Notes under the pieces: model-generated
Databases searched by the model: none
The model's input: only the letters and a program-made list of their open reading frames with translations
Told to the model about the DNA's origin: nothing
Source: Paenibacillus terricola
GTDB taxonomy: Bacteria > Bacillota > Bacilli > Paenibacillales > Paenibacillaceae
DNA: 64,000 nucleotides
Direction: 5' to 3'
NCBI RefSeq assembly: GCF_014779765.1
Contig: NZ_JACXZA010000004.1
Span: 496,001-560,000 of the forward strand
Position numbers and translations under genes: made by a program
Shown: piece after piece, positions 1-64,000 of the stretch
How the letters are laid out: every line of letters begins with the position of its first letter
Position numbering within the stretch: the first letter of the stretch is position 1

Positions 1-6
1 AAGAAG

Positions 7-705
7 ATGAACATGGCGGTTGAATCGAATGAGCTGGATGTGCAATTGTCGAAAGCGACGAAGCGGGCGATCAAATTCATTCCCTTGTATGTGGCAGTGC
101 CTGTCCTGTTCGGCGTCGGTTTCACGTTGTCGGGCTACGCAATCGACTGGAAGGCGTTTGGACTTGGTGCGCTCGGATGGATCATTGCGTTATTCCTGAG
201 AGGACCGATCGGTGCAGCTGTCATGCGTTTGCCGCAGGAGCGCATGAAGGCGATCATGATTGCGTGCTCGGGTATTCTTGAGGAAATGACACGCGTAGTC
301 CTGCTGGCCCTTACGTCTTTCGGCTCGGCTTGGGCGCTCTCAATTGGTCAGGGGTGGGCGGCTGTTGAGGTGTCATACGTCATCATCCAGATTATCGCGA
401 TCTCCTCCTTGGCAGGCAGAACGGATGACAAAGCGATGCAAGCTAAGCAAATGCTAGAGGCGACCGGCAATCTGCAAGCAAGTCCGCTATGGGGCATTCT
501 GGAGAGAATCTGGGCTTCTGCGTTCCATATCGGCTGCACGTTAATCGTTGCTAGCTTCCCTTGGATGGTCATCGCCCTTGTACCGCTTCACAGCGGCATG
601 AACTGGGCTGGCGTGTGGCTTGCAACCAAGTCGATTCGAATGTCGAGCGTGGCCATTGCGATTGTGGGCATTACGCTGCTTATTACGGGGCTTACGTTGA
701 TGTAG
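7..705 (+). CDS. YhfC-like polytopic membrane protein (putative intramembrane peptidase family)
   Basis: This is a 232-residue integral membrane protein with about six hydrophobic segments. A membrane-embedded EExxR motif (Glu92, Glu93, Arg96) is followed by an ER pair (166-167) and a His in FHIG (His174). That arrangement resembles the YhfC/CPBP group of putative intramembrane glutamic or metallo-peptidases. The family is suggested by motif order only and the function is not established. The frame stays open to the window's left edge and no good ribosome site is visible, so the true start may lie upstream. A strong hairpin terminator follows, so it ends its transcription unit. Confidence 0.65.
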   Translation: MNMAVESNELDVQLSKATKRAIKFIPLYVAVPVLFGVGFTLSGYAIDWKAFGLGALGWIIALFLRGPIGAAVMRLPQERMKAIMIACSGILEEMTRVVLLALTSFGSAWALSIGQGWAAVEVSYVIIQIIAISSLAGRTDDKAMQAKQMLEATGNLQASPLWGILERIWASAFHIGCTLIVASFPWMVIALVPLHSGMNWAGVWLATKSIRMSSVAIAIVGITLLITGLTLM

Positions 706-752
706 CAGCGATCGGGTGGAACGTAAGCAACAGGAACGCATGTGCAGAATAC

Positions 753-795
753 AGCTCTTCCTTCACGCTGCATAGCGCTGCCGGAAGAGCTTTTT
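753..795 (+). terminator. Rho-independent terminator of the YhfC-like gene
   Basis: A 9-bp stem AGCTCTTCC/GGAAGAGCT encloses a loop with further pairing and is followed by five T residues. Confidence 0.8.
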
Positions 796-855
796 AATAT
801 GACGACGTTACAACGAACGTATCCCGGGCACATGTTATGGCTGTCCTTTACACAA

Positions 856-888
856 GAAAAAGAGCGATCACCATACTGGTGACCGCTC
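856..888 (-). terminator. Rho-independent terminator for the minus-strand small membrane protein
   Basis: Read on the minus strand, GAGCGGTCACC pairs with GGTGATCGCTC (one mismatch) and a run of five T follows. It lies about 75 nt past the stop codon of the minus-strand gene, which supports that gene being real. Confidence 0.75.
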
Positions 889-962
889 GAAGTAGGCGGG
901 TGGGACTTATCGGATCAGATGCCAAACATTCGGCAGGCAGTTCGGGGGAAATCAATGCTGCT

Positions 963-1226
963 TTACGTCTTGGATTGAAACGATTCCGCAAGTCCTCGTG
1001 CTCGTTCTTCATCCTGCTTGCGAACTTGCAGGGTGCGAACCTTGTCATCGCCGGTAAGCCTGGATTTGATGCCCTGTGACTTCAAGTACGCATACAAGCG
1101 GTCAACGAGGTCAATGCGTGTGTCGCTTTCGGTCTGAAGAATCGTCCAGCGCGAGCGCGATGCCGAGATAAGGACGATAATGATCGCCAGAACGATTACA
1201 ACTGTCGCACTCCACAGCCATACCAT
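963..1226 (-). CDS. Small single-pass membrane protein with DUF2007-like cytosolic domain
   Basis: The 87-residue product has one N-terminal membrane segment (about residues 2-24) and a cytosolic domain of about 55 residues. The domain pattern (VDRLYAYLKSQGI, then LQVRKQDEERARGL) resembles DUF2007-type putative signal-transducing ferredoxin/GlnB-fold domains; that resemblance is my inference. I chose the ATG because AGGTGG sits about 8 nt upstream. An in-frame GTG four codons earlier has a poorer site. It is transcribed alone, divergently from the DUF72 gene, and ends at its own terminator. Its role is unknown. Confidence 0.7.
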   Translation of the reverse strand: MVWLWSATVVIVLAIIIVLISASRSRWTILQTESDTRIDLVDRLYAYLKSQGIKSRLTGDDKVRTLQVRKQDEERARGLAESFQSKT

Positions 1227-1332
1227 GGGAAGCACCACCTTCGGACAATAGTAGGATGACGTTCTGATTCATTCTATTCGGCGGAATGGGCACACATGAC
1301 ATGCAAATGCCGCACAGTTTCCTCTAGTAAAC

Positions 1333-1362
1333 TTGAAAGGCCGCAATCGGTTCGAGTATATT
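1333..1362 (+). promoter_or_regulatory. Sigma-A promoter candidate for the DUF72/aldo-keto reductase pair
   Basis: TTGAAA and TATATT are separated by 18 nt, about 50 nt upstream of the start codon. Confidence 0.55.
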
Positions 1363-1412
1363 CATGGAAGGAATCCGTTCTGAATAGTTGGTGTTAGGGG
1401 AGGGAAGCGAAG

Positions 1413-2276
1413 ATGATCCAGATCGGACTTGCTGGCTGGGGCGATCATGATAAGCTGTATGCGGCGCCTGGCGCAGCGAAGAACAAACTGGGCGTCTATA
1501 GCAGCTTATTCCCTGCCGTTGAGGTGGACAGCACGTTTTATGCCGTTCAACCGGAGCGAACGCTCTCGAAGTGGACGAGCGAGACGCCAGCTGATTTTCA
1601 GTTCGTCGTCAAAGCCTATCAGGGCATGACCGGCCATACGCGCGACCGCATTCCTTTCCCAAGCGAAGGTGCGATGTTTAAGGCATTCCGCGAATCGCTG
1701 CAGCCGATGATAGAGGCGGACAAGCTAGCTGCAGCGCTGTTTCAATATCCGCCATGGTTTGATTGCACGCGAGACAATGTAAGAGTGGTACGAGAAGCGA
1801 GAGCGCGGATGGCGGGCATCCCGTGCATGCTCGAGTTCCGGCATCGGAGCTGGTTCGAACCTGACATGCAGGAGCGGACGCTTGATTATATGAGGCGGGA
1901 CGATTGGATTCACAGCGTCTGCGACGAGCCGCAGATCGGCGCAGGATGTGTTCCGATTGTCGAGGCCGCGACTGATGAGAAACTGACGCTCGTTCGATTT
2001 CATGGCAGGCATGCCGAGGGCTGGCTGTCAGGCAACGCGCCGAACTGGCGCGATGTCCGCTATCTATACCGGTACAGTGAAGCCGAACTTGCCGAGTGGG
2101 CAGAACGTCTCCTCCGATTGGAGCGGCTCTCGGAGCGGGTAATCGTTATTTTTAACAACAACTCAGGCGGAGATGCGGCGGATAACGCCCGTCAGCTTAT
2201 GGCGATGCTCGGACAACCCGTGCCGCCGCTGCCGAAGCCGGAGGAGCCGGACGCGGAGCAGCTTAGTTTGTTCTAG
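1413..2276 (+). CDS. DUF72 family protein (YecE-like)
   Basis: This is a 287-residue cytosolic protein of the DUF72 (YecE/YunF) family, a TIM-barrel-like family of unknown biochemical function. Family features seen are the N-terminal IQIGLAGW, the VEVDSTFYAV strand, the FVVKAYQGMTGH segment, the LEFRHRSWF stretch and the late FNNNSGGDAADNA motif. Length is close to the usual 240-290. The start has a strong purine-rich site (AGGGGAGGG). An aldo/keto reductase follows after 51 nt and is probably co-transcribed. Confidence 0.9.
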   Translation: MIQIGLAGWGDHDKLYAAPGAAKNKLGVYSSLFPAVEVDSTFYAVQPERTLSKWTSETPADFQFVVKAYQGMTGHTRDRIPFPSEGAMFKAFRESLQPMIEADKLAAALFQYPPWFDCTRDNVRVVREARARMAGIPCMLEFRHRSWFEPDMQERTLDYMRRDDWIHSVCDEPQIGAGCVPIVEAATDEKLTLVRFHGRHAEGWLSGNAPNWRDVRYLYRYSEAELAEWAERLLRLERLSERVIVIFNNNSGGDAADNARQLMAMLGQPVPPLPKPEEPDAEQLSLF

Positions 2277-2327
2277 CGGTCCGGCATTGCGTAAAGGACT
2301 ACATACATGAATGGGAGATGGACAACG

Positions 2328-3158
2328 ATGAGCATTCCGAAGCATATTGCAGATACAGCAACGCTGAACAATGGCGTTCGCATGCCTTGGCTTGGACTTG
2401 GCGTCTGGCAGGCGCAAGACGGGGAGCAAGTCGTGAACGCGATTCACGCTGCCGTCGAGATCGGATACCGCAGTATCGATACGGCTTCCTTCTACCACAA
2501 TGAAGAAGGTGTTGGCCGTGCGATCCGGGAGTGCGGCATTAACCGGGATGAGCTGTTCGTAACGACGAAGGTGTGGAACGATGACCAAGGCTACGACGCG
2601 ACGTTGAAGGCATTCGAGATCAGCCGCAGCAAGCTGGGGCTTGATGTCATTGATCTGTATCTGGTGCACTGGCCAGTGACGGGCAAGTTCGTGGATACAT
2701 ACCGCGCCCTGGAGAAGCTGTATCGGGATGGCAGCGTGCGAGCGATCGGCGTCAGTAACTTCCTGGAGCCGCAGCTTAAGGAGTTGCTCGCGAACTGTGA
2801 AGTGGTGCCTGCGGTTAATCAGATCGAGTTCCATCCGCTGCTGACACAGCCATCGCTGCAGACGTTGTGCCGGGAGAAGGGGATTCAGCTTGAGGCATGG
2901 AGCCCGCTTATGCAGGGCAACCTTGATCAGCCGCTGCTGACGGAGCTGGCAGACAAATACGGCAAATCGCCGGCGCAAATTATTCTTCGTTGGGATCTGC
3001 AGCGTGGCGTGATGACGATTCCGAAGTCGGTGACGCCGTCGCGTCTCGCGGAGAACGCGGCAATATTCGATTGGGCGCTGACGGAAGAGGATGCAGCCGC
3101 AATCGATGCCCTCGATGAAGGACGCCGCTTCGGTCCAGACCCTCTAACGTTCGTTTAG
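2328..3158 (+). CDS. Aldo/keto reductase (YvgN/YtbE type)
   Basis: This NADPH-dependent carbonyl reductase has the full catalytic tetrad: Asp51 and Tyr56 (IDTASFYHNE), Lys81 (TTKVW) and His114 (LVHWP). The 276-residue length and the signatures GVSNF, VNQIEFHP and IPKS are typical of the AKR superfamily, close to the B. subtilis YvgN/YtbE methylglyoxal and aldehyde reductases. I prefer the ATG giving MSIPKH because homologues start this way. An in-frame ATG seven codons earlier also has an AAAGGA site and cannot be excluded. The physiological substrate is not deducible from sequence. Confidence 0.9.
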   Translation: MSIPKHIADTATLNNGVRMPWLGLGVWQAQDGEQVVNAIHAAVEIGYRSIDTASFYHNEEGVGRAIRECGINRDELFVTTKVWNDDQGYDATLKAFEISRSKLGLDVIDLYLVHWPVTGKFVDTYRALEKLYRDGSVRAIGVSNFLEPQLKELLANCEVVPAVNQIEFHPLLTQPSLQTLCREKGIQLEAWSPLMQGNLDQPLLTELADKYGKSPAQIILRWDLQRGVMTIPKSVTPSRLAENAAIFDWALTEEDAAAIDALDEGRRFGPDPLTFV

Positions 3159-3224
3159 GATTTGGTGCGCGGCCAACTCGCATATTACAGGCGTTGTGGA
3201 AGCACCATATAGGTTGCCGCCGGC

Positions 3225-3259
3225 TTGACAGAGTTAACTGTAACTGATATCATTACAGT
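3225..3259 (+). promoter_or_regulatory. Promoter with overlapping inverted-repeat operator before the Rrf2 gene
   Basis: A consensus TTGACA is followed after 17 nt by TATCAT. An inverted repeat ACTGTAA-N9-TTACAGT spans the spacer and the -10 element, where a bound regulator would block polymerase. Autoregulation by the Rrf2 protein encoded just downstream is the simplest reading (inference). Confidence 0.65.
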
Positions 3260-3283
3260 ATGAAGCGGGGTGGCAACCAGTAA

Positions 3284-3712
3284 ATGAACAGCGAATTTAC
3301 GATAGCCGTACACAGTCTGGTTTATTTGGCTTATTTGCCTGATGGTATGGCCTCAAGCGAGATGTTGGCCGATAATGTCGGCACGCATTCCGCACGGATC
3401 CGCAAGGTAATGAGCATTCTGCGCAAGTCAGGATACGTTGCGACGCGCGAAGGCGCGGGCGGCGGATATCGACTTACAGCGGAGCCTGACAAGGTAACGC
3501 TTGGCGATATTTATCGCGTCATGGCTCTAGGGTCGCTCATGCCGAGCTGGTGCTCAGGCAACCCAGACATGGATTGTGTTGTCGGATCGAACATGAAGGA
3601 AGTCATGTTCGGCATCTTCTGCACCGCAGAGAAGCATCTGGAGTCTCATTTTGACGCCATTACGATTCGTGATGTGCTCGGACAGATTCGGGAATGCAGC
3701 GACTGCGGGTGA
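3284..3712 (+). CDS. Rrf2 family transcriptional regulator, cysteine-rich
   Basis: The 142-residue DNA-binding regulator has an N-terminal winged helix; the Rrf2 signature (LRKSGYV...REGAGGGYRL) lies around residues 46-64. Cysteines occur at 90, 98, 113, 138 and 141. The Cys90-x7-Cys98 spacing resembles the first pair in NsrR, but the third Cys is displaced, so an IscR/NsrR-type Fe-S site is uncertain; a disulphide redox switch is an alternative. Thioredoxin is encoded 89 nt downstream, which fits a thiol-redox role (inference). The promoter carries a likely autoregulatory operator. Confidence 0.85.
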   Translation: MNSEFTIAVHSLVYLAYLPDGMASSEMLADNVGTHSARIRKVMSILRKSGYVATREGAGGGYRLTAEPDKVTLGDIYRVMALGSLMPSWCSGNPDMDCVVGSNMKEVMFGIFCTAEKHLESHFDAITIRDVLGQIRECSDCG

Positions 3713-3801
3713 CGAGAGGCGCGGCCGGCGGCTGAAGGAATAAGCGGTATGACGGGTAACCCCCATTCCATACAAGATATCAAGGAGAGGAATGATACAA
3801 T

Positions 3802-4113
3802 ATGGCAGTTACATTGACTAAAGAAAACTTCACGCAAAGCATCGAGAACGGCGTGTCCCTCGTAGATTTCTGGGCGCCATGGTGCGGCCCTTGCAAAATG
3901 CAGCTTCCTATCGTTGAGGAGCTCGCAACGGAGCTTGAAGGTCAAGCTACGATCGGCAAAATCAACGTTGACGAACAACCTGAACTGGCTTCCCAATTCG
4001 GCGTAATGAGCATCCCGACGCTGATCCTGTTCAAGGACGGCCAGCCGGTCGACAAGCTCGTTGGTCTTCAATCCAAAGATTCGCTGAAAACGAGAATTTC
4101 GAACAACCTGTAA
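3802..4113 (+). CDS. trxA: Thioredoxin
   Basis: This 103-residue cytosolic disulphide reductase has the canonical active site WCGPC (Trp27-Cys31) and the cis-proline loop SIPT (Pro72). Length matches single-domain thioredoxins. A good ribosome site (AAGGAGAGG) precedes the start. It would be recycled by thioredoxin reductase encoded elsewhere. It follows the Rrf2 regulator in the same direction and ends at a strong terminator, so it may be read from the same promoter or from one in the 89-nt gap. Confidence 0.96.
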
Positions 4114-4143
4114 GGTTGACGTATTCCGCATAGCATCAGCAAG

Positions 4144-4185
4144 AACCTTCATTTTGCTCGCAAGAGCAGAGTGGAGGTTTTTTTT
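4144..4185 (+). terminator. Rho-independent terminator after trxA
   Basis: A 16-bp stem with several G-T pairs and a GCAA tetraloop is followed by eight T residues. Confidence 0.85.
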
Positions 4186-4304
4186 GTGTAAAAAATTACG
4201 TGGTTTCCAGCAACTATTTCCACCTATCTCGCGTTGAAATAATCAGATTGGAACGTAAAGCGGTTATTTCCAGCGGTACCGATAATACGGGAGGGGAAAT
4301 GTTA

Positions 4305-6698
4305 ATGTCCACGAAGTCCAATAAGAATAAGAAGCGGGCGATGCGCTCGCGTAAGCTCGTTGCACTGGCAACAGCTGCAGCGCTAACGCTGTCACTGCCT
4401 GCAGGCGCATTCGCAGCGACGAATGCCTCAGCGTCAACGTCGGCTGTGAGCTCTGATGCAGCCGTTTCAACTACATCATCAGCAGAAGGGATCCCAACGG
4501 TCGATCCAGTTAATGTCAAGCTTGATGCGGCGATCACGAAGTCGCAAGCGATTGCGCTCGCTCAGAAATATGTCAGCATCCCAGCAACCTATAAACTTCA
4601 AAGCGCGAGCTTGTCTTCGTCCTTCCGCACGAGCGGCCTGTACAGCGTGTGGAGCTTGAGCTATACGTATCAAGTGAAGGAGCGTACGCTCGGCAATATC
4701 AATGTGACGATCGATGCGGATAACGGCGAGTTGATCGGCTATAACAGCAATACGGATACGTCGAATGTGAAGCCTGTATATCCGCCGAAGGTTGACCGTG
4801 ATCAGGCGGCTAAGGTGGCGCAATCGTTCATAGCGAAGGTCGCTGCCGCTTACAAGGATCAAGTTCAGTTGGATCCGTATATTGGCGTGGATGAGAAGCC
4901 TCCGTTGACGGGGCAGGTTGTTCATACGATCCGATTCGACCGAATCGTGAACGGCATTCCATTCGTCGAGAACTACATCGATATGCAGGTGGACGGCGAA
5001 GGGCATGTGCTCAGCTTCAACCGCTATTGGGACAGCTCCGTCACGTTTGATAAAGCTGCTGCTGCAATCTCAAGCGACGATGCAGCCGTTAAGCTGCAAG
5101 CCGCATTGAAACCAACGCTCGGGTACATCATTCCTTATCAAATGAAGCCGCGCAAACCGTTGCTCGTCTACAACGGTGCACCTGTCGCCATTTCTGCGAT
5201 CACAGGCGAGAAAGTGGGCAATTCGGTCGCGCCGGCTAAGGAGACGCAGGTTAGCGCGAAGCCGCTTGGCAATAAGCCATCGGCAAATGGATCGTTGACG
5301 AAGGAGCAGGCAGCAGCTAGGGTTGATGCGGCATTCGGCATACCGAAGGATGCGAAACTCACGGACTCCCAGTACGGCGAATACGCGGATGAATCGACGG
5401 GCAAGAACAGTTCCTATTGGTCGCTTTCTTATTCCGTGGACAATGCTGACGGGAAGAACGTGCGGTCCATCTACGCGCAGGTCGATGCGCAAACAGGTGA
5501 AATTCGCAATTACTCGGGTTATAACTCGGCGAATACAGGATCAGGCGTATCATACGCCGCTGCTCGCACGAAGGCGATTGAGGTGCTTGGCCAACAACTC
5601 GGATGGCTCGCGGACCAATATTACCTCATGGAGTATGATACGTCCAACTATGAAGGCAAGAAGCCGGAACAGATCGGCAGCTACTACTTTAATGCGATTC
5701 GTAAAGTGAACGGCGTGCCCGTTGACAGCGAGTCTGTACAAGTATCGATTAATGCATACGATGGTTCGGTCGAGAATTATTGGTCGAATACGTCCGGCTT
5801 CGAATATCCAGCCACGGCGCCTGTTGTTATTGGAGACGAGAAGGCTGCGGATGCTTGGATGGATTATTACCGTGTCCAACTGACGTATCAATCGGATTAT
5901 AACTACTATTGGGACGGACAGCCGATTCCAATTGAGAAATATAAGGTTCTGATTGCGGCTGGCGAGATTAAGCCGGATGAGGTGAAATCGAAGGGCGAAG
6001 CGAAGCTGGTATACCAACTCGTGCCGCGGTATAACCTCGACGAGAACGTGACGCTTGATGCAGTAACGGGTAAGTGGATTAATTCCAATGACGGTACGGT
6101 AACGACGCTGGCGCGTCAGACAGCGACCGACATTGAAGGCCACTGGGCACAGCGTGAGTTGGAGCTGATGGTTGCGTACAAAGCGCTTGATCTGCAGGAT
6201 GGCAAAGTAAATCCGAATGCCGTCATTACGCGCGGCGAGATGATCAAGATGCTGGTCCTTGCGATGAATCAAGGCACGCCGATTTACTACGCATCGGATT
6301 CGAAGGCAGCAGCCTCCTTCAGCGATGTTGCAACGAGTTCCAACTATTTCGCATACGTGGAGACGGCTGTTCAGCAGCAGTTGATCGATGTAGGCGACGG
6401 CACGTTTAATCCAGAGGGTAAAGTGGACCGCGAGGAAATGGCGGAGCTCATCGTGCGTGCGCTGGGCTACAATCCGCTTGCCGAGCATGACAATTTGTTC
6501 AACATTGCATTCTCGGATGCGGCGAAGGTCGAACAGAAAGGGCAGGCTGCAATTGCCGTTGGCCTTGGCATTATGTCGCTGCAGAATGGCAAGTTCCTGC
6601 CGGAGCGTCAGGTGACGCGAGCAGAAGCGGCGACGGCATTCTTCCGCTTCCTGCAGGTGAAGGCCGATCTGAAGGAAGCGCCGCTGCGCGATAAGTAA
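4305..6698 (+). CDS. Secreted YcdB/PepSY-type protein with three SLH domains
   Basis: This 797-residue exported protein begins with a basic region and a signal peptide cleaved near GAFA-ATNA. The body holds repeated PepSY/YcdB-like modules (for example SKSQAIALAQKYV, TKEQAAARVDAAFG, and recurrent DxxxGE(I/L) turns), a fold found in protease propeptides and putative peptidase regulators. Three SLH repeats start near residues 608, 670 and 734 and would anchor it to pyruvylated secondary cell-wall polymer. I chose the second of two close ATGs because GGAGGGG lies too near the first. It is flanked by terminators, so it is monocistronic. A role in cell-surface assembly or protease control is inference. 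Confidence 0.85.
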   Translation: MSTKSNKNKKRAMRSRKLVALATAAALTLSLPAGAFAATNASASTSAVSSDAAVSTTSSAEGIPTVDPVNVKLDAAITKSQAIALAQKYVSIPATYKLQSASLSSSFRTSGLYSVWSLSYTYQVKERTLGNINVTIDADNGELIGYNSNTDTSNVKPVYPPKVDRDQAAKVAQSFIAKVAAAYKDQVQLDPYIGVDEKPPLTGQVVHTIRFDRIVNGIPFVENYIDMQVDGEGHVLSFNRYWDSSVTFDKAAAAISSDDAAVKLQAALKPTLGYIIPYQMKPRKPLLVYNGAPVAISAITGEKVGNSVAPAKETQVSAKPLGNKPSANGSLTKEQAAARVDAAFGIPKDAKLTDSQYGEYADESTGKNSSYWSLSYSVDNADGKNVRSIYAQVDAQTGEIRNYSGYNSANTGSGVSYAAARTKAIEVLGQQLGWLADQYYLMEYDTSNYEGKKPEQIGSYYFNAIRKVNGVPVDSESVQVSINAYDGSVENYWSNTSGFEYPATAPVVIGDEKAADAWMDYYRVQLTYQSDYNYYWDGQPIPIEKYKVLIAAGEIKPDEVKSKGEAKLVYQLVPRYNLDENVTLDAVTGKWINSNDGTVTTLARQTATDIEGHWAQRELELMVAYKALDLQDGKVNPNAVITRGEMIKMLVLAMNQGTPIYYASDSKAAASFSDVATSSNYFAYVETAVQQQLIDVGDGTFNPEGKVDREEMAELIVRALGYNPLAEHDNLFNIAFSDAAKVEQKGQAAIAVGLGIMSLQNGKFLPERQVTRAEAATAFFRFLQVKADLKEAPLRDK

Positions 6699-6737
6699 GA
6701 CGAAGTCGAAGGCGAATGAATCAGGCTTGGCAAAATG

Positions 6738-6776
6738 AATCCCCGCTTGCAGCATTGTTGCCGCAGCGGGGATTTT
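6738..6776. terminator. Bidirectional terminator between convergent genes
   Basis: The stem AATCCCCGCT/AGCGGGGATT has T-rich flanks on both strands (ATTTTG on plus, ATTCATTTT on minus). It separates the SLH protein gene from the convergent small gene. Confidence 0.7.
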
Positions 6777-6844
6777 GCGTGAGCAGCAGGTTTATCCACT
6801 AAGATGAAAAGCATTGCGCCACCGTAGTGACGTCGCGTTCGTTA

Positions 6845-6988
6845 CTAATCGGACTTCTTCTTTTTGCCGGAAAAGTTTGTGACGGATTTCGTATCTTCAA
6901 TCGTATCGTTGACGAACGCCATATCCTGATTTTTGGCCTTCATATTCGTCGTTCCTTTGTAGTTGCCTTTATGCGATTGGTTTTCCAT
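6845..6988 (-). CDS. 47-residue hydrophilic protein, possible small spore protein
   Basis: This very short gene has a strong ribosome site (AAGGGAGGTG) and ends KKKKSD. The product is hydrophilic and rich in Lys, Asn, Asp and Thr, with no membrane segment or known domain. A sigma-G-like promoter (AGAATG-N17-GATACTA) sits immediately upstream, and the size and composition resemble minor small acid-soluble spore proteins. I found no specific family signature, so spore location is inference. A longer upstream reading of this frame (to 7057) lacks a ribosome site. Confidence 0.55.
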   Translation of the reverse strand: MENQSHKGNYKGTTNMKAKNQDMAFVNDTIEDTKSVTNFSGKKKKSD

Positions 6989-7013
6989 TGGTTTGTCGCA
7001 CCTCCCTTTCGGG

Positions 7014-7043
7014 TAGTATCCCCTGTGTACCCTGGGACATTCT
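7014..7043 (-). promoter_or_regulatory. Sigma-G-like promoter candidate for the 47-residue protein
   Basis: On the minus strand AGAATG (consensus TGAATA) and GATACTA (consensus CATACTA) are 17 nt apart. The start point would fall only a few bases before the ribosome site, which is tight but possible. Confidence 0.4.
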
Positions 7044-7080
7044 AAGTACAATGACAATGGAGCGAAGGAGGGACGCGGGC

Positions 7081-7989
7081 ATGGGACAACGGATCAGAGC
7101 GGGACGAAGAATGCTGCTGGTTGGCACTGCGTGCATAACATTGATGATGACAATAGCTTGTTCGCCCGGCAAGAAGGAGGAAGCATCGACTTCTGGCGAT
7201 GCATCGAAGCTGCAGCAGCAGCTTGAACAGGCGGCTGAGGCGGCAGCGAAGCCTGCAACCTGGACCATAACGATGAAGCTGAGCCAGAATCTGGATGAAG
7301 AAACGATGAATATGACGACGACAGGTGACGTCGTGCGTGAGCCGCTTCAGATGAAACAGTCGATTCAATCGGAGTACGAAGGCGAGAAGTCGAAGATGGA
7401 GACCATTTTGACACCGGATGGGTACTACATGCATGACTTGGCGACGGATGATTGGACCAAGATGGCAGCTTCGGCTATTCCGCAGGTGAAGCAGACGTTA
7501 TCGGATTATCAAGTGAAGCCGTCAGAGCCGTTGAAACGGCTGGAAGTGTCCTCTGCACAATTGAAAGGCAGTACGAATACGGCAGGTCAGCTTCAATATG
7601 ACTACACGGGGGACGGAACGGATGCAGGGGCCAAGGCCATTATAGACGATGTGCTGCGCGGTACGTTCGGCGGCGGAACGATGACGAAAGAGGTTGCGGA
7701 TACGATTAAGGTGAACAGCTTCACTTATCAGCTGACGACGGATGCGACGACGAAGCTTCCGATGGATGTGAAGATGGCGATGGTGCTGTCGATCGAGTTT
7801 GAGAAGGGACATCCAACGACGCTTAACCAGACGCTTGATATTACGTACAGCGGCTGGGATGGCGGCCAGACGGTTACGGTGCCGGAGGCAGCCAAGAAGG
7901 CGGAAGAGATTACGCCGCCGACGCAGGATCTTATCGATGAACTGCAGCGTCTGCAGGATGAAATGGGGCAGCAGACTCCTGCTTCGTAA
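7081..7989 (+). CDS. DUF6612-like lipoprotein
   Basis: The 302-residue exported lipoprotein has a basic N-terminus, a hydrophobic stretch and a lipobox ending IAC followed by SPGKKEE. The mature part is an LppX/LolA-like beta-sheet domain of the DUF6612 type: a leading helix with Gln/Ala-rich residues, TWTITMKLSQ, MKQSIQSEYEG, and VNSFTYQLTTDATTKLPMDV. Such proteins are thought to bind lipids or sense envelope state; this one's function is unknown. The start is set by AAGGAGGG eight nt upstream; an earlier in-frame start would overlap the divergent small gene's promoter. It is probably monocistronic. Confidence 0.85.
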   Translation: MGQRIRAGRRMLLVGTACITLMMTIACSPGKKEEASTSGDASKLQQQLEQAAEAAAKPATWTITMKLSQNLDEETMNMTTTGDVVREPLQMKQSIQSEYEGEKSKMETILTPDGYYMHDLATDDWTKMAASAIPQVKQTLSDYQVKPSEPLKRLEVSSAQLKGSTNTAGQLQYDYTGDGTDAGAKAIIDDVLRGTFGGGTMTKEVADTIKVNSFTYQLTTDATTKLPMDVKMAMVLSIEFEKGHPTTLNQTLDITYSGWDGGQTVTVPEAAKKAEEITPPTQDLIDELQRLQDEMGQQTPAS

Positions 7990-8020
7990 GGCTGGTATAC
8001 GGGCAGTCGGCGGTAGAAGC

Positions 8021-8049
8021 TTTCCATGTGCGGCGTGCTGCGGTATAAT
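8021..8049 (+). promoter_or_regulatory. Sigma-A promoter candidate for ychF
   Basis: TTTCCA and a perfect TATAAT are 17 nt apart, about 40 nt before the ychF start. Confidence 0.55.
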
Positions 8050-8087
8050 GTCCAATATTGATAAGAGATTAGGAGTTGTTGTGCGTC

Positions 8088-9188
8088 ATGGCGCTTTCAT
8101 GTGGAATAGTCGGACTGCCGAATGTCGGCAAGTCGACATTGTTTAACGCAATAACGCAGGCCGGAGCGGAATCGGCCAACTATCCATTCTGTACGATCGA
8201 CCCGAACGTTGGTGTCGTTGAGGTGCCGGATGAGCGTCTCGTCAAGCTGACGGAGCTCGTCGTACCGAACCGTACGGTTCCTACAGCTTTTGAATTCGTC
8301 GATATCGCAGGCCTCGTGGCAGGCGCGAGCAAAGGCGAAGGTCTGGGCAATAAGTTTCTTGCGAATATCCGCGAAGTAGATGCGATCGTACACGTCGTTC
8401 GCTGCTTCGTAGACGAGAACATTACGCACGTTGCCGGCAAAGTCGATCCGCTGGGCGACATTCAGACGATTAACCTGGAGCTGATTCTCGCAGACATTGA
8501 TTCGGTTGATCGCCGTATCGATCGCTCCCGCAAGAACATGAAGGGCGGCAATAAGCAATACGCGCAGGAAGTTGAAGTGCTGGAGCGACTGAAGGAAGCA
8601 CTCTACAACGACCAGCCAGCGCGCAGCGTCGAGCTGAGCGATGAAGAGCGTCTGCTTATTCGTGACCTGCATCTGCTGACGATGAAGCCGGTGTTGTATG
8701 CGGCGAACGTGAACGAGACGGAAGCAGCGAACTCGGATGACAATCCGTACGTCAAGATCGTACGTGAATTCGCAGCAGAGGAAGGCGCAGTAGTTGTTCC
8801 TATCAGCGCGAAGGTTGAGTCGGAGATCGCAGAGCTTGAAGGCGAAGATAAAGCGATGTTCCTCGAAGAGCTTGGCCTTGAGCAATCTGGCTTGGATCGT
8901 CTGATCAACGCGGCTTACAAGCTGCTTGGCCTGTACACATACTTTACGGCTGGTGTGCAAGAGGTTCGTGCTTGGACGATTCGCAAAGGAATGAAGGCGC
9001 CGCAAGCAGCTGGCGTTATTCATACGGACTTCGAGCGCGGCTTCATCCGTGCAGAGGTTGTTTCCTACAACGATCTGGTAGCCGCAGGCTCCATGAACGC
9101 AGCGAAGGAGAAGGGCCAGCTTCGCCTTGAGGGCAAAGAATATGTTGTGCAGGACGGCGACGTTATGCACTTCCGTTTCAACGTATAA
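8088..9188 (+). CDS. ychF: Redox-regulated ATPase/GTPase YchF (Obg family)
   Basis: The 366-residue cytosolic P-loop protein matches the family length exactly. The P-loop [11 protein letters not shown] occurs near the N-terminus, switch regions include the [12 protein letters not shown] stretch and DIAGL, and the C-terminal TGS-like domain is complete (VRAWTIRKG, then VHFRFNV-type end HFRFNV). YchF binds the large ribosomal subunit and favours ATP over GTP in characterised members. The ATG (MALSCGIVG) follows AGGAG by 12 nt and matches homologues; a TTG four codons earlier is less likely. It is monocistronic, with its own promoter and terminator. Confidence 0.96.
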
Positions 9189-9218
9189 TCGATGCTTTTT
9201 GCATAGAACGAAGGAACA

Positions 9219-9263
9219 AGAATGCCATAACAGCGCGGTTTGCTGAGGTGGCATTCTTTTTTT
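9219..9263 (+). terminator. Rho-independent terminator after ychF
   Basis: AGAATGCCA pairs with TGGCATTCT, with an inner CAGC/GCTG pairing, followed by a run of seven T. Confidence 0.85.
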
Positions 9264-9396
9264 GTATTCTAATTCATTCATTTTGTATTCCATGTAAACT
9301 GATTTGAATTATTTCAGAAATCACTAATTGAAAACGGTTGCAATGCCGTTATCAAGAGGAGATAGTAATTTTCGTACAACAGGGGGCGTTAACAGC

Positions 9397-11133
9397 ATGA
9401 AGTGGTTTCGGAATATGGGGCTTGTGCTGAAAAGTTCGTTAGTGATGTCGGTTTTCATTATCGTGGTAGTCAGTATCATGGTGGCAGAGAATAGCATGAG
9501 GGATAAAAGTACATATTTCGAGCATTTGAGCGATTCGGGACGCTTGATGGAGAAGCAGTACATGCCGGAAGAGGCGGGGATCACTGCTGCACTTGAGAAA
9601 ATCAAGAAGAATCAGCCGTTTACATTAGCCAAGTCGTATCAGAAGCTGAATGAAATTACGGAGCTGTTGACGAAGGAGCTTAACGTTAGTCATGCCTTCG
9701 TGCTGGTGCCAGGCGGGCAAGACGGGGCGATGACCTACATGTTGTCTAGCGAGACCGATAGCGAGAAGGGTCCGAAGGCAGGCGATACATTTACTGCATC
9801 GAAGGAATTCCTTCGCAATTGGGAGACCGCCCAGAAGGACGGATCGGCCGTGTACGAGGCTAAACTGGACAACGGCGAAGAGTGGATCACCTATTTGCAG
9901 CCGATCCTGAATAACAACGGGGATACGATTGCGTTGTTCCAGCTCGATTTTGATCCATCTCATATGCAAGAGCAGTTGAATACAATGATGAAGAGCGAAG
10001 CAGTCATTGCGGTCAGCATAGAGGTCATTGGTATTCTGCTTATTGTGCTGTTCCTTCGCAGAATGCTTGCTCCGCTCAAACGTCTGGCGCGTTTGGCGGA
10101 ACAGGCGGCGGGCGGCGATCTGACCGTATCCGTGGATGTGCGTTCCAATGACGAGATTGGTCGTTTGTCCACGGCGTTCAACGGCATGATCTCGAATTTG
10201 AACGGACTCATTCATAGCGTCCAAACGTTGTCGCAGACGGTGAATAACAATGCGGAATCGGTCCATCACAATGCAGGCGATTCTTCGTCGCAGACGCGCA
10301 TCGTTGCAGATGCGGTACGCGAGGTGGCGGCAGGCTCGGAGCAACAGCTGCAGAGCTCGAAGGAAAGCCAACGCGCGATGATGGAGATTACGATCGGCAT
10401 TCAGCGGATTGCGGAATCGGCATCGGCGGTTGCGGACCTCGCGCAGGATACATCGGAGAAATCGACGACAGGCGGCGAACGGATCGATAGCACCGTTGCG
10501 CAGATGAATACGATCGAGGGCCGGCTTGTTCAGGCGGCGGCGGAAGTACAAGAGCTGCAAGCGGGGAATCGCAGTATTCGTGAGGCCATGGATCTCATTG
10601 GCGATATCGCGACGCAGACTCATTTGCTTGCCTTGAACGCGTCGATTGAAGCGGCGCGCGCAGGCGAGCAGGGCAAAGGTTTTGCTGTAGTTGCGCAAGA
10701 GATTCGCAAGCTTGCGGAGCGGGCAGGCGAGTCTTCCCAACAGGTAAGCGATATGCTGGGCAGCATTGTGCTTCGTACGAACGCAATGGCGCATTCGGTT
10801 ACGAACTCCCTGCAGGAAGCGCAGGAAGGAATGGTTATCGCGGCAGAGGCAGGCGAAGCGTTCCGCGGAATCGAAGAAGGCATTCGTACGCTGGTCAGCC
10901 AGATGCAGGAAGTTTCCGCATCCACCGAGGAGATGTCAGCGGGCAGCGAACAGATCGCTGCATCACTGGATGAACTGGAACGGATCGCAGAACATGCGGC
11001 TAATCAAGCCTCATCAGCGTCCAATGCAGCTGAACGTCAGCTTGAACTGATGGGAGAGGTCGAAGGGGCATCAGAGTCGATGAAATCCGCTGCAGGCGAG
11101 CTTACGGCAGCGGTGCAGTCCTTTAAAGTGTAG
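9397..11133 (+). CDS. Methyl-accepting chemotaxis protein
   Basis: This 578-residue transmembrane chemoreceptor has a first membrane segment at about residues 10-30, an extracytoplasmic Cache-like sensor of about 170 residues, a second membrane segment near 202-224, a HAMP linker, and the cytoplasmic signalling coiled coil. The conserved hairpin tip is present ([18 protein letters not shown], then EIRKLAERA). The ligand cannot be predicted. The ATG giving MKWFRN has AGGGGG ten nt upstream, so the longer reading starting at 9328 is rejected. It is a single-gene unit between ychF and prfA. Confidence 0.93.
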
Positions 11134-11182
11134 TCAGGCGGCCATTTGGTCACAGTTCCGTCTCTTTCCACGAGCAAAACAG

Positions 11183-11211
11183 TTTATGAAGATGCGGTGT
11201 TGTGCTATAAT
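11183..11211 (+). promoter_or_regulatory. Extended -10 promoter for prfA-prmC
   Basis: A TATAAT preceded by TGC (extended -10) has a weak TTTATG 17 nt upstream. The start of the PrfA reading frame follows about 55 nt later. Confidence 0.6.
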
Positions 11212-11267
11212 TGTCGGATGAATACAAAGTTCCGGCTGTGCCCGGGCTTTATAGGGGTGAATGTACG

Positions 11268-12341
11268 GTGATAGACCGGTTATCTGTACTAGCCGACCGT
11301 TATGAGAAATTGAGCGAGCTGCTCTGTGACCCGGATGTTGCGGGAGATCCTAAGCGTCTGCGCGAATATTCCAAGGAGCAATCGAGCCTTCAGGAAGCGT
11401 ATGAGGCCTTTACTGAATACAAGAACGTCAGTGAACAGCTCGACGATGCGAAAGCGATGCTCGGCGAGAAGCTTGATGACGAAATGCGCGAGATGGTGAA
11501 GCTCGAGGTTGATGAGCTGTCTGAACGCAAAGCTGAACTGGATGAGCGTATTCGCATCGTCCTGCTGCCGAAAGATCCTAACGATGAGAAGAACGTTATC
11601 GTTGAGATTCGCGGCGCGGCAGGCGGCGACGAAGCTGCTCTGTTCGCATCCGACTTGTATCGGATGTATACCCGCTATGCGGATTCGCAGGGCTGGAGAA
11701 CGGAAATCATGGATATGAACGAGAGCGATCTCGGCGGCTTCAAGGAAGTTGTGTTCATGATTATCGGCAAAGGCGCTTACAGCAAGCTGAAGTTCGAGAG
11801 CGGCGCGCATCGCGTTCAGCGTATTCCTGCTACGGAGTCGGGCGGACGTATCCATACGTCGACGTCGACCGTTGCCGTTATGCCTGAGGTGGAAGAAGTC
11901 GAGATTGAGATTCATGACAAAGATATTCGTGTCGATACGTTCTGCTCGAGCGGCGCTGGCGGCCAATCCGTCAACACGACGAAATCGGCTGTTCGCGTAA
12001 CGCACGTTCCGACGGGTATCGTCGCAACTTGCCAAGACGGCAAATCGCAGAACGAGAACAAAGCGAAGGCGCTGCAAGTGCTTCGCTCCCGTATTTTTGA
12101 GATTCATCGTCAAGAAGAAGAAGCGAAGTATGCAGGCGAACGTAAGAGCAAAGTGGGTACGGGCGACCGCAGTGAACGGATTCGGACGTACAACTATCCG
12201 CAGAGCCGTGTAACGGATCACCGGATTGGCCTCACGCTGCACCGCCTCGACTCGATCATGAACGGTGACATCGAAGAGATCGTACAGACGCTTACGCTGA
12301 CGGAACAAGCGGAGCTGCTGGAACAAGAGAACAACCAATAA
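11268..12341 (+). CDS. prfA: Peptide chain release factor 1
   Basis: RF1 recognises UAA and UAG stop codons and triggers peptide release. The stop-codon reading tripeptide PAT is at residues 187-189 and the catalytic GGQ at 231-233, with the flanking signature [10 protein letters not shown]. The GTG start follows AGGGGTGA by seven nt and gives 357 residues, matching the B. subtilis protein (356). An ATG 57 nt earlier would add an unrelated leader. The gene is followed by prmC, whose product methylates the GGQ glutamine, a conserved functional pairing. Confidence 0.97.
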
Positions 12342-12390
12342 TGCAGCTGCAGGCAGCGATGCCTGCGGTTAAGAGGGGCGAACAAGACCG

Positions 12391-13344
12391 ATGACACAAT
12401 CGGAGGTTACTTATCGACCCGGCATGACAATCGGAGAAGCCTGCTTGCAGGCTTCTTCTTTGCTTGCAGGGGTCGGTATCGGTGAGCCGCGTTCGAACGC
12501 CAACCTGCTGCTCTGCCATATTCTCGGCTTCACGAAGGCAGAACTTCTGCGCGATTGGCATGAACCGATGCCGGAGCCGCTGTTCGAGCAATGGGCGGCG
12601 TTAATCGCGCGTAAGGCGGCTGGCGAACCAGTACAGTATTTGATTGGCGAAGGATGGTTCTACGGGCGGCCTTTCACTGTAACGCCGGCTGTGCTCATTC
12701 CGCGTCCGGAGACGGAGCTGCTTGTCGAGGCTGTCATTGAGGCGGCGGACAAGCTATGGCCTGCCGCGGATAAGGGGACTGTACCATCGGTTGTTGACGT
12801 TGGTACAGGGAGCGGGGCGATTGCGGTGACGTTGTCTGCGGAGCGCACGAGCTGGCGTCTATTCGCGTCCGATCTATCGCCGGAGGCTCTAGCGGTCGCG
12901 AGTGGCAATGCGGCTCGTCATGAGGCGGCGGAACGCATCACGTTCGTGCAAGGCGATTTGCTGCTGCCGTTCGTACCGGATGGCGGAGGTGTTGAGCACC
13001 AGACCGATGCGGCATCTGGGCTGCGCATCGACGTGCTCGTCTCCAACCCGCCGTACATTCCGGCGGCGGATATTCCCAGCCTTCAGCCGGAGGTGCGCGA
13101 CTATGAGCCGCGCCTTGCGCTCGTCGGCGGCGACGATGACGGCTTGGAGCCGTATCGGCGCATGTCTGTCCAGCTGCCGCAGCTTGCGCAGCTGCCGCGT
13201 ATCGTTGGCTTCGAGCTTGGCATCGGCCAAGCGCAGGACGTGGCCGATCTGCTTCGCGCAATCGGCCATTGGGATGAGATCCGCATCATCGCCGACTACG
13301 GCGGAATCGACCGCCACGTGCTGGCGATTCGTCATGCGGAGTAA
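12391..13344 (+). CDS. prmC: Peptide chain release factor N5-glutamine methyltransferase
   Basis: This SAM-dependent enzyme methylates the GGQ glutamine of release factors. The N-terminal helical substrate domain is followed by a Rossmann methyltransferase with VVDVGTGSGAIAV (SAM site) and the catalytic NPPY motif in LVSNPPYIP. Its 317 residues are slightly longer than usual because of a linker around residues 130-140 and an insert near residues 190-205. It lies 49 nt after prfA in the same direction with a GAGGGG site, and two hairpins follow. Start choice is reasonably secure. Confidence 0.95.
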   Translation: MTQSEVTYRPGMTIGEACLQASSLLAGVGIGEPRSNANLLLCHILGFTKAELLRDWHEPMPEPLFEQWAALIARKAAGEPVQYLIGEGWFYGRPFTVTPAVLIPRPETELLVEAVIEAADKLWPAADKGTVPSVVDVGTGSGAIAVTLSAERTSWRLFASDLSPEALAVASGNAARHEAAERITFVQGDLLLPFVPDGGGVEHQTDAASGLRIDVLVSNPPYIPAADIPSLQPEVRDYEPRLALVGGDDDGLEPYRRMSVQLPQLAQLPRIVGFELGIGQAQDVADLLRAIGHWDEIRIIADYGGIDRHVLAIRHAE

Positions 13345-13357
13345 GCTGGTTTGTGGG

Positions 13358-13388
13358 GGATAGGGGTGATAATCACCTCTATCCTTTT
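13358..13388 (+). terminator. Terminator-like hairpin after prmC
   Basis: A 12-bp stem (GGATAGGGGTGA/TCACCTCTATCC, one G-T pair) with a three-base loop is followed by TTTTATTT. It ends the prfA-prmC unit. Confidence 0.75.
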
Positions 13389-13404
13389 ATTTATGTTTAT
13401 CTGT

Positions 13405-13440
13405 GCAGGATAGGGGCGGTAAATCGCCTCTCTATCCTGC
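13405..13440 (+). repeat. Second hairpin resembling the prmC terminator
   Basis: GCAGGATAG pairs with CTATCCTGC, then GGGCG with CGCCT across a two-base bulge. The sequence theme (GGATAGGGG then CGCCTC then TATCC) repeats that of the hairpin 47 nt upstream, suggesting a local duplication. No T-run follows, so this copy is not a typical terminator. Confidence 0.6.
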
Positions 13441-13553
13441 ATCAACACTTATACAAGTAACTTATCCGTCCTCACAATTCGTCCTTCTAACCACCCGCAA
13501 CTAATTCTTCAAAAATGAAAACATCCTCTCTCTATTTTCATTTTCTCTACTAG

Positions 13554-13582
13554 GTTTATAGAGTCCCACCCTCGGACATACT
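13554..13582 (+). promoter_or_regulatory. Sigma-F-like promoter for spoIIR
   Basis: The -10 GGACATACT fits the sigma-F consensus GGNNANANT at every fixed position, with GTTTA (consensus GYATA) 15 nt upstream. B. subtilis spoIIR is transcribed by forespore sigma-F, so position and sequence agree. Confidence 0.55.
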
Positions 13583-13648
13583 GCCTTATAGATACGTTCC
13601 GGAACGCAAGCTGAAGCGCCGACGGGTGCCTGAGAGGGGCTTGTGTAT

Positions 13649-14485
13649 ATGATCCGCCATCATTCCTATTATTCGGTTGATAGTAACGACGCTTCTGTTT
13701 CTTCTTCTTCTAAACTCGCACAACCGCGGCGCCGCCGCTTCGCATATCGTCCGATGTATGGTTACTTGATTCTCGCTGTTTTCGTTATCCTCATGAGCTG
13801 GGAGCAGGTGCGCACCGACGCATCCGCGATTGAGGGAGCTATTCCGGATCAATCGATCCGACTTCGCATCCTGGCGAATTCCGATGCACCTGCTGACCAA
13901 GCAGTGAAACGCCATGTACGCGATGCGGTCGTCGAAGCCATGAACAACTGGGTGAGCGGTCCTGCGACAATCGACCAAGCTCGCGCAACGATCAGCAGCC
14001 ATATGGGCGAGATCGAGGCGGTCATCGCTCACGAGTTGGAGATTCGAGGTTTCGATTACGGGTTCAAGGCAGAGCTTGCAATCGTCCCGTTCCCGACCAA
14101 AATGTACGGCAGCCGCGTCTACCCAGCCGGTGACTACGAAGCGCTCCGCATTACGCTCGGCAAAGGCGCAGGTCAGAACTGGTGGTGCGTATTGTTCCCG
14201 CCGCTGTGTTTCGTAGATGCAGCTACCGGTGAAGCAGAGCCGGCACAAGCAGAGGCCGCTGTCGACCAAGCAGATAGCAAATCGTCGAAAGCCGAAGGCA
14301 AGGCAGAAGCGAAGACAGCCAAAGCGGACACGAAAGAAGCGCCAGTCAAGAATGCCAAAGCAGATGGCCAAGTGAAGAAAGCAGACGATCAACAAGCACA
14401 ATCCGGCCAAGCGCCAGAAGCGAAGTTTTTCCTGGTGGAATTGTTTGAAGCAATCATTCGTTTTTTCCATAACTTGTTTTCTTAA
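13649..14485 (+). CDS. spoIIR: Stage II sporulation protein R
   Basis: SpoIIR is made in the forespore, secreted into the intermembrane space, and triggers SpoIIGA-dependent processing of pro-sigma-E in the mother cell. After a basic N-terminus and one membrane segment (about residues 34-52), the conserved domain is clear: SIRLRILANSDAPADQAVK, VRDAVVEAMN, and YEALRITLGKGAGQNWWCVLFPPLCF. The 278-residue length exceeds the usual 200-230 because an Ala/Lys/Glu-rich linker (about 190-255) precedes a hydrophobic C-terminal helix. The ATG lies nine nt after AGAGGGG; a GTG two codons earlier is too close. A sigma-F-like promoter precedes it. Confidence 0.95.
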   Translation: MIRHHSYYSVDSNDASVSSSSKLAQPRRRRFAYRPMYGYLILAVFVILMSWEQVRTDASAIEGAIPDQSIRLRILANSDAPADQAVKRHVRDAVVEAMNNWVSGPATIDQARATISSHMGEIEAVIAHELEIRGFDYGFKAELAIVPFPTKMYGSRVYPAGDYEALRITLGKGAGQNWWCVLFPPLCFVDAATGEAEPAQAEAAVDQADSKSSKAEGKAEAKTAKADTKEAPVKNAKADGQVKKADDQQAQSGQAPEAKFFLVELFEAIIRFFHNLFS

Positions 14486-14582
14486 AAGCAATTTGCATTA
14501 TCCTCGAAACTGCTTACCTGCCAGCAAATTGCTTGCATCGTAAGCATACACTCAGCATTCGCCATTTCCATTAACGAACCCC

Positions 14583-14610
14583 AGCCGGTCTGCCTAAGCA
14601 GCCGGCTTTC
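14583..14610 (+). terminator. Hairpin between spoIIR and ywlC
   Basis: AGCCGG pairs with CCGGCT and CTGC with GCAG around a CTAA loop, with only TTTC after it. It may terminate spoIIR weakly, and it overlaps the -35 region of the next promoter. Confidence 0.5.
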
Positions 14611-14623
14611 ATTGTGCTATAAT
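14595..14623 (+). promoter_or_regulatory. Extended -10 promoter for ywlC
   Basis: TGC precedes a perfect TATAAT; the -35 (TAAGCA, 17 nt upstream) is weak. The start codon lies about 42 nt downstream. Confidence 0.55.
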
Positions 14624-14664
14624 ACAACTACAACATTAGTCGATTAATCGAGATACGAGGAATA

Positions 14665-15795
14665 ATGATGACCATTCAAACATCCACATGGCAGGTGCTC
14701 CCGGGTGCTGACGACCGTGCATCGCAGGAGGCAATTGCCGAGGCTGCGCGGCTGCTGAGCGGCGGCGGCGTAGTTGCTTTTCCGACGGAGACGGTATATG
14801 GCCTTGGGGCAGATGCTCGTCAGACGAGTGCGGTGGAACAGGTTTTTGCGGCAAAAGGGCGCCCCTCCGACAATCCGCTTATCGTCCATATTGCGGACGA
14901 ATCGCAGCTGGAAGGGCTAGTGATGCCGGTAGGCGATACGGAGCGCGCGCTGATGCGACGTTTCTGGCCGGGGCCGCTTACGATCGTCATGCCAGCTGTT
15001 CCAGGCGCGGTATCCCCGCGCGTCACAGCTGGCCTCGACACCGTCGCGGTGCGCATGCCGCAGCATGAAGTAGCGCTGCGGCTGATCGCGGCAGCGAACT
15101 GCCCGGTCGCTGCGCCAAGCGCTAACCGCTCGGGCCGGCCAAGCCCGACGCTCGCGGAGCATGTCCGCGAGGATCTGGACGGCCGAATCGACGGGCTTGT
15201 CGACGGCGGCCCGACGGGCGTCGGTCTGGAGTCGACCGTCGTCATGACGGAAGGCCCGGGCGTCGTACGCATTTTGCGCCCGGGCGGGATTACAGCGGAG
15301 CAGTTGCGGGAAGTTGTGCCGACTGTGCTGCTGGACGAGACGCTGGCTGGGCTGGACATGGCCAGCAGCGACCAAGTTGCGGAGGCTCATAAGGAAGCGG
15401 CAGCGTCCGAGCAAGCGGGCGCAGCACCGCGTTCGCCTGGCATGAAATACGCGCACTACGCGCCGCGAGGCACGATGCTGCTCGTCAGCGGAAAGGCGGA
15501 AGCCGTGCGCGACTACATCCAACGCGAGGTGGCTGCGGCAATGGCGCGCGGTGAAGTGACGGGGGTGCTCACATATGAGGAGCATCAGAATTATTTTACG
15601 GCGGATGAAGTGGTTGTCTGCGGCAGTCTGGAGAAGCTCGAGACTGCTGCTCAAGGGCTGTATGCCGCGCTGCGGGAATTTGATGTTAGAGGGGTGCAAA
15701 GCATCTGGGCCGAGGCTTGTCCGAGCGATGGCATCGGACTTGCGCTTATGAACCGGCTTGCAAAAGCGGCTGCGAATCAGATCGTTTATGTATGA
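14665..15795 (+). CDS. ywlC: L-threonylcarbamoyladenylate synthase (Sua5/YwlC)
   Basis: The enzyme makes threonylcarbamoyl-AMP from Thr, bicarbonate and ATP for t6A37 modification of ANN-decoding tRNAs. The YrdC/Sua5 catalytic domain occupies about residues 20-215 (VVAFPTETVYGLG, KGRPSDNPLIVH, RPGGIT). A C-terminal Sua5 domain begins near SPGMKYAHYAP and ends near residue 360, separated by an Ala/Glu-rich linker. The two-domain length of 376 residues fits the Sua5 subclass (B. subtilis YwlC 346). Two adjacent ATGs share the AGGAA site. Synteny with B. subtilis supports the name. Confidence 0.95.
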   Translation: MMTIQTSTWQVLPGADDRASQEAIAEAARLLSGGGVVAFPTETVYGLGADARQTSAVEQVFAAKGRPSDNPLIVHIADESQLEGLVMPVGDTERALMRRFWPGPLTIVMPAVPGAVSPRVTAGLDTVAVRMPQHEVALRLIAAANCPVAAPSANRSGRPSPTLAEHVREDLDGRIDGLVDGGPTGVGLESTVVMTEGPGVVRILRPGGITAEQLREVVPTVLLDETLAGLDMASSDQVAEAHKEAAASEQAGAAPRSPGMKYAHYAPRGTMLLVSGKAEAVRDYIQREVAAAMARGEVTGVLTYEEHQNYFTADEVVVCGSLEKLETAAQGLYAALREFDVRGVQSIWAEACPSDGIGLALMNRLAKAAANQIVYV

Positions 15796-15887
15796 TGCAG
15801 AAACCGAATAATGATAATGATTACGTAATGAACATGAACGCCCGCTCGTCCGCATAAAGTGTACAAGAATGCGGCAGGACGGGAGAG

Positions 15888-16463
15888 ATGAATGTGCATT
15901 GGGAAGCGAGTATGGGAGCTGGCCAGCTGTTAACACTGCTTATTATGGCGATTGCGCTTGGGATGGATGCTTTCTCGCTTGGCGTAGGCATTGGGATGAG
16001 AGGGATACGGCTTCGGCGTATCGCGCTTCTAAGCACCATTATTGCGTTGTTTCATATGCTGATGCCATTGCTGGGTATGTTCGCTGGTCAGTATGTAAGC
16101 GGCTTGCTGGGTGATGTTGCGACTCATGCAGCGGGTGTGCTATTGCTGCTGCTGGGCGGGCATATGGTGTACAACTCATTCAGAGGCGGCGGCGACGACG
16201 CGAAGGCCGTTAACCACAGCTCCCTCTGGGGAATGCTGTTGTTTGCTTTCAGCGTCAGCATTGACTCGTTCTCTGTTGGCGTCTCGCTTGGGATGTTCGC
16301 GCTGGATGTGATGCTTACGGTGCTGATGTTCGGCCTCGCGGGCGGCGTCATGTCGGTGCTCGGCCTGATGATTGGGCGAAGCGCTGGTCGGAGTCTTGGC
16401 GGCTACGGAGAAGCATGCGGCGGCGTCATCCTGCTCACATTTGGTCTATTGTTCGTGTTCTAA
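15888..16463 (+). CDS. mntP: Manganese efflux pump MntP (YwlD)
   Basis: This 191-residue membrane protein has six hydrophobic segments in two related halves. The hallmark acidic motifs in membrane segments are ALGMDAFSLGVGIG in the first half and SVSIDSFSVGVSLG in the second; these Asp residues carry Mn2+ in characterised MntP. GGGAG lies only two nt before the ATG, so the in-frame GTG two codons later is an equally good start. The stop is 23 nt before ywlE, probably one operon with ywlC. B. subtilis ywlD occupies the same position. Confidence 0.92.
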   Translation: MNVHWEASMGAGQLLTLLIMAIALGMDAFSLGVGIGMRGIRLRRIALLSTIIALFHMLMPLLGMFAGQYVSGLLGDVATHAAGVLLLLLGGHMVYNSFRGGGDDAKAVNHSSLWGMLLFAFSVSIDSFSVGVSLGMFALDVMLTVLMFGLAGGVMSVLGLMIGRSAGRSLGGYGEACGGVILLTFGLLFVF

Positions 16464-16485
16464 CTGGAAGGGAGTACGACTTGCC

Positions 16486-17073
16486 TTGAAACGGATATTG
16501 TTCGTATGCACCGGCAATACGTGCCGGTCGCCAATGGCGGAAGCTATTATGCGCGATAGAGCGGCGCGGCGCTCGCTGGACATTGAGGTCCGTTCGGCAG
16601 GCGTCTCGACCGTAGATGGGATGGCGGTATCAGCGAATGCGGCTGAGACGCTTAGACGCAAGCAGATTGCTCATAACGGCACAAGCCGTGTGCTTGCAGA
16701 ATCTGCGGTGCAGTGGGCGGATCTGATTCTAACGATGACGGCCTCGCATAAGCGAAGCTTGCTTGGGCGATTCCCGAGCGCGATGGAGAAGACGCATACG
16801 CTGCTCGAATATGCGTCACTGGACGAACAGACGGCTGCTAAGTTGGCCGAACTGGAACGTTTATATACGGAATGGCAGATGAAGCAGGCGCTTGGACAAG
16901 AGGTTACGGATGCGGATCGGACACGCATGATCGAACTGGAGCGTCAAATTCCCGGCTTCGATATCGATGATCCGTTTGGCGGTCCGCTGCACGTATATGA
17001 GAGCTGCGCGGCACAGATCGAGGAAGCGGTGGAGAAGCTGCTGGATAGACTTGCGAAAGACGGCCATTCGTAG
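16486..17073 (+). CDS. ywlE: Protein-arginine-phosphatase YwlE
   Basis: This low-molecular-weight phosphatase removes phosphate from phospho-arginine, opposing the McsB kinase. The P-loop CTGNTCR (Cys8-Arg14) includes the Thr at position 12 that confers arginine specificity in B. subtilis YwlE, and the general-acid Asp lies in DDPFGG near residue 162. The TTG start after GGAAGGGAG is the best available because the open frame otherwise runs back inside mntP. At 195 residues it is about 45 longer than B. subtilis YwlE owing to a charged helical insert (about 113-156) just before the catalytic Asp loop. Confidence 0.92.
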   Translation: MKRILFVCTGNTCRSPMAEAIMRDRAARRSLDIEVRSAGVSTVDGMAVSANAAETLRRKQIAHNGTSRVLAESAVQWADLILTMTASHKRSLLGRFPSAMEKTHTLLEYASLDEQTAAKLAELERLYTEWQMKQALGQEVTDADRTRMIELERQIPGFDIDDPFGGPLHVYESCAAQIEEAVEKLLDRLAKDGHS

Positions 17074-17171
17074 TCCAGTCGATCTGGAAAGTGCGCTGTT
17101 GCGCTGATTATGGGCTGTTAAGGATTGATTTTGGCTGCCGGATCAGGTATGATGAAGACAAATTTAACGGT

Positions 17172-17241
17172 TTCCGATGTAACTGGCGACGAAGTGGGAT
17201 ACCACGGTGGAGCATCGGAATATACGGCCGGTCGCCTGGGC
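17172..17241 (+). promoter_or_regulatory. ZTP (pfl) riboswitch aptamer
   Basis: An 8-bp P1 (TTCCGATG/CATCGGAA) encloses the invariant ACTGGCGA, a short GTGG-GATA-CCAC hairpin and GTGGAGC. A linker then leads to the second conserved module GCCGGTCGCCTGGGC. GGCGA (17185-17189) and TCGCC (17232-17236) form the expected pseudoknot. The ZTP riboswitch senses ZMP/ZTP, which accumulate when 10-formyl-tetrahydrofolate is short. Here it heads the unit ending in glyA, a one-carbon donor gene that is a known ZTP-switch target. A terminator follows directly, so ligand binding is expected to allow read-through. Confidence 0.9.
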
Positions 17242-17279
17242 AAAGAGCATCGCGCGTTGAGCGCGTTATGCTCTTTTTT
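17242..17279 (+). terminator. Terminator of the ZTP riboswitch expression platform
   Basis: AGAGCAT-CGCGC pairs with GCGCG-TT-ATGCTCT (two-base bulge), followed by TTTTTT. It begins at the last base of the aptamer, as expected for a transcription-control platform. Confidence 0.88.
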
Positions 17280-17325
17280 GCTTTTAATCAGGTAATAATC
17301 AGGTGTTTGCTGGTGTCGATAGGTG

Positions 17326-17354
17326 TCGTGTATTGCGGGCAAATTAGGTATAAT
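17326..17354 (+). promoter_or_regulatory. Possible internal promoter between riboswitch and tandem repeat
   Basis: A perfect TATAAT (17349-17354) is present but the -35 region (TCGTGT) is poor. If active it would make rpiB transcripts that carry the tandem repeat but not the riboswitch. Confidence 0.35.
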
Positions 17355-17396
17355 AAGTGCGGACTGGTTTCTGAAATTTATAGTTATCGCAAAAAA

Positions 17397-17543
17397 GTGT
17401 ATGCTTCCGATGCGGCTTTTGCTGCATGTCACACCAGAGGATGGGTGTGAGGCTGACGCAAAATCTTAAAGCGTATGCTTCCGATGCGGCTTTTGCTGCA
17501 TGTCACACCACAGGTTGGTGTGAAGCTACCGCAAAATCTTAAG
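17397..17543 (+). repeat. Tandem 74-nt structured direct repeat in the rpiB leader
   Basis: Two adjacent copies (17397-17470 and 17471-17543) share 38 identical bases at their 5' ends and the tail CGCAAAATCTTAA. Each can fold as a three-way junction: a closing G(C/T)G/CGC helix, a 7-bp hairpin ATGCGGC-TTTT-GCTGCAT, and a 7-bp hairpin TCACACC/GGTGTGA whose loop differs between copies while the stem is kept. The second copy runs into the rpiB ribosome site AAGGAGG. The period is not a multiple of three and there is no open frame, so a regulatory RNA is more likely than coding sequence. I do not recognise it as a known family. Confidence 0.8.
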
Positions 17544-17556
17544 GAGGGTTTTCACC

Positions 17557-18015
17557 ATGAAAATCTCGATTGGGGCCGACCACGGCGGCTACCGCTTGAA
17601 AGAAATTTTGGTTCCGTTCATCGAATCGCTTGGCCATGAAGTGACGGACGTTGGCTGCAGCTGCGACCAATCCGTTGACTACCCAGACTATGCGCTTCCG
17701 GTTTGCGAAGCAGTAGCGAACGGTCAAGCTGACCGCGGCATTCTGATCTGCGGTACAGGCATTGGCATGTCGATCGCAGCGAACAAAGTTCGCGGCATCC
17801 GCTGCGCGCTCGTACATGATATGTTCTCGGCGCAAGCAACGCGCGATCACAACGACACGAACGTGTTGGCAATGGGCGAGCGAGTTGTTGGTCCTGGCGT
17901 AGCGCAAGAAATTATTCGCATCTGGCTCGAAACGCCATTCTCCAATGGCGAGCGCCATGTCGGTCGCATTAGCAAAGTAAAAGAAATCGAAGCGAAATAC
18001 GCGGCGCAAGTATAA
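17557..18015 (+). CDS. rpiB: Ribose-5-phosphate isomerase B
   Basis: RpiB interconverts ribose-5-phosphate and ribulose-5-phosphate in the pentose phosphate pathway and so feeds PRPP and nucleotide synthesis. The ADHGG motif (Asp8-His9) and the catalytic Cys65 in ICGTGIGMSIAANK are intact, and 152 residues is the usual size. AAGGAGG directly precedes the start. It is first in rpiB-ywlG-glyA, downstream of the ZTP riboswitch and the tandem repeat. An allose/galactose-6-phosphate isomerase role is possible for the family but synteny favours RpiB. Confidence 0.95.
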   Translation: MKISIGADHGGYRLKEILVPFIESLGHEVTDVGCSCDQSVDYPDYALPVCEAVANGQADRGILICGTGIGMSIAANKVRGIRCALVHDMFSAQATRDHNDTNVLAMGERVVGPGVAQEIIRIWLETPFSNGERHVGRISKVKEIEAKYAAQV

Positions 18016-18047
18016 ATCTTAATGACGTACACGCGGGAGGCATTGCG

Positions 18048-18665
18048 ATGAGCGACGTCCAAGGTGTTTTTTACAGCGAACAGGCATCTGTCGTGAAGCA
18101 AGCCGTGCAGACCATTGTCAGCGAGCTTGTGACAGCGGGCAGCATCAAGCGCGGCCAGCTTGTCGTCATTGGCTGCAGCACGAGCGAAGTGCTTGGCAAA
18201 CGCATCGGCACGTCCGGCACGACGGACGCGGCTGCGGCGATCTTCGCCGGTGTGGAGGCGGTCCGTCAGCAGGCTGGATTTTATCCCGTGTATCAATGCT
18301 GTGAGCATCTGAACCGGGCGCTCGTCGTGGAACGCGAGGCTGCAGAACGTTACGGGCTCGATGAGGTAGCGGCTGTACCCGTGCCGAAGGCGGGCGGATC
18401 GATGGCGGCGTACGCGTATCGTCATTTGAACGATGCGGTGCTGGTCGAATCGGTTCGCGCCCACGCAGGAATCGATATCGGGGACACGTTCATCGGCATG
18501 CATTTGCGGCCAGTAGCTGTACCGGTTAGACCGACGATTCGTTCTATCGGTCAAGCGCATGTGACGATGGCTTACAGTCGTCCGAAGCTGATAGGCGGGG
18601 CGAGAGCGGTTTATACATTGGACGATAAGGCTGAGCCGGAACGTCCAGGCGGCACCTGCGAGTAG
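18048..18665 (+). CDS. ywlG: TIGR01440/UPF0340 family protein YwlG
   Basis: This 205-residue cytosolic protein of the UPF0340 family has no assigned biochemical function. Family features are GQLVVIGCSTSEVLGKRIGT near residues 40-60, QCCEHLNRALVVE, VPVPKAGGSMAAYAY and the C-terminal TMAYSRPKLIGGARA. It lies 32 nt after rpiB with a GGGAGG site and precedes glyA, exactly as in B. subtilis, so the three are probably one operon. Its persistent linkage to rpiB and glyA hints at a role near pentose or one-carbon metabolism (inference). Confidence 0.92.
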   Translation: MSDVQGVFYSEQASVVKQAVQTIVSELVTAGSIKRGQLVVIGCSTSEVLGKRIGTSGTTDAAAAIFAGVEAVRQQAGFYPVYQCCEHLNRALVVEREAAERYGLDEVAAVPVPKAGGSMAAYAYRHLNDAVLVESVRAHAGIDIGDTFIGMHLRPVAVPVRPTIRSIGQAHVTMAYSRPKLIGGARAVYTLDDKAEPERPGGTCE

Positions 18666-18752
18666 CATCTCATACTTATCATTGCGTTCAACCATGCGGG
18701 CAACCGCTTGTGAATATAGCACCACCATTTTATTTAAGGAGGATTTTATCCT

Positions 18753-20000
18753 ATGGAAAACTTGCGTAAACAAGATCCGGAAATCGTAAAAGCACTTGGT
18801 CTCGAGCTTCAACGTCAACGTGACAACATCGAACTTATCGCATCGGAGAACATCGTCAGCGAAGCGGTACTCGAAGCAATGGGCACGGTTCTTACGAACA
18901 AATATGCCGAAGGTTACCCAAGCAAACGTTACTACGGCGGCTGTGAGTATGTTGACATTGCAGAAAATATTGCACGCGACCGTGCGAAAGAACTGTTTGG
19001 TGCTGAGCATGCGAACGTTCAACCGCACTCCGGCGCGCAAGCGAACATGGCTGTATACCTGGCATGTCTCAACCCTGGCGATACGGTTCTCGGCATGAAC
19101 CTGGCGCACGGCGGCCACCTTACGCACGGCAGCCCAGTTAACGCATCCGGCCTTCTGTACAACTTCGTTCCTTACGGCGTGCAAGAAGACTCCTTCACGA
19201 TCGACTATGAAGAAGTTCGCAAGCTTGCGTTCAAACACCGCCCTCGCCTGATCGTTGCCGGCGCAAGTGCATACCCGCGCATCATCGATTTCGAGAAGCT
19301 TGGCCAGATCGCTCAAGACGTAGGCGCGCTGTTCATGGTTGACATGGCACACATCGCTGGCCTTGTTGCAGCGGGCCTGCACCCAAGCCCAGTGCCGCAT
19401 GCACACTTCGTAACGACGACGACGCACAAAACGCTTCGCGGTCCTCGCGGCGGCATGATCCTCTGCCGTAAGCCATGGGCTGCAGCGATTGATAAAGCGG
19501 TATTCCCAGGCTCCCAAGGCGGCCCGCTCATGCACATCATCGCAGCGAAAGCCGTTGCATTCGGCGAAGCGCTTCAACCTTCGTTCAAAGAATACGGCAA
19601 ACGCGTAGTCGAGAACGCACGCGTACTTGCTGATGCGCTTGTTGGCCACGGCCTGAACATCGTATCCGGCGGCACGGACAACCACCTCATGCTGGTTGAC
19701 CTGCGCAACCTCGGCATTTCGGGTAAAGAAGCAGAGCACGTACTCGACTCTGTTCAAATTACATGTAACAAGAACGCGATTCCGTTCGACCCTACGAGCC
19801 CATTCGTGACGAGCGGTATCCGCATCGGTACGCCAGCGGCTACAACGCGCGGCATGGATGCGGAAGCAATGAAAGTTATCGCTGACGTTATCGCGATGAC
19901 GCTGAAGAATCCGAAGGACGAAGCTGTCCTTGCTGAAGCGCGTGCGAAAGTTCAAGCGCTGACGGCACAATACCCGCTGTACCCAGGTATGGCTTACTAA
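18753..20000 (+). CDS. glyA: Serine hydroxymethyltransferase
   Basis: This PLP enzyme converts serine and tetrahydrofolate to glycine and 5,10-methylene-THF, the main one-carbon source for purines, thymidylate and methionine. The PLP lysine is Lys226 in [32 protein letters not shown] and PHSGAQAN are also diagnostic. The 415-residue length is standard and the start has TAAGGAGG. It ends the operon headed by the ZTP riboswitch, a logical regulatory link because ZTP signals formyl-folate shortage. A strong terminator follows. Confidence 0.98.
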
Positions 20001-20018
20001 TTATCGCAACGATCCAAG

Positions 20019-20054
20019 ACGCCTCACTCCGACAGCGGGTGGGGCGTTTTTTTT
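20019..20054 (+). terminator. Rho-independent terminator after glyA
   Basis: ACGCCTCAC pairs with GTGGGGCGT (one G-T) and is followed by eight T. Confidence 0.88.
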
Positions 20055-20096
20055 GACTACATTATGACGCTCTGCAATGAACCGAAACCCCTCCCA

Positions 20097-20105
20097 TGCT
20101 ATACT
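20097..20105 (+). promoter_or_regulatory. Extended -10 promoter element
   Basis: TGC followed by TATACT lies 35 nt upstream of the next start codon; no good -35 is seen. Confidence 0.45.
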
Positions 20106-20139
20106 CATTACATAAATGGAAATAAAGAGGTGTTCGGGG

Positions 20140-21249
20140 ATGGAACTCATTGTAGTCGGGATTTGCGTTATCACATTCATTATCGTGCTCAAGGTAATCG
20201 GGAATCAGAAACCGCGCATGAATAACGGAGGACTAGCTGGTCGCCCCTCTGCAAGGAGACCTTATTCAACGCCTTGGCCGCACGAGCAGCCGCCGGCTGC
20301 GCTCGGGGTTGCGTTCGATCATCCTGCCCGCAGTGCAGCCGAGAGGCTGGATGCTGCGCTTCCAACGGAGTTCGAGTCTCGCGTCCAATATCGTGTCCAA
20401 ACGGCCAAGCCAGGCATGACCCAAAGCGAATGGGCCTGGACCTGGTTCGAGCTGAAGCGTTACTTCCTCATGTGCGCTCTGCTTCGGAATGTTCCGATGT
20501 ATAGCACGAAGGCTGATGAAGTATGGCATGAGATGCTGATGTTTACGCGAGAGTACGAAACCTTCTGTCAGCAATTTTGCGGAGCTTACATTCACCATGC
20601 TCCGCATGGGCAAGATGACAATAAGCCGGAAGCCGGGAGTCGGGCATGGTTTGATTGGCTGTATGCCGAATTGTTCGAGCTGTCGCCTGTAAGCGGGAAA
20701 GTGTGGGGCTCGTTCTTCCGGGAACCGTTATCGCCTAACAAGTTGTCTCAGATGGAAGCCATGAACGAAGACCAAATTCGAAACGAATGGTCCCGCAGCG
20801 ATACAGTGTCCCGATATGAGGATCTAAACCGTACAGCTGTCCATCTAGCAGCTTCGGCGAGGCGGCAGATCGATGCCGCGCGGCAAGGCGCACGAGGACA
20901 AGGAGTGCCGGATTACAAGATGCCGAACCGTATGAACAACGAATCGTCATACGACAGTATGGCAATCATGTCGGGCGGTTGGCTGCTGCTCTATTATTCT
21001 GCTATAGAGCCGAATAATCTGGAACAGCGAATGAATGAACACATACACCGAGACGAGGATCGACATGGAAACTCCTCCGCATGCACCTCGTATAGCGGAG
21101 ACGATTCTAACCGCCACGGTGGTTCCTCCCATCATAGTCATTCTCATCACGGGCACGACAGTCACCATGACGGCGGTTCTTCCTCCTGTGGAGGAGGAGG
21201 CGATTCCTCGTGCGGAGGCGGAGGAGGCTGCGGCGGAGGAGGGGACTGA
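20140..21249 (+). CDS. Membrane-anchored GRDP-like protein with His-rich and Cys/Gly-rich tail
   Basis: The 369-residue protein has an N-terminal membrane segment (residues 2-21). Its central domain has the motif DEVWHEMLMFTREYETFCQQ then GAYIHHAP, which resembles the glycine-rich-domain-containing (GRDP-like) family. The C-terminus changes abruptly to a His/Ser/Asp stretch (HHSHSHHGHDSHHD) and then Cys-Gly clusters (SSCGGGGDSSCGGGGGC). Such tails also end TIGR04222-type membrane proteins and could bind metal. The start is set by AGAGGTG seven nt upstream. The function is unknown; metal binding is inference from composition. Confidence 0.8.
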   Translation: MELIVVGICVITFIIVLKVIGNQKPRMNNGGLAGRPSARRPYSTPWPHEQPPAALGVAFDHPARSAAERLDAALPTEFESRVQYRVQTAKPGMTQSEWAWTWFELKRYFLMCALLRNVPMYSTKADEVWHEMLMFTREYETFCQQFCGAYIHHAPHGQDDNKPEAGSRAWFDWLYAELFELSPVSGKVWGSFFREPLSPNKLSQMEAMNEDQIRNEWSRSDTVSRYEDLNRTAVHLAASARRQIDAARQGARGQGVPDYKMPNRMNNESSYDSMAIMSGGWLLLYYSAIEPNNLEQRMNEHIHRDEDRHGNSSACTSYSGDDSNRHGGSSHHSHSHHGHDSHHDGGSSSCGGGGDSSCGGGGGCGGGGD

Positions 21250-21312
21250 CTCATCTCGGATCAAAGCGCTGCTAATGTTCTCTCTGCCCCAGATGCAACG
21301 ACTGATTTACAA

Positions 21313-21321
21313 TGCTATAAT
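21313..21321 (+). promoter_or_regulatory. Extended -10 promoter for upp
   Basis: TGC directly precedes a perfect TATAAT, 68 nt before the upp start; no good -35 element. Confidence 0.5.
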
Positions 21322-21388
21322 AAACGGGATCATCGACGATTACTTATAGTTGTGTTACAACAGCTAGCAAATCAGGAGGCAGTTCCCC

Positions 21389-22018
21389 ATGAGCAAATTG
21401 ATAGTGTGCGATCATCCATTAATTCAGCATAAGCTGACCTTTATTCGTAATAAGGACACGAATACGAAAGACTTTCGTGAGCTTGTTGATGAAGTCGCTA
21501 TGCTGATGGCATACGAAATTACACGAGACGTTCCGCTGCAGTCCATTGAAGTGGAGACGCCTGTGCAGAAGACGGAAGCGAAAGTCGTGTCCGGACGTAT
21601 GCTTGGACTTATTCCGATTCTGAGAGCGGGCCTTGGCATGGTAGACGGTATGCTGAAGATGATTCCAGCTGCGAAGATCGGCCATATCGGTTTATTCCGC
21701 GACCCGCAGACGCTTCAACCCGTAGAATACTATATCAACCTGCCGACGGACGCGACGAATCGACTGCTTATCGTCATCGACCCGATGCTTGCGACTGGAG
21801 GTTCGGCTATTGCAGCGATCAATTCGCTTAAGAGCCGCGGCTGCGAGCAGATCAAGATGATGTGTCTGATCGCAGCGCCTGAAGGGGTAGAGGCATTGCA
21901 GAAAGCGCATCCCGATGTAGAGATCTACACGGCTGCGCTCGACGAGAAGCTCAATGACCATGGCTACATCGTGCCGGGTCTGGGCGATGCCGGAGACCGG
22001 ATGTTCGGTACGCACTAG
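21389..22018 (+). CDS. upp: Uracil phosphoribosyltransferase
   Basis: This salvage enzyme converts uracil and PRPP to UMP. The PRPP loop [16 protein letters not shown] and the uracil-binding [16 protein letters not shown] are complete, and the length (209) is standard. AGGAGG precedes the ATG. It lies between glyA and the UDP-GlcNAc epimerase gene in the same order as B. subtilis. The unit draws on PRPP made from the ribose-5-phosphate that RpiB supplies. Confidence 0.98.
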
Positions 22019-22131
22019 ACTCATTTATTGATCTCTGCATGACGACGCTGGTCCAGACCGTTGTAGGGTGGATACAGCGCGTTATGCCATGCCATCATGT
22101 TATTTCATTGTGAAGTTAGGAGCTGACCTTT

Positions 22132-23280
22132 GTGTCCAAATTGAAAGTCATGACGATCTTCGGAACTCGACCTGAAGCGATTAAGATGGCTCCGTTATTT
22201 CTAGAGCTGCAGAAATTCAATGAGCAGATCGAACCGATCGTATGTGTAACCGGACAGCATCGCGAGATGCTGGATCAGGTTATGCAATTTTTTGGGATTC
22301 AACCGGATTACGACCTCAACGTCATGAAAGCGAATCAGACGTTGACGGAAACGACGATTCGTGTGCTGGAAGGCCTGGAGCCGATTCTTCGTGAAGCGAA
22401 GCCGGATATCGTGCTTGTGCACGGCGATACGCTGACGACCTTCCTTGCGAGCTACGCGGCATTCCTGCAGCAGATCCAAGTCGGTCACGTTGAAGCTGGT
22501 CTTCGCACATGGAACAAGCTGTCTCCATATCCGGAAGAGATGAACCGTCAGCTGACGGGGGTTCTCGCGGATGTGCATTTTGCACCGACGGATTGGTCGG
22601 CTGGCAACCTGCGCAAGGAGAACAAGCCGGAGGAACGCATCTATGTAACGGGCAACACGGTTACGGACGTGTTCCAGTACACCGTTAAGAAGGACTTTGC
22701 GCATCCGGTGCTCGAATGGGCAGAAGGCAAGCGTCTTGTTCTGATGACAGCACACCGCCGCGAGTCGCAAGGCGAGCCGCATCGCAACATTTTCCGCGCG
22801 GTACGCCGCATTGCTGACGAGTTCGATGATATTGCGATCGTGTATCCGGTTCACTTGAGCCCGGCGGTTAAGGGACCAGCGGAAGAAATGCTCGGCGGTC
22901 ACCCTCGCATCAAGCTGATCGATCCGCTCGACGTTGTCGACTTGCACAATTTCTACCCGCATACGCATCTGATTCTGACGGACTCGGGCGGTTTGCAGGA
23001 GGAAGCGCCATCGTACGGTGTGCCGGTTCTCGTTCTCCGCGACACGACAGAGCGTCCAGAAGGAATCGAGGCAGGCACATTGGAGCTGGTTGGCACGGAC
23101 GAAGCGGACGTATATGAGCGTACGCGCGCGCTGCTTACCGACCAAGATCTGTATAATACGATGAGTCGGGCGGCGAACCCATACGGTGATGGACAGGCAT
23201 CCGTTCGGATCGTTCAGGCGCTTCTGCACCATTTTGGAAAAGCGGACAACCGTCCGGCTCCGTTCACACAACGTTCATAG
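22132..23280 (+). CDS. wecB: UDP-N-acetylglucosamine 2-epimerase (non-hydrolysing)
   Basis: The enzyme interconverts UDP-GlcNAc and UDP-ManNAc, the precursor for teichoic-acid linkage units and for secondary cell-wall polymer. Signatures include FGTRPEAIKMAPL, VHGDTLTTF, HVEAGLRT, PEEMNR, TAHRRES and LTDSGGLQEEAP. The 382 residues are usual for the family, which includes B. subtilis MnaA at this position. The GTG start follows AGGAG by nine nt. ManNAc-containing polymer is the expected ligand for SLH domains, of which two carriers are in this window. A hairpin terminator follows. Confidence 0.95.
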   Translation: MSKLKVMTIFGTRPEAIKMAPLFLELQKFNEQIEPIVCVTGQHREMLDQVMQFFGIQPDYDLNVMKANQTLTETTIRVLEGLEPILREAKPDIVLVHGDTLTTFLASYAAFLQQIQVGHVEAGLRTWNKLSPYPEEMNRQLTGVLADVHFAPTDWSAGNLRKENKPEERIYVTGNTVTDVFQYTVKKDFAHPVLEWAEGKRLVLMTAHRRESQGEPHRNIFRAVRRIADEFDDIAIVYPVHLSPAVKGPAEEMLGGHPRIKLIDPLDVVDLHNFYPHTHLILTDSGGLQEEAPSYGVPVLVLRDTTERPEGIEAGTLELVGTDEADVYERTRALLTDQDLYNTMSRAANPYGDGQASVRIVQALLHHFGKADNRPAPFTQRS

Positions 23281-23347
23281 TTTACAAGAGATATTTGGTA
23301 ATCCCAACGAGGGTACAGCATACAGTTGTACTGTACGGTTTCGGAAT

Positions 23348-23378
23348 CCGAAAATCCTTGCTGCACAAGGGTTTTTGG
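23348..23378 (+). terminator. Rho-independent terminator after wecB
   Basis: A 13-bp A/T-rich and G-T-containing stem (CCGAAAATCCTTG with CAAGGGTTTTTGG) surrounds a CTGCA loop and carries its own T-run. Confidence 0.7.
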
Positions 23379-23412
23379 ACTCCTGTTCACTAAATGTTTG
23401 AATTTATATGAA

Positions 23413-23442
23413 TTGACAGAATGGATGCCGCTTGGATAAAAT
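23413..23442 (+). promoter_or_regulatory. Sigma-A promoter of the atp operon
   Basis: Consensus TTGACA and TAAAAT are 18 nt apart, 25 nt before the first gene of the ATP synthase operon. Confidence 0.75.
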
Positions 23443-23466
23443 AAATGAGAGTTTTGGAGTGATTCC

Positions 23467-23742
23467 ATGAATCCGTCCAATGAAAAACCATCATCGGAAA
23501 ATAATCGGAACGCGCGGGACAGTGGCCTTGGGGACAATCCCTGGCGCGCAATGGGGTTGGTCGGCACCGTAGGGGCTGACCTTGCCGTATGTTTAGGGGT
23601 AGGTTATTGGCTTGGTTCCAAGGCGGACGCCTCTGGCGGCACGCAATATTGGTATCTTGTCGGACTGCTTGCAGGCCTTGCGGTCGGCGTCGTAACGATC
23701 TATTTTCTAATCCGAGCGTTTACGGGGGGCAAAGGAACTTGA
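23467..23742 (+). CDS. AtpZ/AtpI family protein
   Basis: This 91-residue protein has a hydrophilic N-terminus (about 28 residues) and two membrane segments separated by a short polar loop (SKADASGG). The first segment contains GVGYWLGSK and the pair matches the AtpZ/AtpI family, which assists ATP synthase assembly or Mg2+ supply. It is the first gene of the atp operon, directly behind the promoter, with a GGAG site. Its stop codon overlaps the start of the next gene. Confidence 0.88.
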   Translation: MNPSNEKPSSENNRNARDSGLGDNPWRAMGLVGTVGADLAVCLGVGYWLGSKADASGGTQYWYLVGLLAGLAVGVVTIYFLIRAFTGGKGT

Positions 23743-24152
23743 TTGACAACCTGTCGGCCCACCTACGAACCGTTACACGATTGACGTTCTTTTTTTTGTC
23801 CGTTTGCTTTATCTGTTGGGCTGTCTTTCCGGCGCAGCAGGCTTGGTGGGGCGGTCTTGTTGTGGGAACGGTAGCTAGCTTGGTGAATGCGCTTCACCTG
23901 GCGTGGAAAGTCGATTCGATTGGCGCGCGTGCCGCTGGTGGCGGCGTGGGGCGCCCGTCGCTTGGATTTTTCACTCGGGCGTGCATTGGCTTGCTTGCAG
24001 TCGTAATAGCAACGAGAACGTTCGATTTCAGAGTTGAAGGCGTAGCCATGGGATTATTTGTCGCCCAATTGGCAACACTCATACTGGGATTTTGGACCAT
24101 ATGCAGACGGGGACGTATGCAATCCCTCGATGAAAGGGGTGAAAACAACTAA
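23739..24152 (+). CDS. atpI: ATP synthase subunit I-like protein
   Basis: The 137-residue protein has four hydrophobic segments (residues about 14-30, 34-52, 70-88 and 94-113) and matches the ATP synthase I family in size and position. The TTG start overlaps the preceding stop (CTTGA), a typical translational coupling, although the AAAGGA site is only two nt away. The last base of its stop codon is the first base of atpB's ATG. It is thought to help assemble the c-ring. Confidence 0.8.
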   Translation: MIDNLSAHLRTVTRLTFFFLSVCFICWAVFPAQQAWWGGLVVGTVASLVNALHLAWKVDSIGARAAGGGVGRPSLGFFTRACIGLLAVVIATRTFDFRVEGVAMGLFVAQLATLILGFWTICRRGRMQSLDERGENN

Positions 24153-24907
24153 TGGATCATATTTTTCCTACCGTCCATAAATGGGGAATTGAATTTGACC
24201 TTGCGGCCATCTTCATGATCATTGTCACCAGTATCATCGTACTCGTACTGGCTCTCCTGGCCGTGCGTGGCGCTTCGGTTGATAAACCGACCAAGATGCA
24301 GAACTTCCTGGAATGGGTTATCGAATTTGTTACCGGCATTATCGGTACAACGATGGACCTGAAGAAGGGTAAGCCGTACTTGACGCTCGGTCTGGCGCTG
24401 ATTATGTATATCTTTGTCGGCAACATGCTTGGTCTTCCGTTCGGCTTCGTGACGGAAGCGCATCATGGCGCGTCAATTTTCGGTATGGAGCTCGACCTTG
24501 GCGGCGAAGAAGAAGCGCACATCGCATGGTGGAAATCGCCTACGGCTGACGTAGCGGTTACGGCTGCATTGACGATTATCGTCATTCTGCTGACACACAT
24601 TGAAGGTATGCGCCGCAATACAAAGCATTACTTCAAACACTACTTCGAGCCTTACATTCCTTTCTTCCCGCTGAACCTGATCAAGGAAGTGTCCAAGCCG
24701 CTGTCGCTTGCGCTTCGTCTCTACGGCAACATCTTTGCCGGCGAGGTTATGATTGGCGTTATCATCGGTGGTCTGAGCTGGATCGGCGTTATTCCGCTCA
24801 TCGTATGGCAAGCATTCAGTATCTTTGTCGGCGCAATCCAAGCTTTCGTCTTCGTTATGTTGACGATGGTTTACATGTCGCAGGCGATCGTTCACGAAGA
24901 GCATTAA
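24152..24907 (+). CDS. atpB: F-type ATP synthase subunit a
   Basis: Subunit a forms the proton half-channels against the c-ring. The essential Arg lies in SLALRLYGNIFAGE, and the late QAFVFVMLTMVYM helix is typical. At 251 residues with five or six membrane helices it has normal length. AAAGGGGTG precedes the ATG that overlaps the upstream stop. Confidence 0.97.
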   Translation: MDHIFPTVHKWGIEFDLAAIFMIIVTSIIVLVLALLAVRGASVDKPTKMQNFLEWVIEFVTGIIGTTMDLKKGKPYLTLGLALIMYIFVGNMLGLPFGFVTEAHHGASIFGMELDLGGEEEAHIAWWKSPTADVAVTAALTIIVILLTHIEGMRRNTKHYFKHYFEPYIPFFPLNLIKEVSKPLSLALRLYGNIFAGEVMIGVIIGGLSWIGVIPLIVWQAFSIFVGAIQAFVFVMLTMVYMSQAIVHEEH

Positions 24908-24999
24908 TTCGCTCGAATGAATCCAGCTATAGGTTTCATTCCCGAAGCACAGGAACAATGGCCTGTCTTACGGGCCTCAATACATTCAAACATAATTAA

Positions 25000-25239
<240 letters not shown>

Positions 25240-25406
25240 TTTAAATCGAACAAGAACGGCGGGGAGTGCCTTAGCCTCCGCGCCTTCCTTATGTTCGAGC
25301 AATAAGTTCGCCTAGCCTTAGAGCGCCAATGGCGGACTTTTCATGCATCGAAATCCTCGTGTACGCACGTGTAATACCGACTGCATTAAGAAGGGAGTGA
25401 CGCCCA

Positions 25407-25889
25407 GTGCATATCGTCTGGTCGACATTTGGTATTCAATTAGTGGCGTTTCTGATTCTCTTTTGGCTGCTGAGTCGTTACGCATTCGGTCCTCTGTTCG
25501 GCATTATGGAGCAGCGCAAAGCGCATATCCAGAGCCAGCTCGACAACGCAGAGAACAGCCGTAAACAGGCTTCCCAGCAACTCGAAGAGCAGAAACAAGC
25601 GCTTCAACAAGCGCGTAAAGAAGCTCATGACATTATCGAGCAAGCTAGAGCGACTAGCTCGAAGCAAGCTGATGACATTATCGTCGCTGCCAAGTCCGAA
25701 GCTACGCGTCTCAAAGACGACGCAGTTCGCGATATCGACAGCGAGAAGAACAAAGCAATCGCAGCACTTCGCAGCGAAGTCGGCGGCATGTCCGTTGCTA
25801 TCGCATCGAAGATTATCGAGAAACAAATCGACGAGAAGTCGCAAGAGCAGCTTGTTGACCAATACCTGAAAGAGGTTGGAAGCAAATGA
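25407..25889 (+). CDS. atpF: F-type ATP synthase subunit b
   Basis: This is the peripheral stalk subunit, with one N-terminal membrane helix (about residues 5-25) and a long charged coiled coil. It is 160 residues from a GTG start with AAGGGAGTGA upstream. Its stop overlaps the atpH start. The 167-nt gap after atpE contains no obvious terminator. Confidence 0.95.
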   Translation: MHIVWSTFGIQLVAFLILFWLLSRYAFGPLFGIMEQRKAHIQSQLDNAENSRKQASQQLEEQKQALQQARKEAHDIIEQARATSSKQADDIIVAAKSEATRLKDDAVRDIDSEKNKAIAALRSEVGGMSVAIASKIIEKQIDEKSQEQLVDQYLKEVGSK

Positions 25890-26434
25890 GCCGCGATGTC
25901 GTAGTAGCGAAGCGCTACGCCAAAGCCTTGTTTGACATTGCTCAGCAGCAGCAGATCGTTGCTGAAGTCGAAGATCAGTTGAAGCTGATCGTAGAAGCAA
26001 TCGAAAGCGAAGTTGACGTACAGAAGTTTCTGGCGCTTCCATCGGTTGATGCTAGTCGTAAGATCGAACTTCTCCGCGGCGTGTTCGCGGATCGCGTTTC
26101 ATACATTGTGCTGAATACGTTGGAGCTGCTCCTGACGAACGGCCGTCAAGACGTTATTGTTGACGTCTACGGCGCTTACGTGAAGATCGCAGGCGAAGCT
26201 CTTGGCCAAGCGCGTGCGACCGTTTATACGGCGCAATTGCTGGAAGCTGACGAGCTCGAGAAGGTAGCTGCACAATTCAGCCAGATCACAGGCAAGAAAA
26301 TTACGGCAGAGCAAGTCGTTGAACCAGCGCTGCTCGGCGGTATTCAAGTTCGCATCGGCGACCGTCTGTACGATGGCAGCCTGGCGGGTAAGTTGAATCG
26401 TTTGCAAAAATCGTTGAACAAACGAGCACTGTAG
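25886..26434 (+). CDS. atpH: F-type ATP synthase subunit delta
   Basis: This 182-residue F1 subunit joins the peripheral stalk to the alpha subunits. The N-terminal helical bundle starts VAKRYAKALFDIA and the C-terminal part ends with LLGGIQVRIGDRLYDGSLAGKLNRL, both diagnostic. It overlaps atpF by four bases (ATGA), indicating coupled translation. Confidence 0.96.
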   Translation: MSRDVVVAKRYAKALFDIAQQQQIVAEVEDQLKLIVEAIESEVDVQKFLALPSVDASRKIELLRGVFADRVSYIVLNTLELLLTNGRQDVIVDVYGAYVKIAGEALGQARATVYTAQLLEADELEKVAAQFSQITGKKITAEQVVEPALLGGIQVRIGDRLYDGSLAGKLNRLQKSLNKRAL

Positions 26435-27964
<1,530 letters not shown>

Positions 27965-28050
27965 ACCATTTCTTCAAACAAATGCGGAATAGAACTGGCT
28001 AAAGGGGAAACCGCAGGTTTCTCCTTCCAGTAATAAGGTGGTGACAACGA

Positions 28051-28929
28051 ATGGCTAAAGGTATGCGCGAAATTAAGCGCTCGATCAAGAGTACGCAGAA
28101 TACGAAGCAGATTACGAAGGCAATGGAGATGGTTGCGTCCGCCAAGCTCAGAAGAGCTCAAGACGCAGCAGTAGCATCCCGTCCATATACCGACAAAATC
28201 CGCGACGTAGTTGCAAGCATCGCGTCGGGCGGCGGTACGATCAAGCATCCGATGCTGCAGTCCCGCGAAATCAAACGTACGGCTTACTTAGTCGTTACTT
28301 CTGACCGCGGTCTGGCTGGTGGCTACAACTCCAACGTGCTCCGTAAAGTTTGGACGGAGATTCAAGAGAAGCACAAGTCTCCTGCAGAATACGAAGTGTT
28401 CGTTATCGGACGCAAAGGACGCGACTACTTCAAACGCCGCGGCGTAACGCTGACGGAAGAAGTTGTAGGACTGTCCGATTCACCGACGTTTGCTGACATC
28501 AAGGCATTGGCTGCATCCGCAGTCAAAGGCTTCGAAGAAGGCAAATTCGATCAACTGAACTTGGTGTACAACCAATTCATTAACGCAATCTCGCAAGTTC
28601 CGGTAATCAAGCAGCTTCTGCCGCTTGATGCATCGAAATTCGCTGGCAGCTCTGACGCTGCAGCTAAAGCGAGCTATGAATATGAGCCTTCACCTGAGAA
28701 GGTGCTCGACGTTCTTCTTCCTAAATACGCTGAGACGGTAATCTACAGCTCAGTTCTGGAAGGCAAGGCGTCCGAGTTCGGCGCACGTATGACTGCAATG
28801 GGCAACGCAACGAAGAACGCGACGAAGATGATTGCAAGCTTGACGTTGACGTACAACCGTGCACGTCAGGCAGCGATCACGCAGGAAATCGCGGAAATCG
28901 TCGGCGGAGCGAATGCGCAGCAGCAATAA
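28051..28929 (+). CDS. atpG: F-type ATP synthase subunit gamma
   Basis: The central rotor shaft of F1, 292 residues. The conserved N-terminal coiled-coil (MREIKRSIKSTQNTKQITKA) and C-terminal helix (MASLTLTYNRARQAAITQE-like, here ASLTLTYNRARQ) are both present. AAGGTGG precedes the ATG. Confidence 0.97.
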   Translation: MAKGMREIKRSIKSTQNTKQITKAMEMVASAKLRRAQDAAVASRPYTDKIRDVVASIASGGGTIKHPMLQSREIKRTAYLVVTSDRGLAGGYNSNVLRKVWTEIQEKHKSPAEYEVFVIGRKGRDYFKRRGVTLTEEVVGLSDSPTFADIKALAASAVKGFEEGKFDQLNLVYNQFINAISQVPVIKQLLPLDASKFAGSSDAAAKASYEYEPSPEKVLDVLLPKYAETVIYSSVLEGKASEFGARMTAMGNATKNATKMIASLTLTYNRARQAAITQEIAEIVGGANAQQQ

Positions 28930-29009
28930 TGTTTCGTTCAATGCGACCTCTGACAGGCCGCACTGCTTGACCGTGGTGCGGTAAAGAGGCCTGCGAATGA
29001 CAACCATAA

Positions 29010-30428
<1,419 letters not shown>

Positions 30429-30452
30429 GGCGTTAGGCGGGAGGATGCGAGA

Positions 30453-30851
30453 ATGAGTACCCTTTTACTAGAAATCGTTACGCCTGAGCGTAAAGTTTAC
30501 GCGCAGGAAGTTAACATGGTGAGCGTAAAGGGCGCAGACGGTGAGCTCGGTATTCTGCCGAACCACATTCCGCTCGTTACACCGCTTCGCATTGCACCAG
30601 TCATCGTGAAGAAAGACGGCGCTACGGAGAAATTCGCTGTTTCCGGCGGTTTCATCGAGATCCGCAAGGATAAAGTCGTTATTCTGGCAGAGAGCGCTGA
30701 GCTCGCTTCCGAGATCGATGTCGATCGTGCAGAGGCTGCGAAGCATCGCGCTCAAGATCGTTTGAACGCGAAATCGGACCATGTTGACTTCAAACGTGCA
30801 GAACTAGCTCTGCAGCGTGCGATCAACCGTATCAATGTAAACGGCAAATAA
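30453..30851 (+). CDS. atpC: F-type ATP synthase subunit epsilon
   Basis: This 132-residue F1 subunit has an N-terminal beta-sandwich (VKGADGELGILPNHIPLVTPL) and C-terminal helical hairpin (IDVDRAEAAKHRAQDRL) that can inhibit ATP hydrolysis. GGGAGG precedes the start. It is the last atp gene and is followed by a strong terminator. Confidence 0.96.
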   Translation: MSTLLLEIVTPERKVYAQEVNMVSVKGADGELGILPNHIPLVTPLRIAPVIVKKDGATEKFAVSGGFIEIRKDKVVILAESAELASEIDVDRAEAAKHRAQDRLNAKSDHVDFKRAELALQRAINRINVNGK

Positions 30852-30870
30852 TAATTTGCTCTTCTATAGA

Positions 30871-30903
30871 AACACCGCCAGGCTTAAGCTTGGCGGTGTT
30901 TTT
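30871..30903 (+). terminator. Rho-independent terminator of the atp operon
   Basis: AACACCGCCAGG pairs with its complement CTTGGCGGTGTT around a CTTAAG centre (one G-T), followed by TTT. Confidence 0.9.
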
Positions 30904-30951
30904 GTGTTAAAATGATTTTATATACATAGATGCAGATCGGAGCGAGCAGCG

Positions 30952-31755
30952 ATGATTGACATTCATAATCATATTTTACCCGGAATCGATGATGGTCCAA
31001 GAAATTGGGATGAGGCATTGGAGCTGGCCCGTAACGCTGTTGCGAATGGGATAACAACGGTTATTGCCACACCGCATCATGCGCACGAGCAGTTTCATAA
31101 CCCGGCCGAAGGTGTAATTGCACTAACGGAACAAATGAACGAACGGCTGAATCAAGAAGCTATTCCGCTGCAGGTTCTGACCGGGCAAGAAATTCGTGTT
31201 CACCATGAGCTGCTGGACCGTTGGGAGCAGGGAGCATCTGGCGAACTTCTGACGCTGAGTGGTACGAAATATATGCTGATCGAGCTTCCGTCTGGACGTG
31301 TGCCGGAGGGGACGGAGGAACTGATATATGAGCTTACTCTGAAAGGGATAACCCCTATTATTGCTCATCCAGAGCGTAATCGAGAATTGGCGGCGGATAT
31401 CGGCCAGCTGCAGCGTCTTGTTGATAGCGGTGCATTAGCGCAAGTGACTGCACACTCGCTGGTCGGCATTTTTGGCCGAGGGGTAGAGAAGGCTGCTTGG
31501 GCGATGTGCCGGCAGGGACTTATTCATTTCGTAGCATCAGATGCGCATCATGCGACGAGGCGATACTTCTGTCTTCGTGAGGCCTATGATGCTGTTCGTG
31601 ACAAAATGGGCGATCAAGCGGTTAATTATTATAAAAGAAATGCACAATTGCTTCTTAATAATGGCACCATAGAGCAGCAAGTGTTTGAAGCGACGGCATC
31701 TTCAGACGGAGCGTGGGGCAAGGTCAAACAATTGTTCGGACGAAGCAAAAAATAG
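30952..31755 (+). CDS. CpsB/CapC (YwqE-like) PHP-type tyrosine-protein phosphatase
   Basis: This metal-dependent phosphatase of the PHP superfamily acts on BY-kinase phosphotyrosine in exopolysaccharide control. The metal-binding motifs are DIHNHILPGIDDG at the N-terminus, TPHHAHEQFHN, the Glu in GQEIRV, AHPERN and SDAHH near residue 200. At 267 residues it has family length (B. subtilis YwqE 254). It is alone between the atp operon and the convergent germination operon, with no kinase or polysaccharide genes nearby, so its partner must be encoded elsewhere. The function is inferred from family. Confidence 0.9.
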   Translation: MIDIHNHILPGIDDGPRNWDEALELARNAVANGITTVIATPHHAHEQFHNPAEGVIALTEQMNERLNQEAIPLQVLTGQEIRVHHELLDRWEQGASGELLTLSGTKYMLIELPSGRVPEGTEELIYELTLKGITPIIAHPERNRELAADIGQLQRLVDSGALAQVTAHSLVGIFGRGVEKAAWAMCRQGLIHFVASDAHHATRRYFCLREAYDAVRDKMGDQAVNYYKRNAQLLLNNGTIEQQVFEATASSDGAWGKVKQLFGRSKK

Positions 31756-31768
31756 TGAATAAGTGAAG

Positions 31769-31809
31769 AGACTGCAGAAGGCGCGATAGTGTCTGCTGCA
31801 GTCTTTTTT
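31769..31809 (+). terminator. Rho-independent terminator after the CpsB-like gene
   Basis: AGACTGCAG pairs with CTGCAGTCT, then a run of six T. It overlaps the end of the convergent germination operon. Confidence 0.82.
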
Positions 31810-32899
31810 AATCCGATGATTGCGCCTTAAAGCCCCTCAGCTTAGCTGCTGCCAGCAGGATCAGCGGGTAGATAAAGTTAAATATATTGTAACTGACCGC
31901 GATCAATGGCGCCGAGCTGGCGAACACGATCGTGTTCGGAAAGGACCAATAGGTGAAGCACATGATCAGAAGGCCAACGGGAAAGATCAGAGGATTATGG
32001 TCTTTCAGGCCCAAAAAATGAGCGAAACCAATCACTACGCAATAGTAGGTCAAACAAGCTCGAAGAAATACGTCCAGCACCCAGAACAGCATAACGAGCG
32101 AGTCCAGATGGGCAAGAAACTCGAAAGCCTGCGTATAGCGGGTTATGACCATGAATGGGTAGGTGAACGCGCCAAGAGCGCTTCCCATAATGCCGATTGT
32201 GTAAACGAAAGTGAAGAAGAGGCATAAAGCGACTGTAGTAACGGAAATCCAGCCCCAGCGCTGCATTCTCTTATTCGATTCGACATGCGGCAGAAAGAAA
32301 GTCAAATAGACGAACATGGAGTACCAAATATTGAGCGCCAGAGTTCCTTGAGCGATGGGGATAAAGCCGTGCTCCATTACAGGCAGCAGACGCTCTAGAT
32401 TTATCGTATAAGTCAACGGCAATATGATGATCAGAATGATGAGGATGATGATCGGCGTAAGCAACCTTGCAATTCTGGCGATGACCTCGACGCCGCTCCG
32501 AATGGCAAGAGCAGTAAGGAGCGTAAGACTAGCCGTAAAAACGATGCTTGGCGTTCTCGTGAAATAGTTCATCGACACGAAGTCGATGAACTGCCTAGTC
32601 TGATTGCCGTTAAGGATCAGTGCATTGAGGAGGAAAAGCAATCCTATCGTTTTTCCCGCTGGCGCCCCCAGAACAGTGACGCTGTACTGAATGAGGTTGC
32701 GCCCAGGAAATAAACGATGCAGCGCAACGACTGTAGATATTAAGATAAAGCCGCTGACCGGTGCGATAATCGCGGAGATCCACATGTCCCTGCCTGCTTC
32801 CGAGAAAATAGCAGCCGGAGCAGACAGCATAGAAGTGGACAACACTGCCATTAGCAGCAGACAGGCAATCTGAATGGGCGAGATCTTCGTTATTTTCAT
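31808..32899 (-). CDS. Spore germination protein B subunit (GerAB/ArcD/ProY family), third copy
   Basis: This 363-residue inner-membrane protein has ten predicted helices of the APC amino-acid transporter superfamily, starting KITKISPIQIACLLLM. GerAB-type subunits bind the germinant in the spore inner membrane. Family features include GRDMWISAI after helix 1, a loop with RLFPGRNLIQY, and QTRQFIDFVSM. It is the last gene of the A-C-D-B-D-B-B operon, with AGGAGG before its ATG. It differs considerably from the two upstream B genes, so the three copies may recognise different ligands (inference). Confidence 0.92.
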   Translation of the reverse strand: MKITKISPIQIACLLLMAVLSTSMLSAPAAIFSEAGRDMWISAIIAPVSGFILISTVVALHRLFPGRNLIQYSVTVLGAPAGKTIGLLFLLNALILNGNQTRQFIDFVSMNYFTRTPSIVFTASLTLLTALAIRSGVEVIARIARLLTPIIILIILIIILPLTYTINLERLLPVMEHGFIPIAQGTLALNIWYSMFVYLTFFLPHVESNKRMQRWGWISVTTVALCLFFTFVYTIGIMGSALGAFTYPFMVITRYTQAFEFLAHLDSLVMLFWVLDVFLRACLTYYCVVIGFAHFLGLKDHNPLIFPVGLLIMCFTYWSFPNTIVFASSAPLIAVSYNIFNFIYPLILLAAAKLRGFKAQSSD

Positions 32900-32913
32900 A
32901 CAGCACCTCCTCG

Positions 32914-34008
32914 TCAGGTTGGGATCTTCGGACTGCTGCCTCTCAGTAGTGCAGTAGCAAACAACACGATTGGGATACAGAGGTGGGCATAGATATAGTA
33001 GAACAGAATAATGTGACCGAGACTGTAGTTATAGGTCGTAGCGTCGGGAATGGACCAGAAAGCCAGCAATATAATGGCCAACCCGACGGGTAACGTCAGC
33101 GGCTTGTAAGAGCTGAGCTTGAACCATTGCGCCAACCCGCTGGTAGCAGCGTAATACATGACGATTGTGCGGATGAATACGTCCATTACCCATACGATCA
33201 TAATCAGAGAATCGAGATGGGTCATGAAGCTTGCGATGGATACATAACGGCTTAGCTGCAGGAACGGATAGGAGAAGAAGTTGGTAGCCGTGCCTAGAGC
33301 CATTAGTACATATAGGAACGTTAAGGTGAAGGTGACGACCGACCATCCGACGGCCCAGTACAACCGACCTTTGTTCTGATCATGCTTGGAAAGATAGGGC
33401 AAAAACATCGATGCGTACATATACATCGGATACCAGAGCTGCAGCGTAATGGCTCCACGCAGCACAGGCGCCGCCCCTTGACTGAAGATAGGCAGGATTC
33501 GGTCTGGTTCCATCTCTTTGATAAGAGGGAGGATGAGCACGACTACGATAACAACAATGAGCGGCGTCAACGAGAGCGCTAATCGGCCTATAATTTCGAC
33601 ACCTAAACGGACGGCGATCGAACTCACCAATACCATCGTGCATGCAAACACGACGAGGGGCGTATTCGGCATGAAAGCCATACTCATAAGCTCGGAGAAC
33701 TGACGAAGCTGATTGGCATTCATCATCAGGCAGACGATCAAGAAGGTGAGGCTGATGAATTTGCCCACTACTGGTCCAAGGATAAGCTCGCAATATTGGA
33801 CAATTGTGCGGCCAGGGTAGCGTCGATGAAGCGATAATGCGATATAGATGGAAGCGAAACCCGTAACACAGCCGATGATCGGCGTCATCCACATGTCGGT
33901 GTGCGAGACGTTATAGGCAAGCGAAGGAGAAGACAGCGTAGCCGTTGCGAGCAGCGACAGAAACAGCATGCAGGCAAGCTGCGCTGAAGATATTTTTCCG
34001 GCTTCGAT
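32914..34008 (-). CDS. Spore germination protein B subunit, second copy, apparent ATC start
   Basis: This 364-residue GerAB-family ten-helix protein has the expected features (KISSAQLACMLF, TDMWMTPIIG, RRYPGRTIVQY, QLRQFSELM). No ATG, GTG or TTG is available at the correct place. ATC in IEAGKISSAQ lies exactly nine nt after a perfect AAAGGAG and matches where homologues begin with Met. A start further upstream would overlap the small gene before it and add an unrelated leader; the next in-frame Met is 15 residues inside. A non-canonical ATC start or an ATG-to-ATC change is likely. It lies 37 nt after the second D gene. Confidence 0.85.
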   Translation of the reverse strand: MEAGKISSAQLACMLFLSLLATATLSSPSLAYNVSHTDMWMTPIIGCVTGFASIYIALSLHRRYPGRTIVQYCELILGPVVGKFISLTFLIVCLMMNANQLRQFSELMSMAFMPNTPLVVFACTMVLVSSIAVRLGVEIIGRLALSLTPLIVVIVVVLILPLIKEMEPDRILPIFSQGAAPVLRGAITLQLWYPMYMYASMFLPYLSKHDQNKGRLYWAVGWSVVTFTLTFLYVLMALGTATNFFSYPFLQLSRYVSIASFMTHLDSLIMIVWVMDVFIRTIVMYYAATSGLAQWFKLSSYKPLTLPVGLAIILLAFWSIPDATTYNYSLGHIILFYYIYAHLCIPIVLFATALLRGSSPKIPT

Positions 34009-34045
34009 ATCGTATCGCTCCTTTATAATGAAATAGGTCTGCTCG

Positions 34046-34276
34046 CTACGATTTGAATAACATCTTGGCCAGCGGCTGGAACAGCGGCTGCATCCATTGA
34101 ACCGGGCCAGGAATATTAGGATTGATAACGAGAAGTATGGCAAGAGCAACCCCCGGGACATAGAGGATCAGATAGGCAGCCTTCGTCTTCGCATCTTTTA
34201 ATCCTCGCCAATCAAATAGCAGCATCAGTATTGCGATAAGCAAGATTACAACAATATAGGTCTTGGGGTGATTCAT
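34046..34276 (-). CDS. Small two-helix germination protein (D-subunit type), second copy
   Basis: This 76-residue protein has two membrane helices (about residues 7-21 and 33-52) and ends PGPVQWMQPLFQPLAKMLFKS. Small two-helix D proteins of 55-80 residues are known beside GerA-type receptors in Bacillus and modulate germination. Its start overlaps the preceding B gene (ATGA). It resembles the other small protein in this operon: both have a charged loop with a KAAYL/KAVYL segment and the PGP(L/V)Q turn before the tail. Assignment to the D class rests on size, topology and position. Confidence 0.8.
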   Translation of the reverse strand: MNHPKTYIVVILLIAILMLLFDWRGLKDAKTKAAYLILYVPGVALAILLVINPNIPGPVQWMQPLFQPLAKMLFKS

Positions 34277-35388
34277 ACGGCATATTCTCCCTTCTCTTCT
34301 GTGTCCTTCTGCTGCTTTCCGAATCGCCGCTTCATCAATGACGCCAGGTAAAGAAGGAGAGGCAGAAGCAGGCCGAAGGTCAAGTAATACATCACGATTT
34401 CAGGCGAGAATACGAATTCGACATTCGTAATGCCCCAATAGCTGAACAGCACCATAATCATGGATATCGGCAATACCAGCGGACGATATTGCGGGAGTCC
34501 GAGGCACTGCGCGAGCCCGATCGAGGCGCTGAATAAGCCGAACGTAATACGGATAACGATCTCGACGACCCACACCATCATCACGAGCGACTCCAAATGC
34601 TCGAAAAACTCGGTTAAACTAATGAATCGCGCCAGCACCATGAATGGATATACATAGATCGGGGTTGCATCCCCCAGAATCGCATAGACAAAAATGAAGG
34701 TGACGAACAAGATGACCGTAAAAATAGCGACAGAACCAAATGCCCACCCGAGCATATGCCGCTTGTTGGATACGAAAGGAAGGTAGAAATTCATAAAGGT
34801 GAACACGGGCACCCAGGACATTAACCGAAAAGCCCCCTTCAGAGGAGGCGTCATTCCTTCGCTTAAGACAGGTTCGAAGTTATGCGCGTTAATATCCTTG
34901 ATTGTCGGCATATACAACATGAGAATAAGCACAACTACAACCGGGAGAAGCAGCGTAGCGAATCGTGCCACCGTTTCAACACCGCCGCGCACGATGAGTG
35001 CGCACACTAGAATCATGCTGCCTGCAATTACGAGTGCGGGCGTCGTGAGCAGAAACGTCATTTTTATGAAATCGGTGAATTGACGTAATACGTTCGCTGT
35101 CGTCTGAATGATAAACAGCAGATACAACAGTCCAATCGTAACCCCCAGGGGGCGACCGAGTAGTTTCTTCATATATTCGATTAAAGTTTGGTTCGGATAA
35201 GCCTGGTTCAGCTTGACTAACAGCCATACAATCAGAAAACCAACGGTAGAGGCCAGTATTGGCGAGAGCCACATATCCTGCTTAGCGACAGAGGATGCGA
35301 CTGTAGGCGCCGTTAATAAAGAAGTTGCCGTCACAGCCATGAAAGATAGTACCGCAACCTGCGCTGCGGATATGCGCCCTCGTTCCAT
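34273..35388 (-). CDS. Spore germination protein B subunit, first copy
   Basis: This 371-residue GerAB-family membrane protein begins MERGRISAAQVAVLSFM and has ten helices. GGAGGGGG is correctly spaced before this ATG, so the longer open frame reaching 35586 is rejected. Family features are KQDMWLSPILA, QAYPNQTLIEY and LRQFTDFIKM. It is between the two small D-type genes and overlaps the second by four bases. In the operon it forms a canonical A-C-D-B unit together with the genes upstream. Confidence 0.93.
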   Translation of the reverse strand: MERGRISAAQVAVLSFMAVTATSLLTAPTVASSVAKQDMWLSPILASTVGFLIVWLLVKLNQAYPNQTLIEYMKKLLGRPLGVTIGLLYLLFIIQTTANVLRQFTDFIKMTFLLTTPALVIAGSMILVCALIVRGGVETVARFATLLLPVVVVLILMLYMPTIKDINAHNFEPVLSEGMTPPLKGAFRLMSWVPVFTFMNFYLPFVSNKRHMLGWAFGSVAIFTVILFVTFIFVYAILGDATPIYVYPFMVLARFISLTEFFEHLESLVMMVWVVEIVIRITFGLFSASIGLAQCLGLPQYRPLVLPISMIMVLFSYWGITNVEFVFSPEIVMYYLTFGLLLPLLLYLASLMKRRFGKQQKDTEEKGEYAV

Positions 35389-35420
35389 ACGGATTCCCCC
35401 TCCAAACGGTTTATCTCGTC

Positions 35421-35648
35421 TTACTTCCGCATCCAAGGCAAGATAAGAGGCCTGAATAGCGTGCGCACCCCTTGCAATGGACCGGGCGTGTCCGGCCACA
35501 ATGTAATGACGACCGATATGATAAACACCGAGAAAACGATCGTCAGATAGACGGCTTTCGTCAGTGCATGGTCCAGCGAGGGCCATTCCAACCAGAGAAT
35601 GCTGCCGATGACAAGCCCGACAAAGCCTAGAAACATCACATGCATCAT
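35421..35648 (-). CDS. Small two-helix germination protein (D-subunit type), first copy
   Basis: This 75-residue protein has two hydrophobic helices (about 5-20 and 36-50) with a charged loop between and a tail PGPLQGVRTLFRPLILPWMRK. It overlaps the end of the C-subunit gene (ATGA) and is followed by a B-subunit gene. It shares layout and several residues with the other small protein in this operon, suggesting that each D travels with a B gene. Confidence 0.8.
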   Translation of the reverse strand: MMHVMFLGFVGLVIGSILWLEWPSLDHALTKAVYLTIVFSVFIISVVITLWPDTPGPLQGVRTLFRPLILPWMRK

Positions 35649-36814
35649 GGCGTTTCGCTCTGCTGCAGCGTTTTGTTATCCCCAGTCAGACCGTTGCGAG
35701 CGACGACTAGACGAATGTCGTAGCTAACGACGACTTTAGGGAAAATTTCGTCCCAATTTTTCTTCGACTTATTCCACTGTTTGGGGTAATGCCGATAAAA
35801 TTGTTCCGCGAAACCAAGATAATCAACGCCGCTTTTTTGAGCGATTTTGACCGTTTCCTCGATTCGCTTCTGCAGCGTTCGTTTGAAATTCTGCTGAAGC
35901 TTGACGATATTGGGCTCTTTGGTCGTATCCAAGGTACTTGTGTTCTCGTTCAAATTGCCGGTTGCATCGATTACGACACGCATGCGCCATTCCCCGTTCT
36001 TGATGGAAGGTACAAGCTTCGAACTTGCGTGAAATAAGTAAACCGATGCAATTCCGCCACCTCCTTGAGGTACTGGCGAGGTAATCGTTGCCGATTTGAT
36101 TTCATTGCGGAGCCAGAGCAGTCCGCGCGTAACGGATGTATCCAGCCTGTCGGCCATCCGTAAATCTTTGAACGTTGCTGAGCCGCTGATGAAAGGGGAA
36201 GACTCGCCATCCTTTTGCAAAATGTGAACGACGGGCAGGACCGCCGTATGCGCCTCCTCGGACAACTCTTCAATCGCTTGCAGAATGGATACGTTCAAGC
36301 CGGTCTGTAGAATTGCCATTTCACGCAGCGTCTCCGCGCTATTGCGCTCGATCGGCGTATTCCACTTGAGTACGTTCTCCGCAGGTCCGTCACTAACGAA
36401 CAGATTGGCACGTTCCCTCGGGTGCGGATGGCGAGTAAGAAACTCAAGCGGTTCCTTAATGCTCTTTCTTGCAAGCTTCTCCCCGAAGACGAATACATCA
36501 GCCTGTCCCCAGAACACTTTTCTCGAGAGCCGCTCCTGCAGTCGTGCAGTTGCATCAGCCATGTCTATTCCTATCGCATCTCTAACAACCGTCTTATTGG
36601 TTGAGCCGCTGGAAGGGCCGGATGCTGACTGCTCAGAGGATGGTGGACTCGGAACGAACAGCTGTACAGAAAGCTTGATGCGGTCATTGTCGGTCAAATC
36701 GACACCTGCAGCTGTAATGATTGCGAGATCATTGATTTCAATCCGATCCCAACAGCCTGATAACAGAATTGCGCTTAGCAGCAGTGTCAACAGCGTGCGA
36801 CAGGTAGGCTGCAT
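35645..36814 (-). CDS. Ger(x)C family germination lipoprotein (C subunit)
   Basis: This 389-residue exported lipoprotein has the lipobox LLSGC followed by WDRIEINDLAIITAAGVD, the hallmark start of the Ger(x)C family. The C subunit sits on the outer face of the spore inner membrane and is essential for receptor function. It starts one base after the A-subunit stop with AAGGAGG inside the A gene, so translation is coupled. Confidence 0.95.
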   Translation of the reverse strand: MQPTCRTLLTLLLSAILLSGCWDRIEINDLAIITAAGVDLTDNDRIKLSVQLFVPSPPSSEQSASGPSSGSTNKTVVRDAIGIDMADATARLQERLSRKVFWGQADVFVFGEKLARKSIKEPLEFLTRHPHPRERANLFVSDGPAENVLKWNTPIERNSAETLREMAILQTGLNVSILQAIEELSEEAHTAVLPVVHILQKDGESSPFISGSATFKDLRMADRLDTSVTRGLLWLRNEIKSATITSPVPQGGGGIASVYLFHASSKLVPSIKNGEWRMRVVIDATGNLNENTSTLDTTKEPNIVKLQQNFKRTLQKRIEETVKIAQKSGVDYLGFAEQFYRHYPKQWNKSKKNWDEIFPKVVVSYDIRLVVARNGLTGDNKTLQQSETP

Positions 36815-36815
36815 G

Positions 36816-38561
36816 CTACGAATTCCTCCTTGACTTGTATAGCTCGGTCCGTATGCGAATGCGGTTGAAGAAGGAACCCGTTAAATGCGGCCTTGTCAAT
36901 GCGTGCGGGCTGGATGTACGGATTAACGTATCCTTGAGCTGACTCGTCTGAACCGGCGCGAGCGGCGATAGGTAAGGTACGCCAAACGACCGCAGCGTCA
37001 TTAAATGGATCAGAATGACGAGCGCCGCTAGAACAATTCCATATAGCCCCAGTATTCCTGCGCATAGCATTATCGGGAATCGAATAAACCGAATGGCGAT
37101 GCCGAGCGAATAGTTCGGAATCAAGAACGATGATACAGCCGTAATGGCTACGACCATAACCATCGGAGAAGAGACGATGCCAGCAGCGATCGCAGCTTGT
37201 CCGATAACGAGCGCTCCCACGATACTTACTGCAGAACCTACCTGTCTAGGCAGCCGAATACCTGCTTCGCGAAGTGCCTCAAAGGTGATTTCCATGAGCA
37301 GCGCTTCTACAAGTGCCGGGAATGGTATCTGCTCCCGCGATACCGCGATGGTAAGCAGAAGGGAGGTAGGGAGCATCTCCTGATGGTACGATAATACGGC
37401 GACATAAAAGGAAGGACCGAATATTGTAATCAATGAAAACAGCATACGCAGCCAACGAATCGCTGTTGCAACGATCGACCGCTGATAGAAGTCCTCGGGC
37501 GATTGCATCATGCTCATGAAGGAAGCGGGAGCAATGAGTGCAACGGGCGATCCGTCAGATATAAGCGCAATTTTGCCTTCAAGCAGATGGGCAGTGACAA
37601 CATCCGGCCGTTCGGTGGACATCAGCTGCGGGAACGGAGATAAAGGGTTATCTTCAACCCACTCCTCGATGAGAGACGTATCCGTCATGCCGTCCACATC
37701 GATAGCCGACAGCCGTCCTTCCATTTCCTTGACCAGATTAGGGTCTGCAATTCCTTCGATAAATGCGATAACAGTAGCCGTCTTCGTATAGCGGCCAATA
37801 AAGATGGGCTTCATCTTGAGCGCCGGTGTATGCAGACGTCGACGCAGCATCGTCGTATTCGTCCGTATCGATTCCACGAAACCTTCGCGTGGGCCCCGAA
37901 CGACCGTCTCGGCCTCCGGCTCCTCAATCGAACGGATAATCGGATTGATCACATCGTACACAAGTGCGGATGTTACCCCGTCCATGAATAGGACGGCGTG
38001 TCCATAACCGATTTTGTCAGCGACATTCTCAAAGTCCATTGCCTCGAGCATGGCGGAGATCGTCACGCATTTCACAACAGCTTCTTTGTTATGTGCGCCG
38101 TCGGTCCCAGTGTGCTGTAGAGGGGTTAAAATTTGCAGGTCGATCAAGCGCATATCACTTAAACCGTCTAAGTAAACCAGAGAAGCAGCCGGACCGTTCA
38201 GAATGTCAAACTCGTGAACGATGATGTCTGAACAGTCCTTAAATAACTCGCGCACCGTGTTTATATTGTCCTGCAGCTTGCCGGTGACAGGCAGGCTGAG
38301 CAGTTGGCGCTGATAGGCCAGTACTTCTTCAACAGATGGCGTCGGCGCCATCTGGATGCCAGAGTTATAAGCGGCGTTAGTCGAATTCGAGCTGGCCTTC
38401 TGTTCTTGCGAAGGCTGCTGTTGTGCCGACTGCTGTGCCTGATTCTGATTATCGGTGTTCGATCCGTTCGTTGATTGGGTCCCGTTATCGGGCATTGCGT
38501 CAGAAGACGGAGCGGCGCCGACATCTGGCTGAGTGCTTCGTTCGTCCTTTGGATGAGTCAT
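36816..38561 (-). CDS. GerA family spore germination receptor A subunit
   Basis: This is the first gene of the germination operon. The 581-residue protein has a hydrophilic N-terminal half and a C-terminal block of membrane helices (from about residue 365). Hallmarks are VRGPREGFVESIRTNTTMLR and KPIFIGRYTKTATVIAFIEG. The N-terminus carries an unusual Gln/Asn/Ser-rich stretch (about residues 25-70, with QNQAQQSAQQQPSQEQ) before the conserved domain. The second ATG was chosen because GGGGAG abuts the first. The germinant is unknown. Confidence 0.94.
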   Translation of the reverse strand: MTHPKDERSTQPDVGAAPSSDAMPDNGTQSTNGSNTDNQNQAQQSAQQQPSQEQKASSNSTNAAYNSGIQMAPTPSVEEVLAYQRQLLSLPVTGKLQDNINTVRELFKDCSDIIVHEFDILNGPAASLVYLDGLSDMRLIDLQILTPLQHTGTDGAHNKEAVVKCVTISAMLEAMDFENVADKIGYGHAVLFMDGVTSALVYDVINPIIRSIEEPEAETVVRGPREGFVESIRTNTTMLRRRLHTPALKMKPIFIGRYTKTATVIAFIEGIADPNLVKEMEGRLSAIDVDGMTDTSLIEEWVEDNPLSPFPQLMSTERPDVVTAHLLEGKIALISDGSPVALIAPASFMSMMQSPEDFYQRSIVATAIRWLRMLFSLITIFGPSFYVAVLSYHQEMLPTSLLLTIAVSREQIPFPALVEALLMEITFEALREAGIRLPRQVGSAVSIVGALVIGQAAIAAGIVSSPMVMVVAITAVSSFLIPNYSLGIAIRFIRFPIMLCAGILGLYGIVLAALVILIHLMTLRSFGVPYLSPLAPVQTSQLKDTLIRTSSPHALTRPHLTGSFFNRIRIRTELYKSRRNS

Positions 38562-38630
38562 CGGCATCTCCCCGTTCCTGATTTGTCGTTATTTTGATCA
38601 TTTTTCCAGCTGAATAATACATGGATTTGT

Positions 38631-38659
38631 TATAAATGCTAATTTTGTTCAAGTGACAA
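38631..38659 (-). promoter_or_regulatory. Promoter candidate of the germination operon
   Basis: On the minus strand TTGTCA and TTTATA are 17 nt apart, about 70 nt before the A-subunit start. I did not find a convincing sigma-G promoter, which would be expected for a forespore operon. Confidence 0.35.
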
Positions 38660-38723
38660 CGATTAACTGTGTCGAAAACGCACGCGGCGAGGACAAAGTG
38701 AACGTTTGAAGGGAGAATACAAG

Positions 38724-39158
38724 ATGACCAAAGTGACGGATATGCTTAACGGGCAGTTGGCCGACTGGAGCGTGCTGTACGTCAAGCTGCATGATTATCA
38801 TTGGAATGTGAAAGGATCGAACTTTTACACGCTGCATGTCAAATTTGAGGAGCTGTATAACGAGGCGTCGTTATTTGTCGATGCTGTGGCGGAACGCATT
38901 CTGGCGCTCGGCGGCAAGCCGGTGTCCACGATGAAGGCTTTTCTTGAACAGTCCAAGGTAACCGAGGCGACCGGCAGCGAAGACGCTGCGGCGATGGTGC
39001 GTTCGCTTGCCGATGACTTTGCCGGCATTGCGGACAGACTCGGAGAAGGTGCGGCAATCGCGGACGAAGCGGGGGATTCGCCGACGGCGGACCTGCTGAT
39101 CGCAAGGAGGGAAGAGGTGCAGAAGCATCTGTGGATGATGCGCGCTTTTCTCGGATGA
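38724..39158 (+). CDS. dps: Dps family ferritin-like protein
   Basis: This 144-residue four-helix protein of the Dps/MrgA class stores iron and protects DNA by oxidising Fe2+ with peroxide. Ferroxidase-site residues are in KLHDYHWNVKG (His), then FEELYNEASLFVDAVAERI (Glu, Asp). The ATG giving MTKVTDML follows GAAGGGAG by eight nt; an upstream TTG lies inside that site. It is divergent from the germination operon. No clear PerR box was found in the shared upstream region. Confidence 0.93.
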   Translation: MTKVTDMLNGQLADWSVLYVKLHDYHWNVKGSNFYTLHVKFEELYNEASLFVDAVAERILALGGKPVSTMKAFLEQSKVTEATGSEDAAAMVRSLADDFAGIADRLGEGAAIADEAGDSPTADLLIARREEVQKHLWMMRAFLG

Positions 39159-39189
39159 ACATTGCGGTCGAATTAAGTCGAATACAGAA

Positions 39190-39232
39190 GCAGCACAGGA
39201 GCGTTCCTTAGCAGGAGCGCTTTCTGTGCTGG
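39190..39232 (+). other. Hairpin in the 338-nt gap between dps and nuoA
   Basis: CAGCACAG pairs with CTGTGCTG, with an inner AGCG/GCGCT pairing. No T-run follows, so a terminator role for dps is possible but weak. The rest of this gap holds the nuo promoter; I see no gene in it. Confidence 0.45.
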
Positions 39233-39395
39233 AAGGAGATAGGAAACCTTCATCGTCAGGCAGGCATAAGCCGTCCTGTTGGCGAATAGGGATATCAGAC
39301 GAGTAGTCGTTCAAGTGACCCAGGCGGGAGTGAGCAAGAAGATGTCCTGAAGGGGCTTTACAGGCAAGGGGGCGTTTATAGAGAGATGGATTTCA

Positions 39396-39424
39396 TAGAC
39401 GCTAGTAACAGGTTTTGCTATAAT
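39396..39424 (+). promoter_or_regulatory. Promoter of the nuo operon
   Basis: TAGACG and a perfect TATAAT are 17 nt apart, with TGC forming an extended -10. It lies about 73 nt before nuoA. Confidence 0.65.
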
Positions 39425-39496
39425 TGTGAGGTAATTTTATACCCTGCTTGTCGAGTTCAGATGTTGTAGCCAGCTATGACTAATGGAGGTGAACGG

Positions 39497-39868
39497 GTGA
39501 ATACGTACATGAATCAGTACATCATCGTTGCGATTTTCATCTTGTTAGGAATTCTGCTTCCTGTAGCTGCTCTTACTGTCGGGCGACTGCTTCGGCCTCA
39601 TAAGCCTACCGATCCGAAGCAAGCGACGTACGAGAGCGGCAACGAGCCTGTAGGGGAAGGACAAGTTCGGTTTAATGTGCGCTATTATCACTATGCGCTT
39701 ATGTTTGTTATCTTCGATGTGGAAACCGTTTTCCTATATCCATGGGCCGTTGCTTATAAGAAGCTCGGCCTTTTTGCGATGGTGGAGATGCTGTTGTTCG
39801 CCGCAATGCTGGTACTTGGTCTTGCTTACGCCTGGAAGAAGAAGGTGCTGACATGGAATTCGATTTAG
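39497..39868 (+). CDS. nuoA: NADH-quinone oxidoreductase subunit A
   Basis: This 123-residue membrane subunit of complex I has three helices. The conserved loop [32 protein letters not shown] is diagnostic (shown here to locate residues about 46-77; key residues are YESG, RFNVRYY and FDVE). The GTG start follows GGAGGTGA; an ATG four codons later is too far from it. It is the first of eleven nuo genes and overlaps nuoB by 16 nt. Confidence 0.95.
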
Positions 39869-40365
39869 ATTGGATTACGCAGGAAGAACGGCAGGAGCTG
39901 GAACGCAATGTGTTCTTGGGCACGCTGGAGCAGGTCAAGGCGTGGGCACGCAGCAACTCCTTGTGGCCGCTTACCTTCGGGCTGGCGTGTTGTGCGATCG
40001 AGATGATGGGAACGGGAGCGTCGCACTATGACCTTGACCGATTCGGCGTCATGTTCCGCACATCGCCGCGTCAGGCGGACGTTATGATTGTTTCGGGAAC
40101 GGTAACGAAGAAAATGGGACCGCTGCTGCGTCGACTGTACGACCAAATGCCGGAGCCGAAGTGGGTCATCGCAATGGGCTCCTGCGCAACGGCAGGCGGA
40201 CCTTATGTGAAGTCCTATGCGGTTATTAAGGGTGTCGATCAGATCGTTCCTGTCGATGTCTATATTCCAGGCTGCCCGCCGAGTCCGGCTGCGCTTATCT
40301 ATGGCATTAACAAGCTGCAGCACAAGATCCGGTATGAGGCGAAGACCGGGAAGCAGGTGACTTAA
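39853..40365 (+). CDS. nuoB: NADH-quinone oxidoreductase subunit B
   Basis: This peripheral-arm subunit carries the terminal Fe-S cluster N2. The tandem ligands Cys46-Cys47 ([10 protein letters not shown]), Cys111 (GSCATAGG) and Cys141 (PGCPPSP) are all present. At 170 residues it has normal length. The start lies inside nuoA with AGAAGGTG before it. Confidence 0.96.
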
Positions 40366-40368
40366 CGC

Positions 40369-41373
40369 ATGAGCGAGCGTCAGGATGATGCGAAGGAACT
40401 GAAGCCGGGGGAGCCAAGCGAAGCGGAAGGAACGGCGGAGGTACAGGCTGTGAGTGATGCAGCTGGAGCGGAGGGCATGACGGAGGAGAAGGCCGCGAGA
40501 GATGCCGATGGAGCTGATGGCACGACGGAGGAGAAGGCTGTGAGAGGTACTGCTGGAGCGGAAGACACAACGGAGGAGAATGCCAAGAGCGATGCGGTGA
40601 TGGAGGCGGGCAGCGCAGTTGTAGGCGAAGCCACAGCTGGAGCAGTCGCGGAAGCGGGCACAGAAGGCGGAGCGACGGCGCAGGCGACCGCAGCGGCGGA
40701 TGCGGAGCTGTCGGCGAAGCGCCAAGCGGCGGCCGAGGCGAGAGCAGCGCGCGCAGCAGCGAAGGCTGCAACGGAAGCGGGCAGCGCCGAGGGGGCGTCT
40801 GCGCCGGCAGTGCCAGCCGAGCGGCCTGCACGGGCGCCGCGCGCCGCTGCTGGGGCCGCGGCCGATGCCGCGCCGTCTGCGCCGAAGGAGCCGTCGCCGC
40901 TGCAGCCGCAGCTGGATGCGGCAGCGGCGCTTGTCCTCGAGCTTGTGGACGCGGACGCCATTGAGGAGGCCTATGTGAACGAGCTTGGCTCGCACATGCC
41001 GACGCTCGTTATCCGTCCGCCATATCTTCGGCGGATAGCTGAGCTGTTCCATGCGCATGAGTCGCTGGGGTGCACATATCTGCGCAACGTATCTGGCGTC
41101 GACTACGAGACGCATATGGAAGTTGTCTATTACATGGTGAATATGACGAGCGGCCAACGTTATGCGCTGAAGGCGCGTGCTGACCGCAGCAATCCAGCGC
41201 TTGATTCCGTAACCCCTGTGTGGGAGACGGCCAACTGGAACGAGCGTGAAATATACGATCTGCTAGGCATTCATTTCCACGGTCATCCTGATCTGCGGCG
41301 CATTATGATGCCGGACGACTGGATCGGCCATCCGCTGCGCAAAGACTACGAGCCGCTTGATCCGGAGGTGTAA
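40369..41373 (+). CDS. nuoC: NADH-quinone oxidoreductase subunit C with long Ala-rich N-terminal extension
   Basis: The C-terminal part (from about residue 180) is the 30-kDa quinone-module subunit, including NWNEREIYDLLGIHFHGHPDLRRI and PLRKDYEP. The first 178 residues are an unusual Ala/Glu/Gly-rich low-complexity extension. It includes three tandem 15-residue repeats (residues 27-41, 42-56 and 57-71; pattern A-x-x-D/G-x-x-G-A-E/D-x-x-T-E-E-K/N) and an Ala/Arg stretch near 118-135. Total length is 334, about twice the usual NuoC. It is separated from nuoB by three nt and probably translated from this ATG. Confidence 0.93.
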   Translation: MSERQDDAKELKPGEPSEAEGTAEVQAVSDAAGAEGMTEEKAARDADGADGTTEEKAVRGTAGAEDTTEENAKSDAVMEAGSAVVGEATAGAVAEAGTEGGATAQATAAADAELSAKRQAAAEARAARAAAKAATEAGSAEGASAPAVPAERPARAPRAAAGAAADAAPSAPKEPSPLQPQLDAAAALVLELVDADAIEEAYVNELGSHMPTLVIRPPYLRRIAELFHAHESLGCTYLRNVSGVDYETHMEVVYYMVNMTSGQRYALKARADRSNPALDSVTPVWETANWNEREIYDLLGIHFHGHPDLRRIMMPDDWIGHPLRKDYEPLDPEV

Positions 41374-41374
41374 C

Positions 41375-42481
41375 GTGGGCGCGATACGAACAGAAGAGCT
41401 GCTGCTGAACGTCGGTCCGCAGCATCCGAGCACGCATGGCGTGTTTCGCATTATCGTGAAGCTTGATGGCGAAATCATCACCGAAGCGACGCCTGTTATG
41501 GGCTACTTGCACCGAGGAACGGAGAAGCTTGCGGAGAACCTGAACTTCACGCAAATTATTCCGTATACCGATCGGATGGACTACGTGTCCGCCATGACCA
41601 ACAACTATGTGCTGTGCCATGCAGTGGAGAAAATGATGGGCCTCGAGGTGCCCGAACGGGCCGAGTTCCTTCGGCTGATCGTGATGGAGATGCAGCGCGT
41701 GGCGAGCCATCTCGTCTGGTGGGGGACTTACCTTCTCGATATCGGCGCGATGAGCCCGTTCCTGTTCGCCTTCCGCGATCGGGAAACGATCGTACAGCTG
41801 TTCAATGAGCTGAGCGGCGCCCGCCTAACTTACAACTACATGCGAGTCGGCGGGGTGAAGTGGGACGCTCCTCCCGGATGGCTTGATAAGGTGAGAGAGT
41901 TCATTCCCTATATGGAAAAGAAGATAGAGGAATACGACCGGCTCGTGTCCGGCAACGAAATTTTCCTCTCTCGCATCCAAGGCATCGGGCGTTACGATGC
42001 GGAAACTGCAATACGCTACGGCCTATCGGGTGCGAACTTGCGCTGCACGGGGGTGCAATGGGATCTGCGCCGCAGCGAGCCATATAGCCTGTACGACCGT
42101 TTCGAGTTCGACGTGCCGGTCGGCAAGAACGGCGATTGCTTCGATCGTTATCTGCTTCGCCTTGAAGAAATTCGCCAAAGCCTCCGCATCCTTAGACAGG
42201 CGCTTGAACAAATGCCCGAAGGCGGAGAGACGATGGGCAAGGTGCCGCGTGCCATCCGTCCGCCAGCGGGCGAATCTTATGTAGCGATCGAATCGCCGCG
42301 CGGCGAGATTGGCTGCCACATCGTATCCAAAGGCAAAGCAGAGCCGTATCGGCTGAAGTTCAGACGGCCCTCTTTTGTAAACCTGCAAATTCTTCCGAAA
42401 CTGCTCGTCGGCGAGACGATGACCAACCTCATTACGATTCTGGGCGGCATTGATATTGTCGTCGGGGAGGTTGATGCCTGA
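41375..42481 (+). CDS. nuoD: NADH-quinone oxidoreductase subunit D
   Basis: This 49-kDa quinone-site subunit, 368 residues, has LLNVGPQHPSTHGVFRI and the quinone-pocket GYLHRGTEKLAE and TDRMDYV motifs. The GTG start follows GGAGGTG (inside the nuoC end) and gives the family N-terminus; the longer frame into nuoC is rejected. The last base of its stop codon is the first base of the nuoH ATG. Confidence 0.96.
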   Translation: MGAIRTEELLLNVGPQHPSTHGVFRIIVKLDGEIITEATPVMGYLHRGTEKLAENLNFTQIIPYTDRMDYVSAMTNNYVLCHAVEKMMGLEVPERAEFLRLIVMEMQRVASHLVWWGTYLLDIGAMSPFLFAFRDRETIVQLFNELSGARLTYNYMRVGGVKWDAPPGWLDKVREFIPYMEKKIEEYDRLVSGNEIFLSRIQGIGRYDAETAIRYGLSGANLRCTGVQWDLRRSEPYSLYDRFEFDVPVGKNGDCFDRYLLRLEEIRQSLRILRQALEQMPEGGETMGKVPRAIRPPAGESYVAIESPRGEIGCHIVSKGKAEPYRLKFRRPSFVNLQILPKLLVGETMTNLITILGGIDIVVGEVDA

Positions 42482-43494
42482 TGGATTGGTTGTCCGCTTC
42501 ACCCGTAACCTGGTACGATGCGCTGTTCGTTTTCCTCTGGGGTGTCGTATTAATGCTCGTCGTTCTTGGCTTCGTCACCTATGCCATCTACTTCGAACGC
42601 AAAGTCATCGGCTGGATGCAGTTTCGTCGAGGCCCGAACCGGGTCGGTCCGTTCGGATTGCTGCAGACGGTTGCCGATATTCTGAAGCTGCTCATCAAGG
42701 AAGATACGATCCCGCGTAAGGCAGATCGACTGCTGTTCGTGCTCGCCCCTGTGCTGGCATTCATTCCAAGCTTTGCTGTGCTGGCCGTTATCCCTTATAC
42801 GCAAAAGCTTTATTTTGCCGATCTGAACGTCGGCTTGCTCTATTATGTGGCACTATCGGGCATATCGACGCTGGCCATCGTGCTCGGCGGGTGGGCGTCC
42901 AATAACAAATACGCGCTGCTCGGCGGCATGCGCTCCGCTGCGCAGATGATCAGCTACGAAGTGCCGCTGGTCATCTCCGTAACCGGCGTCGTCCTTATGA
43001 GCGGAACGCTCAATCTGCGAGGCATCGTAGATGCGCAGTCGGGCGGTTGGTTCTGGGACTGGAACTTCCTGCCCCAGATTATCGGCTTCGCCGTCTTCGT
43101 CATCGCAGCGATTTCTGAGCTGAACCGTACGCCATTCGACCTGCCGGAGGCTGAATCCGAATTAGTCGCAGGCTACCATGTCGAATACAGCGGCTTCCGC
43201 TTCGCCTTCTTCATGCTGACGGAGTATGTGTATGTCTATGCCATTGCGGGCCTTGCAACAACGCTGTTCCTCGGCGGCTGGCACGCGCCGGCGCCGTTCC
43301 TTGATTTTATACCGGGTATCATCTGGTTCGCGCTGAAGTTCGCCTTCATCGTTTTCTTCCTGTTCTGGCTGCGTGCAACGCTGCCGCGCATTCGCATCGA
43401 TCAGCTGATGGGCCTCGGCTGGAAGCTGCTGCTTCCGCTGTCGCTCGCGAACATTTTCTTAACAGCGCTCTTCTATGAGCTGTTCCAGCGCTAG
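42481..43494 (+). CDS. nuoH: NADH-quinone oxidoreductase subunit H
   Basis: This 337-residue membrane subunit with eight helices contacts the quinone chamber. Signatures are ERKVIGWMQFRRGPNRVGPFG, and FDLPEAESELVAGY, both highly conserved in NuoH. Start is coupled to the nuoD stop. Confidence 0.97.
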   Translation: MDWLSASPVTWYDALFVFLWGVVLMLVVLGFVTYAIYFERKVIGWMQFRRGPNRVGPFGLLQTVADILKLLIKEDTIPRKADRLLFVLAPVLAFIPSFAVLAVIPYTQKLYFADLNVGLLYYVALSGISTLAIVLGGWASNNKYALLGGMRSAAQMISYEVPLVISVTGVVLMSGTLNLRGIVDAQSGGWFWDWNFLPQIIGFAVFVIAAISELNRTPFDLPEAESELVAGYHVEYSGFRFAFFMLTEYVYVYAIAGLATTLFLGGWHAPAPFLDFIPGIIWFALKFAFIVFFLFWLRATLPRIRIDQLMGLGWKLLLPLSLANIFLTALFYELFQR

Positions 43495-43519
43495 ATCTAA
43501 CCATTAGGAGGCTTACGGT

Positions 43520-43969
43520 ATGAAAGGGATGTTGAAAGGAATGGGCGTCACGCTGAAGGCGCTGACGGCTCCGAAAGTGACGACTTCTTACCCCGACACA
43601 CCTTACATGATGCCGGAGCGGTATAGAGGCATTCAGCATTTTATACCGGAGCTGTGCATCGTTTGCAATCAGTGCGCGCGAATCTGTCCGACGGAATGCA
43701 TTACGCTGACCGGCAAGCCGAACCCTGATCCGGAGAAGAAGGGCAAAGTGATCGACACGTTCGATCTCAATTTCGAAATTTGTATCTTGTGCGACCTATG
43801 TACAGAGGTTTGTCCAACCGAGGCGATTGTCATGACCGGCAACTTCGAGCTGGCCGCGTACAGCCGCGATGAGCTGTATAAGGATCGGGAGTGGCTGACA
43901 GACAACAATACGCGCGTCCGCGAGGACAACAACAACATTGGAGCGCCGCAGAAGGGAGGCGCCAAATGA
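43520..43969 (+). CDS. nuoI: NADH-quinone oxidoreductase subunit I
   Basis: This 149-residue ferredoxin-like subunit holds clusters N6a and N6b. The two 4Fe-4S motifs have cysteines at 46, 49, 52, 56 (CIVCNQCARICP) and at 88, 91, 94, 98 (CILCDLCTEVCP). The C-terminus is Asp/Asn-rich. TTAGGAGG precedes the start; 25 nt separate it from nuoH. Confidence 0.96.
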   Translation: MKGMLKGMGVTLKALTAPKVTTSYPDTPYMMPERYRGIQHFIPELCIVCNQCARICPTECITLTGKPNPDPEKKGKVIDTFDLNFEICILCDLCTEVCPTEAIVMTGNFELAAYSRDELYKDREWLTDNNTRVREDNNNIGAPQKGGAK

Positions 43970-44497
43970 ATGAGCGGCTTAACCTTTAACTTCGACGGCG
44001 GCTATGCTGCGTTCTTCGCTTTCGCCGTCCTTATCATTGCAGGAGCTGTGCTGATGATCAGTACTTCTAAGGTCGTTCATATGGTCATGTCGATGGCGGC
44101 TGTATTTCTAGGCGTGGGCGGCATGTACATTTTGCTCGATGCAGAGTTTCTCGCGTTCGTACAAGTGCTCATCTATGCGGGTGCGATCTCGATTCTCATG
44201 ATCTTCGGCATTATGATGACGAACCACAGAGATGCGGCCGCCGAGGCCGTGAAGCCCTTGAAGGAGACGCTTGCCGCAGTTGGTGCGCTTGCCTTGTTCG
44301 GACTGTTGTTCTATGCGATTCGCGATGCGGATTTCGCAGACATGGGCGGAGGCACATTGGTGCCCGAGGAAGATAATACGGCAGCGATCGGCATGATGCT
44401 GTTCCACAATCAAGTGCTGCCGTTCGAGATCGTTTCCGTGCTGCTGACTGTCGCTTTTATCGGGGCTATCGTTCTGGCCAAGAAGGAGGCGGAGTAA
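43970..44497 (+). CDS. nuoJ: NADH-quinone oxidoreductase subunit J
   Basis: This 175-residue membrane subunit has five helices. The conserved third-helix segment [24 protein letters not shown] lies near residues 52-75 (key motif YAGAISILM). The ATG follows GGGAGG in the nuoI end with only the stop codon between. Confidence 0.95.
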
Positions 44498-44498
44498 C

Positions 44499-44801
44499 GT
44501 GCTGGCATCCTATCTGACGATGGCGGCTATTCTGTTCTGCATCGGCTTGTACGGTGCATTCGTGAAGCGGAACGCCGTCGTCGTCCTGTTGTCGATCGAG
44601 CTAATGCTGAATGCGGTCAACTTGAACCTGGTCGCTTTCTCCAAATACGGAATGATTCCGTCGCTTACGGGTCAAGTATTCGCGCTATTCACTATTGCAG
44701 TGGCTGCTGCAGAAGCGGCGGTTGGCGTTGCAGTGCTGATCGCGTTGTTCCGGGCCAGAGGCACCGTCAAGGCCGATGAATTCGATGAGTTAAGGAGGTG
44801 A
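44499..44801 (+). CDS. nuoK: NADH-quinone oxidoreductase subunit K
   Basis: This 100-residue three-helix subunit carries the two membrane glutamates used in proton translocation ([15 protein letters not shown] and [11 protein letters not shown]). The GTG start follows GGAGG within the end of nuoJ. Confidence 0.95.
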
Positions 44802-44808
44802 GCGTACA

Positions 44809-46665
44809 ATGGCATACTCAGAGGCGGCGTGGCTAGTCCCTCTCTTTCCGATGGCGGCGTTTCTCGTGCTCTTGTCCTTCGGACGCGGAATGAGAAGCTG
44901 GGCACCGATCATCGGGGCTATCGGCACGCTCTGCTCACTTGTCTTGTCAATTCTCGTGCTGCTCGAAGGGATTGAATATCAGGATCGGATCGATTGGATC
45001 AAAATGGGCGGCCTAACGCTCTCGCTCGGCTATGAAATTACGCATTTGACTTCGCTGATGCTCGTTATCGTATCGCTCGTTAGCTTCCTTGTGTGCGTTT
45101 ATTCGGCTGGCTATATGAAAAAGGATGAGCGAATTACCGTCTTCTACAGCTACATATCGCTGTTCGTTTTCTCCATGCTGGGCCTCGTTATCGCAGATAA
45201 CATCTTGCTGCTCTACATCTGTTGGGAGCTTGTCGGCGTCTGCTCCTTCTTGTTAGTCGGTTTCTGGTATCAGAAGCCGGAGGCGAAGGCGGCCGCCAAG
45301 AAAGCATTCATCGTCACTCGGATAGGCGATGCCGGGCTGCTGCTCGCCGTCATTCTGCTGTTCTGGTACATGCCGAACCATGCGCTTGACTTCGCAGGCA
45401 TTCAGAACGTATTCCTCGGTCAATCGGGTGTAGTCGACGATGGCATTGTCACCTTGATCGCACTTCTGATCTTTATAGGCGCGGTCGGCAAATCGGGTCA
45501 ATTCCCGCTGCATGTATGGCTTCCGGATGCGATGGAAGGTCCGACGCCGATCAGTGCGCTCATCCACGCAGCGACGATGGTCGCCGCAGGTGTATTCCTC
45601 ATCTGCCGAACGTTCGTCCTGTTCGAGGCTTCATCGATGGCTATGGATACGGTCGCTTATGTCGGTGCCTTCACCGCTTTGTTCGCCGCGACAATTGCGC
45701 TTGCCCAGCATGATGTGAAGCGGATACTCGCTTATTCGACCATTAGCCAGCTGGGCTACATGATGCTGGCGCTTGGCGTTGGCTCGATGTCGGGCGCGAT
45801 GTTCCACCTCATGACGCATGCGTTCTTCAAGGCGCTGCTGTTCCTCGCTGCTGGCAGCATCATTCACGCGACAGCGAAGCAGGACATTCGCGAGCTTGGC
45901 GGACTTGGCAAACCGATGCGAATTACCGCTATTCTGTTCGGTGTTGGAGCATTGGCCCTGTCGGGCGTTCCGCCGTTCTCCGGCTTCTGGTCGAAGGACG
46001 CGATTCTATCGGCAGCGCTTGATCATAACCCGTTCCTGTTTGGCGTCGGCATTGTTGGTGCGCTGCTAACGGCTCTGTATATGTCGCGGCTCTTCTTCCG
46101 CGTATTCGCCGGCAAGCCCGCATCAGCTGTTGATCATGCACATGAATCTCCGCTTGTAATGGTGCTCCCGATGGCGGTGCTCGCCGTATTGGCGGTTGGA
46201 GCGGGTTTCATCGATACGCCTTGGAATGAATGGTTCAGCGGCTGGCTTACCGGCGATGATGCCGCGGCAGAGAGCGCAAGTCCTGTCGTGATGATCATCA
46301 GCGCGGCCGTCTCGCTGCTCGGGATCTATATCGGTTGGCTCGCTTACGTCAAACGGACGATTCGTCCGGGCGCTGCAGCCGAGGCGATGCCGCGTGTGGC
46401 ACGCTGGGTGGAGCAGGGATATCGTATCGATGATCTGTATGCGGCAGCGATTGTCCGTCCATACCGGATGATCAGTCAAGGGATCCGATTATTTGACCGC
46501 TATGTAGTAGATGGGGTTGTAAGATTAACTGCCGCAGCCGCTGCAGGGCTTGGCCGTACAACTGCATCGCTGCAGAACGGGCAGGTGCAAACGTACGGAC
46601 TTGCCGCGGTTATCGGTCTTATCATCGTAGTTGTCGTATTCGCCGGAAGGAGGTTCTGGTCATGA
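44809..46665 (+). CDS. nuoL: NADH-quinone oxidoreductase subunit L
   Basis: This 618-residue antiporter-like proton-pumping subunit has the lateral-helix C-terminus. Core motifs include CWELVGVCSFLLVGFW, GKSGQFPLHVWLPDAMEGPTP (key residues GKSAQFPLHxWLPDAM class), and MTHAFFKALLFLAAG. It overlaps nuoM by four bases. Confidence 0.97.
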   Translation: MAYSEAAWLVPLFPMAAFLVLLSFGRGMRSWAPIIGAIGTLCSLVLSILVLLEGIEYQDRIDWIKMGGLTLSLGYEITHLTSLMLVIVSLVSFLVCVYSAGYMKKDERITVFYSYISLFVFSMLGLVIADNILLLYICWELVGVCSFLLVGFWYQKPEAKAAAKKAFIVTRIGDAGLLLAVILLFWYMPNHALDFAGIQNVFLGQSGVVDDGIVTLIALLIFIGAVGKSGQFPLHVWLPDAMEGPTPISALIHAATMVAAGVFLICRTFVLFEASSMAMDTVAYVGAFTALFAATIALAQHDVKRILAYSTISQLGYMMLALGVGSMSGAMFHLMTHAFFKALLFLAAGSIIHATAKQDIRELGGLGKPMRITAILFGVGALALSGVPPFSGFWSKDAILSAALDHNPFLFGVGIVGALLTALYMSRLFFRVFAGKPASAVDHAHESPLVMVLPMAVLAVLAVGAGFIDTPWNEWFSGWLTGDDAAAESASPVVMIISAAVSLLGIYIGWLAYVKRTIRPGAAAEAMPRVARWVEQGYRIDDLYAAAIVRPYRMISQGIRLFDRYVVDGVVRLTAAAAAGLGRTTASLQNGQVQTYGLAAVIGLIIVVVVFAGRRFWS

Positions 46666-48281
46666 CGATCGATTGGCCGATTCTTTCCTTTCTCGTGTTC
46701 TCGCCGCTAGTTGGCGCTGCTGTACTGCTCGCCATGCCTTCGCAGCGAATGCGGTTGCTGCGGTGGACCGCTATTATTGCAACGCTGCTGCCGCTCGCGC
46801 TCGCTATCGTGCTCTATATCGATTACGATCCGAGCAAGCCGGGCACGGCGTATGATGAGCAGGCAACGTGGATCAGCATTCCGCTGGATAAGACCGCAAT
46901 CGGGGGAGAAGCCACGTATGATCTGCATTTTGATTACTCGCTGAGCCTCGATGGTCTGTCGCTTCCGCTTGTGCTGTTAACGACGATTGTAGCGTCCATG
47001 GCGGCGCTTGCTTCGATCTCGATTCGTAAACGATGGAAGTCCTATTACTTCTGGCTGTTGGTGCTGGAATGCGGCATGCTTGGCGTTTTCCTTGCAAGGG
47101 ACTTATTGATGTTCTTTATTTTCTTCGAAATTACGCTCATTCCGATGCTTTTCTTAGTTGGCATATGGGGATTATTCGATCGGGAACGGGCTGCGATCCG
47201 GTTTCTGCTGTACAACGGATTGGGCTCGGCCATTATGCTCGTCGTCTTCGTCATCCTGGTTGTAACGGCAGGGTTCTCGTATGAGCAGACTGCGGCTGGT
47301 ATGGCGCATTTCGGGTACAGCGGCAGCTACGATGTCATTGCGGCGAATCTGTCCGATCCGCAGGCTTATGCGAACCAGTTCTCGCAGGCAGGCGAGAATC
47401 CGTTCTACCTGTCCGATACGATGCAGACGGTATTGTTCATCCTGCTGCTGATCGCCTTCGGCATCAAGCTGCCGATCGTTCCTTTCCACACGTGGATGCT
47501 TGATGTGCACAAGGAGGCGCCGGCGCCTGTCGTCATGATTCATTCGGGCATTTTGCTCAAAATGGGCGCTTACGGCCTCATCCGATTCGGCTTCTTCCTA
47601 TTCCCGGAACAAGCGGATAAGTGTTCGACGCTGCTTGCGATACTTGGCTTGATCAACCTGCTGTACGGTGCGGTTATCGCTTTCAGGCAGACGGAGCTGC
47701 GGCTTGTGCTCGCGTACTCGTCGCTCAGTCATATGGGCATCGTTCTGCTCGGTCTGTCTGCGCTTAACGAGATCGGCATGCAGGGCGCGGTATTCCAGCT
47801 AATCTCGCATGGTCTCATCTCAGCGCTGTTGTTCCTGCTTCTCGGTGCGTTCTATGAAAGAACTAGCACGACGAAGCTTGACGAGCTGGGCGGTCTGGCT
47901 CGAACAATGCCGTTCATGGCTGGCGCGCTGCTGGCCGCGGGGTTAGCCTCGCTAGGCTTGCCAGGCCTGTCTGGATTCGTTGGCGAGCTGCTGTCTCTTC
48001 TCGGAGTATTCGATTCGCATAGAGTGATCGCGTCTATTGCGGTAGTCGGCATTATTCTGACAGCCGTCTATGTGCTTCGCGCTGTGATGGGGGTTAGCTT
48101 CGGTACGATGCATCCGCGGTTCGAAAGCGTGAAGGATGCGCGGTTCATTGAAGCGCTGCCGATTGTCGTGCTGCTTGCGCTTGTCGTGCTGCTCGGCATC
48201 TATCCGGCATTCGTGACGGAGCAGCTTCATCACAGCTTCGATTCCATGCTGCAGCAATTGAACCTGAGGGTAGGGGGGTAA
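46662..48281 (+). CDS. nuoM: NADH-quinone oxidoreductase subunit M
   Basis: The 539-residue second antiporter-like subunit has FFIFFEITLIPMLFLVGIWG, KLPIVPFHTWMLDVHKEAP and SSLSHMGIVLLGL, typical of NuoM. About 14 membrane helices are predicted. It is three nt from nuoN, after an ATGA overlap with nuoL. Confidence 0.97.
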   Translation: MTIDWPILSFLVFSPLVGAAVLLAMPSQRMRLLRWTAIIATLLPLALAIVLYIDYDPSKPGTAYDEQATWISIPLDKTAIGGEATYDLHFDYSLSLDGLSLPLVLLTTIVASMAALASISIRKRWKSYYFWLLVLECGMLGVFLARDLLMFFIFFEITLIPMLFLVGIWGLFDRERAAIRFLLYNGLGSAIMLVVFVILVVTAGFSYEQTAAGMAHFGYSGSYDVIAANLSDPQAYANQFSQAGENPFYLSDTMQTVLFILLLIAFGIKLPIVPFHTWMLDVHKEAPAPVVMIHSGILLKMGAYGLIRFGFFLFPEQADKCSTLLAILGLINLLYGAVIAFRQTELRLVLAYSSLSHMGIVLLGLSALNEIGMQGAVFQLISHGLISALLFLLLGAFYERTSTTKLDELGGLARTMPFMAGALLAAGLASLGLPGLSGFVGELLSLLGVFDSHRVIASIAVVGIILTAVYVLRAVMGVSFGTMHPRFESVKDARFIEALPIVVLLALVVLLGIYPAFVTEQLHHSFDSMLQQLNLRVGG

Positions 48282-48284
48282 CGC

Positions 48285-49901
48285 ATGGCTTATGAACGAA
48301 CATTGCAGTCGATGACATGGGCCGATGCGGGACATATGGCCCCTGAGCTCATACTAATCGCCATGATGGCGCTGCTCATTATCGTGGACCTGGTGCTCCC
48401 GCGGCGGATCGACCGGTCAATCATAGGCTGGCTGTCGCTTGCATCGTTAATTGGCTCCTTCGTAAGCGTCGTCTGGCATATTCAGGACCAGGCGGATCAG
48501 TCGCAGGAAAGCATTGCGCTTGGTTTGCTGAATGATAACTACCGGATCGACGATTTCGGTGCGATGTTCAAGCTGCTGCTTCTGACGGCTGCCGCACTGA
48601 TCGCGTTGTGGAGTTTAGGGTCGATGAAGCGGGGAACCCGAGGTCAGTTGGATCATCAAGGCGAATATTATTACCTGCTGCTTCCGGCAACGGCCGGGGC
48701 GATGTTAATGACGTCGACAGGCGACCTCATTACGCTCTACACCGGATTAGAACTGCTCAGCATCTCGACCTATGTGCTTGTCGGGCTCCGAACGAAGAGG
48801 GACGTCGCACTGCAGGCCGCCTCTTCAGAAGAGAAAGTGTCAGCGAAGCCGGCGGAGGCGGCATTCAAGTATGTCGTAACGGGCGGGATCTCTTCGGCGT
48901 TCATCCTATTCGGAATGTCGTATCTTTATGGTCTGACCGGATCCACTCATGTAGGGGAAATCGGGAGTATGCTTACGCAGACCGTCGATTCGTTCCGTGG
49001 ACTTATTTATATGGCATTCTTCTTCATGATTGCGGGTTTCGGGATCAAAATCGCGGCAGCGCCGTTCCATGCTTGGGCACCGGATGTGTATGAAGGCGCG
49101 CCTACGCCGGTGAGTGCTTTCCTTGCCGTCATCTCGAAAGCAGCCGCAGCAGCAGCCTTGTTCCGGTTGTTCTATAACCTTGTCTTCCCGGAGAGTCTGT
49201 CGAACGGAAACACAATCGGACATGACTTGTTCCGGGCTGTGCTGGCAGTGGCTGCTTGCGCGATGCTCGTCGGTACGCTGAGCGCGCTGCGTCAGCATAA
49301 CATGAAGCGGCTGCTTGCGCTGTCGGGCGTTGCCAATGCCGGTTATTTGATCGTACCGATCGGCTTATCCTTCTACGGCGCTCACTCGAACAATGCGGCA
49401 GAGCTGTTCTTCTATGCTGCCGCCTATCTGTTCATGAACATCGGAGCGTTCGCTGTGTTATCAATTGTAGCCGGGGCGCGAGATTCGGAGTCGGATGACA
49501 GCGTTCAGCTCCGCACATTCGAAGGGTTGTACCATCGTGCGCCATGGACGGCGAGCGCAATGATTATATTCGTTCTGTCCTTAGCAGGACTGCCGATATC
49601 CGGCGGATTCTTCGGTAAGCTGTTCATTATGATGGGGGCTGCGAGCACGCATGCTTACTGGCTTGTTGCGATCATGGCGGGTTCGAGCGTGATCTCATAC
49701 TATGTGTACTTTGGTATCGTGCGCCAAATGTTCATGCGATCGTCAGGCGATGTATCGGTTCATGTGCCTGCTGCATCCGGTACGGTCGTCTGGCTATGCG
49801 CCGCGGCGACGCTTGTCCTCGGTGTCTATCCGAACGGGCTGTTGCATTGGTTCGAGCACGTTTTCTCGGTCGTCAATGACCTGCTTGTTCTGCGCCGCTA
49901 A
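48285..49901 (+). CDS. nuoN: NADH-quinone oxidoreductase subunit N
   Basis: This 538-residue third antiporter-like subunit is last in the operon. Motifs include YTGLELLSISTYVLVGLR, KIAAAPFHAWAPDVYEGAP and NIGAFAVLSIV. A terminator follows within 25 nt. No nuoE, nuoF or nuoG is present in the operon or elsewhere in the window. Confidence 0.97.
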   Translation: MAYERTLQSMTWADAGHMAPELILIAMMALLIIVDLVLPRRIDRSIIGWLSLASLIGSFVSVVWHIQDQADQSQESIALGLLNDNYRIDDFGAMFKLLLLTAAALIALWSLGSMKRGTRGQLDHQGEYYYLLLPATAGAMLMTSTGDLITLYTGLELLSISTYVLVGLRTKRDVALQAASSEEKVSAKPAEAAFKYVVTGGISSAFILFGMSYLYGLTGSTHVGEIGSMLTQTVDSFRGLIYMAFFFMIAGFGIKIAAAPFHAWAPDVYEGAPTPVSAFLAVISKAAAAAALFRLFYNLVFPESLSNGNTIGHDLFRAVLAVAACAMLVGTLSALRQHNMKRLLALSGVANAGYLIVPIGLSFYGAHSNNAAELFFYAAAYLFMNIGAFAVLSIVAGARDSESDDSVQLRTFEGLYHRAPWTASAMIIFVLSLAGLPISGGFFGKLFIMMGAASTHAYWLVAIMAGSSVISYYVYFGIVRQMFMRSSGDVSVHVPAASGTVVWLCAAATLVLGVYPNGLLHWFEHVFSVVNDLLVLRR

Positions 49902-49925
49902 GCGCTGCTATTATCGTTATCTCAG

Positions 49926-49975
49926 GAACGCCCGGCCTTCGAGCAGATCATCTGCTGCAAGGCTGGGCGTTCTTT
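49926..49975 (+). terminator. Rho-independent terminator of the nuo operon
   Basis: GAACGCCCGGCCTT pairs with AAGGCTGGGCGTTC (one G-T), around an inner GCAGAT/ATCTGC stem, then TTT. Confidence 0.85.
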
Positions 49976-50431
49976 GCGATATTTTAAGACTGAACGAGCG
50001 CTAGGCGGGCTGTTTGGATTAGAAGTTTCTCATATAAGCACAGCAATCGCCATATGGATTAGTAAGGCTGATAAAGCCATGCAGAAGGATAGAGGGGGAA
50101 TAGTCGTCCGGGTGCGACAGATAGAATCGCTGACAACGAGGCGCCCGGAAGTCGGAAAGACCGTAAACCGACTAACTTGGAGTAGTTCAAAAAGTCCGCT
50201 TTGATCACGAAGTAACACGAGGAGTATTCGCAGCATCAGGTGCTGACATCCGAACTTTTTGAACACGGACTAAATGCAGTCGAATGCGGCAGCGGGCGAA
50301 AATATTTCGCCGTCAGCAAGGAAAACGACCGTAATGGATCGAAACTATTGGGATGGATTCTGCGTTTCAATAAGCAGAGAAGCAGCAAGGATCGGGCTAC
50401 GACCGGGGACTTTGCACAAGGACGAGGTCAA
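49976..50431 (+). other. Structured 456-nt intergenic region before the S8 protease gene
   Basis: No gene is seen here, but several hairpins are: CCGGGTGC (50108) with GCGCCCGG (50141); AGTCGG (50150) with CCGACT (50168); an 11-bp inverted repeat GTTCAAAAAGT (50185) with ACTTTTTGAAC (50254) enclosing an AGCA/TGCT hairpin; and GGCGAAA with TTTCGCC (50295-50311). It could be a long regulatory 5' leader or contain a small dispersed repeat. I did not match it to a known riboswitch. Confidence 0.55.
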
Positions 50432-53371
50432 ATGAACAACTATATACGAAATCTCAATTGTCGATCACAACAAAATAGAGAAATAGAGCGTCACTATACG
50501 CTTCGCTGCGCTGCCTTGTTTATGTTGGCAGGACTGCTGTTGTGGGGTACAGCTGCGGATTCGTTCGCGTTGGACGGACAGTCTAGCGTATCCGCGTCAA
50601 TGGAACAGGCAGTCGATGGCATGGAGGCGCTAGATGCACGCGAAGCGGGATCAGCAGACGAGACGGAAGTCGAGAGTTGGCTGCTGAAGTGGCGAGATAC
50701 ACCGCCGGACGTCGTTCCAGCTGGAACGCGGATCATTAGTCGGCAGTCGGAGTTGGCGACGGATATCGTCGCCCCAGAGGGAGGCCGTGAGAACGTCGCG
50801 CAATGGCTGGCAGAGCTTCGTGCGAATGACAAAGTGGCGTATGTGCAGCCGAACGAGCGGGTGCACGTTTTATCATCGCCGCAGGCGCGTGTCGAGGCGA
50901 ATGACCCTTATCTATCGCGGCAAGCTTATCTCGATTTGATTGGCGCGAAGAAGGCGTGGAACACGGTACATGACCAGACGGATATTACGATCGCGCTGGT
51001 CGATACGGGGGTTGACTTTAACCATCCAGATCTAAAGAATAGTTTGCTCGGAGGCGTCAATCTGCTTGATCCTACTCAGCCGCCGCAGGATGATAATGGA
51101 CATGGGACGAACGTCGCCGGCGTACTTGCCGCTTCAGGCAATAATGGAGCTGGTATCGCAGGCATTCTATGGCGTTCCCGCATTATGCCGATCAAGGCGT
51201 TGGATGAGGATGGAGCAGGCGACGAGAGCAAACTTGGCGAAGGGATTATGTATGCGGTTCGCAAAGGGGCGACGATCGTCGTCCTGTCTGTAGGACTTTA
51301 CCGGTACTCGACCTATATGCGGGACATCGTGCAGTATGCAGAGAGCAAAGGCGTTCTGCTCGTTGCAGCTACTGGCAATGACGGGATGCAGCTGGGCAGC
51401 CGGGTTGCGGTGGAATATCCAGCCGCTTATCCGACGGTGCTCGCGGTCGGAGGCGTGAAGCCGAATGGGCAGCCGGAGCCGCGCTCTAATTCAGGCCCGG
51501 AGGTTGACATTGCGGCGCCTTGGAACGTGTTTACGACCGCATTGGGCGGTGGATACAAGGAGGAGGAAGGCACGTCGATGGCAGCTCCGCAGGCTGCCGC
51601 CGCCGCTGCACTCGTCCTGATGGTGCATCCGCATTTTAAGCCATACGAGGTAAGAGAAATGCTGCGCCAGACAGCGAAGGACATCGGCAATCCCGGAATC
51701 GACGAGGCAACGGGTTACGGTCTGCTGCAGATCGATAAGGCGGTTACCGCAGAGCTGAAGCCGGATGCTTATGAGCCGAACGATACGAGGGACCGTGCAG
51801 CGCAGTGGCCGCTGCAAACCCGCATCACGGCTCGGCTGACGGGAGGGCTTGACCAAGACTGGTATCGGATCGAGGCCCCTTATGATGGAGTGCTGACGAT
51901 TCAGCTGCAAGGATTGAATACGCCGGGAACGGCGATGCCGCCCGTGCGGATGATGTTATACTCGGGCAACCAAGCGGCTAATTCACAGGATGCGAAGCTT
52001 GGCAACACATCCGTCGAATGGCCGGTTAAAAAGGGGACGAACTGGATTAAGCTGCAGCTGTATGATCATTCGCGTAAGGATAAGCTGCCTTATCTGCTGA
52101 CCTCTGATTTTCATATGAATCCGGATGAGTACGAGAGCAATGACAAGTCGTATGCAGCTTCGACGCTGCAGCCGCGTTCGCAGATCATTACAGGGTCGTT
52201 CGATAAGCAGGGCGATCGAGACTGGTATGTAGTGAACTTCAAGCGGAGCGGAACGCTCAAGCTGCTGGTGCAGACGGATACGGTACGCATCGATCCAAGT
52301 CTGGCCGTGCAGCGAGAGGGGCAGAAACTCGTCTCATACGATGATAATGGGGATGGCGAGCAAGAACAGTCGCCGCTCATTACAGTGACGCCTGGCAAGT
52401 ATTATATACGGGTCTATAATGCTGCGGCCGCGGACGCGAGCCCAGTTACAGGGATCTATACGTTGGAGCTCGATATTGCAACCAAATATGATGACCCGAA
52501 TGAGCCGAATGATAAGTCGTATACCGCCACAGCAATGAGGCAGGGGACGGAGTATCTAGGCGTTGTCGACAGTGCATCCGATGAGGATTGGTTCCAACTG
52601 AGGCTGACGGACGAAAGTTATGCATCGCTCGATCTGAGCGGTATTCCGGCTGACCGGAAGATGACCATCACCGTGTATGATAAGCGTCAGAAGGTTGTCC
52701 AGACGATTCGCTCTGTCTCAGGTAGACAGCGTGTATATGCCGGAATGCCTTTGGAAGCAGGCCTATATTATTTCAAAATAACGGCGAATGCCGCTTTCAA
52801 TCAACAGTACTACCGGTTTACCATTCGAACGGAATCGCTGAAATCCGGTTACCGGGATATTGACGGGCACTGGGCGGAGGCTGCCATCACGGCTCTGTCC
52901 AAAGAAGGGATCGTATCTGGTTACGCCGATTACAAGTTTGAGCCCGACCGTGCAATCACGCGTGCTGAAGGTGCGGCGCTGCTCGTTCGCGCCTTCGAGC
53001 CCAAATCGACAGCCGCAAAGCTGAATTACAAGGACCTGACCACACGACACTGGGCATACGGCGTTATTGCTACCGCGGTTTCTGCTGGCTACATGACCGG
53101 ATATCCGGATCGAACGTTCGGACCGGATCGTCCGTTAACGCGTGCCGAAATGGCGGTTATGCTCGGGCACGCGGCAGGCGTACAGCCGACTTTCGTTAAG
53201 ACTGCGCCATTCTCAGACGTACCAATCGGCAACTGGGCGGCGTCGATGCTTGCTGCTTTAAGTGCCAAGGGTTGGATTGCAGGGTATTCAGATAATCGTT
53301 TCCTGCCCGGACAGTTTGCCAGCCGAGCTGATTTTACATCTATGTTATTCCGAATCCGTAACAGCATCTAA
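50432..53371 (+). CDS. Secreted S8 (subtilisin-like) serine protease with PPC repeats and three SLH domains
   Basis: This 979-residue exported protease has a signal peptide after a basic N-terminus (cleavage near SFALDG), an I9-like propeptide, and a peptidase S8 domain with the triad Asp191 (ALVDTGVDFNHPD), His224 (GHGTNVAGV) and Ser382 (GTSMAAPQ). Three pre-peptidase C-terminal (PPC) beta domains start near residues 446, 564 and 686 (each with an EPND/ESND start and a DWY/DWF strand). Three SLH modules from about 806, 864 and 925 anchor it to the cell wall. The ATG follows AAGGACGAGG; the longer frame into the structured leader is rejected. Confidence 0.93.
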   Translation: MNNYIRNLNCRSQQNREIERHYTLRCAALFMLAGLLLWGTAADSFALDGQSSVSASMEQAVDGMEALDAREAGSADETEVESWLLKWRDTPPDVVPAGTRIISRQSELATDIVAPEGGRENVAQWLAELRANDKVAYVQPNERVHVLSSPQARVEANDPYLSRQAYLDLIGAKKAWNTVHDQTDITIALVDTGVDFNHPDLKNSLLGGVNLLDPTQPPQDDNGHGTNVAGVLAASGNNGAGIAGILWRSRIMPIKALDEDGAGDESKLGEGIMYAVRKGATIVVLSVGLYRYSTYMRDIVQYAESKGVLLVAATGNDGMQLGSRVAVEYPAAYPTVLAVGGVKPNGQPEPRSNSGPEVDIAAPWNVFTTALGGGYKEEEGTSMAAPQAAAAAALVLMVHPHFKPYEVREMLRQTAKDIGNPGIDEATGYGLLQIDKAVTAELKPDAYEPNDTRDRAAQWPLQTRITARLTGGLDQDWYRIEAPYDGVLTIQLQGLNTPGTAMPPVRMMLYSGNQAANSQDAKLGNTSVEWPVKKGTNWIKLQLYDHSRKDKLPYLLTSDFHMNPDEYESNDKSYAASTLQPRSQIITGSFDKQGDRDWYVVNFKRSGTLKLLVQTDTVRIDPSLAVQREGQKLVSYDDNGDGEQEQSPLITVTPGKYYIRVYNAAAADASPVTGIYTLELDIATKYDDPNEPNDKSYTATAMRQGTEYLGVVDSASDEDWFQLRLTDESYASLDLSGIPADRKMTITVYDKRQKVVQTIRSVSGRQRVYAGMPLEAGLYYFKITANAAFNQQYYRFTIRTESLKSGYRDIDGHWAEAAITALSKEGIVSGYADYKFEPDRAITRAEGAALLVRAFEPKSTAAKLNYKDLTTRHWAYGVIATAVSAGYMTGYPDRTFGPDRPLTRAEMAVMLGHAAGVQPTFVKTAPFSDVPIGNWAASMLAALSAKGWIAGYSDNRFLPGQFASRADFTSMLFRIRNSI

Positions 53372-53392
53372 CGACTGAAGGGACATTTACCG

Positions 53393-53644
53393 ATGAATAT
53401 GGAAGACGTACAAATTACCTATGGCATGAATGGGCTCTTCTCCATTGTGGTCGTGCTGCTTTGCATTATTTTGTGCTGGGTCGTGCTTCAGGAACTAAAA
53501 CTAGAGTCCCTCATGCGTTACCCGAAAGGGCCGAAAGCACGTCTGCTGCTTGTTGTTCTAGCCGTCGTTCTCGGCCATTCGCTGGCTTCGTTCATCCTTG
53601 ATTACTACAGTTGGACGAGGATGCTCACCGCTTTTGTCGAATAA
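53393..53644 (+). CDS. DUF1146 family protein (YwzB)
   Basis: This 83-residue membrane protein has two helices (about residues 12-31 and 50-69) and matches DUF1146/YwzB, including WVVLQELKLE and a PKGPKARLL loop. B. subtilis ywzB lies between the atp operon and murA, the same context but for the insertions here. AAGGGAC precedes the ATG; it is 21 nt after the protease gene and may be read with it. The function is unknown. Confidence 0.85.
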   Translation: MNMEDVQITYGMNGLFSIVVVLLCIILCWVVLQELKLESLMRYPKGPKARLLLVVLAVVLGHSLASFILDYYSWTRMLTAFVE

Positions 53645-54086
53645 CAAAATCGATTCCTGTCAACAATGGGTAGTATATGACGGAACGAAAAACGCAAAGC
53701 GTCTCGAATGGTATGAAAACGGTTGTCAAAACGAGCCGTAATCAGCCGCTTCGGCGCTGCTGTTTCGAACGAAAAAAGCCGCGCAACAAAGGCAATTTTT
53801 ACATCTTGTTAAAGGCGCTCGAATGAAGGCGTTTTATGAAAATTACGCTTGTCGATTCGTGCAGCACAATGGTAAGATGAAGTTTGGAGCAAATGACTAT
53901 CGGTAGACAGAGTTGGAATATTATACAAATTTGATCGGCATGTTTTGAACGCTTGTCCCAAGGCGTGCATAGGGAAGCGGACTTGCCGTCATGAACGTCC
54001 TAATCGAAGTCCAATACGCAGCCACATACAGTGAATAGTCATAGCGGCAGAGAATAAAATTGCAGCGTGCGGAGGGAATTCATAAG
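53645..54086 (+). other. 442-nt gap between ywzB and murA, no gene supported
   Basis: B. subtilis has ywmA and ywmB here; I see no homologue. A 49-codon open frame at 53677-53826 lacks a ribosome site and recognisable features. A promoter candidate for murA lies in the second half. The remainder shows no strong hairpin. Confidence 0.5.
53849..53878 (+). promoter_or_regulatory. Sigma-A promoter candidate for murA
   Basis: TTGTCG and TAAGAT are 18 nt apart. The implied leader is about 200 nt. Confidence 0.45.
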
Positions 54087-55463
54087 ATGAGCAAAATAAT
54101 CGTCCGCGGAGGCCAGCGGTTATCAGGTACAGTTCGGGTTCATGGTGCCAAGAACGCAGTGCTTCCTATTCTTGCGGCGTCCGTACTCGCGAGTGAAGGG
54201 GAAAGCGAAATTGCAGACGTTCCTCTCCTTGATGATGTACTGACGATTCGGGAAGTTATTGCGTCGCTAGGAGCGGACGTGTTACATGGGGAAGAAACGA
54301 TGACAATTCGCGCACAGCGGTTGACTACGTATGAACCGCCTCATGAGATGGTTCGCAAGATGAGGGCCTCGATCCTAGTCATGGGGCCATTGCTTGCGCG
54401 TACGGGACGAGTGAAGATTGCGCTGCCTGGCGGCTGTGCTATCGGGATGCGGGCGATCGATCAACACTTGAAAGGCTTTGAAGCGATGGGCGTAGAGATT
54501 ACGCTTGGTCAAGGCTTTATCGAGGCGAAGGTGGATGGCCGCCTGAAAGGATCCAAAGTATATTTGGATGTTGCCAGCGTAGGCGCAACTGAGAATATTA
54601 TGATGGCAGCGTCCCTTGCTGAGGGCACGACGATCATCGAGAATGCGGCGAAGGAACCGGAAATCGTTGACCTTGCCAACTATTTGAACGCAATGGGCGC
54701 GCATGTTCGCGGAGCCGGTACGGATACGATTCGCATCGAAGGCGTGGAGTCGCTTCATGGCGTTCGACATACGGTCATTCCAGACCGTGTGGAAGCAGGC
54801 ACTTATATGATAGCGGCTGCCATTACTGGCGGTGACGTCTTCATTGAGGGCGCAATCGCTGATCATCTGGCACCGGTAATCTCGAAGCTGCAGGAGATGG
54901 GTGTAACCGTTAACGAGGCGGATAATGGACTGCATGTCATTGCAGATAAACCGCTCAAGGCGGTAGATGTTAAGACGCTCCCTTACCCAGGCTTCCCAAC
55001 GGATATGCAGTCGCAGATGATGTCGCTGCTGCTTGTATCTGACGGTACGAGCATCGTGACGGAGACGATCTTCGAGAATCGGTTCATGCATGTGGAACAA
55101 TTCGCGAAGATGAATGCGCAGATCCGCGTTGACGGCCGCTCGGCGATCGTGAACGGCGGTATGCCGCTAACGGGCGCGAAAGTAACAGCTACTGACCTTC
55201 GTGCAGGGGCGGCGCTCATCTGCGCGGCACTAGTTGCTGACGGTGAATCGGAAATTTCGGGTACGCACCATATTGACCGCGGATATGTGAATATTGCGGG
55301 CAAAATGGCTGCGCTCGGCGCCGATATTCAGCGCGTTGAAGCGGTGCGTGAAGCTGCAGCGGCGGCTGCGCCGGAGCCAGCGCCTGTTGCGGTGATCGAG
55401 ACTGTAACGTTCAAGCGTGAGAAAGAGGTTGCCGTTCGAAGCGCACAGCCGACTTGGGCTTAA
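54087..55463 (+). CDS. murA: UDP-N-acetylglucosamine 1-carboxyvinyltransferase
   Basis: MurA transfers enolpyruvate from PEP to UDP-GlcNAc, the first committed step of peptidoglycan synthesis. The catalytic Cys117 is in [10 protein letters not shown], so the enzyme is the fosfomycin-sensitive type by residue. [15 protein letters not shown] and the [13 protein letters not shown] segment are typical. The ATG follows GGAGGG by ten nt; an upstream TTG is rejected. The 458-residue length includes a C-terminal Ala/Pro-rich extension of about 40 residues not usual in MurA. Confidence 0.97.
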
Positions 55464-55482
55464 TGGAACTGAATAGATTTGA

Positions 55483-55520
55483 AGCACAAAAGCTGCCCTC
55501 CAGAGGGCAGCTTTTGTGCT
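55483..55520. terminator. Bidirectional terminator between murA and the convergent lipoprotein gene
   Basis: A perfect 17-18-bp stem with its own A- and T-tracts (AGCACAAAAGCTGCCCTC and complement) works in both directions. Confidence 0.88.
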
Positions 55521-55529
55521 GTAATGCGC

Positions 55530-56318
55530 TTAACTGGTTGTTTGTGCGTTAGCGTTGTTGTTAGTCTGGCCGCCGTTCTGGCCATTGCCGTTTCCTCGCA
55601 TACCGCCGCCTCCGAAGCCGAAACCGCCCCCGAAACCGCCGCTAAGCGATACGTATTCGGCCTCCTTCGTGCCGCTCTTCAGCCATACGTTAATAATATC
55701 GTCGGCCGCAAGGTCTGCCAGCTTCACTTGCTCGTAATTCATGGTGCCGTCATCTCCGCGTACGAGCTTATAGATAGCTGTACCCTCCGAGATGGAAATC
55801 GTCGACTCTTCGCCGGTGAAGAAGTCCGGCATGCTGCGAGCTTGACCGCTGCCATTGCCGCCGCCCTGAGGCGCCTGGCCGTCCGCTGGCGGCTGCATCT
55901 GACCATCGCCCTGCGGTGCTTGACTATCCGCTGGCGGGCTGCCTTGAGGCATTTGTCCATCGGCTGGCGGCTGCATCTGCCCGATATCTTGCCCATTGCT
56001 ATGCCCGTTGCGTCCGCCGCCTTGTCCTCTTTGCTGCATCGAGCTCATATCAGCCTGTTTCACGACGAAGGACGTGCCGTCGATCGATACGATCTTGGCG
56101 AACAGATCCGCTTGGCGTTCCGGTTGATTAGGAGCCGAAGCCATTTGGCGGAATCCGCCGCCTTGTCCATTCTGCCCTTGCTGCTGGGAAGCAGCTTGTC
56201 CTCCGTTACTTGCCCCATTCGAATTGTCATTCTTAGAGCCGCATGCAGACAGGATTGACGCTGCTAGAAGCAGTGCCGCTGCTGCCTTTATGCTGTACGC
56301 CCATTTCGATTGCTTCAT
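55530..56318 (-). CDS. Gly/Gln-rich lipoprotein divergent from an ABC exporter
   Basis: The 262-residue exported lipoprotein has lipobox ILSAC (Cys26). A Gln/Gly linker and a small beta domain (FAKIVSIDGTSFVVKQ) precede a Pro-rich repeat region (about residues 114-152, units MQPPADGQ and SPPADSQAPQGDGQ). A second half of the beta domain follows (EESTISISEGTAIYKL, DLAADDIINVWL) and a Gly/Asn tail. The split domain recalls DUF5666-like or OB-type folds (tentative). AGGAGG precedes the ATG. It is transcribed away from the adaptor-ABC genes and shares the QPPADG motif with the adaptor, so the two may act together. Confidence 0.8.
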   Translation of the reverse strand: MKQSKWAYSIKAAAALLLAASILSACGSKNDNSNGASNGGQAASQQQGQNGQGGGFRQMASAPNQPERQADLFAKIVSIDGTSFVVKQADMSSMQQRGQGGGRNGHSNGQDIGQMQPPADGQMPQGSPPADSQAPQGDGQMQPPADGQAPQGGGNGSGQARSMPDFFTGEESTISISEGTAIYKLVRGDDGTMNYEQVKLADLAADDIINVWLKSGTKEAEYVSLSGGFGGGFGFGGGGMRGNGNGQNGGQTNNNANAQTTS

Positions 56319-56477
56319 TCTTGTAATCCTCCATTCCATCCTGAAACCTTATGTTCGGACATTCTAGCACAAGAAGATGAACGAAATATGAATAAGGATG
56401 TTCATCTTCCGTTCATGATCCTATGCTACGTTTTAAAGAAAAAATGGGTACAGAGACAGGAAGGTGGCGTAAAGGCA

Positions 56478-58037
56478 ATGAAGAAATGGTTACTGGCATT
56501 ACTGGCGGTTGTAGTTGTCGCCTCTGCCGGCGCTTATTATTGGTACAATCAAGACGATCAAACGCAGGCGGAAGCGGTGCAAACGCCGACAGCGAAGGTG
56601 ACCAGAGGCAGTATTAATGTCCAAATAACGGGCTCTGGCTCCGTTAATACGACGGAAACCATTTCCGTATATGCTGGCGAAGAAGGTACGGTCAGCGCGG
56701 TGCATTTTAAACAAGGCGATAAGGTTAAGAAGGGACAAGTCCTGGTAGAGTTCGAGAAGGTGGATTACACGTCCCAGATCGAGAAAGCTCAGATCAACGT
56801 GAAGAAGCAAGAGCTGCAGATGGAGAATTATAAGAAGCAGTATATCGCAGCGGCGGATGACGAGAGCAAACAAAACGATATTAAGGTGCAAATGGACAGC
56901 TTGCGTCTCGACATGGAGTCGACGCAGCTGGAACTGGATGATCTGCTCGACAGTGCGGCGGATACGCCAAGCATCGTAGCGCCGGCTGACGGCACGGTAA
57001 CGTCCGTAAGCGTTGTAATCGGCGATAAAGTATCGGGATCGAAAGTTATTGCGCAATTGATCGACTACACGAAGCTGCAATTCACGATGAACGTCGACGA
57101 ACTCGATATTCCGAAAGTGAAAGTCGGACAGACGACGAACATTACGCTGAATGCACTGCCGACTCAGCCTCTGACAGGTAAGGTGTTAGAGATTGCGCAA
57201 GAAGGCTCTTCCTCTAACGGATCTGCATCTTATGCGGTGAAAGTGTCACTGGATCAACTCGATAACGTCATCTCCGGCATGTCGGGTGAAGGTGCGATTA
57301 TAACGGCATCTACGGAAAATGCGCTTCTTGTGCCTATTGAAGCCGTACGTACGCTCGGCGGCAGAAGCTTTGTTCGTGTTCCTGAAACAAGCTCGACGGC
57401 ATCGCAAGGAACGCAAAGTAAGGGAACTCAAGGCACACAAGGCACGCAGGGTCAGGGTCAAGGTCAAGGTGAAGGTGGCGAATTCCAACCGCCAGCGGAT
57501 GGCAGCTTCCAACCACCAGCAGGCGCTGCAGACAGTGCGGCAGGCGGACAAGCAAACAGCGGCCAGAGCGCTGGCAATGGTCAAAATGCAGGTAACGGTG
57601 AGAGCGCAGGTACTCGCCAGAATGCGGGCACGGGCACTGGTAACCGTGGCAGCTATGGTGCAAACGGCGGTTACGGTCGTAACAGCAGCGGAACCAATGC
57701 GAACGGCAGCGGCGCACGCAATGGTACAACAGGAACAACAGGAACTAGAAGTGGCCAGAACCAAGCGGCTCTTGAAGGCCGTATGGTAGAAGTAACAATC
57801 GGTATTAGCAATGATACGTACGTGGAGATCAAGTCCGGCGTGAACGAGGGCGACACGGTTTATTTACCGGTTCCAACCGTCAATAAGGCAACCGCTTCCT
57901 CCTCGCAGCAGCAAACGCAAATGTTCCAATTCGGCGGCGGCTTCGGCGGCGGTGCTATGCCTTCCGGTAATTTTGGCGGCGGTGGCAACTTCGGTGGCGG
58001 CGGCGGTGGCAACTTCGGCGGAGGCGGAGGCCGATGA
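56478..58037 (+). CDS. HlyD/MacA-type periplasmic adaptor (YknX-like) with low-complexity insert
   Basis: This 519-residue membrane-fusion protein has an N-terminal anchor (residues 4-22), a biotinyl-lipoyl-like module (VSAVHFKQGDKVKKGQVLVEFE), a coiled-coil hairpin (about 95-160), and beta-barrel domains (IVAPADGTVTSV, INVDELDIPKVKVGQ-type). A Gln/Gly/Ser-rich insert of about 130 residues (304-433), including QPPADGSFQPPAG, interrupts the last domain before MVEVTIGISNDTYVEI. The protein ends in Phe-Gly-rich repeats. The ATG follows GGAAGGTGG. It overlaps the ATPase gene and forms a tripartite exporter. Confidence 0.92.
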   Translation: MKKWLLALLAVVVVASAGAYYWYNQDDQTQAEAVQTPTAKVTRGSINVQITGSGSVNTTETISVYAGEEGTVSAVHFKQGDKVKKGQVLVEFEKVDYTSQIEKAQINVKKQELQMENYKKQYIAAADDESKQNDIKVQMDSLRLDMESTQLELDDLLDSAADTPSIVAPADGTVTSVSVVIGDKVSGSKVIAQLIDYTKLQFTMNVDELDIPKVKVGQTTNITLNALPTQPLTGKVLEIAQEGSSSNGSASYAVKVSLDQLDNVISGMSGEGAIITASTENALLVPIEAVRTLGGRSFVRVPETSSTASQGTQSKGTQGTQGTQGQGQGQGEGGEFQPPADGSFQPPAGAADSAAGGQANSGQSAGNGQNAGNGESAGTRQNAGTGTGNRGSYGANGGYGRNSSGTNANGSGARNGTTGTTGTRSGQNQAALEGRMVEVTIGISNDTYVEIKSGVNEGDTVYLPVPTVNKATASSSQQQTQMFQFGGGFGGGAMPSGNFGGGGNFGGGGGGNFGGGGGR

Positions 58038-58777
58038 GCCATAACGATAACGAAGTATTGATCGAAATCGAGAAGCTGGTCAAGACGTATCGGATGGGAC
58101 AAGAGACCGTGCAAGTGCTGCACGACGTTGATTTGACCGTTAACAAGGGTGATTTTCTTGCCATTGTAGGCCCCTCTGGTTCAGGTAAATCGACGATGAT
58201 GAACATTATAGGCTGCCTAGATATCCCGACGTCAGGCAGCTACAAGCTCGACGGCGTTGAAGTGAAGGGACTAAGCGACAACAAATTAGCCGCGATCCGC
58301 AATGATAAAATCGGGTTCATATTCCAAGGGTTTCAACTGCTTCCGAAACTGACGGCCATCGAGAACGTCGAGCTGCCGCTCGTCTATCGAGGGCTGTCTA
58401 ATAAGGAGCGTCGTAAGAGGGCGGCCGAAGCGCTTCGCAAGGTCGGTCTGGAGGAAAGGATGTTTCACAAACCCAGTGAACTATCTGGCGGTCAGCAGCA
58501 GCGCGTAGCGATCGCTCGCGCATTAGCTGGCGAGCCGCCGATGCTGCTGGCGGACGAACCGACCGGCGCCCTCGATACGCGAACGGGCCAAGAAGTGCTT
58601 GCCCTCATGGAGCAGCTTCATCAACAGGGACATACGATCGTCCTCATTACGCATGATATGGAAGTTGCCGCCAGGGCAGAGCGTGTAGTACGGATGAAGG
58701 ATGGCGTGCTGACAGAAGACCATGCCGAAAGGAGGGAGAGACGTGAAGCTTTCGCAGGCATTCAGGATGGCATTTAA
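58034..58777 (+). CDS. ABC transporter ATP-binding protein (MacB/YknY type)
   Basis: This 247-residue ATPase has Walker [13 protein letters not shown], signature [17 protein letters not shown] and Walker [13 protein letters not shown], closest to the LolD/MacB/YknY group. It overlaps the adaptor gene by four bases and the permease gene by 35. It powers the permease encoded next; the substrate is unknown. Confidence 0.95.
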
Positions 58778-59918
58778 GAGCGTCTTGGCAAATAAGCTTC
58801 GAACTGCGCTATCCATGCTTGGCATGCTGATTGGTGTTGCGACTGTTATCGCGCTTGTCTCGATGAGCGAGGGCTCTTCCCGCCAAGTACAGGCGCAGGT
58901 CGAGAGCCTTGGCGCAGCGAATATGCTGCAGGTGACGATTACAGGACGCGGTCTGACGACCTCGCTCTCCAAAGACGAGGCGATGGAATACGGCGACATT
59001 GACAACGTAGAAGGCGTATCGCCGATTGTTAATGGCAACGCTTATGCGAAGTATGGCACGACAAGCGAATCTTACACGGTTGAAGGGATTACGCCTGAGT
59101 ACGCGGATGTTCGCAACGTAAGCTTTGTGGAGGGCCGTTACATCGTTGACATGGACCTTACTAATTATAATAAGGTTGCGGTGATCGGCGCTAACGTCGC
59201 GAGCGATTTGTTCGACACAGAGGACCCGGTTGGCAAGACGCTTCTGCTTAACGGCAATCGGTACAAGGTTGTCGGGCTGCTAGAGACGAAAGGGGATTCT
59301 CTTAACGGCTCTGCTGATGACAAAATATTAATACCGCTCACAACGGCTGAACGGCTGCTGAGTTCGAAGGGCGTTAAGTCCATCTATCTGAAAATTACGG
59401 ATACGGACAAATCCGAGGCAACGCAGGCGCTCATTACCGCGAAGCTGGCCGCTAAATTCCCGAACTCGACGAATGCATACCGTGTCATCGACCAGCAGGA
59501 ATCAATGGAAACGCTTGGTTCGATTACGCAGACGATGACGTCTATGATGGCTGGTATAGCAGCAATCTCGCTCGTAGTTGGCGGCATTGGCATTATGAAC
59601 ATCATGCTCGTTTCTGTCACGGAGCGTACGCGCGAGATCGGTATTCGCAAATCGCTTGGCGCGAAGAGGCGTGATATTCTGACCCAGTTTCTGATCGAGG
59701 CCGTTGCAATCAGTGGTCTCGGTGGTGCGATTGGCATCGCAATCGGCTATGTGGCATCGCATATAATAGGCGTCGTGATGGATACCGAAACCGCCGTCTC
59801 GTTTGCAATGGTCGTCGAAGCGTTCGCCTTCTCCGCTGGCGTCGGCGTGATCTTCGGCATTTTCCCAGCGAACAAGGCTGCTAGATTGCGGCCGGTTGAC
59901 GCGCTGCGCCACGACTGA
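58743..59918 (+). CDS. ABC transporter permease (MacB/YknZ type)
   Basis: This 391-residue MacB-like permease has one N-terminal helix (about 18-40), a large extracytoplasmic MacB_PCD domain, and three C-terminal helices with FtsX signature (GGIGIMNIMLVSVTERTREIGIRKSLGA). A GTG start follows AAAGGAGGG inside the ATPase gene. Together with the adaptor it resembles B. subtilis YknXYZ, which protects against the SdpC toxin. A peptide or stress-related role here is inference. Confidence 0.94.
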   Translation: MKLSQAFRMAFKSVLANKLRTALSMLGMLIGVATVIALVSMSEGSSRQVQAQVESLGAANMLQVTITGRGLTTSLSKDEAMEYGDIDNVEGVSPIVNGNAYAKYGTTSESYTVEGITPEYADVRNVSFVEGRYIVDMDLTNYNKVAVIGANVASDLFDTEDPVGKTLLLNGNRYKVVGLLETKGDSLNGSADDKILIPLTTAERLLSSKGVKSIYLKITDTDKSEATQALITAKLAAKFPNSTNAYRVIDQQESMETLGSITQTMTSMMAGIAAISLVVGGIGIMNIMLVSVTERTREIGIRKSLGAKRRDILTQFLIEAVAISGLGGAIGIAIGYVASHIIGVVMDTETAVSFAMVVEAFAFSAGVGVIFGIFPANKAARLRPVDALRHD

Positions 59919-59942
59919 CCAGTATTAAAGTACTCTCATCGA

Positions 59943-59971
59943 TTCTATCCTATCGTTCTCGCTCATATAGT
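59943..59971 (+). promoter_or_regulatory. Sigma-E-like promoter candidate for spoIID
   Basis: CATATAGT matches the -10 consensus CATACANT at all but one position; the -35 region (TTCTATC, 14 nt upstream) is weak. spoIID is a sigma-E gene in B. subtilis. The terminator stem at 59993-60018 lies downstream of it, which weakens the case. Confidence 0.3.
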
Positions 59972-59992
59972 AGAGCAAGAGGCTCACAAGAC

Positions 59993-60018
59993 AAAGTCCG
60001 CGCCCATGCGCGGACTTT
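59993..60018 (+). terminator. Hairpin between ABC exporter and spoIID
   Basis: An 11-bp stem AAAGTCCGCGC/GCGCGGACTTT with a CCAT loop and a short TTT. It probably ends the exporter operon. Confidence 0.65.
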
Positions 60019-60055
60019 CGTGTCTCTAAGACGATTAGGAGAGGGCGGTGCTGCT

Positions 60056-61243
60056 TTGATCAACAGCATTCGAGCGTTGGGGATGCAGTTTGCGGCAGGG
60101 ATTGGACTAGGCGTTATATTGTTTATTCTATTACACGGCGGCGTTCTCGCTGATCAAAATAAGACGGCTGGTAGGGTCCAAGTGGTCAGCGAACGAACGG
60201 AAGAATCAACGGTTCAAGCGACAGATACGAAGCAGCCGGAACGGGCGAATTCGAATCGCAGTGCGAATCCCCCATCTGGCAGCAAGACGGACACCAAAGC
60301 TAAACCGACGAGCTCATCGACGAAGGAACAGTCTTCTAGGCTTCAGCAACATTCTAATGGGAAACAAACTGAGAAGATACAGAACAGCAATTTGGACAAG
60401 CTGATGGTGCATGTTTACTTAACGAAGCAGAAGCGAATCGAGACCGTGCCGCTGGAGTTATACGTCAGAGGAGTTCTGGCTGGGGAGATGCCGATTGATT
60501 TCGAACTTGAGGCACTCAAGGCACAGGCCATTGCAACGCGTACTTATATTGTACGTCGGCTTGCCATGCAGGACCGCAGCGGCGTGCCTGGCGAGAAGGC
60601 GGATGTTACCGATACGGTCGACCACCAAGTGTATGTGCCGCTTAAGGAGCTTGCAGAGAAGTGGCCAGCTGGCGAAGAACAGAAGTCGTCCATGCAGAAG
60701 CTTACGAAGGCTGTAGAGGAGACTAGCGGAGAGGTGCTTACCTATCAGGGGGAACCGATTGAAGCCGCCTTTTTCTCAACGAGCAATGGGTATACGGAGA
60801 ATGTGGAAGACTACTGGCAGCTCTCGCTTCCTTATCTGAAGAGCGTTGCTAGTCCATGGGACGAAAAAATCTCACCACGCTATAAACAGACGGTAGAGAT
60901 GAAAGAGAAAGAGCTTTATCGGCGGTTGGGCGCCAAGGACGATGGTAAGCCTCCACGCATACTAGAAACGACGGAAGGGCATCGCGTGAAAACAGCCGTC
61001 ATCGGCGGCAAAACGTTTACAGGGCGCGAGGTGCGGGAAAAGCTGGATCTGCCTTCCTCTCAATTCGAATGGACGATCAGCGATGGGAAGGCTACTATTA
61101 CAACCTATGGCCTAGGTCATGGCATTGGTCTCAGTCAGTGGGGCGCGAACGGAATGGCGAAGGAAGGGGCATCAGCGGCTGAAATCTTGCTTCACTATTA
61201 CACAGGCGTCAAGCTCGAACAAGCTTATAAGCTACCTGAATGA
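60056..61243 (+). CDS. spoIID: Stage II sporulation protein D
   Basis: SpoIID is a membrane-anchored lytic transglycosylase that with SpoIIP and SpoIIM drives engulfment. The TTG start follows GGAGAGGG by ten nt and gives a short N-terminal membrane segment (about residues 10-28) plus a Ser/Lys-rich linker. The SpoIID/LytB domain carries the catalytic Glu in VRGVLAGEMPIDFELEALKAQ (E of GEMP), and the C-terminal GLGHGIGLSQWGANGMA motif. The length (395) exceeds B. subtilis (343) because of the linker. Confidence 0.95.
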   Translation: MINSIRALGMQFAAGIGLGVILFILLHGGVLADQNKTAGRVQVVSERTEESTVQATDTKQPERANSNRSANPPSGSKTDTKAKPTSSSTKEQSSRLQQHSNGKQTEKIQNSNLDKLMVHVYLTKQKRIETVPLELYVRGVLAGEMPIDFELEALKAQAIATRTYIVRRLAMQDRSGVPGEKADVTDTVDHQVYVPLKELAEKWPAGEEQKSSMQKLTKAVEETSGEVLTYQGEPIEAAFFSTSNGYTENVEDYWQLSLPYLKSVASPWDEKISPRYKQTVEMKEKELYRRLGAKDDGKPPRILETTEGHRVKTAVIGGKTFTGREVREKLDLPSSQFEWTISDGKATITTYGLGHGIGLSQWGANGMAKEGASAAEILLHYYTGVKLEQAYKLPE

Positions 61244-61317
61244 TCGGCAGAGATAGATGCGCTTCAGACCGCGTCACTACGCGAATCTCAAAATTTAGAA
61301 AAATAGCGTCACCTCAC

Positions 61318-61345
61318 GTATAAACCTAGTAGTTCTGGCAACAAT
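61318..61345 (+). promoter_or_regulatory. Sigma-F-like promoter for spoIIQ
   Basis: GTATA is an exact sigma-F -35, and GGCAACAAT fits GGNNANANT at all fixed positions; spacing is 14 nt. It ends 20 nt before the start codon, leaving a short leader. Confidence 0.6.
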
Positions 61346-61364
61346 GGCTGATGAGGTGATCGAC

Positions 61365-62081
61365 ATGAATGATCAAAACAACAAGCCAAAAGAATCTCCC
61401 AAATCGATTCCGGGAGGTGCAGCTGCTAGACCGAAAGGCCTGCGTAGAGTGTTAGCTAAAAAATGGGTGACACCGGCGGCTTTCATGGCGGCAGCGGCAA
61501 TTATCGTAACCTTAATGTGGCTCTATCGGGGAGAGCAGCCAGATCAAACAACAACAACGCCTGATACAGAAGTCAGTCAAGGTGACGAAACGCAAACGAA
61601 GCCTGCAGATGACACAATTGCGGTCGTGACAGGCAATGAAGACTTGCAGTGGCCAGTGCTGAACTACGATGATCTGGAAGTTGCGCTTCACTACTATGAT
61701 GAGAAGGGCACCAACGAAGAGAAGCAGGCGGCGCTCGTATCAACGAGTGATAATAAGTTCCTCGCCCACACAGGCGTGGACTTGACGAAGCCGGACAACT
61801 CGACGTTTGATGTAGTAGCTGCGCTGAGCGGTAAAGTATCGCTCGTAACGAATCATCCGACGAATGGTCAGACGGTTGAGATTACGCACGGCAACGGGCT
61901 CGTAACGGTGTACCAAAGCTTGAACGATGTTTCGGTCAAACAAGGCGACGAAGTGAAGCAAGGCGCTGAAATCGCTAAAGCGGGCCGCAACGATCTGGAG
62001 AGCGAAGAAGGTATTCACCTTCACTTCGAAATCCGTCAGGATGGCAAAGTACTTAATCCGAACGAGTACATTAAGCGCTAA
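61365..62081 (+). CDS. spoIIQ: Forespore engulfment protein SpoIIQ (M23/LytM family)
   Basis: This is the forespore membrane protein that binds mother-cell SpoIIIAH across the intermembrane space. The 238-residue protein has one membrane segment (about 35-53) and a C-terminal LytM domain. Both zinc motifs are intact: HxxxD (His135, Asp139 in HTGVD) and HxH (His218, His220 in HLHFE). B. subtilis SpoIIQ has a degenerate first motif, so this one may retain endopeptidase activity (inference). The ATG follows GAGGTGA. It lies just after spoIID as in B. subtilis. Confidence 0.95.
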   Translation: MNDQNNKPKESPKSIPGGAAARPKGLRRVLAKKWVTPAAFMAAAAIIVTLMWLYRGEQPDQTTTTPDTEVSQGDETQTKPADDTIAVVTGNEDLQWPVLNYDDLEVALHYYDEKGTNEEKQAALVSTSDNKFLAHTGVDLTKPDNSTFDVVAALSGKVSLVTNHPTNGQTVEITHGNGLVTVYQSLNDVSVKQGDEVKQGAEIAKAGRNDLESEEGIHLHFEIRQDGKVLNPNEYIKR

Positions 62082-62102
62082 TACGCGAGCGCAAGATGCT
62101 GG

Positions 62103-62136
62103 ACGCCTTCCCTCTCTATAGAGGGAAGGCGTTTTT
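62103..62136 (+). terminator. Rho-independent terminator after spoIIQ
   Basis: A 13-bp stem ACGCCTTCCCTCT/AGAGGGAAGGCGT is followed by TTTTT. Confidence 0.9.
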
Positions 62137-62234
62137 GTGTGCGCACAGATGGGCTTTATGGACCGTAAGTCCTACTTCTCGAACAAAAGATTGAAAATAA
62201 TTGGCTATTGCGGCTTGTCAGGCTTGGCCTTAAA

Positions 62235-62262
62235 GAATATATACCCGGACCCCTCATATAAT
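62235..62262 (+). promoter_or_regulatory. Sigma-E-like promoter for spoIIID
   Basis: GAATATA (consensus KMATATT) and CATATAAT (consensus CATACANT, one mismatch) are 13 nt apart, about 33 nt before the start. spoIIID is sigma-E-dependent in B. subtilis. Confidence 0.5.
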
Positions 62263-62295
62263 GTACCAAACTATCTCGAGTAGGGAGGCGGGAAC

Positions 62296-62580
62296 GTGCA
62301 CGATTACATCAAAGAGCGAACCATTAAAATAGGCCGATGCATCGTGGAAACGAAGCATACGGTTCGGACAATCGCCAAAGAGTTCGGGGTTTCCAAAAGC
62401 ACGGTACACAAGGATTTGACCGAGCGGCTGCCCGAGATCAATCCCGACCTGGCGGATCAGGTGAAACACATCCTGGAATACCACAAGTCGATCCGGCACC
62501 TGAGGGGAGGAGAGGCGACGAAGATTAAGTACAAGAAGAGCAGCAAGAAGCGTGAAGTGTTCGCCGCTTCAAAGAGCTGA
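62296..62580 (+). CDS. spoIIID: Sporulation transcription factor SpoIIID
   Basis: SpoIIID is the small mother-cell DNA-binding regulator acting with sigma-E and sigma-K. The 94-residue sequence follows B. subtilis SpoIIID almost residue for residue: HDYIKERTIKIG, a helix-turn-helix in TIAKEFGVSKSTVHKDLTER, and HKSIRHLRGGEATKIKYK. GTG start with GGGAGG upstream. Confidence 0.98.
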   Translation: MHDYIKERTIKIGRCIVETKHTVRTIAKEFGVSKSTVHKDLTERLPEINPDLADQVKHILEYHKSIRHLRGGEATKIKYKKSSKKREVFAASKS

Positions 62581-62714
62581 TCGTAATAAATTTTTCTACA
62601 AAAATAGAGGGTTTTCGAGAAATTCAGCGAATAATATTCGTAGGAAGTTCCTGCAATTTGTGGGGCTTACGCGAACGTGCACTATATTTATATTCGTTGG
62701 AGGACTCACGCCTA

Positions 62715-63722
62715 ATGTTCAGCAAGGATATCGGAATTGACCTGGGGACGGCAAATGTATCGATTCATGTAAAAGGGAAAGGTGTCGTGCTAGATGAGCC
62801 GTCAGTCGTTGCCATTGAGAGCGACTCCAAACGGGTTCTAGCAGTTGGTGAAGAGGCGCACCGGATGGTCGGGCGTACGCCCGGCAACATTATCGCGATC
62901 CGTCCGCTGCGGGACGGCGTCATTGCGGACTTCGAGATTACGGAAGCAATGTTGAAAGCGTTCATCGATCGGATAGGCGGACGCAGCTGGTATGGCAGAC
63001 CGCGCATTCTGATCTGTGCACCTACGAACATTACGTCCGTAGAGCAGAAGGCAATTCGTGAGGCGGCTGAACGCAGCGGAGCACGCGAAGTATTCATGGA
63101 AGAAGAGCCGAAGGCAGCAGCGATCGGCGCGGGCATGGACATTTACCAGCCAAGCGGCAACATGGTTGTCGACATTGGCGGCGGCACGACGGATATTGCG
63201 GTTCTCTCGATGGGCGACATCGTTACCTCGTCGTCCATTAAGGTTGCAGGCAATAAGTTTGACGATGCAATCATGAAGTATATCAAGAGCAAGTACAAGC
63301 TGCTCATCGGAGAGCGGACAAGCGAAGATATTAAGATCAAGATCGGCACGGTCAACGGCGAAGGTCGCAATGGCGAGATCGACATTCGCGGCCGTGACAT
63401 GGTATCTGGATTGCCGCAGACGGTTACGATTCACTCGACAGAAGTGCGCGAAGCGCTTTGGGATTCGGTCATGTCGATCGTATCCGCAGCGAAGTCGGTG
63501 TTGGAACGGACTCCGCCTGAGCTTTCGGCGGACATCATCGACCGCGGCGTCATCTTGACGGGCGGCGGCGCGCTGCTGGACGGATTGGACACGCTCCTGT
63601 CGGAAGAACTGATGGTCCCTGTGCTCGTTGCAGAGGATCCCATGCATTGCGTCGTGAAAGGGACAGGCATTATGCTGGACAACCTGGATCGACTCATTCG
63701 CAAAAACAAATCGTTTAAATAA
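62715..63722 (+). CDS. mbl: Rod-shape actin homologue Mbl/MreB
   Basis: This 335-residue MreB-family ATPase guides lateral wall synthesis. Phosphate-binding GIDLGTANV, VVDIGGGTTDIAV and GGGALLDGL loops are intact. The sequence is closest to Mbl (MFSKDIGIDLGTANVSIHVK, RGRDMVSGLPQT) and the spoIIID-mbl-flhO order is the B. subtilis one. The ATG follows TTGGAGGA by ten nt; the longer frame is rejected. A palindrome CGAATAATATTCG lies 75 nt upstream. Confidence 0.95.
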   Translation: MFSKDIGIDLGTANVSIHVKGKGVVLDEPSVVAIESDSKRVLAVGEEAHRMVGRTPGNIIAIRPLRDGVIADFEITEAMLKAFIDRIGGRSWYGRPRILICAPTNITSVEQKAIREAAERSGAREVFMEEEPKAAAIGAGMDIYQPSGNMVVDIGGGTTDIAVLSMGDIVTSSSIKVAGNKFDDAIMKYIKSKYKLLIGERTSEDIKIKIGTVNGEGRNGEIDIRGRDMVSGLPQTVTIHSTEVREALWDSVMSIVSAAKSVLERTPPELSADIIDRGVILTGGGALLDGLDTLLSEELMVPVLVAEDPMHCVVKGTGIMLDNLDRLIRKNKSFK

Positions 63723-63729
63723 AGAAAAT

Positions 63730-63788
63730 GGAAGTCCGGCGGGTAGGGCGTTCTGGGGGGACGCGCCGAGGCCGGCTTCCGTTTTATT
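63730..63788 (+). terminator. Terminator after mbl
   Basis: GGAAG-T-CCGGC pairs with GCCGG-CTTCC across a one-base bulge, followed by GTTTTATTT. Confidence 0.75.
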
Positions 63789-63921
63789 TGCATATAAGGT
63801 GAGCCCTTAGGCTTATTAATGCTGTGCCCTTAAATGCCGATATAGAGAAATAGAAGACTATCGAACTAGCACTTTCTATTACATATCCGGTTCGGACCGG
63901 ACAAGCCGGGAGGATTACCAG

Positions 63922-64000
63922 ATGCTAAGAGGACTCTATACAGCGGCTGCCGGACTGACGACGCAGCAGCGCCGTCATGATACGGTGACGAACAATATTG
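63922..64000 (+). CDS. flhO: Flagellar hook-basal body protein, N-terminal fragment (FlhO/FlgG-like)
   Basis: The first 26 codons are in the window and continue beyond it. They encode MLRGLYTAAAGLTTQQRRH followed by DTVTNNI, the conserved N-terminal helix of rod and hook proteins (FlgF/FlgG/FlhO/FlhP). GGGAGG precedes the ATG. B. subtilis has flhO-flhP directly after mbl, which decides the name. Confidence 0.88.
   Translation, partial: MLRGLYTAAAGLTTQQRRHDTVTNNI

Follow-up and report, generated by a model that had tools for sequence, protein, structure and literature searches.

A probable dispersing structured repeat in the leaders of rpiB and other genes of Paenibacillus terricola and its relatives

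Two tandem units stand before rpiB in Paenibacillus terricola, and we favour, by a narrow balance of probability, the reading that they are copies of a structured repeat that disperses, duplicates in tandem and owes its retention in leaders to selection on the RNA fold. The units belong to a family whose distribution can be followed across genomes, with a stem that covaries, a place just before the Shine-Dalgarno sequence (SD), and presence or absence at orthologous leaders. As such repeats precede the SDs of many unrelated genes, what they suggest is less a switch for one sugar gene than a layer of gene expression that has been overlooked.

Within the window (the whole 64,000-nt stretch of P. 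terricola DNA analysed), the leader runs from a promoter-like TATAAT through two 74-nt units and an SD to rpiB; because the promoter-like hexamer stands upstream, the units lie in the probable 5′ leader of the gene. A TATA-like hexamer occurs in 66 of the 69 rpiB leaders read, and rpiB homologues were found in 78 of 148 family genomes at E ≤ 1e-40. A sequence-only reading had described two adjacent copies at 17397–17543 with a period of 74, an identical run of 38 nt and the common tail CGCAAAATCTTAA, all of which we verified in the sequence. It had also let copy 2 stop at the rpiB ribosome site, and unit 2 (17471–17541) indeed abuts the SD AGGAGG (17542–17547). The third hairpin keeps its stem TCACACC/GGTGTGA between copies while its loop differs, as had been noted, and the CGCAAAA reported 5′ of copy 1 is present (17388–17394), a possible relic of an older copy. 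Each unit has a conserved box and then a stem whose sequence varies freely (P2, enclosing the hairpin P3), followed in most cases by TTTTAGGAGG with a start codon; its short tail ends in TTTTAG, TTTCAG or TTAAG. The features are as follows:

17349–17354, plus strand: −10-like TATAAT of a predicted promoter, 5′ of the units (sequence)
17388–17394, plus strand: partial tail CGCAAAA, possible relic of a further unit (sequence)
17397–17470, plus strand: unit 1 (sequence, folding, unit collection)
17397–17413, plus strand: box of unit 1, one mismatch to the consensus (sequence)
17417–17422, plus strand: 5′ strand of P2 of unit 1, TTTTGC, partner 17458–17463 (P2 stem scoring)
17429–17450, plus strand: P3 hairpin of unit 1, TCACACC/GGTGTGA (sequence and folding)
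17458–17463, plus strand: 3′ strand of P2 of unit 1, GCAAAA (P2 stem scoring)
17471–17541, plus strand: unit 2, directly 5′ of the SD (sequence, folding)
17471–17487, plus strand: box of unit 2, exact consensus (sequence)
17491–17496, plus strand: 5′ strand of P2 of unit 2, TTTTGC, partner 17531–17536 (orthologous P2 pairs covary at hpt)
17503–17523, plus strand: P3 hairpin of unit 2 (CCGCC/GGCGG instead in G001)
17531–17536, plus strand: 3′ strand of P2 of unit 2, GCAAAA (P2 stem scoring)
17542–17547, plus strand: SD of rpiB, AGGAGG (sequence)
17557–18015, plus strand: rpiB, the gene led by the units (open reading frame and homologues)

When the 177-nt stretch was used as query, it retrieved a second tandem pair, diverged to 77% identity, in front of a Gfo/Idh/MocA gene of the same genome, as well as many shorter matches elsewhere in it, centred on one 17-nt box with the consensus GCGTATGCTT[A/C]CGA[A/T]GC. 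Allowing up to three mismatches, the box has 236 matches in the P. terricola genome, against 120 for the reversed pattern. Its exact 15-nt core, GTATGCTTMCGAWGC, occurs in 20 of 59 relatives and in 218 of the 394 Paenibacillaceae genomes searched, covering 15 of 19 genera. When named genomes were scanned for a 19-nt version of the box, 78 of the 80 matches listed came from Paenibacillus or Paenibacillaceae; as far as searched, the family thus appears nearly confined to Paenibacillaceae. The profile of box conservation is biased, and its high values are partly due to the collection of units by similarity to the box. Arrays range from one to at least five tandem units (five at locus L180), with inner units continuing as CTTAAGCG or CTAAGCG; the shortest units, of 39 nt, comprise only the box and AAGTTTTGC TTC GCAAAACTT (L173). 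Tandem units with the same box and different hairpins occupy the sipS leader of P. terricola (L062).

Rfam does not recognise the element, as the sequence-only reading had supposed: covariance-model searches with Rfam 15 at the family gathering cut-offs gave no family for the units in the window, nothing appeared at the units up to an E-value of 5 in positions 17080–17600, and the elements of 20 related loci matched no family either. In open PMC literature we found no description of the element, and five box strings were absent from it. A transcriptome study of P. riograndensis compared long 5′ UTRs with Rfam, and the available part of that report does not mention such an element (PMC5670726).

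Among the 80 named loci listed, 43 lead into an SD, a start codon and an open reading frame according to our script, a test that 6.0% of random positions pass. The others comprise 22 copies of an AGCTTTC-type repeat, two sites before 5S rRNA and 13 loci scored as "other", of which L129, L183 and L197 resemble leaders by eye. Where a box is near, TTT precedes AGGAGG at 25 of 30 starts, and where none is, at 1 of 92; since this combination is nearly restricted to starts near a box, the TTTAG tail goes with the element. In the P. terricola genome the script placed the element in the leaders of 20 unrelated genes, a few of them with weak stems of 5, and two further leaders (L030 and L043) likely bear it as judged by eye.

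Thirty downstream proteins (19 from the genome itself, one from G001 and ten from the named set) were scanned against Pfam, and 28 received families, among them PurS, phosphoribosyltransferase, gyrase-B type, nitrate reductase alpha, histidyl-tRNA synthetase type, TerC, RNase PH, GrpE, both signal peptidases, SecG, HemD, FolB, transporters and a phage tail sheath. No shared pathway was seen among the scanned genes, judging by these 28; genes outside the scanned set carry the names that we presume from their protein sequences. In another species (G143), tandem box-stem units also lead a gene whose beginning resembles glyA (L248). The window also holds a solitary box-stem unit with one mismatch on the minus strand (14484–14551), lying antisense just behind a spoIIR-like gene and without an SD.

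In Paenibacillus sp. H1-7 a box-stem unit lies directly 5′ of two 5S genes. An association with 5S rRNA as a rule was rejected, as it was seen at two of the four distinct 5S genes read in H1-7, where 12 were found, and at none of eight in three other genomes (30 loci fetched, 11 readable by the script). By eye, a reverse complement resembling the box is seen in the spacer before 5S rRNA at L381 and L391 (G127).

From their place directly before a pentose-phosphate gene, the units had been proposed to form a cooperative riboswitch or translation-control element, and tandem structured units are indeed what this leader contains. Yet the element precedes 20 unrelated genes in P. terricola, which leaves a riboswitch for a pentose-phosphate gene unsupported, and the association with one pathway that it implies was not found among the 30 downstream proteins scanned; two of the downstream genes seen are 5S genes. 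Even at rpiB, a box with at most two mismatches is present in only 5 of 69 leaders (G000, G001, G023, G094, G104), with ambiguous three-mismatch matches in four more. Both the stem and the inner loop vary freely. The recognised riboswitch of the rpiB operon is a separate element, a ZTP riboswitch (RF01750, 57.6 bits) at 17169–17248, upstream of the units, which the sequence-only reading had missed; its terminator lies, by eye, at about 17245–17279, and its core motif occurs in 65 of the 69 rpiB leaders of the family. We therefore give a metabolite riboswitch made of these units next to no credence. Two genes downstream of rpiB, still within the window, lies glyA. In the hisZ leader of P. terricola the element follows an apparent T-box terminator (by eye); standing downstream of a T-box-like terminator at hisZ and of the ZTP terminator at rpiB, it would constitute a further layer of control.

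The stem is the part of the unit on which comparative evidence bears most directly. Fold z-scores reached −3.28 for the 74-nt unit and −3.22 for the 73-nt unit, with one and none of 200 shuffles as good. Of 92 boxes selected without regard to any stem, 83.7% are followed, 0–3 nt on, by the start of a helix of 7 or more, compared with 4.5% of shuffled sequences and 5.5% of positions taken at random, and among 186 collected units 133 have a P2 of at least 6 (1.6% of shuffles). In an alignment of 30 units (A3), all eight P2 pairs show changes on both sides, with 25 such cells vs 5.9, and none of 500 shuffles matched the observed share of paired cells or the covariation score; the alignment leans towards good stems because its units, including one from the glyA leader of G143, one each from hpt of G004 and G002 and one from parE of G001, were hand-chosen and mostly well formed. 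The compensatory change between species for which the sequence-only reading had called is therefore seen, and as judged from these alignments the stem behaves like that of a conserved structured RNA.

Orthologous hpt leaders from six species of one genus follow the same stem through replacement. Here P2 reads TTTTGC/GCAAAA, TTAAGC/GCTTAA (with a G-U pair in one species) or TTATGC/GCATAA, its strands 25 to 40 nt apart, and is kept through all three versions. All 36 P2 cells are paired; in paired cells and in score, 2 of 500 shuffles do as well. Two pairs changed on both sides, a number reached by 178 of 500 shuffles of these six sequences. The enclosed hairpin P3 is rewritten as well and beats shuffles in four of the six species, P. 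terricola and G004 excluded; it was judged outside the MAFFT alignment (A2) because that alignment put P3 of G003 and G004 out of register. The box of hpt in G003 is degenerate. At rpiB, unit 2 of G001 has CCGCC/GGCGG where P. terricola has CACACC/GGTGTG.

The sequence-only reading had folded each copy into a three-way junction. This is the predicted minimum for copy 2, but the best comparative pairing is P2 and not the closing helix described, and the best-supported pairing, TTTTGC (17491–17496) with GCAAAA (17531–17536), excludes the first hairpin of the junction. A leader could act as a two-state switch, set by a ligand or factor, between the junction, which leaves the SD free, and the P2 fold, in which the box can reach the SD. 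The junction is the predicted minimum, and both folds are predicted, for rpiB, Gfo/Idh, parE of P. terricola and G001, and hpt of G002, G004 and G005 (three of five hpt units). The counts on junction helices, free folds, box-SD pairing and single bases of S1 refer to the 141 of 186 units with a P2 of at least 5, 45 having been dropped. In the units from P. terricola and the family the junction helices exceed shuffles (24/63 vs 10.1% and 29/59 vs 16.2%), whereas in the named set one is absent (4/58, control 8.1%) and the second is slightly above its control (17/56 vs 15.6%). Among SD-proximal units the free minimum-energy fold is the P2 fold in 40 of 74 and differs in 34, beating it by more than 2 kcal/mol in 19. 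Minimal units, moreover, are a box with a plain hairpin, and box-SD pairing overall does not exceed that of shuffled boxes. In these models P2 is the safe part of the fold, and a two-state switch, though possible, seems to us quite improbable.

With regard to that pairing, the CTTCC in the second copy is complementary to GGAGG of the SD, as had been suggested, but this does not generalise, since it needs a C at box position 11. When P2 was forced, at least four SD bases paired with the box in 40 of 74 units, against 48% for shuffled boxes, with 30 of 31 units carrying C and 5 of 37 carrying A at that position; C is not clearly commoner in SD-proximal (31/74) than in inner units (22/67). We rejected the box as a general anti-SD, shuffled boxes pairing as often, and leave the C form as a possibility. 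Likewise, pairing of the box with 16S, 23S or 5S rRNA was rejected, 12–75% of shuffled boxes matching equally. The box core is mostly paired rather than single-stranded in the fold predictions, and a pairing of box and inner loop (S1) of at least 6 occurs in 36 of 115 units (7.5% of shuffles), with a weak base-by-base result (p 0.026, one unit per gene). Predicted openness of the SD was 0.45, against 0.38 in shuffled leaders, and higher in 41 of 62; the models lend slight support to an insulation of the SD by the stem.

Presence of the element changes between close relatives. Within the genus, it is found at rpiB, hisZ, secG and terC in G000 and G001 and is absent from G002–G005; at parE it occurs in four of six species, at purS in G000 only and at hpt in all six. 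At purS, G001 reads ATTC followed directly by CTTTAGGAGG, whereas P. terricola reads ATTC, then AAGCGAATGC...CAAACC, then CTTTAGGAGG. TTTAGGAGG is likewise present in the five purS relatives that lack the element; as this string is otherwise rare where the element is missing, the empty sites could be losses or the original state, with one gain as the simpler account. Units before different P. terricola genes are 72–88% alike in 46 of 190 pairs, which makes a spread of copies from gene to gene probable.

The same box and hairpin are also carried by intergenic repeat types. G294 has 74 exact cores, and among the 30 loci read 28 are one intergenic repeat and two are leaders; by eye, this repeat (L402–L431) is about 100 nt long, and its inverted outer ends AGAAACGG/CCGTTTCT enclose the box-hairpin. 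Another repeat type of P. terricola, with GTTCAAAAAGT-like ends, contains the box at L010, L018, L019, L020, L022 and L026. A search for the Y1 transposase PF01797 gave no match in the P. terricola genome and so no mobilising enzyme, and the leader units have no obvious terminal inverted repeats, nor was a target-site duplication established at orthologous leaders. A viral origin was rejected, with a single match among viral contigs and no SD-type unit visible after it. Elsewhere in the window, positions 40422–40580 hold a 45-base tandem repeat in 3.5 copies.

Dispersed, patchy copies, a G294 sample made up mostly of one intergenic repeat and palindromic stems of arbitrary sequence are what one would expect of a REP- or MITE-like repeat acting at the DNA level, without RNA function, whose stems are kept by mutation, for instance through template switching that repairs imperfect palindromes. 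We regard this as unlikely: more than half of the named loci listed stand in sense just 5′ of an SD and start, the long-range stem at hpt survives three versions, and the box core is kept at orthologous places. Somewhat better placed, though still a minority reading, is a true regulon in which one RNA-binding protein or antisense RNA reads the box and controls all the genes, with movement minor. It would account for a box core that stays constant where stems are rewritten, in the sipS array and among hpt orthologues, and for the retention at hpt in every species compared. It fits less well with scanned genes that share no pathway, with patchiness inside one genus and with copies in intergenic repeats, and no box-reading factor was identified.

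Several known systems resemble the family in part. MIRU repeats of mycobacteria are tandem dispersed units near gene starts and are likened to the element here by this arrangement. The 5′ stabilising hairpins of Bacillus mRNAs, such as that of aprE, are single, gene-specific stems shortly before the SD; a stem near the SD is common to both, whereas the element here recurs as a family, in tandem units that share a conserved box. Nearest in manner, by analogy of arrangement only, would be the BOX-type interspersed repeats of Streptococcus pneumoniae, which in the available part of their description are small and dispersed near genes, vary in their number of tandem modules, are predicted to fold as RNA and reportedly affect the expression of genes downstream; in the element studied here, by contrast, the box is fixed, the stem sequence free, and many copies lie directly 5′ of an SD (PMC3049150). 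REP/BIME elements with their RAYT transposases likewise, in the parts of the reports available, form short hairpin repeats in many copies, sometimes in arrays (PMC2817692, PMC3733652), but P. terricola lacks the Y1 transposase by our search and the conserved part here is the 17-nt box. Tandem riboswitches share repeated structured leader units, as far as the accessible text goes (PMC9481103); the genes here are metabolically unlinked, and there is no conserved aptamer core beyond the box.

In the favoured reading, that of a dispersing repeat kept by its RNA fold, new copies would be made when DNA moves or is copied, would lodge between promoter and SD, and would be retained through selection on the fold. 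Place and selection on the stem suggest an action on translation or mRNA stability: most likely, the stem a few bases 5′ of the SD would protect the leader from nucleases and insulate the SD. The constancy of the box at orthologous sites points to a binding factor, for which the box would be the contact site and tandem units would supply several; units with C at box position 11 could in addition pair the box with the SD, lowering translation. More tentatively, and with slightly less confidence than we give to the regulon, the family might be a new class of mobile RNA that controls translation: an element of Paenibacillaceae that takes up position at ribosome-binding sites, where its box docks a putative factor, tandem copies tune the gene and control of housekeeping genes is rewired between species.

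Over half of the 394 Paenibacillaceae genomes searched contain the exact core, which also stands before genes usually regarded as housekeeping. If functional, the element would represent a family-wide layer of post-transcriptional control, and genes that bear it in some species and lack it in others offer a ready natural experiment on how dispersing repeats turn into regulatory RNA.
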